A stretch of DNA of 23,636 nucleotides. It comes from a virus. The notes under the pieces are model-generated. The model was not told the DNA's origin and did no database searches. It saw only the letters and a program-made list of their open reading frames with translations. Below are positions 1 through 23,636 of this stretch, in pieces (within the stretch, counting starts at the first letter, position 1; every line of letters starts with the position of its first letter). Location of the stretch: positions 1-23,636 of IMG/VR virus record IMGVR_UViG_3300033153_011099. One strand, 5' to 3'. A program made the translations under genes and the position numbers.

Positions 1-55
1 AGATTTTAAGGGAAGCAAATGTTGGGGAGATTTATTAAATCTTTAATTAGAATCA

Positions 56-490
56 TTATAAATATTGTTTAATATAACATTCAACTTCGTTAAAGTATAA
101 CATAACTGGATTTTGACAACCAAATAATCTATTATTTAAATATTGATTTTCATGACATTTTTCATGTTTCACAATCATATTATATTCCTTAGTTTCCATA
201 TATCTATTTCTTAAATAATTATTATTAAATTCATTAGAATAATCTTTAGGCATAACAACCTTAATCCCATTCATTGATTCATTTTTAAATCCAAATCCAA
301 AAGTTCCAGCAGTAACATATCTTTTACTTACAGAAGATTCAATATCACAAGCACCAACAACAGAAGCATAAGAAGGTTCAAATACATAGTTATAAGCCCA
401 TATCCCCCACACCAGTAAAAAAAGAATTACAATGAATAGTAAACATGCCTTGAGGGTTTTAATTGCGTTATTTAGTTGTTTTTGTTTCAT
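56..490 (-). CDS. Membrane-anchored HExxH zinc metallopeptidase-like protein
   Basis: 144 aa. A short basic N-terminus is followed by one hydrophobic helix (about residues 14-34), so the rest probably lies outside the cytoplasm. The motif HEKCH at residues 109-113 fits the HExxH zinc signature, and NEVE at 134-137 supplies a glutamate 22 residues downstream that could be the third ligand, as in gluzincins. There are Cys residues at 48, 112, 125 and 138. The start overlaps the end of the serine recombinase gene by 23 bases, so the two are probably co-transcribed. The family is not identified beyond the motif; an inactive homologue is possible. Substrate unknown. Confidence 0.55.
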   Translation of the reverse strand: MKQKQLNNAIKTLKACLLFIVILFLLVWGIWAYNYVFEPSYASVVGACDIESSVSKRYVTAGTFGFGFKNESMNGIKVVMPKDYSNEFNNNYLRNRYMETKEYNMIVKHEKCHENQYLNNRLFGCQNPVMLYFNEVECYIKQYL

Positions 491-1256
491 TTTGAATTAT
501 AGGCTCATAAGTACCTTTATATTTAATTTCTTCTGTCCTGATAACTTTTCCTCTGACATCTTTAATTTTCTTGTTATAAATTATCCATCCAGAATAAATT
601 CCCTTTTCAATATTCTTTAAAATTCTATAATAACAAGACTTATTAATTTTCAACCTTTTTAATGTTTCTTTAAACCTAATTTTGTTTTTATGGTCTTGAT
701 AAACTTGCCTTACTTTTTCAGCTTTAATTTTCTCTATAGCCCAACTTTTTTTCTTATTATATTTATAACCAAAAGGGGGAGGAGTTGATGGAAGTCCTTG
801 TTTTCTTTTATCACTAAAAACCATTTCAACTCTTTCCATAGTTTGTTCTCTTTCTAATTCAGAAAAAATACTTATAGTTTTCATAAAAGCCCTTCCAACA
901 GCAGTAGTAGTATCAAAACTTTCAGTTAAAGAAATAAAATCAACCCCATAATTATTTAAATCATTTAATGTATAAATCAAATCAACCATATTCCTGCTAA
1001 ATCTATCAAGCTTATACACAAGAATAGCATCAAATTTTTCATTTTTAGCATCTATCATCATAGCTTTAAATGCAGGACGATTAATACTTCCAGCAGAAAT
1101 TCCTGCATCAGTATAAATTTTGAATACCCAATAATCTTTAACTTCAGAATAATCTTGTAGTTTCTTTGTCTGCACATCAATTGATAATCCTTCTTTTTTT
1201 TGGTCTTGTGATGAGACCCTAACATAAATTGCAATTCTTTTTTTGTCGTTTATCAT
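468..1256 (-). CDS. Serine recombinase (resolvase/invertase family), short form
   Basis: 262 aa. The N-terminal catalytic domain is clear: YVRVSS with the likely nucleophile Ser15, then DAGISA, YKLDRFSRN (conserved Arg residues) and the SELERE helix. After residue about 155 it has PPFGYKYN and helices resembling the start of the Recombinase domain of large serine recombinases, but the protein stops at 262 aa, whereas those integrases usually exceed 450. It could be a resolvase with a compact DNA-binding tail, an IS607-like enzyme, or a shortened integrase. Its start overlaps the upstream gene by ATGA. It probably resolves, inverts or integrates the element; no att site was recognised. Confidence 0.88.
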   Translation of the reverse strand: MINDKKRIAIYVRVSSQDQKKEGLSIDVQTKKLQDYSEVKDYWVFKIYTDAGISAGSINRPAFKAMMIDAKNEKFDAILVYKLDRFSRNMVDLIYTLNDLNNYGVDFISLTESFDTTTAVGRAFMKTISIFSELEREQTMERVEMVFSDKRKQGLPSTPPPFGYKYNKKKSWAIEKIKAEKVRQVYQDHKNKIRFKETLKRLKINKSCYYRILKNIEKGIYSGWIIYNKKIKDVRGKVIRTEEIKYKGTYEPIIQNETKTTK

Positions 1257-1747
1257 TTTGATTTAAAAAACCAATATCTTGAGAGGTTGAAAAAGTTAGA
1301 AACCTTAGCTTTCAATCCCTCCTCAGTTTCAATTATTTTAATATCTGCTTTTTTCTTAAAACTTACATGATGAGTATTTTTAGAGTGAGTTGGCATTCGT
1401 AATTGAAAAGCACCAGGATATTGTATTACATCAATAGCTAATTGTTCAATTTTTTCAACATTAGACATATCTTCTGGATTAACTAATAAGAGATAAGGTT
1501 TTTTACCCTCAATAATTTGAACAGGATAAAAAACAATCTTTTTTATTTTAGGTCTTATTTTCTTGTTCCATCTTTTATACCCATCAAAACTCATAGGCTT
1601 CTTCTCGAAGAACATTACTCTTAATGGGTCTCCTCTTTTTCTTTTAGGAATATAAGGAATCATAACTCCCCCCTTCTTTCTATATTTCCTTTTTTTATCA
1701 CTTCTTGTTTTCCTTTTTTTCAAATCTACAGCACCTTTAACTCGCAT
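1253..1747 (-). CDS. Hypothetical basic protein
   Basis: 164 aa, not recognised. The first 28 residues are almost all Lys/Arg. The rest is a mixed alpha/beta sequence with no membrane helix or cysteines. Two starts are possible. The one chosen (1747) has a GGTGG-type ribosome binding site and lies 3 bases after the preceding small gene. The internal ATG at 1663 (residue 29) has an even stronger purine tract (GGGGGGAG) just upstream, and would remove the basic tail. It overlaps the recombinase start by ATGA. A nucleic-acid-binding role is only suggested by charge and context. Confidence 0.6.
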   Translation of the reverse strand: MRVKGAVDLKKRKTRSDKKRKYRKKGGVMIPYIPKRKRGDPLRVMFFEKKPMSFDGYKRWNKKIRPKIKKIVFYPVQIIEGKKPYLLLVNPEDMSNVEKIEQLAIDVIQYPGAFQLRMPTHSKNTHHVSFKKKADIKIIETEEGLKAKVSNFFNLSRYWFFKSK

Positions 1748-1750
1748 ATT

Positions 1751-1924
1751 TTAACCACCCTTTAACCAACCCAATTTATTTTCTAAAATAACTTTAGAAT
1801 ACAATATTGTATTCGGTATGTGTATGAAATCCCTCTCAAAGTTCATCCTTTCCTTATAGTAACCACTAACCATTCTCGTTAAAGCACCCCAACAAACCTC
1901 TTTTGATTTATTTAATTTTAACAT
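1751..1924 (-). CDS. Small hypothetical protein, first gene of the recombinase unit
   Basis: 57 aa, beginning MLKLNKSKEVCWGAL and ending LGWLKGG. I translated it by hand from the ATG at 1924 to TAA at 1751-1753. It fills what would otherwise be an empty stretch and stops 3 bases before the next start, the tight spacing seen across this region. No family recognised: one Cys, several aromatic residues and a basic amphipathic character. No clear Shine-Dalgarno precedes it; an AT-rich TATA-like stretch 25-40 bases upstream suggests a short or absent leader. Might be a DNA-binding regulator, but nothing proves it. Confidence 0.5.
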   Translation of the reverse strand: MLKLNKSKEVCWGALTRMVSGYYKERMNFERDFIHIPNTILYSKVILENKLGWLKGG

Positions 1925-2192
1925 TTTATTATCGCTATTTTAATTTAATTGATAGTAATTTTACTATTCATTATTTAACTATTTTTTTCTCACAACTTCA
2001 AAGTTATCCATATACATATGCACATATTTGCGTGATATAATGAATTAGTACCTTTGTTATTACGATATTATCTTTTAAATAGTTTTTCATTTATTTTAAT
2101 GTATTAAATAATTATCTACACAAGAGCCAACTATTTACACAAGTGGTTATAGCCATTTAGAGAACAAGAATATATGAAATCTCATTCATATA
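1925..2192. other. Gene-free intergenic stretch
   Basis: No ORF of useful length on either strand. It holds the end of the ATPase transcription unit (hairpin at 2159-2201), the presumed promoter of the next minus-strand unit, and a 16-bp palindrome at 1952-1967. Two copies of TACACAAG lie near 2115 and 2135. Nothing here identifies an origin. Confidence 0.5.
1952..1967. promoter_or_regulatory. Palindrome, candidate operator
   Basis: ATAGTAATTTTACTAT: 7-bp arms around a TT centre. It lies 28-43 bases upstream of the ATG at 1924, where an archaeal promoter for that unit should be, so a repressor bound here could block the TATA region. AT-rich palindromes do arise by chance in such sequence. 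Confidence 0.35.
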
Positions 2193-2201
2193 TCATTCTC
2201 T
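2159..2201 (-). terminator. Hairpin at the 3' end of the ATPase gene
   Basis: ATATATGAA (2170-2178) pairs with TTCATATAT (2185-2193) around a 6-base loop, and AGAGAA (2159-2164) can pair with TTCTCT (2196-2201) further out. The structure covers the ATPase stop codon. It could end or stabilise that transcript; there is no strong T-run after it, so classic termination is unproven. Confidence 0.35.
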
Positions 2202-3848
2202 TGGCAACTCAAATTCTTCTCCCAACAAAGGAACATCTTCCTTAACTTCTGTTTCTTTCAAAACTTTATCATCAGAATCTAATTTTTCTTCTTTATCTAT
2301 GACTTCTTGATATTTTTTTAAATAATTTTTAACAGTAACATGATTTAACCCTAATTCCAAACCGATTTTACGATTACTCCATTCAGGATTCTCTTTTTTC
2401 ATCTCCCAAACTCTTTTCATCCTCTCTTCTTTTAATTCACCCTTTAATTGACTAATCTGTTCACCTTTTTCTGCTTCTTCTTTATTTTTACCTTTATTAA
2501 TCTCTTTTTCTTTCTCTAATTTTTCTTTTTCTTCTTTTGCTTTTTTATCCCTCCTCTTAATCTTTTCTTTAATTTTATTTTCTTCTTTTAAATACTTTTT
2601 CTTCATCTCATTTTTTAAACCCTTATAACTTTTCATTTTTTCTGGAAAATATTTTTTATATTCATCAAAAAAACTAAATTCAGGCTCACAATGAGAGTGT
2701 CCTGGAAACCAACTAATAAAAGGGTCTTCATCCTCAAAACCTTGAAAAATATAACTATTTCTAAGTTCCATATGTTTTAATTTGTCTGACATTTCTCTCC
2801 TATACTTTAATGCCTTACTTAATTTTTCAATATCATTAGCAGAAGCCAACTCACCATAGAAATTTTTTGTGAAAGAAGACTTAACAGCAGGATCAACATC
2901 CACCCACACCTGACTATCAAAAATTCCAGAAACTCCACGACCCATATTTCTTAGAATTGATAATCTTTTTCTAATTGCTATCGCAAGAAATTCTTGATAC
3001 CCACGACATCTTTCAGGAGTTAAAAATCTAATTTCATTAATCACAATACAAATAGGTTTTCTAGCATAATCAATATTCCTAACAATTTCTTCTAATAACG
3101 ACAAGATGCAAAATTGCTTTAGTTTATCATCTCTAATATATTTTGTGGTGAATAAATGATATGAAGAATTATCATTTAAAATTTTCTTGAAATCTAATTG
3201 TAATTCAGAATCATCAGGTAATAAAAAATAATCTCGTTGAAAAGGGAGCAAATAAGATGCAACTTCTTGAAGCCCTTTTGCTGTTGATGGGGTGATTCTT
3301 AAATGAAAAAGTTTAGGATTTGCTTTTAATTCAGATTTCCCTTTTCTCTTTCCAATAACACTCGCTTCTATTTGATGCAAAAAAGAATATAATCCCTCAG
3401 ATTTTCCTAAATTTATTGAAGCATTTAAAAGAAGCCTGATTGTTTCACTTTCATAAGGAGATTCAGAAATCAAACTCCACTCATTTCTATTTAAATTTTT
3501 CAAAGAAAATCCATAAAAATTAATCTCTGGGAGTTTTTGATTCGGAAGATTAAAAGTATATGGATGGTATATTTTAACATTTTTAGTTTCAATCGGCTTA
3601 CCAATTTTACGCAATTGTTCAAGATGATATTTTTTCTTTGGTTCAAACATAGCAAATCCCATCTCGATTGAATCTTTAACATCATTTAAAATAATTATAG
3701 TATAACCTAACCGATGATATTCTTCCATTAATGATTCAACCATCAAACTTTTTCCATAACCTGAACGAGCATAGATTCCAACAAAATCTTGTTCTTCCTT
3801 TCCAACACTTAGATAAGTATTAATATCATGAGATATATTTATTGACAT
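2193..3848 (-). CDS. HerA/FtsK-like P-loop ATPase with C-terminal coiled coil and HTH
   Basis: 551 aa. Walker A is ARSGYGKS at residues 27-34. Walker B is CIVINE ending at 272, with Asn where Asp is usual. Next come RNMGRGVSGIFDSQ (299-313), which resembles the arginine-finger and sensor stretch of HerA/TraG/VirD4 ATPases. Residues about 400-475 are a Lys/Glu-rich coiled coil, and 485-512 (SNRKIGLELGLNHVTVKNYL) read as a helix-turn-helix. Enzymes of this class pump DNA through ring hexamers; in a mobile element the job could be genome packaging, transfer or segregation. The start shares one base with the stop of the upstream gene (TAATG), so translation is probably coupled. Which translocase role applies cannot be settled from sequence alone. 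Confidence 0.85.
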   Translation of the reverse strand: MSINISHDINTYLSVGKEEQDFVGIYARSGYGKSLMVESLMEEYHRLGYTIIILNDVKDSIEMGFAMFEPKKKYHLEQLRKIGKPIETKNVKIYHPYTFNLPNQKLPEINFYGFSLKNLNRNEWSLISESPYESETIRLLLNASINLGKSEGLYSFLHQIEASVIGKRKGKSELKANPKLFHLRITPSTAKGLQEVASYLLPFQRDYFLLPDDSELQLDFKKILNDNSSYHLFTTKYIRDDKLKQFCILSLLEEIVRNIDYARKPICIVINEIRFLTPERCRGYQEFLAIAIRKRLSILRNMGRGVSGIFDSQVWVDVDPAVKSSFTKNFYGELASANDIEKLSKALKYRREMSDKLKHMELRNSYIFQGFEDEDPFISWFPGHSHCEPEFSFFDEYKKYFPEKMKSYKGLKNEMKKKYLKEENKIKEKIKRRDKKAKEEKEKLEKEKEINKGKNKEEAEKGEQISQLKGELKEERMKRVWEMKKENPEWSNRKIGLELGLNHVTVKNYLKKYQEVIDKEEKLDSDDKVLKETEVKEDVPLLGEEFELPRE

Positions 3849-4408
3849 TATTCCCTCACTATTCCATCAGGTTGGCTCTTAGATTTAACAAATGGAGATT
3901 TTGTATATTTAGTTGATTCAGGAGTTCTAAATGCTTCTGGGGGAATTGTTTGATGTTGCATACTGCTAATTTTCATAAGTAGATTAAATAGAAAATAAAT
4001 CTCTAATTGATAAGGGGAAATTTTCTTAGTTAACTTTTTATAGTTTAATTTTTTATTTACATCTTTCTTTTCATCTTTAAATTTTTTGTCAGATATATCA
4101 TCATAAGCAAATTGTATTTCAGAAACTTTTGGTCTTAAATTATCTAACATTTTATTAACTTGACTCCAATTTTGAATTCTATCATAAATAGTAGATTCTC
4201 CTGTTTTTTCTTGGAATTCTTTTAATCTTTTCATTTCCTCATTAAATTTTTCAATAACAACATCTTCTCCAATATGAGTAATTAAACTATCAATAACATT
4301 AGTTAAAAAAAAGAATTTATTAACCCCAGAATTACCACCATATTTACCCAAATCTCTAATTATCAATTGCCTAATTGATGGTGCTATTGTTTTTATTTTA
4401 TCTGTCAT
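3848..4408 (-). CDS. Hypothetical protein co-transcribed with the ATPase
   Basis: 186 aa, no recognised family. Mostly helical and charged in the middle (DKKFKDEKKDVNKKL near 110), with a hydrophobic helix around 132-147 (YQLEIYFLFNLLMKI) and a Pro/Ser/Lys-rich tail. No cysteines. It overlaps both neighbours by a single base (TAATG at each end), which argues for a three-protein set made in fixed ratio with the HerA-like ATPase. A role as an ATPase partner or accessory is inferred from position only. Confidence 0.7.
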   Translation of the reverse strand: MTDKIKTIAPSIRQLIIRDLGKYGGNSGVNKFFFLTNVIDSLITHIGEDVVIEKFNEEMKRLKEFQEKTGESTIYDRIQNWSQVNKMLDNLRPKVSEIQFAYDDISDKKFKDEKKDVNKKLNYKKLTKKISPYQLEIYFLFNLLMKISSMQHQTIPPEAFRTPESTKYTKSPFVKSKSQPDGIVRE

Positions 4409-4779
4409 TATTCATTAGCCTCAAATTCAAAAGATGCAACCCCAATTGTATAAGGTTGATATAGTGAACCAAAATCTCCAGTTCTATTTTCTTTTTCTTC
4501 TTCTATTTTATCAAATGCTTTGAGTATTATATTTGTTTGCCCCTGTTTAAATTTTAACAATCTTTTATGATATTTTAATCTACTCTTCCCAACAGCAGAT
4601 AAAAATTTTCTCAATGTAATTTTCTTTCTTTCTAAATTTGAATCATTTAATCCTAAATATGCTAATGCCATCAAATATACAGATAAATGTTCTTCATAAG
4701 CAAATTGCCTTCTTTTAGCTTTTGCTAACATTTCTTCATTCTCTAATTTTTTAATCATTAAATTTTTTATTATTTTCAT
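4408..4779 (-). CDS. Hypothetical helical protein, first gene of the ATPase unit
   Basis: 123 aa from the ATG at 4779; an in-frame TTG 12 bases upstream (4791) would add four residues. I prefer ATG because the TTG lies inside a hairpin arm. The protein is helical and basic (residues about 10-90), with a more acidic C-terminus ending EFEANE. No known motif. It heads the three-gene ATPase unit and is preceded by an unusually G+C-rich structured leader. No clear Shine-Dalgarno is visible. Confidence 0.65.
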   Translation of the reverse strand: MKIIKNLMIKKLENEEMLAKAKRRQFAYEEHLSVYLMALAYLGLNDSNLERKKITLRKFLSAVGKSRLKYHKRLLKFKQGQTNIILKAFDKIEEEKENRTGDFGSLYQPYTIGVASFEFEANE

Positions 4780-4786
4780 CTTAAAA

Positions 4787-4865
4787 GGCAAGAAAGATGG
4801 TGTCAGACTTGCCCATCCAAAAACAAGGTTTCATTCGAACACACGACCTGAAAACATTGTGTTCG
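4787..4865 (-). promoter_or_regulatory. GC-rich structured leader (possible cis-acting RNA)
   Basis: In a background of roughly one quarter G+C, about 75 bases here reach about 45%. On the minus strand CGAACACA (4858-4865) pairs perfectly with TGTGTTCG (4836-4843) around 14 bases, and GGCAAG (4808-4813) pairs with CTTGCC (4787-4792) around 15 bases. The second hairpin is followed by TTTT and the start codon, resembling an attenuator or ribosome-binding-site mask. Could instead be a small RNA or a decayed tRNA fragment. Confidence 0.4.
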
Positions 4866-4872
4866 TCAGCCT

Positions 4873-4879
4873 AAAAAAA
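4873..4879 (-). terminator. T-run downstream of the methyltransferase operon
   Basis: Seven consecutive T on the minus strand about 40 bases after the nuclease stop codon, the usual form of archaeal termination signals. It ends the unit that starts at 9928. Confidence 0.4.
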
Positions 4880-4884
4880 GAGTG

Positions 4885-4892
4885 AATTATAT
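4885..4892 (-). promoter_or_regulatory. Possible TATA box for the ATPase unit
   Basis: ATATAATT on the minus strand. A start site about 25 bases on would fall near 4862, at the base of the hairpin, giving a leader of about 85 bases. Weak match; TTATAAAA-like sequence at about 4908-4915 is an alternative. Confidence 0.3.
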
Positions 4893-4916
4893 TAGCAATA
4901 TTAATTGGTTTTATAA

Positions 4917-5291
4917 TCACAAGTTAGCCGAAGCCGATTTAGTTTTTGGATTAGACCATATAACAATCTTTCCCTTATATTTCTTTGGACACATATTTTT
5001 AGTTTTATTAAACCTTGAAATCCATAAACATTTACAATAATATTTCTTCTCAATTTTCTTATACAATTTTAATTGATTCTTACTACAAATTTTATTAGTT
5101 TTAAACTGAAATAAATAAATTCTTTTATCTCCTTTATTCCAACCAATTGCATCAAATTCACATCCAGAGAAATGATAATCTTTTAAGAACCGAGAGTGCG
5201 GAAACGTATAAAAATCTCCAAATCCTAATTCAATTAACTTTTTCTTAATTAATTTATTTGTTGTTTGCATTTTACTTCTTTTGTTTATCAT
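4917..5291 (-). CDS. PD-(D/E)XK-like nuclease (Holliday-junction-resolvase-like)
   Basis: 124 aa. The core reads CEFDAIGW, then about ten residues, then YLFQFKTN: Asp47 followed by Gln62-Phe-Lys64, the QxK variant of the PD-(D/E)XK catalytic site found in resolvase-like and viral nucleases. An N-terminal helix (NKLIKKKLIELGFGD) precedes it. Several Cys occur in the second half (residues 69, 86, 88, 101). It starts with an ATGA overlap on the Dam-like gene, so it is the last gene of the methyltransferase operon. Besides junction resolution, it could be a restriction-type nuclease partnered with the methyltransferases; no cognate specificity can be read. Confidence 0.6.
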   Translation of the reverse strand: MINKRSKMQTTNKLIKKKLIELGFGDFYTFPHSRFLKDYHFSGCEFDAIGWNKGDKRIYLFQFKTNKICSKNQLKLYKKIEKKYYCKCLWISRFNKTKNMCPKKYKGKIVIWSNPKTKSASANL

Positions 5292-5785
5292 TTTCTAAAT
5301 ATTACAATCATTAGAGGTTTAATATATCCTATTTTACCTTTTGGTATTTCTCCAGTATCTCCATTATCATTTCCAAAATTAAATCCCTGTTTAGGTTTCT
5401 CTAAAAATCTAATTTCAGTATTTTCTCTTGGTTTATTCTTTTCTTTATCCCAAATAAATTTATGAAAATATCTTGTATGTGTTGATGATGGAAGCAACAT
5501 AACTGTTATACATTTAGAATTAAATGCTTTCTCTACAAACTTTCCTATGTGCATATCAAACAAAGGATGTAAATAGACAATTTCCCCTGTCCAGTCTTGT
5601 TTTAAACAATCTCTTTCTTTTGTATAATATTTCTTAACCAAATGATTTTTATCAGAAGCACAAGCATCAAGAGTGAAATTAAACTCTTTAGATAATTCTT
5701 CCCAGATGTCTTTAGGGGTTCGTAAATATAACATACTTTTACTTGTGCTAAAACTTAATGTATTTTTTTGTATTGTTCTTTTCAT
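5288..5785 (-). CDS. Phage-type DNA N6-adenine methyltransferase homologue, probably inactive
   Basis: 165 aa. Layout matches the phage Dam family: TPKDIWEELSKEF, then LDACASDKNHL (39-49) for the DPCA-like element, DW before the catalytic strand, LLPSSTHTRYFHKFIW (97-112), IRFLEKP and a final PLMIVIF strand. The catalytic strand, which should read xxNPPY, is VYLHPLFD (70-77): Asn becomes His, the second Pro becomes Leu and Tyr becomes Phe. That should disable methyl transfer unless it works otherwise. It overlaps both neighbours by ATGA-type junctions. An intact relative of the same family lies at 8572-8961. It may keep DNA binding or act as a dimer partner. Confidence 0.8.
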   Translation of the reverse strand: MKRTIQKNTLSFSTSKSMLYLRTPKDIWEELSKEFNFTLDACASDKNHLVKKYYTKERDCLKQDWTGEIVYLHPLFDMHIGKFVEKAFNSKCITVMLLPSSTHTRYFHKFIWDKEKNKPRENTEIRFLEKPKQGFNFGNDNGDTGEIPKGKIGYIKPLMIVIFRK

Positions 5786-8349
5786 TCAATCACCTCTGGC
5801 TCAGGATATAAATTCCTATTTCCTTTTCTATCAAACATTAATCTTTTTTTCATTAATTCAACATAATCTGGTTTAATTTCAATACCTATGGAATCCCTAT
5901 GTAAATCTCTTGCAACTTCTAAAGTTGTTCCGCTTCCTGCGAATATGTCCATAATAACTGCATCTTCTTTTGTTGTCTTAATTGGCGTTTCTACTAATTC
6001 TTTTGGGAAAACAGCAAAGTGTGCTCCCTTATATCCTTTTGTTGTAATGTCCCAAAAATCTCCTGGATTACTTCCTAAAGGATTATTCACAATCGCATTT
6101 GGTTTTAATTCTGTATAAGTAATTTGTTTATCATAATTATCAGGAAATTTCAACATGGTTTTCATAGTAATCCAATCTTCTTTTGAGGGATAAGCAAATC
6201 CACTATCATCTTTCCTAATCCAATGCCTCCATTTATGTTCTCCAAACTCTTCATCTAAAGTATCTTCAAATCCATTAGTCCATTCTTTTAAAAATTCTGT
6301 GATTTCTTCTTGTGTTGGAAGATTTGGTCTAACTTCAATTAATTCTTCTTCATCTCTATTCATTCCTTGTCTCCATTGCCAAGATTCAATCATATCTCCT
6401 GGAGTTTTTCCTTTTGGATGTCCTAAATGATTCTGAACATAATCTTTTAAAAACTTTAATTCAGATTTTGATAATTCAATTTCTTTTTCTAATATCTTTA
6501 AAGCATCTCTATATGATTTACAATTTTTAATTGTTTCATTCCAATTTTGTTGGGCTATAGATTTTCCCTTATAATTTGATTTTCCTCTAATTCCTTTTTT
6601 AATTTCAAATAATCTTTCTATTAATTCTTGTTCTCTTCCTGTTTGAATTATGTCTCCTGGATTTTTGCCTTTTGGATTACAACCCCTATCCATAACATCT
6701 TTTTGTACTCCTTTAACATTTGCTCTCTTATAATTATCTGTCCAAGTTACCCCATATTTCTTTATTGCATTAATTTTTCTATCTCTTCTTTCTAAACTTT
6801 CGGTTTTATGTGGAACTCTAACAACATCTAAATCAAAAAAATATTTTTTATTTTTACTAAAGAAAAAAAGATATTCCCAAGAACATTTAAATCTATCTTT
6901 TACGCTAGTTGGCATACAGTTATGAATTAAAGTACCAGAATTTGTTGAAAACAAATGTGGTTTTTTTTCTAGAACAATATCATAATAAACACAATTATTA
7001 TCATCCTTTTCTATTGAAATTATTTCATATTGTGATTTACTATTAAAATGATTTGATTTTTTAAATCTAATTTCTCCCATATATGATGGATATTCTTTAT
7101 TTTCTATTTTTGAAGTAGTTTTTTTTAAATATATTTTATAATTCAATCTTGCACATATGGTTCTTAAATCATTCGCCAAAAAATCATTTCTTGTAAATGA
7201 TAGTCTAAATCTATTGTTTGATTTATCAAAATGCCCATCCCCTGAGAGATAACCCTTTAAAATATTCTTTAAAAATTCATTGTTCCTTTGCCAAGATTTT
7301 GTTGTTAAATGTTTTGTTTTAGCATTTTTTCCAGAAATATAAGAATCTATTATCCCTTTTAACACCTTAATATAAATATTTAAAGACATACAATTTCCAT
7401 CTCTTTTAAAAGATAAACATCTTTCATCATATTTCCCTGCGAAAATTTTTAATTTTTTATATCTCTCTGTTTCTTTTATATGAGAACAAAACTGCAAACA
7501 TTTTTCATTATCTCCTTTTGAACCTTCTGCTAAATATAAACCAATTAACCACCCTATATCATCAGGTATTAGCTCTACATCTTTTTTATTATCTGGCAAG
7601 GTACAACTTTCTAAAATCATTCCTTTTTTCAATTCATTAGTATGTAATAACCTATTTTGTTCCATAGTAATCTTAAATTTGTGATTTAGTGTTGCTCTTA
7701 TCTCTTCCCCACTTCTTAGATTTATTTTTAAAACATCATGGGGGTTATTGTTTTTAATCCATTTTTCTACTTGATTCCACTTTTCACCATCCCATAATTT
7801 AACTGTTTTAGGATTTAATCTTACTAAATCTTTTAATGTCTGTGGAAATATCCCCCTCTGTGTTTTAGCATATAAAACAGTATCATAACTTAAACAATTT
7901 CTTTTATACCAAATTATTTTGTTTCTTAATATCCATCCCCGATTAATCATTTCTAAAACAAATCTTTCAGGGATACAAATTAAACATTTTTCTCTATATT
8001 TTCCTTTTAATTTTCCTTGAGGTCTTCCTTCTTTTATTTGTGGGATAGCTCCTTCTTTTAAAACTCCGCTCCCTTTTGGATGAATGCTTCCACCAATATG
8101 CCCTCTTGCATAAGTATCCCCAATATTAACCCAACAAGTTCCATCATCTTTTAAAACTCTTTTTACTTCATCAAAAATATCGCAGAGTTTTTTTATATAT
8201 AAATCAAAAGTCTTCTCTAAACCAATCTGTCCATCAATGTCATAATTTCTTAATCCCCAATATGGTGGAGAAGTTATTTGCATATCTACACTTTTATCTG
8301 GCATTTGTTTTAATGCCTTCATTACATCCATATTATAGATTTTAATCAT
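5782..8349 (-). CDS. DNA methyltransferase (SPPY type, probably N4-cytosine) interrupted by an intein
   Basis: 855 aa from ATG 8349, chosen because GGAG lies 7 bases upstream; a TTG at 8355 gives two more residues. Motif IV is TSPPYW (SPPY at 27-30) and the AdoMet motif DIFAGSGTT is near the C-terminus (801-809), the order of beta-class N4/N6 methyltransferases; SPPY favours N4-methylcytosine. An intein (Cys152-Asn477) splits the conserved WYKRN/CMPTSVKDR segment; without it the enzyme is 529 aa. The central region has three copies of a G/NxPxGxNPGD motif (about 557-566, 643-652, 755-764) separated by helical inserts that probably read the target. No restriction enzyme is evident beside it; likely role is self-protection or epigenetic control. 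The start overlaps the uL29-like gene by 8 bases. Confidence 0.92.
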   Translation of the reverse strand: MIKIYNMDVMKALKQMPDKSVDMQITSPPYWGLRNYDIDGQIGLEKTFDLYIKKLCDIFDEVKRVLKDDGTCWVNIGDTYARGHIGGSIHPKGSGVLKEGAIPQIKEGRPQGKLKGKYREKCLICIPERFVLEMINRGWILRNKIIWYKRNCLSYDTVLYAKTQRGIFPQTLKDLVRLNPKTVKLWDGEKWNQVEKWIKNNNPHDVLKINLRSGEEIRATLNHKFKITMEQNRLLHTNELKKGMILESCTLPDNKKDVELIPDDIGWLIGLYLAEGSKGDNEKCLQFCSHIKETERYKKLKIFAGKYDERCLSFKRDGNCMSLNIYIKVLKGIIDSYISGKNAKTKHLTTKSWQRNNEFLKNILKGYLSGDGHFDKSNNRFRLSFTRNDFLANDLRTICARLNYKIYLKKTTSKIENKEYPSYMGEIRFKKSNHFNSKSQYEIISIEKDDNNCVYYDIVLEKKPHLFSTNSGTLIHNCMPTSVKDRFKCSWEYLFFFSKNKKYFFDLDVVRVPHKTESLERRDRKINAIKKYGVTWTDNYKRANVKGVQKDVMDRGCNPKGKNPGDIIQTGREQELIERLFEIKKGIRGKSNYKGKSIAQQNWNETIKNCKSYRDALKILEKEIELSKSELKFLKDYVQNHLGHPKGKTPGDMIESWQWRQGMNRDEEELIEVRPNLPTQEEITEFLKEWTNGFEDTLDEEFGEHKWRHWIRKDDSGFAYPSKEDWITMKTMLKFPDNYDKQITYTELKPNAIVNNPLGSNPGDFWDITTKGYKGAHFAVFPKELVETPIKTTKEDAVIMDIFAGSGTTLEVARDLHRDSIGIEIKPDYVELMKKRLMFDRKGNRNLYPEPEVIE
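6919..7896 (-). other. Intein with LAGLIDADG homing endonuclease inside the methyltransferase
   Basis: 326 aa. It starts at Cys (CLSYDTVLYAK), has a block-B TLNHKF (Thr and His at the expected spacing), and ends HLFSTNSGTLIHN followed by Cys as the +1 extein residue, so all splicing residues are present: Cys1, block-B His, penultimate His, terminal Asn, Cys+1. Two endonuclease motifs are visible, IGWLIGLYLAEGS and LKGYLSGDGHFD, with an acidic residue in each. The intein is therefore predicted to splice and to be capable of homing. Junction codons checked: TGT at 7894-7896, AAC at 6919-6921. Confidence 0.93.
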
Positions 8350-8575
8350 TTTCAATCTCCTTCTCTCTCAAAATAGTGTTTATTTTAGCAATATATATCT
8401 TTAAATTTCTTGTCAAAGAAGTTTTTTGCCCAGTCTTTCCTCCTAATTTTTTAGAATATTTATCCTTAGAATCCACTGCCATAGGAGACATAGATTTAAC
8501 TAATTCAAGTTCTATTTCTTTTTTCATCTTAAGTAATTCTTCAACTTTTAATTTCCGTAGGTCTGATGCTTTCAT
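8342..8575 (-). CDS. Ribosomal protein uL29-like protein
   Basis: 77 aa. The N-terminal helix KASDLRKLKVEELLKMKKEI followed by ELELVKS, and the C-terminal helix TRNLKIYIAKINTILREKE, both match the two-helix hairpin of uL29 (consensus: basic-x-x-LR-x-(S)-xEEL...ELxxEL, then RxxIARIxTIxxEK). The linker KKLGGKTGQKTS is basic and Gly-rich as in archaeal uL29. Length is normal for the family. It sits between two DNA methyltransferase genes, with an ATGA overlap upstream and an 8-base overlap downstream, not in a ribosomal protein operon. It may join the host 50S subunit or have taken on a new role. A chance two-helix lookalike is the main alternative. Confidence 0.6.
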   Translation of the reverse strand: MKASDLRKLKVEELLKMKKEIELELVKSMSPMAVDSKDKYSKKLGGKTGQKTSLTRNLKIYIAKINTILREKEIEND

Positions 8576-8961
8576 GTTAATTTGGTTTGTGTCTTTTTAT
8601 TTAATATCACCAACATACTTGGAAAGTTTGCAGGAGTTCCTTTATCATTATTTACATTAGGATTTCTGAATCTTAATCTTTTATGAACAAATAAAATGTG
8701 TGCATTAGATTCAACTAATTTAAAATACCATTTTGTTGAAGTATCAACCCTCAATAATAATGCAATTGTTTTTCCTTTTTTATTTTCTTCAATAGCTTTC
8801 TCAACCCATTTAAGAGGAGAACTATAAGGAGGATTAACATAAGTTTTATCTTTCCACTCCATACTTAAACCATCTTTTGAAGGATTAGGATCTAAGGGAC
8901 ATGGGTCAAACCATTCTCCAAATATTTCTTTAATCCAGTTAGGTGTTATCCAATTATCCAT
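8572..8961 (-). CDS. Phage-type DNA N6-adenine methyltransferase
   Basis: 129 aa, short for the family (usually about 150-170). It has the expected order: TPNWIKEIFGEWFDPCPLDP (6-25), WKDKTYVNPPYS with catalytic NPPY at 43-46, KWVEKA helix, LLLRVDTSTKWYFKLV (68-83), LRFRNP and a final PSMLVIL strand. All catalytic-side motifs are present, so activity on adenine is likely, in contrast to the degenerate copy at 5288-5785. It follows the 38-aa zinc-finger gene by 8 bases and overlaps the uL29-like gene by ATGA. Probable role is modification of the element's DNA. Confidence 0.87.
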   Translation of the reverse strand: MDNWITPNWIKEIFGEWFDPCPLDPNPSKDGLSMEWKDKTYVNPPYSSPLKWVEKAIEENKKGKTIALLLRVDTSTKWYFKLVESNAHILFVHKRLRFRNPNVNNDKGTPANFPSMLVILNKKTQTKLT

Positions 8962-8969
8962 TTTATTTC

Positions 8970-9086
8970 TTAAATTTTTTCTTTCCCATTTTCATCACCT
9001 TTTTCACAATAACATTCATCCATTTCTTCAGCAGTATCATGAAATGTCCCACATTTCTCACATCTGTACATTCCAGGTTCTTCCAT
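8970..9086 (-). CDS. Small zinc-finger protein
   Basis: 38 aa, MEEPGMYRCEKCGTFHDTAE then an acidic/basic tail. CxxC at 9-12 and CYC at 25-27 could hold one zinc ion. Translated by hand; it starts one base after the TAG of the 232-aa gene and stops 8 bases before the adenine methyltransferase ATG, exactly filling the gap. GGAGGGG lies about 14 bases upstream, inside the preceding gene. Function unknown; short zinc ribbons like this commonly contact nucleic acid or protein. Confidence 0.6.
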   Translation of the reverse strand: MEEPGMYRCEKCGTFHDTAEEMDECYCEKGDENGKEKI

Positions 9087-9087
9087 C

Positions 9088-9786
9088 CTAATCTTCCCCT
9101 CCAAAACACTCAAAAAATAATGAAATCAAGTCTTCCATCTTTCTCCGATTTTTATTTACAATTTCTTTTATGTCCATTTCCTTCCAATGACTTCCCCATT
9201 CATTACCATCCCCATACGATTCCAATAATCCCCTTAATTTATCAACAGGAAATTTATTCAAATAACTACCTAATTTATTCTGCAACTCATTTTCAAGAAC
9301 ATAAAGATTGCCTTTAAAATAATTAAAACAAGTCATAAATAATTCAGCTAAAACAATATTTTCTTTTCCAGATTTATTTTTATCTTTCTTTAAATTCTCC
9401 ATATCATCGTCTTCAATTATATCCTTATCTTCAAATGCTTTCTTTATCTCTTCCTTTTCTTCATTACTAAATTTAATAAACCATTTATACTTCTTCTCTC
9501 TACCACAATTCTTACAAACATATTTAATAAGCCCTTTTGAACGATTATCTATTTCAATTCCTTTATTTGCATCTTCAACAATTCCCCTAACATAAGACTT
9601 ACAATCTTTTCCATGTTTTCTACAAACAAATTCAAATTCCTTGCAATTACATTCAGCTTGTTCTTTAGTCAAAACTTTTTCTTTATTCCAAACTATATGA
9701 CAGTTCCCGCAATAAAAATCATCTGGATGAACATCACTCCAGACAAGTTCTCTTTTACATCTTGGGCAGTATTTTTTATTTTGCAT
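9088..9786 (-). CDS. Zinc-ribbon protein of unknown function
   Basis: 232 aa. The first 100 residues hold three possible zinc sites: CPRC (7-10) with CGNC (26-29), a classic ribbon; CNC (46-48) with Cys55 and Cys62; and CKNC at 91-94, perhaps pairing with the second group. The remainder (about 105-232) is acidic and helical, ending FFECFGGED. GAGGT lies 10 bases before the ATG. It overlaps the upstream 50-aa gene by 11 bases. The ribbons suggest nucleic-acid binding or a transcription-factor-like role; no named family recognised. Confidence 0.7.
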   Translation of the reverse strand: MQNKKYCPRCKRELVWSDVHPDDFYCGNCHIVWNKEKVLTKEQAECNCKEFEFVCRKHGKDCKSYVRGIVEDANKGIEIDNRSKGLIKYVCKNCGREKKYKWFIKFSNEEKEEIKKAFEDKDIIEDDDMENLKKDKNKSGKENIVLAELFMTCFNYFKGNLYVLENELQNKLGSYLNKFPVDKLRGLLESYGDGNEWGSHWKEMDIKEIVNKNRRKMEDLISLFFECFGGED

Positions 9787-9928
9787 CTTTCATAACCTCT
9801 TTTATTTCATAACTAAAAATAGATTTACAATCAGGGCAATAATGAAGATTATTAACATTAATCAATTTTTCATCTTTTCTAATATACATTGGATATGCCT
9901 TCCCACCACATTTACATTTTAATACCAT
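9776..9928 (-). CDS. Small zinc-ribbon protein, first gene of the left-arm operon
   Basis: 50 aa: CKC at 5-7 and CPDC at 31-34 form a likely single zinc ribbon, separated by a basic stretch. Translated by hand from ATG 9928 to TAA 9776-9778. The TATA box at 9955-9962 lies 26 bases upstream, so the transcript starts almost at the ATG and the message is leaderless or nearly so. It overlaps the next gene by 11 bases. As first gene of the operon it may be an early regulator. Confidence 0.65.
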   Translation of the reverse strand: MVLKCKCGGKAYPMYIRKDEKLINVNNLHYCPDCKSIFSYEIKEVMKDAK

Positions 9929-9954
9929 TTGATACAATTAATACAAATAGATAC

Positions 9955-9962
9955 TATTTAAA
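9955..9962 (-). promoter_or_regulatory. TATA box, left-arm operon
   Basis: TTTAAATA on the minus strand, 26 bases before the ATG at 9928: standard archaeal spacing for a start site at or just before the start codon. Drives the operon running to about 4917. Confidence 0.6.
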
Positions 9963-9994
9963 CATTTCGGTATGATGGAATAAGAAAAGAATAA

Positions 9995-10003
9995 TTTTAA
10001 ATA
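9995..10003 (+). promoter_or_regulatory. TATA box, right-arm membrane protein
   Basis: TTTTAAATA, 21 bases before the ATG at 10025, again implying a leaderless transcript. Forms a compact divergent promoter pair with the box at 9955-9962. Confidence 0.6.
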
Positions 10004-10024
10004 ATCTCCTTACCTAAACAAAAC

Positions 10025-10669
10025 ATGGCAGTCGGAATATTGAAATTATTAACCCCATTTCGTGTGGGCGGAACTATGCTTTTGAAGTTTATAATTCGGC
10101 ATTATTACATTTTTATTTTATTAATAGTTTTACTTCCAGTAATATTTAGTTCAATTAACATAGCAGTAAAGACAAATAATCCTTCTTACCCATTTTTACA
10201 ATTAGGGATTCACATGACAAACGCAGATAAAGTAATTTATGATGATGTCCAAATATTAAAAGAAAATCCAGCAGAATTAATTGGAGTAGAAAAACCAGAA
10301 ATGGGAATCTGGAGACATATTGTTTATTATTGGAAATTATTCTGGAATGTGATATTTAAGGAATTGGGGCTGATTTGGCTTATAACTTTCCCATTCGTAA
10401 TCTTCTATAAAATATTCAGAATAAGGGGAAGTAAAGGATTTCAATCTTCAAAAGCATCAGATTTTACAAAAGCAATAATTTGGGGTTTGTTATTTATATT
10501 TTTTATAAATTTAATTCTGGCGATTCATGGATTGGCAACAGATTCAATAGAATACACATTTCCAGAAGAAACAGGAATTTATCAAAAAACTTGGTTAATC
10601 ATATTAACAACTTTACCATTTCACGGATTAGTTAGTTTAGGAATTTATTTGGTTGGTTTGTTTACTTAG
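10025..10669 (+). CDS. Four-helix integral membrane protein
   Basis: 214 aa, not recognised. Hydrophobic helices at about 27-45, 108-130, 148-170 and 189-213; residues 46-107 form a hydrophilic loop after the first helix. The start fits the leaderless promoter; a later ATG at residue 18 is possible. It begins the plus-strand arm and ends 5 bases before the stop of the convergent gene at 10675-11016. It could be an envelope protein or a membrane factor acting on the host. Confidence 0.7.
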   Translation: MAVGILKLLTPFRVGGTMLLKFIIRHYYIFILLIVLLPVIFSSINIAVKTNNPSYPFLQLGIHMTNADKVIYDDVQILKENPAELIGVEKPEMGIWRHIVYYWKLFWNVIFKELGLIWLITFPFVIFYKIFRIRGSKGFQSSKASDFTKAIIWGLLFIFFINLILAIHGLATDSIEYTFPEETGIYQKTWLIILTTLPFHGLVSLGIYLVGLFT

Positions 10670-10674
10670 TAACT

Positions 10675-11016
10675 TCACATAACCAACCTTCCCCGATTAA
10701 TAAATTTTTTAGATTTAGAATATAATGGATTTTTTTTAGCATACCTAACCAAATTTCCTGCATGAATAATATATTCATCTACAAAAATATTATTTCTTGT
10801 TCCCCTTTTGCCTTTTCCAACAAAAATAAATACTTCTTCAACGATTAGTTTTTTAAACCATAAATTAAAATCTTTATTATTTTCAGGAGCATCTACAAGT
10901 CTTTCAAAGTCTTTTTTACAAGCATGTCTTGGAGAAACCTTTAATTCAGTTAAATCTTTAACATAAGGACTATCATATAAAAGGAGAATCCATTTCATCT
11001 CTTTTTCTATTTTCAT
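10675..11016 (-). CDS. Possible winged-helix regulator
   Basis: 113 aa, the only minus-strand gene in the right arm. Residues about 8-60 look helical; then VEEVFIFVGKGKRGTRNNIFVDEYII reads as two strands around a basic Gly-rich turn, like a winged-helix wing, followed by a basic C-terminal helix. It is transcribed divergently from the probable major surface protein at 11186 and convergently with the 10025 gene. That orientation and its own leaderless promoter suggest a regulator of the neighbouring strong promoter. The fold call is by eye and uncertain. Confidence 0.5.
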   Translation of the reverse strand: MKIEKEMKWILLLYDSPYVKDLTELKVSPRHACKKDFERLVDAPENNKDFNLWFKKLIVEEVFIFVGKGKRGTRNNIFVDEYIIHAGNLVRYAKKNPLYSKSKKFINRGRLVM

Positions 11017-11038
11017 ATATAATATAAGGTTTGATAGT

Positions 11039-11046
11039 TTTTATAA
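11039..11046 (-). promoter_or_regulatory. TATA box for the minus-strand regulator candidate
   Basis: TTATAAAA on the minus strand, 22 bases before the ATG at 11016; leaderless spacing. Confidence 0.5.
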
Positions 11047-11113
11047 TTTTCTATGATTAGTTTTTTTACTATATTGATTTAAATACTTAAAATACATAAG
11101 GTTTTTATAGTAA

Positions 11114-11138
11114 TTTTAAATATGCCCTACGCTTAGGG
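11114..11138 (+). promoter_or_regulatory. Strong promoter with hairpin operator upstream of surface protein
   Basis: TTTTAAATA at 11114-11122 is followed directly by CCCTA (11125-11129), loop CGCT, TAGGG (11134-11138). The inverted repeat lies between TATA and the predicted start near 11144, a normal repressor position in archaea. The leader of about 40 bases ends in GAGGT (11171-11175), a proper Shine-Dalgarno, unlike the leaderless genes around. Confidence 0.5.
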
Positions 11139-11185
11139 TGGGAACTTAGCATTATGAGTTCGTTTGAAATGAGGTATTAAAAATA

Positions 11186-12214
11186 ATGAAAAATAAACGT
11201 GGACAAGCGGTTGCATGGGTTTTCGTTGCAGTAATTGTATTAGCTTTGATTGGTGGTGGAATTTACTATTTTACAAAAGCTCCATCTCAAGCTGTAATTC
11301 AACAGACTGCTCAAGAAGTTGCAGAAGCTACAAAGACTGGAGATGTTGCAAGTATAGGTGTTTATGTTAGAGATATTTCTAACAATGATGTAAATACTAA
11401 AATTGCTGTTGCAACATATTGCCAAGATAGTAAAGGAGGTTTCATAATTGATGGAACAAGCTCTTCTACTAGTGCAGAGATTACAGGAAAGACAACAATT
11501 GGAGAAGATATTGAATGTTGGGCATTTAACTCAACATACCAAACTTTAAATTCTGTTACATTTAAAGTAGAAAGCGAAGTTGAACATATTGTAATTGATA
11601 GTTATCAAGTGCCTACACAGGCTAATGTAGATATAGATTATTATGATGATACTTTGACTGTTGCTGATGCTGGAATAAGTAATTTGTCAGTTGCTTCTGA
11701 AGGTTCTGACTCATTCTCAAAATTGAGATTGAAGAATAATGTTTCAGACACTATATTACCTCTTGGTGGTTTATATCTTGATGTTATAGAAGATAGTAAT
11801 ATTACTGCTATAGAAATGGCTGGAAGTGCAACTTTGTCAGGTTTCTCAGACACAATTGCTAATGATGCTCATTCTTCAACTAATATTGTTGATAGTACAT
11901 TGAGTACTGCTGTATCTGCTAGGAAATCTAGGTGGGATTATGTTTTTGAATTAGATGATGATTCTTCACAATCTGGTAATCAAGTTCTTCTTTTAGAAGA
12001 AAACGATTATTTAGAGACAGGAAGTATAACTGTTTCATCTGATGTAGGATGTTCTGCTGGAAGTACTGGCTCTAGGATAATTAACTATGTCTTTACTAAA
12101 GGATATTTTAGGGAAACTAAGAATTCTGGAGTAGCATACGGACATGAGACAGATGCAACAACTGCTACAGTTATTTCAACTGATTTAACAGGTCCAACAG
12201 TATATTGCGGTTAA
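11186..12214 (+). CDS. Anchored extracellular protein, candidate major surface or virion protein
   Basis: 342 aa. MKNKRGQ is followed by one hydrophobic helix (about 8-29): a class III-like signal or N-terminal anchor with possible cleavage after Gly6. The rest is rich in Ser, Thr, Asp and Gly with alternating beta-type hydrophobic patterns, few Lys, and Cys at 79, 111, 289 and 341 that may pair. Codon choice (GCT, TCT, GAT, GTT) is less A-biased than in neighbours, and the gene has its own promoter, operator and strong ribosome site, all hallmarks of an abundant product. Coat, pilin or spike are all possible; no named family recognised. Its anchor closely resembles that of the protein starting at 23403. 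Confidence 0.65.
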   Translation: MKNKRGQAVAWVFVAVIVLALIGGGIYYFTKAPSQAVIQQTAQEVAEATKTGDVASIGVYVRDISNNDVNTKIAVATYCQDSKGGFIIDGTSSSTSAEITGKTTIGEDIECWAFNSTYQTLNSVTFKVESEVEHIVIDSYQVPTQANVDIDYYDDTLTVADAGISNLSVASEGSDSFSKLRLKNNVSDTILPLGGLYLDVIEDSNITAIEMAGSATLSGFSDTIANDAHSSTNIVDSTLSTAVSARKSRWDYVFELDDDSSQSGNQVLLLEENDYLETGSITVSSDVGCSAGSTGSRIINYVFTKGYFRETKNSGVAYGHETDATTATVISTDLTGPTVYCG

Positions 12215-12257
12215 TTCCAAGTAACAACATAATATTAAAACTGAGAATATCGGTCAA

Positions 12258-12428
12258 ATGAAAGACAAAAGATTAAGGCGAAGATGTAATTCTTGTAAAA
12301 AAAGAGTAAACTTAAAAATAGTCAGAAGAGGAAAAAATCTATTTCTAAAATGCCCTAATTGTTTAGCCGAAGCAAGATATTTTAATCAAAAAAATTACGA
12401 AAAAAGAAAGAGTGAGTTGTTGCATTAA
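12258..12428 (+). CDS. Small zinc-ribbon protein, last residues altered by transposon insertion
   Basis: 56 aa as it stands, with CNSC (10-13) and CPNC (32-35) and a very basic composition; probably a nucleic-acid-binding zinc ribbon. The transposon enters after base 12412, so the final codons (SELLH, stop) come from its terminal repeat. Removing the transposon and one target copy joins AGAAAGAG to AAAGGTTTAA, giving an original ending RKV and stop, 54 aa. The zinc-binding body is untouched, so the protein should remain functional. Confidence 0.65.
   Translation: MKDKRLRRRCNSCKKRVNLKIVRRGKNLFLKCPNCLAEARYFNQKNYEKRKSELLH
12405..12412. repeat. Target-site duplication, left copy
   Basis: AGAAAGAG directly before the left inverted repeat; identical to 14836-14843. 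Eight bases is the size made by IS6-family transposases. Confidence 0.85.
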
Positions 12429-12437
12429 GTGGACTTA
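12413..12437 (+). repeat. Left terminal inverted repeat
   Basis: 25 bases beginning TGAGTTGTTG and ending GGACTTA, identical to the reverse complement of 14811-14835. Contains TAAGTGGACTTA, itself a near-palindrome. Confidence 0.92.
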
Positions 12438-12454
12438 TGAGTAAATCTTATTAA

Positions 12455-12514
12455 AGTATTATATACTACTCTATCACCACAATATTTATAAAGGTTAAAG
12501 TATTATATAATACT
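12455..12514 (+). promoter_or_regulatory. Transposase promoter flanked by two operators
   Basis: TATA box TTTATAAA at 12485-12492, 22 bases before the ATG (leaderless). A perfect 16-bp palindrome AGTATTATATAATACT occupies 12499-12514, abutting the ATG, and AGTATTATATACTACT (15 of 16 identical) occupies 12455-12470. Each is preceded by TTAA. The two sites, 44 bases apart, bracket the TATA box, and the operon encodes a ribbon-helix-helix protein that could bind them and repress its own transcription. Confidence 0.6.
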
Positions 12515-13411
12515 ATGGAAACAAAAGAAATATTATGTCCAAAATGTAAGAGTAAGGAGATAATTAAACGAGGATTAATTAAGAATGAGAGTAGAGAATT
12601 TACTCAAAGATATGGATGTAAGAGTTGTAATAACAGATTTGTTCTTGACAATCCTTTCTATCGCATGAGAAACCAAGAACAAATTATAACTCAATGTATG
12701 GATTTATATTATTCTGGTATGAGTTTTAGAAAGATAGCAGACCACTTAAAAAGATTTTTTCCTAAAAATGTTAATGCCTCAACTATCTACAGATGGGTTA
12801 TAAAATATGTTGGAGTAATGGCAAACTTCACAGATAAACAGAAAACTCAATTAGGGCAAGAGTTAGAATGTGATGAGGTTGAATATCATAGGTTAGGTAT
12901 GAAGAATTGGTTTGTTGATAGCATTGATACAAAAACTCGTTATGTTGTTTATTCAAAATATATTCAAGAAAGAAACACAAATGAATTAATTAAGTTTTAT
13001 AAGAAGGTTAAGATTAGAACAAAAGGGCAAACAAAAATAGTTAATACAGATGGTTTAATGGCTTATCCAAGAGTTCTAAAAAAGACATTCGGATTAAAAA
13101 CATATTGGAAACATAAGAAAAGTAGTAAGATTATTCACAATATTAGAATTGGCTCATCTGGAGATTTTAATTGCAAGATTGAGAGATTTCATAACACATT
13201 AAGAGAGAGAACAAAAGTTATGCGTGGCTTTCATGGTTGTATAAGTTCTGCACAAACTCTTATGAAAGGTTTTGAAATTTATTATAATTGGATAAGAAAT
13301 AATCTTGCTCTTGAAGGACAGACACCTTCTCAAATTGCAGTTCCTAATGTTCAAATTGAAAATAAAAATGGGTGGTTGGAATTGATACAGAGAGGTTACA
13401 ATGGCAGATAG
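12515..13411 (+). CDS. DDE transposase, IS6/IS240-like
   Basis: 298 aa. An N-terminal zinc ribbon (CPKC 8-11, CKSC 35-38) and a helix-turn-helix (about 67-95, FRKIADHLKRFF and TIYRWV) precede a DDE core: Asp120 in LECDEVEY, Asp179 in VNTDGLMAYP, and Glu223 in NCKIERFHNTLRERTKVMRG, followed by the usual GFEIYYNWIRNNLALEGQTPSQIA tail. This arrangement and the 8-bp target duplication fit IS6/IS240. It cuts and joins the element's ends. Full length, no frameshift, so presumably active. The stop overlaps the start of the RHH gene. Confidence 0.9.
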   Translation: METKEILCPKCKSKEIIKRGLIKNESREFTQRYGCKSCNNRFVLDNPFYRMRNQEQIITQCMDLYYSGMSFRKIADHLKRFFPKNVNASTIYRWVIKYVGVMANFTDKQKTQLGQELECDEVEYHRLGMKNWFVDSIDTKTRYVVYSKYIQERNTNELIKFYKKVKIRTKGQTKIVNTDGLMAYPRVLKKTFGLKTYWKHKKSSKIIHNIRIGSSGDFNCKIERFHNTLRERTKVMRGFHGCISSAQTLMKGFEIYYNWIRNNLALEGQTPSQIAVPNVQIENKNGWLELIQRGYNGR

Positions 13412-13553
13412 AAAAACAACATCAATTAAAATTAATCCTGATATTTGGGATAAATTTAAGATTTATGCTATTCAGAAAAAGGTTGATATGTCTGATATTT
13501 TAGAGGAGATGATTAAAAAGGAGTTGAAAAAAGATGGTGGAAAAGATAGGTGA
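13401..13553 (+). CDS. Ribbon-helix-helix protein of the transposon
   Basis: 50 aa. TTSIKINPDIWDKFKIYAIQ then DMSDILEEMIKKELKK: a short strand followed by two helices, the CopG/Arc/MetJ fold. Members bind DNA as dimers at palindromes. GAGGT lies 4 bases before the ATG; the gene overlaps the transposase stop by 11 bases and the methyltransferase start by 20, so it is embedded in the operon. Probable repressor of the transposon operon through the palindromes at 12455-12514. Confidence 0.75.
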   Translation: MADRKTTSIKINPDIWDKFKIYAIQKKVDMSDILEEMIKKELKKDGGKDR

Positions 13554-14574
13554 ATTAGATTTAAATAAAGTTTATTGTATGGATTGTTTTGAAATGTTAA
13601 AGAAAATACCAAATAATTCAGTTGATTTGGTTTTGATAGACCCTCCATACTTTCAAGTTATGAAAACTGATTGGAAGGGAGGAAAACATAGTTGGGATAA
13701 TCAATGGAAAAGTTTAGAAGATTATATTAAATGGATTAGAAAAATTGGAAAGGAGATTAAAAGGTGTTTGAAGTTAAATGGTTCTTTTTATATATTTACA
13801 GATGATAAGGTTTGTGCTTATGTTCAAGTAGAATTAGATAAACTATTCAATCTTGAAAATTCTATAACTTGGGTTAAACCAAATAATTTAACTATAAAAG
13901 GGTGGAATTTATATCGTAGTTATTCAAGTATAACCGAAAAAATATTGTTTTATTCTAACGAAAGTAGAAACACTAATTTAGAAAATCCTACTTACGCAGA
14001 AAATGTAAGGGTGTTTGCCCCCATTATAGAATATATGATTGAACAAAAGAAAAAGATTAAAGAATATTTTAAATTTAAAACTGATAGAGAATTTAATGAG
14101 TATGTAAATAAAATAACAAATACAAGAAGTGTTGTTTCAAGACATTATTTTACTTATTCTCAATGGGTTTTTCCTACTAAAGAAATATATCAAAAACTAC
14201 AAACTATAAATAATGAAGTCTTTAAAAAAGAATATGAAGTCTTTAAAAAAGAATATGAAGTCTTTAAAAAAGAATATGAAGAAAAGAGGAGATATTTTAA
14301 TCCTTCTAAAAATTTTACTGATGTTTGGACATTTAATATAATGGGAGGGAAAGAGAGTCTTGGAAAACATCCAACACAAAAACCAATAGCTATTATTAAA
14401 CGAATTATAAGAACATCATCAAAAGAAGGAGATATTGTTTTAGATTGTTTTATGGGTTCTGGAACAACAGCAAAAGCAAGTAAGGAATTAAGGAGAAAAT
14501 TTATTGGATGTGATAATAATAAAGAATATGTTAATTTAACAAACAAAAGATTACAACAGGAGGTTCTATGGTAG
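13534..14574 (+). CDS. DNA adenine/cytosine-N4 methyltransferase carried by the transposon
   Basis: 346 aa. Motif IV IDPPYF (DPPY at 36-39) near the N-terminus and AdoMet motif DCFMGSGTT (304-312) near the C-terminus give the beta-class order; DPPY favours N6-adenine. KHPTQKP just before motif I is typical. Residues about 95-225 hold the target-recognition region. Residues 228-248 are three exact copies of EVFKKEY, followed by EEKRRY, forming a charged helix of variable length. AAGGAG lies about 10 bases upstream of the ATG. As a passenger gene it may mark transposon or host DNA, regulate transposition by methylating the ends, or act as a lone epigenetic enzyme; no restriction partner lies in the transposon. 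Confidence 0.9.
   Translation: MVEKIGELDLNKVYCMDCFEMLKKIPNNSVDLVLIDPPYFQVMKTDWKGGKHSWDNQWKSLEDYIKWIRKIGKEIKRCLKLNGSFYIFTDDKVCAYVQVELDKLFNLENSITWVKPNNLTIKGWNLYRSYSSITEKILFYSNESRNTNLENPTYAENVRVFAPIIEYMIEQKKKIKEYFKFKTDREFNEYVNKITNTRSVVSRHYFTYSQWVFPTKEIYQKLQTINNEVFKKEYEVFKKEYEVFKKEYEEKRRYFNPSKNFTDVWTFNIMGGKESLGKHPTQKPIAIIKRIIRTSSKEGDIVLDCFMGSGTTAKASKELRRKFIGCDNNKEYVNLTNKRLQQEVLW
14215..14277 (+). repeat. In-frame tandem repeat, 3 x 21 bp
   Basis: Three identical 21-base units (14215-14235, 14236-14256, 14257-14277), each starting GAAGTCTTTAAA and encoding EVFKKEY. No base differs between copies, so expansion was recent or copies are kept identical. Confidence 0.95.
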
Positions 14575-14795
14575 ATAAAAACAAACTACTTGCAACAGCA
14601 TACATAAATCTTATCCAAGATAACAAAGGAGAAACACAATTTGAATATGGTTATGATTTAGATAAGGTTAATGTTAGTTTGAATGATATTGCTATGTTTC
14701 TGTCCTTTTTAGATACCTTGCAGAGCAAAGCAGAGCAGGATTTTAAGGATAGATTAGATGTGCAGGAAAAGAAATTTGAGATAACTAAAGAATAA
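14568..14795 (+). CDS. Hypothetical protein, last gene of the transposon
   Basis: 75 aa, not recognised. Acidic, with a likely strand-rich first half (GETQFEYGYDLDKVNVS) and a long helix (about 41-72). CAGGAGG is 5 bases upstream of the ATG, a strong ribosome site inside the methyltransferase gene, and the frames overlap by 7 bases. It ends 15 bases before the right inverted repeat. Possible partner of the methyltransferase; function unknown. Confidence 0.65.
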   Translation: MVDKNKLLATAYINLIQDNKGETQFEYGYDLDKVNVSLNDIAMFLSFLDTLQSKAEQDFKDRLDVQEKKFEITKE

Positions 14796-14803
14796 TTTTT
14801 TTT
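14796..14803 (+). terminator. T8 terminator of the transposon operon
   Basis: Eight T directly after the last stop codon and before the right inverted repeat: an archaeal-type U-tract terminator that would keep transcription from leaving the transposon. Confidence 0.55.
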
Positions 14804-14810
14804 GGTTATC

Positions 14811-14835
14811 TAAGTCCACTTAATGCAACAACTCA
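14811..14835 (-). repeat. Right terminal inverted repeat
   Basis: Exact reverse complement of 12413-12437 over 25 bases; ends ...CAACAACTCA at the transposon border. Confidence 0.92.
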
Positions 14836-14843
14836 AGAAAGAG
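14836..14843. repeat. Target-site duplication, right copy
   Basis: AGAAAGAG directly after the right inverted repeat, matching 12405-12412. Confidence 0.85.
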
Positions 14844-14848
14844 AAAGG

Positions 14849-14880
14849 TTTAAATAGTTAATAATACTAATAATAATACT
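14849..14880 (+). promoter_or_regulatory. Promoter of the wHTH/RHH unit with repeated half-sites
   Basis: TTTAAATA at 14849-14856, 28 bases before the ATG at 14885. Between them ATAATACT occurs twice (14861-14868 and 14873-14880), 12 bases apart. Before the transposon arrived this promoter lay directly after the zinc-ribbon gene. Confidence 0.5.
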
Positions 14881-14884
14881 ACAA

Positions 14885-15085
14885 ATGGAAACAAAAGAGG
14901 TAAAGGAAAGAATTTTGAAATTATTAAAAGAAAAAGGAGAGTTATCTACTTCTAAAATTTCAGCAGAATTAAATCTAAATTATTATTACGCAGAAAAATA
15001 TCTAGAGGAAATATTGAATGAAAAAGATAGTGAAATTGAATTAAATGAAAAAGGAAAATCTAAATTCTGGAGTTTTAAAAAATGA
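14885..15085 (+). CDS. Winged helix-turn-helix regulator
   Basis: 66 aa. VKERILKLLKEKGELSTSKISAELNLNYYYAEKYLEEIL is a clear helix-turn-helix of the MarR/ArsR-like winged type, followed by a short wing (SEIELNEKGKSKFWSFKK). Almost leaderless behind its own promoter. It overlaps the next gene, a ribbon-helix-helix protein, by ATGA. Likely a transcription factor for the right-arm genes; ligand unknown. Confidence 0.72.
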   Translation: METKEVKERILKLLKEKGELSTSKISAELNLNYYYAEKYLEEILNEKDSEIELNEKGKSKFWSFKK

Positions 15086-15213
15086 GAATAAATGTTGAAT
15101 ATATAATTGATGAAGAAACAAAAGCAGAAGTAATAAGAGATGCAAGAAAACAAAATAGAACTGTAAACTTCATTGTAAATAAAATTTTAGAAGATTATTA
15201 TAAATCAAAGTAA
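15082..15213 (+). CDS. Ribbon-helix-helix protein
   Basis: 43 aa, translated by hand. MRINVEYIIDEETKAEVIRD, then RTVNFIVNKILEDYYKSK: strand-helix-helix pattern of the CopG/Arc type. Starts inside the stop of the wHTH gene (ATGA) and stops one base before the next ATG, so it is firmly within the operon. Probably a DNA-binding repressor acting with or against the wHTH protein; the half-sites at 14861-14880 are candidate targets. Confidence 0.6.
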   Translation: MRINVEYIIDEETKAEVIRDARKQNRTVNFIVNKILEDYYKSK

Positions 15214-15214
15214 A

Positions 15215-15640
15215 ATGAAAAATAAAAAATCACAATCACAAATCATAACAATAGTATTAATAATTTTATTAGTTTTATCTGCGATTGTAATTGTTTGGCA
15301 GGTTGTTATGGGAACAGATTATGAACCAGAATTATTTAGAGAAGAAGCTTGTAGAAATCTATATTATGAGGATGAAAAAGGATTTATGGTTTTATATCCT
15401 CCATTTGTAAAATTAATTGACGATGTGGAAAAAGAACTAAATATGAGTGTGGATTCTCATAGAACAAAAGGAAAATGGGCGGGATGTTCTGGACTTGATG
15501 GATGCCAAAACATTGATTGTAGAATCCATGCAACTATGTGTCATCCTTCAAGATACGAAAGTGGTTACTGTGTTGATGTGGATTTAAATTTAATAATAGA
15601 TTATGAAAAATGGAAAGAGTGGTGGGAGACAAATAAATGA
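15215..15640 (+). CDS. Secreted, membrane-anchored M15-like protein, probably non-catalytic
   Basis: 141 aa. MKNKKSQSQ plus a hydrophobic helix (10-31) is a class III-like signal or anchor. The outer part has DSHRT (80-84), like the SGYRT of M15 peptidases, and SRYESGYCVDVDL (112-124), like SRHxxGxAVDxD, but the zinc-binding His is Tyr114 and no WxH follows near the C-terminus. Cys at 46, 91, 97, 102, 109 and 119 could form three disulfides. Family assignment is tentative: it may be a peptidoglycan-enzyme fold reused for binding. Ends with an ATGA overlap on the NUMOD3 nuclease gene. Confidence 0.6.
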   Translation: MKNKKSQSQIITIVLIILLVLSAIVIVWQVVMGTDYEPELFREEACRNLYYEDEKGFMVLYPPFVKLIDDVEKELNMSVDSHRTKGKWAGCSGLDGCQNIDCRIHATMCHPSRYESGYCVDVDLNLIIDYEKWKEWWETNK

Positions 15641-16704
15641 AATTTAAAAAAGGACACATACCCTGGAATAAAGGAAAAATCGCATCTAAAGAATTAAAAA
15701 GAAAATTAAGTGAATCTCATAGAGGAAAAGCTTTATCTAAAGAACATAAAAAAAATTTAAGCAAAGTTGCTAAAGAGAAAGGTTTTGGAAAATGGATGAA
15801 AGATAGAAAACTTCCAGATGAAACAAGAAAAAAAATTAGCAAAAAATTAAAGGGACATAAAAAATCAACAACAATTAATTATCACAAACCAAAATCAGAA
15901 GAACATAAAAGAAATATTAGTTTAGGTCGTATAGGTATGAAAATGAGTGATAAAACAAGAAGAAATATGAGTAAATCGAGAAGAGGGAAAAAAAGAAAAC
16001 CATTTACAGATATAACAAAAAAGAGGATGAGTTTAGCTCAAACTGGAAAGAAAATATCAAAAGAAGCTAGAAAAAAAATGAGATTAGCAAATTTAGGAAA
16101 AAAGATAAGTAAAGAAGTTAAAGAAAAAATAAGTAAAAGTAATATGGGACATATTGTTACAGAAGAGACAAGAAAAAAGATAAGTGAGAAAAATAAGGGA
16201 AAAAGGGTTTCAGAAAAAGCAAGAAGAAATATCAGTTTAGCACATAAGGGAAAACCTAGCGGAAAAAAAGGTAAAAAAGTATCAGAAGAAACTAAAAAAA
16301 GACTAAGCAAAAGCCATAAAGGACAAAAACCTTGGAATAGAGGAATCCCTTGTTCAGAAGATACGAAAAGGAAAATAAGCGAGGGTAATAAAGGTAAAAA
16401 GGTTTCAGAAGAAACAAAGAGGAAAATAAGGTCATCATATGTTAAAAAGGTGCGGGATATATTATATCCTTGCATTGGTCATAATGAAAAGCAAATATTA
16501 GATAGATTAGAAAAAAAGATAAACCATAAAATTTTAAGGCAGTTTGAAGTAGAAGGATATTATCTAGATGGTTATATCCCAGAAATGAATGTAGCAGTAG
16601 AAGTAGATGAGATACCTAAAAATAAAGAGAAAGACATTAGAAGACAAGAAATTATAGAAAAAAAATTAAATTGTAAGTTTATAAGAATAAAAGATTTTGA
16701 TTAA
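15637..16704 (+). CDS. Nuclease with 13 NUMOD3-type DNA-binding repeats
   Basis: 355 aa, extremely basic. Residues 17-272 are about 13 units of roughly 17 residues on the pattern SxETRKKISxxxKGKKV, starting near 17, 34, 60, 87, 104, 124, 141, 158, 175, 192, 216, 240 and 257, with two PWN(K/R)G elements (9-13, 232-236). These are NUMOD3-like modules used by homing endonucleases to contact DNA. The C-terminal 80 residues form a PD-(D/E)XK/EDxHD-like nuclease: Asp311 in YLDGY, VEVDE (321-325), KDIRRQEIIEKKL and FIRI; the usual GH after VDE is replaced. Probably a free-standing homing or invasion nuclease. Starts by ATGA overlap. Confidence 0.8.
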   Translation: MKFKKGHIPWNKGKIASKELKRKLSESHRGKALSKEHKKNLSKVAKEKGFGKWMKDRKLPDETRKKISKKLKGHKKSTTINYHKPKSEEHKRNISLGRIGMKMSDKTRRNMSKSRRGKKRKPFTDITKKRMSLAQTGKKISKEARKKMRLANLGKKISKEVKEKISKSNMGHIVTEETRKKISEKNKGKRVSEKARRNISLAHKGKPSGKKGKKVSEETKKRLSKSHKGQKPWNRGIPCSEDTKRKISEGNKGKKVSEETKRKIRSSYVKKVRDILYPCIGHNEKQILDRLEKKINHKILRQFEVEGYYLDGYIPEMNVAVEVDEIPKNKEKDIRRQEIIEKKLNCKFIRIKDFD

Positions 16705-16753
16705 AGAGGGTATTTGTAATGAAGAATAAAAATGAAAGGAGGTATTAACTAAA

Positions 16754-16888
16754 ATGGGAAAAATAATCGCAAAAAATATAGTGAAACGAGAATCAGGTTA
16801 TCTTTATTATGTAGATGGTAAAGGAAATGTCTGCGAAGCAAAGATGGCTAGAGGCGGAAAAAGAAAAAAGAAAAAAGCCAAGAAGTAA
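16754..16888 (+). CDS. Small basic conserved-looking protein
   Basis: 44 aa, MGKIIAKNIVKRESGYLYYV then DGKGNVCEAKMARGGK and a Lys/Arg tail. AGGAGGT lies about 10 bases upstream, the best ribosome site in the window. One Cys. Pattern of short beta hairpin plus basic tail suggests RNA or DNA contact; I recall similar tiny proteins in uncultured archaea but cannot name a family. Confidence 0.6.
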   Translation: MGKIIAKNIVKRESGYLYYVDGKGNVCEAKMARGGKRKKKKAKK

Positions 16889-16890
16889 AA

Positions 16891-17031
16891 ATGGTACTAG
16901 AACTAGAAGACATAAATAAAATGATTGAAGAACTTGAGAAAAAGAAACTAGAGATAGACATGGAACTTAAAGCATTTTTCAAAATCAGGAAATTGATGGA
17001 AAAAGAATCTGAAAAAAGCCAACCACAATAA
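16891..17031 (+). CDS. Small coiled-coil protein
   Basis: 46 aa, nearly all one charged helix (LEDINKMIEELEKKKLEIDM and on), heptad-like. Starts two bases after the preceding stop codon and is followed by a T-rich terminator. No family. Could be a dimerising accessory protein. Confidence 0.5.
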   Translation: MVLELEDINKMIEELEKKKLEIDMELKAFFKIRKLMEKESEKSQPQ

Positions 17032-17040
17032 ATAATTAAA

Positions 17041-17059
17041 TTTTTATTTTTATTTTTTT
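17041..17059 (+). terminator. T-rich terminator
   Basis: T5-A-T5-ish run ending in T7, 10 bases after the stop at 17031; typical archaeal U-tract end of the operon that begins at 14885. Confidence 0.55.
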
Positions 17060-17113
17060 GTTTATTAATCGAGAACAAAGAACACAAGAGGGTATTCGGA
17101 AAAAGAGAACAAA

Positions 17114-17254
17114 ATGGAAACCCTAAAATGTATAAAATGCAAAAAAATAATAGCGAAAGGAGAAACAGAAGAAGAAATAAAATCAAAAATAAAGGAAAAT
17201 TGGATACAATGTCCCTATTGCGGTTATATGTATCAAAATCCTTTTAAGAAATGA
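17114..17254 (+). CDS. Small zinc-ribbon protein
   Basis: 46 aa with CIKC (6-9) and CPYC (33-36) around a helical stretch; a single zinc ribbon. Its stop overlaps the next start by ATGA. GAGGGT and other purine tracts lie upstream but no clear TATA box. Function unknown. Confidence 0.6.
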   Translation: METLKCIKCKKIIAKGETEEEIKSKIKENWIQCPYCGYMYQNPFKK

Positions 17255-17814
17255 TGAAAAAAGAAAAAATACTAACAAATGAAGGAGTAAAAGAAGTTGA
17301 AAAAATAGATGGAATTGATGAAGTTGAAGATATAGATTTGCCATCAGAAGTAGTAGCACCTAAAAATAATCAAAGCCCTACCACTAATCCTACCACCAAT
17401 TATATTCCCAATCAAATTATAGAGCCATCAAAACAACAAATAACAGAAAAAATAAGAGAAGTAAATCAAGACCCTGAAACACAAAAATATAAAGCAAAAG
17501 TTATGAAAAAATCAACTTACTGGACAATTTTAGGATTTGCAATTTTCTTTATAGTATTATTTGCAACTAATGTAATTTGGTCAAACACAGCATTTTCATT
17601 AAAAGATTTTGGAGCTAATATAACAATGAATAATAATAATGATATTGATGTTGCAGGACCAGAAATAACTACACCAATTAACAATAATTTCACAATAGTA
17701 AATAATAATCAAATTTCAATACCCGAAGACATAATGACAAATTTAACTAAAGAAATTGCAGATAGAATTCTATCGGAATTAAATTGGACGAATAATGTGA
17801 CAAATTCGAGTTAA
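17251..17814 (+). CDS. Single-pass membrane protein with sequon-rich outer tail
   Basis: 187 aa (or 186 from the second ATG). An acidic N-terminal part and a Pro/Thr/Asn-rich linker (38-60) come before one hydrophobic helix at about 90-110; basic residues (KAKVMKK) just before it predict the N-terminus inside. The outer 75 residues are Asn-rich and hold six N-x-S/T sequons (Asn 123, 146, 164, 178, 182, 185), so heavy N-glycosylation is likely if the host has the pathway. A virion or surface attachment protein is plausible. No family recognised. Confidence 0.65.
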   Translation: MMKKEKILTNEGVKEVEKIDGIDEVEDIDLPSEVVAPKNNQSPTTNPTTNYIPNQIIEPSKQQITEKIREVNQDPETQKYKAKVMKKSTYWTILGFAIFFIVLFATNVIWSNTAFSLKDFGANITMNNNNDIDVAGPEITTPINNNFTIVNNNQISIPEDIMTNLTKEIADRILSELNWTNNVTNSS

Positions 17815-17815
17815 G

Positions 17816-18010
17816 ATGGAAATAAAAAAATTTAATTTTTGGGAGATACAAAAGAAAACTAATCCTGTATTTATAATTATGTTTTTAGGACTAATAATAT
17901 TATCTTTTTCTCAAATAGACAATACAATATTTGGTTCATTTGGGATAGTTGTATTTGCTTTTATTATTTTATTGATTGGAAATTATCAAGTAATTAAAGA
18001 GATTAATTAA
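17816..18010 (+). CDS. Two-helix small membrane protein
   Basis: 64 aa with hydrophobic helices at about 17-33 and 38-56. Starts one base after the previous stop. Unknown function; small envelope-type proteins of this shape are common in archaeal viruses, but that is context, not proof. Confidence 0.6.
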   Translation: MEIKKFNFWEIQKKTNPVFIIMFLGLIILSFSQIDNTIFGSFGIVVFAFIILLIGNYQVIKEIN

Positions 18011-18011
18011 A

Positions 18012-18167
18012 ATGGCAGAACATGTACTACTCATAAAATGCCCAAAATGTGGTAAAACCCAACAAACTTCAACAAGAGGGGTAAAAACACAAGGAAGTAG
18101 AAATTGTGTATATTGCGGGAAAAATATAAGTTTGAATAGGTTTAATGTGATTCGGAGGGTAAAATAA
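18012..18167 (+). CDS. Small zinc-ribbon protein
   Basis: 51 aa, CPKC (10-13) and CVYC (32-35), the same spacing as the zinc ribbon at 12258. Basic, ending RFNVIRRVK. Fits exactly between its neighbours with one- and two-base gaps. Probable nucleic-acid binder. Confidence 0.6.
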   Translation: MAEHVLLIKCPKCGKTQQTSTRGVKTQGSRNCVYCGKNISLNRFNVIRRVK

Positions 18168-18169
18168 AT

Positions 18170-18391
18170 ATGAAATCAAAACATTGGAAATTAATTGGGA
18201 ATTTATTAGCATTTTTACCTTTTGGTAGTGCACTTATTTATTTAATTATTATTAAAGATTTCCTAACAATGTTTTATCTTTTATTATTTGGAATTGGTAT
18301 TTTATTATTCTATAATTTAGAAAAATACATTACAGGAAAAGAATTTGAAGCAAGAAAAAACGAAAAGGGAGAAGAAGAAAGTTATTATTAA
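18170..18391 (+). CDS. Two-helix small membrane protein
   Basis: 73 aa with helices at about 8-27 and 31-47, then a charged tail (EFEARKNEKGEEESYY) probably in the cytoplasm. No recognised family. Confidence 0.6.
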   Translation: MKSKHWKLIGNLLAFLPFGSALIYLIIIKDFLTMFYLLLFGIGILLFYNLEKYITGKEFEARKNEKGEEESYY

Positions 18392-18392
18392 T

Positions 18393-18551
18393 ATGGAATG
18401 CACTTTTTGCAAAGAAGAAATTGAAGGAAATCCACAGGTTATTTTAAAAATATTAACAACGATTGGATATGAAGAAAAACAATTTTGCACAAAAAAATGC
18501 TATAAGGAATTCGTAAATAAAGTAAGTCTATTCAAGAGGATATTCGGATAA
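18393..18551 (+). CDS. Small metal-binding protein, TRASH-like zinc finger
   Basis: 52 aa from the ATG at 18393, one base after the preceding stop; a longer frame opening at 18345 lies inside the previous gene. CTFC at 3-6, then FCTKKCYKEFVNK with Cys32 and Cys36: the CxxC...CxxxC-x-x-F spacing of TRASH/MYM treble-clef domains that bind metals. Overlaps the next ATG by one base. Confidence 0.55.
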   Translation: MECTFCKEEIEGNPQVILKILTTIGYEEKQFCTKKCYKEFVNKVSLFKRIFG

Positions 18552-18649
18552 TGAAAAAGAAATATAAAAAACTAAAAGATTGGCAGATAAAAGATAATAA
18601 TCTTTTGGCTTTAGCAATAAAAATAGAAATAAATAAAAAATGGAATTAG
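18551..18649 (+). CDS. Very small basic ORF
   Basis: 32 aa, MKKKYKKLKDWQIKDNNLLA and a short tail. It begins on the last base of the preceding stop and overlaps the next gene by 10 bases, which is how genes are packed here. Too short for a family call; may not be made. Confidence 0.35.
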   Translation: MKKKYKKLKDWQIKDNNLLALAIKIEINKKWN

Positions 18650-18864
18650 AAGATTTTACGAAATTACAAATAACGAAAAACACCCTAAGAGAATTCGCTG
18701 AAAATGATACAAATATAGAAACAGATTCAGGAAGAGCAATAAATAATAAATCAGCATACTTTTTTATAAGAGAAATTTATGGGGGAGATAATAAAAAAAT
18801 TCAAGAATTAGATAAATTTTATGAAAAACTAAAATTAATAAAAGTAGAAATAAATAAAAAATGA
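18640..18864 (+). CDS. Hypothetical soluble protein
   Basis: 74 aa, helical and charged, no Cys and no membrane helix. No motif recognised. Ends with an ATGA overlap on the following mini-gene. Confidence 0.5.
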   Translation: MELEDFTKLQITKNTLREFAENDTNIETDSGRAINNKSAYFFIREIYGGDNKKIQELDKFYEKLKLIKVEINKK

Positions 18865-18947
18865 TATTTAAAAATATAATGGATTTTGTGGGAATAGTCT
18901 GCTTTAAGGCAACAATAATAGCAATAATCTATATGATAATAAAATGA
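18861..18947 (+). CDS. Tiny single-helix membrane peptide
   Basis: 28 aa, hydrophobic almost throughout (MDFVGIVCFKATIIAIIYMI). ATGA overlaps at both ends support translation, but so small a frame could be chance. Confidence 0.35.
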   Translation: MIFKNIMDFVGIVCFKATIIAIIYMIIK

Positions 18948-19060
18948 AAAACATAGACATCCTAACAAAAACAGATGTAAGAGATATGATAATAAACGAA
19001 ATAAGAAAAGCAGATAAATTAATTTCAAGATTAGATTTTAAGGAAATTATTAAAAGTTAA
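18944..19060 (+). CDS. Small hypothetical protein
   Basis: 38 aa, MKNIDILTKTDVRDMIINEI followed by a helical charged tail. Starts with an ATGA overlap. No recognised family. Confidence 0.4.
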   Translation: MKNIDILTKTDVRDMIINEIRKADKLISRLDFKEIIKS

Positions 19061-19109
19061 GAAAATAAAGGAATTTACGATAAAATGGATAAATTAAGAA
19101 GGAGATTAA

Positions 19110-20102
19110 ATGAACTTGAAAAACAAAAAAGCAGAATCTAATACAGGAGTAATATTAGGAATAATTGGAGTTATAGTATTTATAATCTTAGTTGTAGTTG
19201 GATTAATAATTGCATCACAAAAAGGTTTATTTAATAAAGAGCCAGAAGTACAAACATCAACTTTAAAATTATATTTAAAGGCAATAGATTCTAAAACAAG
19301 GGAATCAATAGATGCAAAATATACTTTAGATTATACAGCAAACGGAAAGCCAATAATATTCTCACAAGGAGAATTAAAAAAAGATATTTTCACAGAAATT
19401 GAAAATGTATCAACTAATAATATTATTCATGCACATGTTTATGGAGATAATTATTATATGATTAAAGCATTAAAACAATTTATGCCACAAGAAATACAAA
19501 TGAATGTTTCGAAATTCATTGTTGAATTAATAAAAATCGGAGATATAAGTACAACTCATTCTGGAAATTTAAATAGTGATTCAACAAATATAATTAACTT
19601 AAATCTATCTTCGGTTGGCTGGTTCTATAAACCAAAAATATGTGTTGCATGGACTCCTGGAATAATTTCAGTAAATAAACAAAATAACTTTTTAATTTGT
19701 GAAACTGGACTTTGGCTAAACTGGAGCGAATATAATTTAGAAAAAAATGAATATACTTATTATGAAAATAATTACTTTAGATGCGGAGAAGATTGGTTAG
19801 AAAGATGTGAATATGTAAATAATAATCAATGCAGAGTGTATGATTCGCAAGTCCCTTATCGTTATCTTGGGCTTGTAGATGCTTGTATTTATGTTGGAAA
19901 AAGTTTAAACAATAATTCAATAAATATTCCTTTAGAAATAAGAACAGGAGCTTTAAACTCATTTGATGAAATAACTTTGTATATAATGGACTCTGACAGA
20001 AGATGGAATCCAACAGAAAATATGTTTACTTGGATGACTGAAGATTTTGAAGGAAATAATTTAGGAAATAAGGAGGATTTGGTTTATAAGATAAATATAT
20101 AA
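19110..20102 (+). CDS. Anchored extracellular protein, candidate structural protein
   Basis: 330 aa. A basic start (NLKNKKAES) and one hydrophobic helix (about 13-35) anchor a large outer domain. It is beta-rich, with a Tyr/Trp/Asn-rich C-terminal half (WLNWSEYNLEKNEYTYYENN) holding Cys in RCGEDW, RCEY, QCRVY and DACIY that look paired. The pattern near 50-170 (LKLYLKAIDSKTRESIDAKYTL) resembles an Ig-like or carboxypeptidase-regulatory-like strand order, uncertain. AGAAGGAG lies about 6 bases upstream: a strong ribosome site. Possible minor virion or adhesion protein. Confidence 0.6.
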   Translation: MNLKNKKAESNTGVILGIIGVIVFIILVVVGLIIASQKGLFNKEPEVQTSTLKLYLKAIDSKTRESIDAKYTLDYTANGKPIIFSQGELKKDIFTEIENVSTNNIIHAHVYGDNYYMIKALKQFMPQEIQMNVSKFIVELIKIGDISTTHSGNLNSDSTNIINLNLSSVGWFYKPKICVAWTPGIISVNKQNNFLICETGLWLNWSEYNLEKNEYTYYENNYFRCGEDWLERCEYVNNNQCRVYDSQVPYRYLGLVDACIYVGKSLNNNSINIPLEIRTGALNSFDEITLYIMDSDRRWNPTENMFTWMTEDFEGNNLGNKEDLVYKINI

Positions 20103-20111
20103 AAAAACAAA

Positions 20112-20324
20112 ATGTCAACAAACAATCAACTTGTCATATTGAAAGAGAAAGATTTTGAAGTACATGAAAATTATTGTGCCGATAATGATTTTGAATCATC
20201 AAAAGAAACTTTACTAAAAAAATTCAAAACATTAAAAGAAGCAATTAAATTCGCAAATGAATATTGTAATGAATATCCTTATGTTGAATATGGTTATTAT
20301 ATTGATGATGAATGTTTAAATTAA
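20112..20324 (+). CDS. Hypothetical acidic protein
   Basis: 70 aa; strands and one helix (KKFKTLKEAIKFANEYC), Tyr- and Asp-rich C-terminus. No motif recognised. Lies 9 bases after the preceding gene. Confidence 0.5.
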   Translation: MSTNNQLVILKEKDFEVHENYCADNDFESSKETLLKKFKTLKEAIKFANEYCNEYPYVEYGYYIDDECLN

Positions 20325-20325
20325 A

Positions 20326-20457
20326 ATGAAAAATTACAAAATAGCAATGAGAATATTAAAAGAATTTACCTTAAATTATAAAAAACAATATCCAAAAGAA
20401 GTTCCAAATATGGGTTTGATTGTGAATATTATGGCGGATGAGGTTTATGGAAAATAA
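20326..20457 (+). CDS. Small hypothetical protein
   Basis: 43 aa, basic first half, MKNYKIAMRILKEFTLNYKK, then PNMGLIVNIMADEVYGK. Starts one base after the previous stop. Unknown function. Confidence 0.4.
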   Translation: MKNYKIAMRILKEFTLNYKKQYPKEVPNMGLIVNIMADEVYGK

Positions 20458-20458
20458 T

Positions 20459-20668
20459 ATGCAAAAAATACAATTCAAAAGAAATTTAATGAAATCAATT
20501 ATCTCAGCTTTGATTATATCAGGAGTTTTACTAAAACAAGATTCTAAATTATTTATAGCAGTTTTCATAATGGCTTTTGTTGGATGTATGATTGGGAGTA
20601 ATTTTATTGATATAATTTGTAAATATCTTGAATTAAAAAAAGAATTGAAAAATGGAACTAGAAAATAA
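20459..20668 (+). CDS. Two-helix small membrane protein
   Basis: 69 aa from the ATG just after the previous stop; in-frame ATGs at 20438 and 20447 would add 7 or 4 residues and overlap that gene. Hydrophobic helices at about 12-24 and 31-52, then a charged tail. No family. Confidence 0.55.
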   Translation: MQKIQFKRNLMKSIISALIISGVLLKQDSKLFIAVFIMAFVGCMIGSNFIDIICKYLELKKELKNGTRK

Positions 20669-20828
20669 AATAATACACTTGATGATTTTAATACAATCAA
20701 TATTTATATTTTTGATATTTTCATTAATTTATTTAACTGGAAGAGTAGTATTCGTTTTTGCATTGTTTCTTATACCTTTAAGTTGGATTAGTTATTGGTT
20801 ATATGGAGAAAGATTATGGAAAAATTAA
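20652..20828 (+). CDS. Two-helix small membrane protein
   Basis: 58 aa, helices at about 9-29 and 31-50 with Arg between them. Overlaps the previous gene by 17 bases in another frame. Unknown function. Confidence 0.5.
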   Translation: MELENKIIHLMILIQSIFIFLIFSLIYLTGRVVFVFALFLIPLSWISYWLYGERLWKN

Positions 20829-20845
20829 AAAAGAAAGGGGATTAT

Positions 20846-21004
20846 ATGAAAAACATAACTAAAACAATAATTTTATTTGCATTAGGATTATTATTAGGAG
20901 CATATATAATAATGTTCATAACAACAGGAAATTTATTAAATCTCTTTGGAATATTTATTGCTATAGGATTATCTGCAATTTTATGGAGAAAAAATGTTAA
21001 ATAA
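20846..21004 (+). CDS. Two-helix small membrane protein
   Basis: 52 aa from ATG 20846, chosen because AAAGGGG lies 5 bases upstream; a frame opening at 20795 overlaps the previous gene. Helices at about 8-26 and 30-46. Gly-rich first helix (FALGLLLGAY). Function unknown. Confidence 0.55.
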   Translation: MKNITKTIILFALGLLLGAYIIMFITTGNLLNLFGIFIAIGLSAILWRKNVK

Positions 21005-21158
21005 AGAACAATTAATTGAAAAAAATAAGGAATTAAATAAAGAATTAAATGAAAGAAGAAAGGTAGAAAAGATTAATTCTTGGATAAAGATAATTGGTTG
21101 TTCAATATTACTGGTTATAATAACTTTTGGGTTAATTAAAAAATTAGGATGGATTTAA
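20994..21158 (+). CDS. Small tail-anchored membrane protein
   Basis: 54 aa: charged helix with repeated KELNKELNE, then one hydrophobic helix (about 31-48). Orientation suggests a cytoplasmic helix tethered to the membrane. Starts inside the previous gene and stops one base before the next. Confidence 0.5.
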   Translation: MLNKEQLIEKNKELNKELNERRKVEKINSWIKIIGCSILLVIITFGLIKKLGWI

Positions 21159-21159
21159 A

Positions 21160-21687
21160 ATGGAACAAGAATTTAATATAGATGAATTTGAAGAAGAAGA
21201 AAAGAAGAATCGATTAGGAACAATAATCTTAATCTTAATCTTAATAATAATAACAATAATCTGCGTCATCTTTTACATAAAATATTATATGATTCAGGAT
21301 TATGATAACTTTGATAAAATAAACAATTCAGAAGAATCAGAAGAAATAGGAATAACAGAAGAAAGCATAGTTGAAGATTGTAAAGATAAAAAATTAAAAG
21401 CAACTGCAAATTGCTTGGCAAAAAATATAAAGAAAATATATAAATTTACTTCGACTGATGATGATATTGCAAAAAATATGACTTTTGAAGAGATTAAGGA
21501 AGTTGGAACAGATTGCACAGGGTGGGCATATTTGTATTTACGACTCGCAAAAAAATTAGAATATGATGCCTCAACAATAAGAATAGATAGTGATGGAAAA
21601 GCCCACAGGACAATGATAATAAATAATAAAGAAGGATTTTGTGTAATCAATTTTAAACATGTCGAGTGTTTTATGAATAAAAGATAA
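21160..21687 (+). CDS. Membrane-anchored transglutaminase-like cysteine enzyme
   Basis: 175 aa. An acidic N-terminus, one hydrophobic helix (about 20-40) and an outer domain. EVGTDCTGWAYLYLRLAKKL (114-133) matches the GDCxxxA helix of transglutaminase-like and related cysteine hydrolases with Cys119 as nucleophile; His149 in KAHRTMI and Asn164 in CVINF could complete the triad. Extra Cys at 74, 85, 161 and 170. Such enzymes cut or cross-link proteins; a role in surface processing or entry is conceivable. Very small for the fold, so the assignment is tentative. Confidence 0.6.
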   Translation: MEQEFNIDEFEEEEKKNRLGTIILILILIIITIICVIFYIKYYMIQDYDNFDKINNSEESEEIGITEESIVEDCKDKKLKATANCLAKNIKKIYKFTSTDDDIAKNMTFEEIKEVGTDCTGWAYLYLRLAKKLEYDASTIRIDSDGKAHRTMIINNKEGFCVINFKHVECFMNKR

Positions 21688-21688
21688 T

Positions 21689-21721
21689 CTGAACAAAAAT
21701 TCAAAAAGATAATTTTAAATA
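21689..21721 (+). promoter_or_regulatory. Promoter with shared upstream element (copy A)
   Basis: A 21-base element (21689-21709, starting CTGAACAAAAATTC) lies 4 bases before TTTAAATA (21714-21721). The same 21 bases occur at 23348-23368 in the same position relative to another TATA box. Likely a binding site for a shared activator or repressor. Confidence 0.6.
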
Positions 21722-21780
21722 GTTTAATGAATTATACTAAATTAACTAATAAGATGAAAAACAAAAAGGGAAATTAAAAA

Positions 21781-21960
21781 ATGGGATTCATAAAAAGCAT
21801 ATTAATCTTAGCAGGAATTTTAGCTTTAATTTGGATAGGGGTTGGAATTTATATTGGCTATTTTACTGAACATATGGCAGATATTCCAAGATTTCAAATA
21901 GTATTAGAATCCCCAATTCATGCTTGGCATATAATTAAAGATTATGTGACTAGTATATAA
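21781..21960 (+). CDS. Small single-helix membrane protein
   Basis: 59 aa; N-terminal helix (about 5-27, Gly-containing IWIGVGIYIGYF), then a short outer or inner tail with SPIHAWHIIKDYV. First gene behind promoter copy A; AAAGGG lies about 11 bases upstream. No family. Confidence 0.55.
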   Translation: MGFIKSILILAGILALIWIGVGIYIGYFTEHMADIPRFQIVLESPIHAWHIIKDYVTSI

Positions 21961-21975
21961 AAAAGGAATTAAACA

Positions 21976-22992
21976 ATGTCATTAACTAGAAACAAATGGA
22001 TAAGAAAAGAAATTATGGAGATAATTTTATATTTATTTATAGGGATAACTATGCTTATTATCTTGCCTTTAATGGGGGGATTCAGTTTTAGAGGTTTTGA
22101 AGAATCTCTAGTTTCTGGACTTATAAATATTTCAGATTATCTTGGAACTTATTTAGTATATGTATTTTTTATAATAGGCAGTCTATTTTTGGTTATTTTT
22201 CCAATAGCAAATTTATTAACAATAAGAAAAGGTGAACATCCAGCAACTCAAGAAAATCCAAAATGGTATAGAATATTTTCAGTAAGTTTAATCTTTAATC
22301 CAGAAGATGGTGCTTTATGGCATATTTCAGAAGCATTGGGTTTTAAAGGTGAAAAGAATTTAATGAGATGGTCTACAAATATTTTTCGGGTAACAATAAT
22401 TTTTATTTTAGTCTTTGGATTATTAGGAATTTTACAAGTACAAAATCCTAATTTAAATGTTGTGGGTGTCCCAAGTGGGGGTGCAGTAGAACAACAAATA
22501 ACTCCAACTTCAGACATTATTTTTGGAAGCTCAATTCCTTCATTTTCAGAAAATGGTGTTTTATTATTTGTTTCATTTTTCCTTTTAGGAATAACTGCAT
22601 TTCTATGTGCAAGATTTATTAGGGATAAAAAAATAGCATTATTAACATATTTTATTGTTGGAATTTTATTTATATCTTTAATGATGGCATTTTCTTGGGG
22701 ATCTATCCACGGTGTGGTTTACGGTTCGTCAGAGGCTAAGATGTTAGCTACTCAAATCTTCGGTGGATTAGGTTTTATATTAACACTACTTTTTGGAATC
22801 GGAATAATCTGGATGATTTGGCACTTTTTCAATAATTTCTTCATTAAACTAACAGAATTCGTAACAATGAAAGAAGATATAATATTAATTGCATTAGTTA
22901 TCTGGGGAATATTATTTTTAGTTTATATCATAGCAGAATTCCTATTTTGGAGACGCAGAAAAAAGAAAAGACAAAATTCAATATCAGAATAA
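21976..22992 (+). CDS. Seven-helix integral membrane protein
   Basis: 338 aa with hydrophobic helices at about 14-33, 57-82, 136-154, 193-212, 219-240, 261-287 and 301-324, and a basic tail (WRRRKKKRQ) that should stay inside. The loop 83-135 is amphipathic with Trp residues; the loop 155-192 is polar and Pro/Ser-rich. No family recognised. AAGGAAT lies about 9 bases upstream. Largest membrane protein of the arm; could be a transporter-like or virion membrane protein. Confidence 0.65.
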   Translation: MSLTRNKWIRKEIMEIILYLFIGITMLIILPLMGGFSFRGFEESLVSGLINISDYLGTYLVYVFFIIGSLFLVIFPIANLLTIRKGEHPATQENPKWYRIFSVSLIFNPEDGALWHISEALGFKGEKNLMRWSTNIFRVTIIFILVFGLLGILQVQNPNLNVVGVPSGGAVEQQITPTSDIIFGSSIPSFSENGVLLFVSFFLLGITAFLCARFIRDKKIALLTYFIVGILFISLMMAFSWGSIHGVVYGSSEAKMLATQIFGGLGFILTLLFGIGIIWMIWHFFNNFFIKLTEFVTMKEDIILIALVIWGILFLVYIIAEFLFWRRRKKKRQNSISE

Positions 22993-22995
22993 AAT

Positions 22996-23346
22996 ATGAA
23001 ATCCAAAAAAGCTAAATTATTTATTGCAATTTTGTTATTAATATTATTCTTAATTTTAGGAGGAACATATACTTTTTTATCTTATGATTTTTTAGTTAAA
23101 TTAGGAATCGCTTTTGGATTTTCAAGTTTAACTTTAAAAATTATTGGAATTAGTTTATTGGTTCTCGGAGTAATTTTATTTTTATTAACTTTATTGACAG
23201 ATTTTTTAAAAAAAGTAAATAAAGTAGGAAAAAAATATTGGTATTTCTTAGTCCTTTTTGACATTTTTAAGTGGATAATTATTGTTATTTTAGGATTTAT
23301 AATATTATATAATGGAACACAAGTTACTCAATCTCTTTTAGGATAA
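22996..23346 (+). CDS. Three-helix membrane protein
   Basis: 116 aa with helices at about 7-28, 47-68 and 83-105. Starts three bases after the previous stop, so it is probably co-transcribed with the seven-helix protein and the 59-aa protein. Unknown function. Confidence 0.6.
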   Translation: MKSKKAKLFIAILLLILFLILGGTYTFLSYDFLVKLGIAFGFSSLTLKIIGISLLVLGVILFLLTLLTDFLKKVNKVGKKYWYFLVLFDIFKWIIIVILGFIILYNGTQVTQSLLG

Positions 23347-23347
23347 A

Positions 23348-23381
23348 CTGAACAAAAATTCAAAAAGAAAACATTTAAATA
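23348..23381 (+). promoter_or_regulatory. Promoter with shared upstream element (copy B)
   Basis: Second copy of the 21-base element (23348-23368), 5 bases before TTTAAATA (23374-23381). The ATG at 23403 follows 21 bases after the TATA box, so this transcript is leaderless. Confidence 0.6.
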
Positions 23382-23402
23382 CTTTAATAACTTAATAAGA
23401 AA

Positions 23403-23636
23403 ATGAAAAAACCAATGATGATTTTGATTGGAGTAATTGTTTTAGCTTTAATTGTCGGAGGAATCTATTTCTTTACAACTTATACACCTTCTGGAGATAC
23501 AACAAACGGCTACTGGAACTCTGCAACTCAAGAATGCTGGATTTCTGAAAACCAGCCACCAGGAGAATCATATCCAACTGGAGATGAATCAATGTTTGTA
23601 TCTTGCTGTTTTAATCAAGAAGGAGACCAAGTAGAT
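23403..23636 (+). CDS. Anchored extracellular protein, 5' part only
   Basis: 78 residues before the window ends, with no stop. MKKPMM is followed by a hydrophobic helix (ILIGVIVLALIVGGIYFF) almost the same as that of the protein at 11186. The outer part is polar with TNGYWNSATQECWIS and SCCFNQEG, so disulfides are likely. Codon choice becomes less A-biased (AAC, GGC, TAC, TTC), suggesting high expression. Own leaderless promoter with the shared element. Probably another surface or virion protein. Confidence 0.65.
   Translation, partial: MKKPMMILIGVIVLALIVGGIYFFTTYTPSGDTTNGYWNSATQECWISENQPPGESYPTGDESMFVSCCFNQEGDQVD

Follow-up and report, generated by a model that had tools for sequence, protein, structure and literature searches.

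An IS6-like transposon with a DNA methyltransferase among its four genes in a virus record, and its cargo-bearing relatives in DPANN archaea

Elements of the IS6/IS26 type are 0.7–0.9 kb in length and contain one gene. Their ends begin with GG (consensus GGTTCTGTTGCAAA; PMC6807381) and their target site duplication (TSD) is 8 bp. The published family is essentially transposase-only, as the earlier note on this DNA had held, and the 2021 review names one passenger-bearing member, ISDsp3 (PMC7986276). Archaeal 'IS6' elements were argued by Harmer and Hall to be a separate group (PMC6807381). In transporter IS (tIS) of other IS families, unrelated passengers lie between two inverted repeats together with one transposase. 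To our knowledge, spread of genes by the IS6 family is known only via flanking pairs (pseudo-compound transposons). The literature covered, in which subscription papers are thinly represented, contained no cargo-bearing IS6-like clade and no such elements with restriction-modification (RM) genes in DPANN archaea. Restriction-modification is reported to be under-represented in DPANN genomes (PMC12988326).

The window (the whole stretch of DNA analysed, 23,636 nucleotides) is a 23.6-kb IMG/VR virus record, referred to here as the carrier. Positions 12413–14835 are an element of 2,423 bp, present in the record as a single copy. The features of the element and of its insertion point are as follows.

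12258..12428, + strand: zinc-ribbon-like small ORF of the carrier, 3' end struck by the insertion
12405..12412: TSD, left copy, 8-bp AGAAAGAG
12413..12437: left terminal inverted repeat (TIR), TGAGTTGTTGCATTAAGTGGACTTA, 25/25
12451..12470: operator-like repeat 1, TTAAAGTATTATATACTACT, 19/20 against repeat 2
12485..12492, + strand: TATA-like box, TTTATAAA, 23–30 nt upstream of the transposase ATG
12495..12514: operator-like repeat 2, TTAAAGTATTATATAATACT, abutting the start codon of the transposase
12515..13411, + strand: IS6-like DDE transposase, 298 aa
13401..13553, + strand: Arc-like ribbon-helix-helix (RHH) protein, 50 aa, probable repressor
13534..14574, + strand: beta-class DNA methyltransferase, DPPY preceding FMGSG
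14213..14281, + strand: 21-bp tandem repeat, 3 copies (EVFKKEY), in the middle region of the methyltransferase gene
14568..14795, + strand: 75-aa ORF, no convincing relatives
14811..14835: right TIR, perfectly complementary to the left TIR
14836..14843: TSD, right copy, 8-bp AGAAAGAG

One complete IS6-like transposon had been claimed for this locus, and 25-bp TIRs, an 8-bp TSD and four genes inside are confirmed; the methyltransferase, the RHH protein and the small partner, claimed to share one unit, all lie between the TIRs. The TIR match is perfect over 25 bp and broken at base 26, and the pair is the sole perfect inverted repeat of at least 18 bp within the window. The TSD is an exact direct repeat of 8 bp, the 9th base differing. 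The four genes are on the + strand and overlap successively by 11, 20 and 7 bp, which suggests one coupled operon, probably translated together. The insertion was nearly silent, because only the last residues of the zinc-ribbon-like carrier ORF were replaced: formerly ending in ...EKRKRKV stop, it now ends in ...EKRKSELLH stop, the new end being supplied by the left TIR.

The element resembles IS6/IS26 in its DDE transposase, whose best NCBIfam match is the IS6 profile at a score under the cut-off, the GTTGCA core of its ends and the 8-bp TSD, and IS6 clade h in its N-terminal zinc finger (PMC7986276). It differs from IS6/IS26 in length and in the number of genes, and its ends are of 25 bp and begin with TGA; the window end (TGAGTTGTTGCATTAAG) retains G2, G7, G10 and TGTTGCA, the initial GG being absent. 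ISDsp3 is likewise an IS6-type element with a passenger gene (PMC7986276); set against the window element by description only, it differs in having one hypothetical gene and in belonging to a bacterium (Dehalococcoides). Passengers unrelated to transposition lie between the ends of the window element, as in tIS.

The transposase consists of an N-terminal 4-Cys zinc ribbon, an HTH and an RNase-H-like core. Its catalytic triad is intact, with D120, D179 and E223 invariant across 34 relatives. PF13610 DDE_Tnp_IS240 is matched at 4e-8, exceeding the gathering score. The best NCBIfam match is IS6 (NF033587; 1.4e-23, 83.6 bits vs a cut-off of 125), and the same model is matched by 34 of 34 relatives. 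In a profile comparison against two transposases annotated as IS6 the probability was 99.9%. The predicted structure (pLDDT 84) resembles DDE transposases and integrases (ISCth4, TnsB, retroviral integrases), and no IS6 structure is among the PDB matches listed for it. The residues past the catalytic E fit none of the signatures given by Harmer and Hall, bacterial or archaeal (PMC6807381). Since the NCBIfam score is under the cut-off and the ends are without the initial GG, the element is designated IS6-like and not a member of the family.

With as many as 3 mismatches allowed, a search for further copies of the 25-bp end, proposed in the earlier note, was negative in all 371 DPANN genomes. 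The 17-bp core of the end gave 7 chance-like matches in viral contigs, all without a transposase. No second copy or empty site of the window element was found in the record, the viral contigs or the DPANN genomes searched, and its movement is therefore inferred from its ends and from its sisters. Viral contigs scanned with one query sequence at a time (the transposase, the carrier zinc-ribbon ORF and the carrier ATPase) gave no relatives.

Relatives were sought by a genome-contig scan and a census of the 371 DPANN genomes. A steered pseudo-alignment, two rows of which were invented to target conserved motifs, guided the genome scan, and every match was verified by tblastn with the real transposase. 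A transposase match at E ≤ 1e-60 is present in 31 of the 371 genomes. Many relatives were obtained, those of the main clade at 41–53% identity. Similar ends and a target duplication were required by the element finder; L043, L140, L113, L029, L117, L133, L142, L141, L139 and L132 were left out for poor ends or as duplicates. Forty distinct bounded relatives were recovered, nearly all in DPANN archaea. An exact TSD and an end pair with no more than 5 mismatches in 20 are present in 36 of them; as a control, cross-pairing a left half with the right half from another locus always gave at least 9 mismatches. The TSD is 9 bp in 31 elements and 8 bp, as in the window element and in IS6/IS26, in nine. 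Elements are 1.6–8.3 kb in length (median 3.7 kb); none of the 40 is transposase-only. Because most insertions of the relatives are intergenic, interrupted genes provide no empty-site proof. In an empty-site check of L124 the left flank was conserved across many genomes and the right flank was non-syntenic. In the transposase tree the window element falls, on a long branch, in a group of nine (SH-aLRT 99), within which a methyltransferase is carried only by it and by L136. L056, a Chloroflexi element of 1,578 bp, may be kin of ISDsp3.

DNA methyltransferases of several unrelated families are carried by 16 of the 40 elements. They are mostly beta-class or permuted N6/N4 enzymes; those of L122 and L137 resemble C5 enzymes by motif. 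Recognisable restriction enzymes stand beside methyltransferases in five elements: MvaI/BcnI-type (PF15515) in L034, HinP1I-type (PF11463) in L136 with an 85%-identical counterpart in L147, MjaI-type (PF09568) in L124, and a REase_II profile match in L044, all between the ends. The methyltransferase and endonuclease that define a type II RM system are thus paired in L034, L124, L136, L044 and the L147 counterpart. Other cargo, some of it named by eye, comprises ABC transporter genes, a RelE-like toxin, Fic, a CAP-domain protein, a ClpP-like protease, and an aminotransferase with a radical-SAM protein and a short-chain-dehydrogenase-like gene.

Cargo is exchanged between backbones. Transposases 90–92% identical accompany unrelated cargo. 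L022, L024 and L028 share about 90% DNA identity over nt 1–1300, to the transposase stop, and have nothing in common beyond; L018 and L026 show the same pattern. Conversely, L136 and L147 differ in backbone yet share one RM module, inverted, at 84% DNA identity. Presence or absence of a methyltransferase changed at least 11 times on the transposase tree. The window element is accordingly regarded as a probable unit transposon moving exchangeable methyltransferase cargo, within an IS6-like clade centred on DPANN archaea. What is new is a tIS whose transposase is IS6-like, together with the carriage of cargo across a whole clade, one hitherto uncharacterised. A wider proposal is advanced tentatively, at slightly less than even confidence: that DPANN archaea and their viruses host obligately cargo-carrying IS6-like cassette transposons, in which cargo is replaced after the transposase stop and which are a main vehicle for type II RM systems and solitary methyltransferases in such reduced genomes. 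A cargo habit throughout the clade with recurrent RM modules, if true, would explain the movement of defence genes among tiny DPANN genomes and onto viruses. Elements alike in their transposase half but unlike in their cargo form a natural series for studying load swapping by single-transposase elements.

The methyltransferase of the window element is of the adenine type, judging by motif. It is matched by PF01555 N6_N4_Mtase at 2e-46, and its best profiles are type II methyltransferases (PDLC03265, 2e-65). It shares its fold family and motif order with the solitary beta-class adenine methyltransferases of phages and plasmids (MboIIA, DpnA, CcrM, phrog_67), and differs from them in its position inside a transposon behind an RHH gene. 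The closest enzyme (56% identity) is encoded on a viral contig, adjoining a terminase-like gene and without such TIRs; the remaining relatives include many phage and plasmid enzymes with 29–36% identity. Homologous loci with the methyltransferase and RHH genes but without these TIRs were named in the earlier note as evidence against its reading, and the 56% relative corresponds to this in part. The same relative, and the presence of three more DNA methyltransferases in the carrier (two Dam-family proteins and one intein-containing), would suit a single chance capture of a viral methyltransferase by an IS6-like element, with no broader pattern. This explanation is strongly disfavoured, as every one of the 40 bounded relatives bears cargo and the 16 methyltransferase ORFs lie in 155 kb of elements, vs none in 253 kb of flanks, the inside count being inflated by seeds taken from elements.

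No restriction enzyme was detected in the window element, and its methyltransferase is solitary. The cargo could be read as a decaying RM system from which the endonuclease has been lost, with the RHH protein as its controller and the 75-aa ORF as a relic. The complete methyltransferase-endonuclease pairs of the sisters and the type II profile matches of the window enzyme are in keeping with such an origin, which is nevertheless unlikely: the genes are intact and tightly overlapping, no gap or pseudogene occupies the place of an endonuclease, and no endonuclease family is matched by the 75-aa ORF. The latter gave one marginal match each in genomes and in PHROGs. Its product may serve the methyltransferase as a subunit or take part in transposition.

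Transposition of IS10 is timed by Dam methylation. A self-marking role, with methylation possibly timing transposition or protecting the element, had been proposed for the window element. On the pattern of Dam, the methyltransferase would methylate the ends or promoter of its own transposon and so time transposition to hemimethylated, newly replicated DNA. The probable translational coupling of its gene to those of the transposase and the RHH protein, within a single operon, favours this, as does the recurrence of the RHH-methyltransferase pair in L047, where an RHH gene is also immediately 5' of the methyltransferase. The proposal is not supported by comparison with the sisters and is now considered very improbable. 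The nearest sister transposases (L018, L019, L110, L111) are without a methyltransferase, and the methyltransferases of the clade differ in family and specificity. If ends were marked, RM-bearing sisters should retain the cognate site in their ends. The specificities were assumed from the restriction-enzyme families (MjaI CTAG, MvaI/BcnI CCNGG, HinP1I GCGC). CTAG is absent from L124 (9.5 expected), with 21 in 9.0 kb of flank; CCNGG is absent from L034 (5.1 expected) and GCGC from L136 (1.7 expected). L147 has two GCGC, one within an end. Cognate sites are thus missing in three of the four elements, and in these three methylation cannot mark the ends, the inferred recognition site being absent from the whole element. 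The missing sites would fit cargo whose own sites were purged. GATC, GANTC, GAATTC and GAAGA are absent from the ends of the window element. No palindromic motif is enriched or depleted in it after correction (GANTC p=0.005, 111 tests), and assignment of the methyltransferase specificity from motif depletion was rejected, as nothing survived correction.

The preferred reading, a unit transposon with methyltransferase cargo, would operate as follows. The transposase would bind the 25-bp ends and insert the entire 2.4-kb unit. The solitary methyltransferase would stand outside the transposition chemistry and, as cargo of RM type, would protect the carrier and its host against restriction enzymes that share its specificity. 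The host of the carrier is probably a DPANN archaeon, judging by the kin of the transposase. GATC occurs 3 times in the carrier (66 expected) and GGCC not at all (8.7 expected); such avoidance is a sign expected under restriction pressure. Given this avoidance and the carrier's own methyltransferases, a protective methyltransferase would be a sensible load.

The RHH protein is predicted to bind the repeats around the promoter and to repress the transposase-RHH-methyltransferase-75-aa ORF operon once the element is established. It belongs to an RHH sequence family (phrog_3180, Arc-like repressor, 3.5e-6); Pfam RHH_3 matches it at 8e-4, slightly short of the cut-off. Tandem repeats are typical binding sites of RHH proteins, and autorepression is predicted on this ground. 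The identity of 19/20 between the two 20-bp repeats flanking the TATA-like box was reached in none of 2,000 dinucleotide shuffles. The spacing of the TATA-like box would fit a leaderless archaeal transcript. The description of the element as carrying its own repressor is therefore plausible from the RHH family and the candidate operators, repression itself being a prediction. Several sisters encode, close to the transposase, a different small protein that by eye looks DNA-binding (zinc ribbon or AbrB-like).

Four DNA methyltransferases are encoded by the record, the enzyme of the IS6-like transposon included. The other three, the intein-bearing gene lying between both Dam-family genes, are given below with two further features.

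5288-5785, minus strand: Dam-family adenine methyltransferase (PF05869)
5782-8355, minus strand: beta-class DNA methyltransferase split by a LAGLIDADG-domain intein (PF14890, PF14528)
8572-8961, minus strand: second, separate Dam-family adenine methyltransferase (PF05869)
14213-14281: 21-bp tandem repeat, three exact copies, in the middle of the transposon's methyltransferase gene
15637-16704, plus strand: 355-aa repeat-rich protein with a match to phage homing endonucleases (phrog_314, 7.5e-19)

The 21-bp repeats keep the reading frame and encode EVFKKEY three times, possibly a spacer of variable length.

GATC is depleted across the whole window (3 seen vs 66 expected, maximal-order Markov estimate), and GGCC, GCGC and CCGG do not occur anywhere in it. 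This avoidance and absence suggest that the carrier is under strong restriction pressure.

Among related elements on other contigs, a methyltransferase family of 260–263 aa (72–90% identical) recurs in L030, L032, L115 and L035. It is accompanied in the first three by a 177–206 aa partner, a candidate uncharacterised restriction enzyme. The ends of L035 (2558-6723) belong to two different subtypes, ..GCGGTTGGT vs ..AAGGGACTT, which suggests a hybrid derived from two elements.

The viral contig L015 (3932-6515) carries an IS6-like transposase (33%) followed, 26 bp on, by a 529-aa DNA methyltransferase-like gene distinct from the transposon's enzyme. No inverted repeats were found at this locus.

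Many elements of the clade, L018, L028, L040 and L048 among them, possess a conserved 47–60 aa zinc-ribbon ORF (CxxC...CPKCKS..WDKPPRKK) that lies just upstream of the transposase and is oriented divergently to it. In other members, AbrB-like ORFs are present instead.
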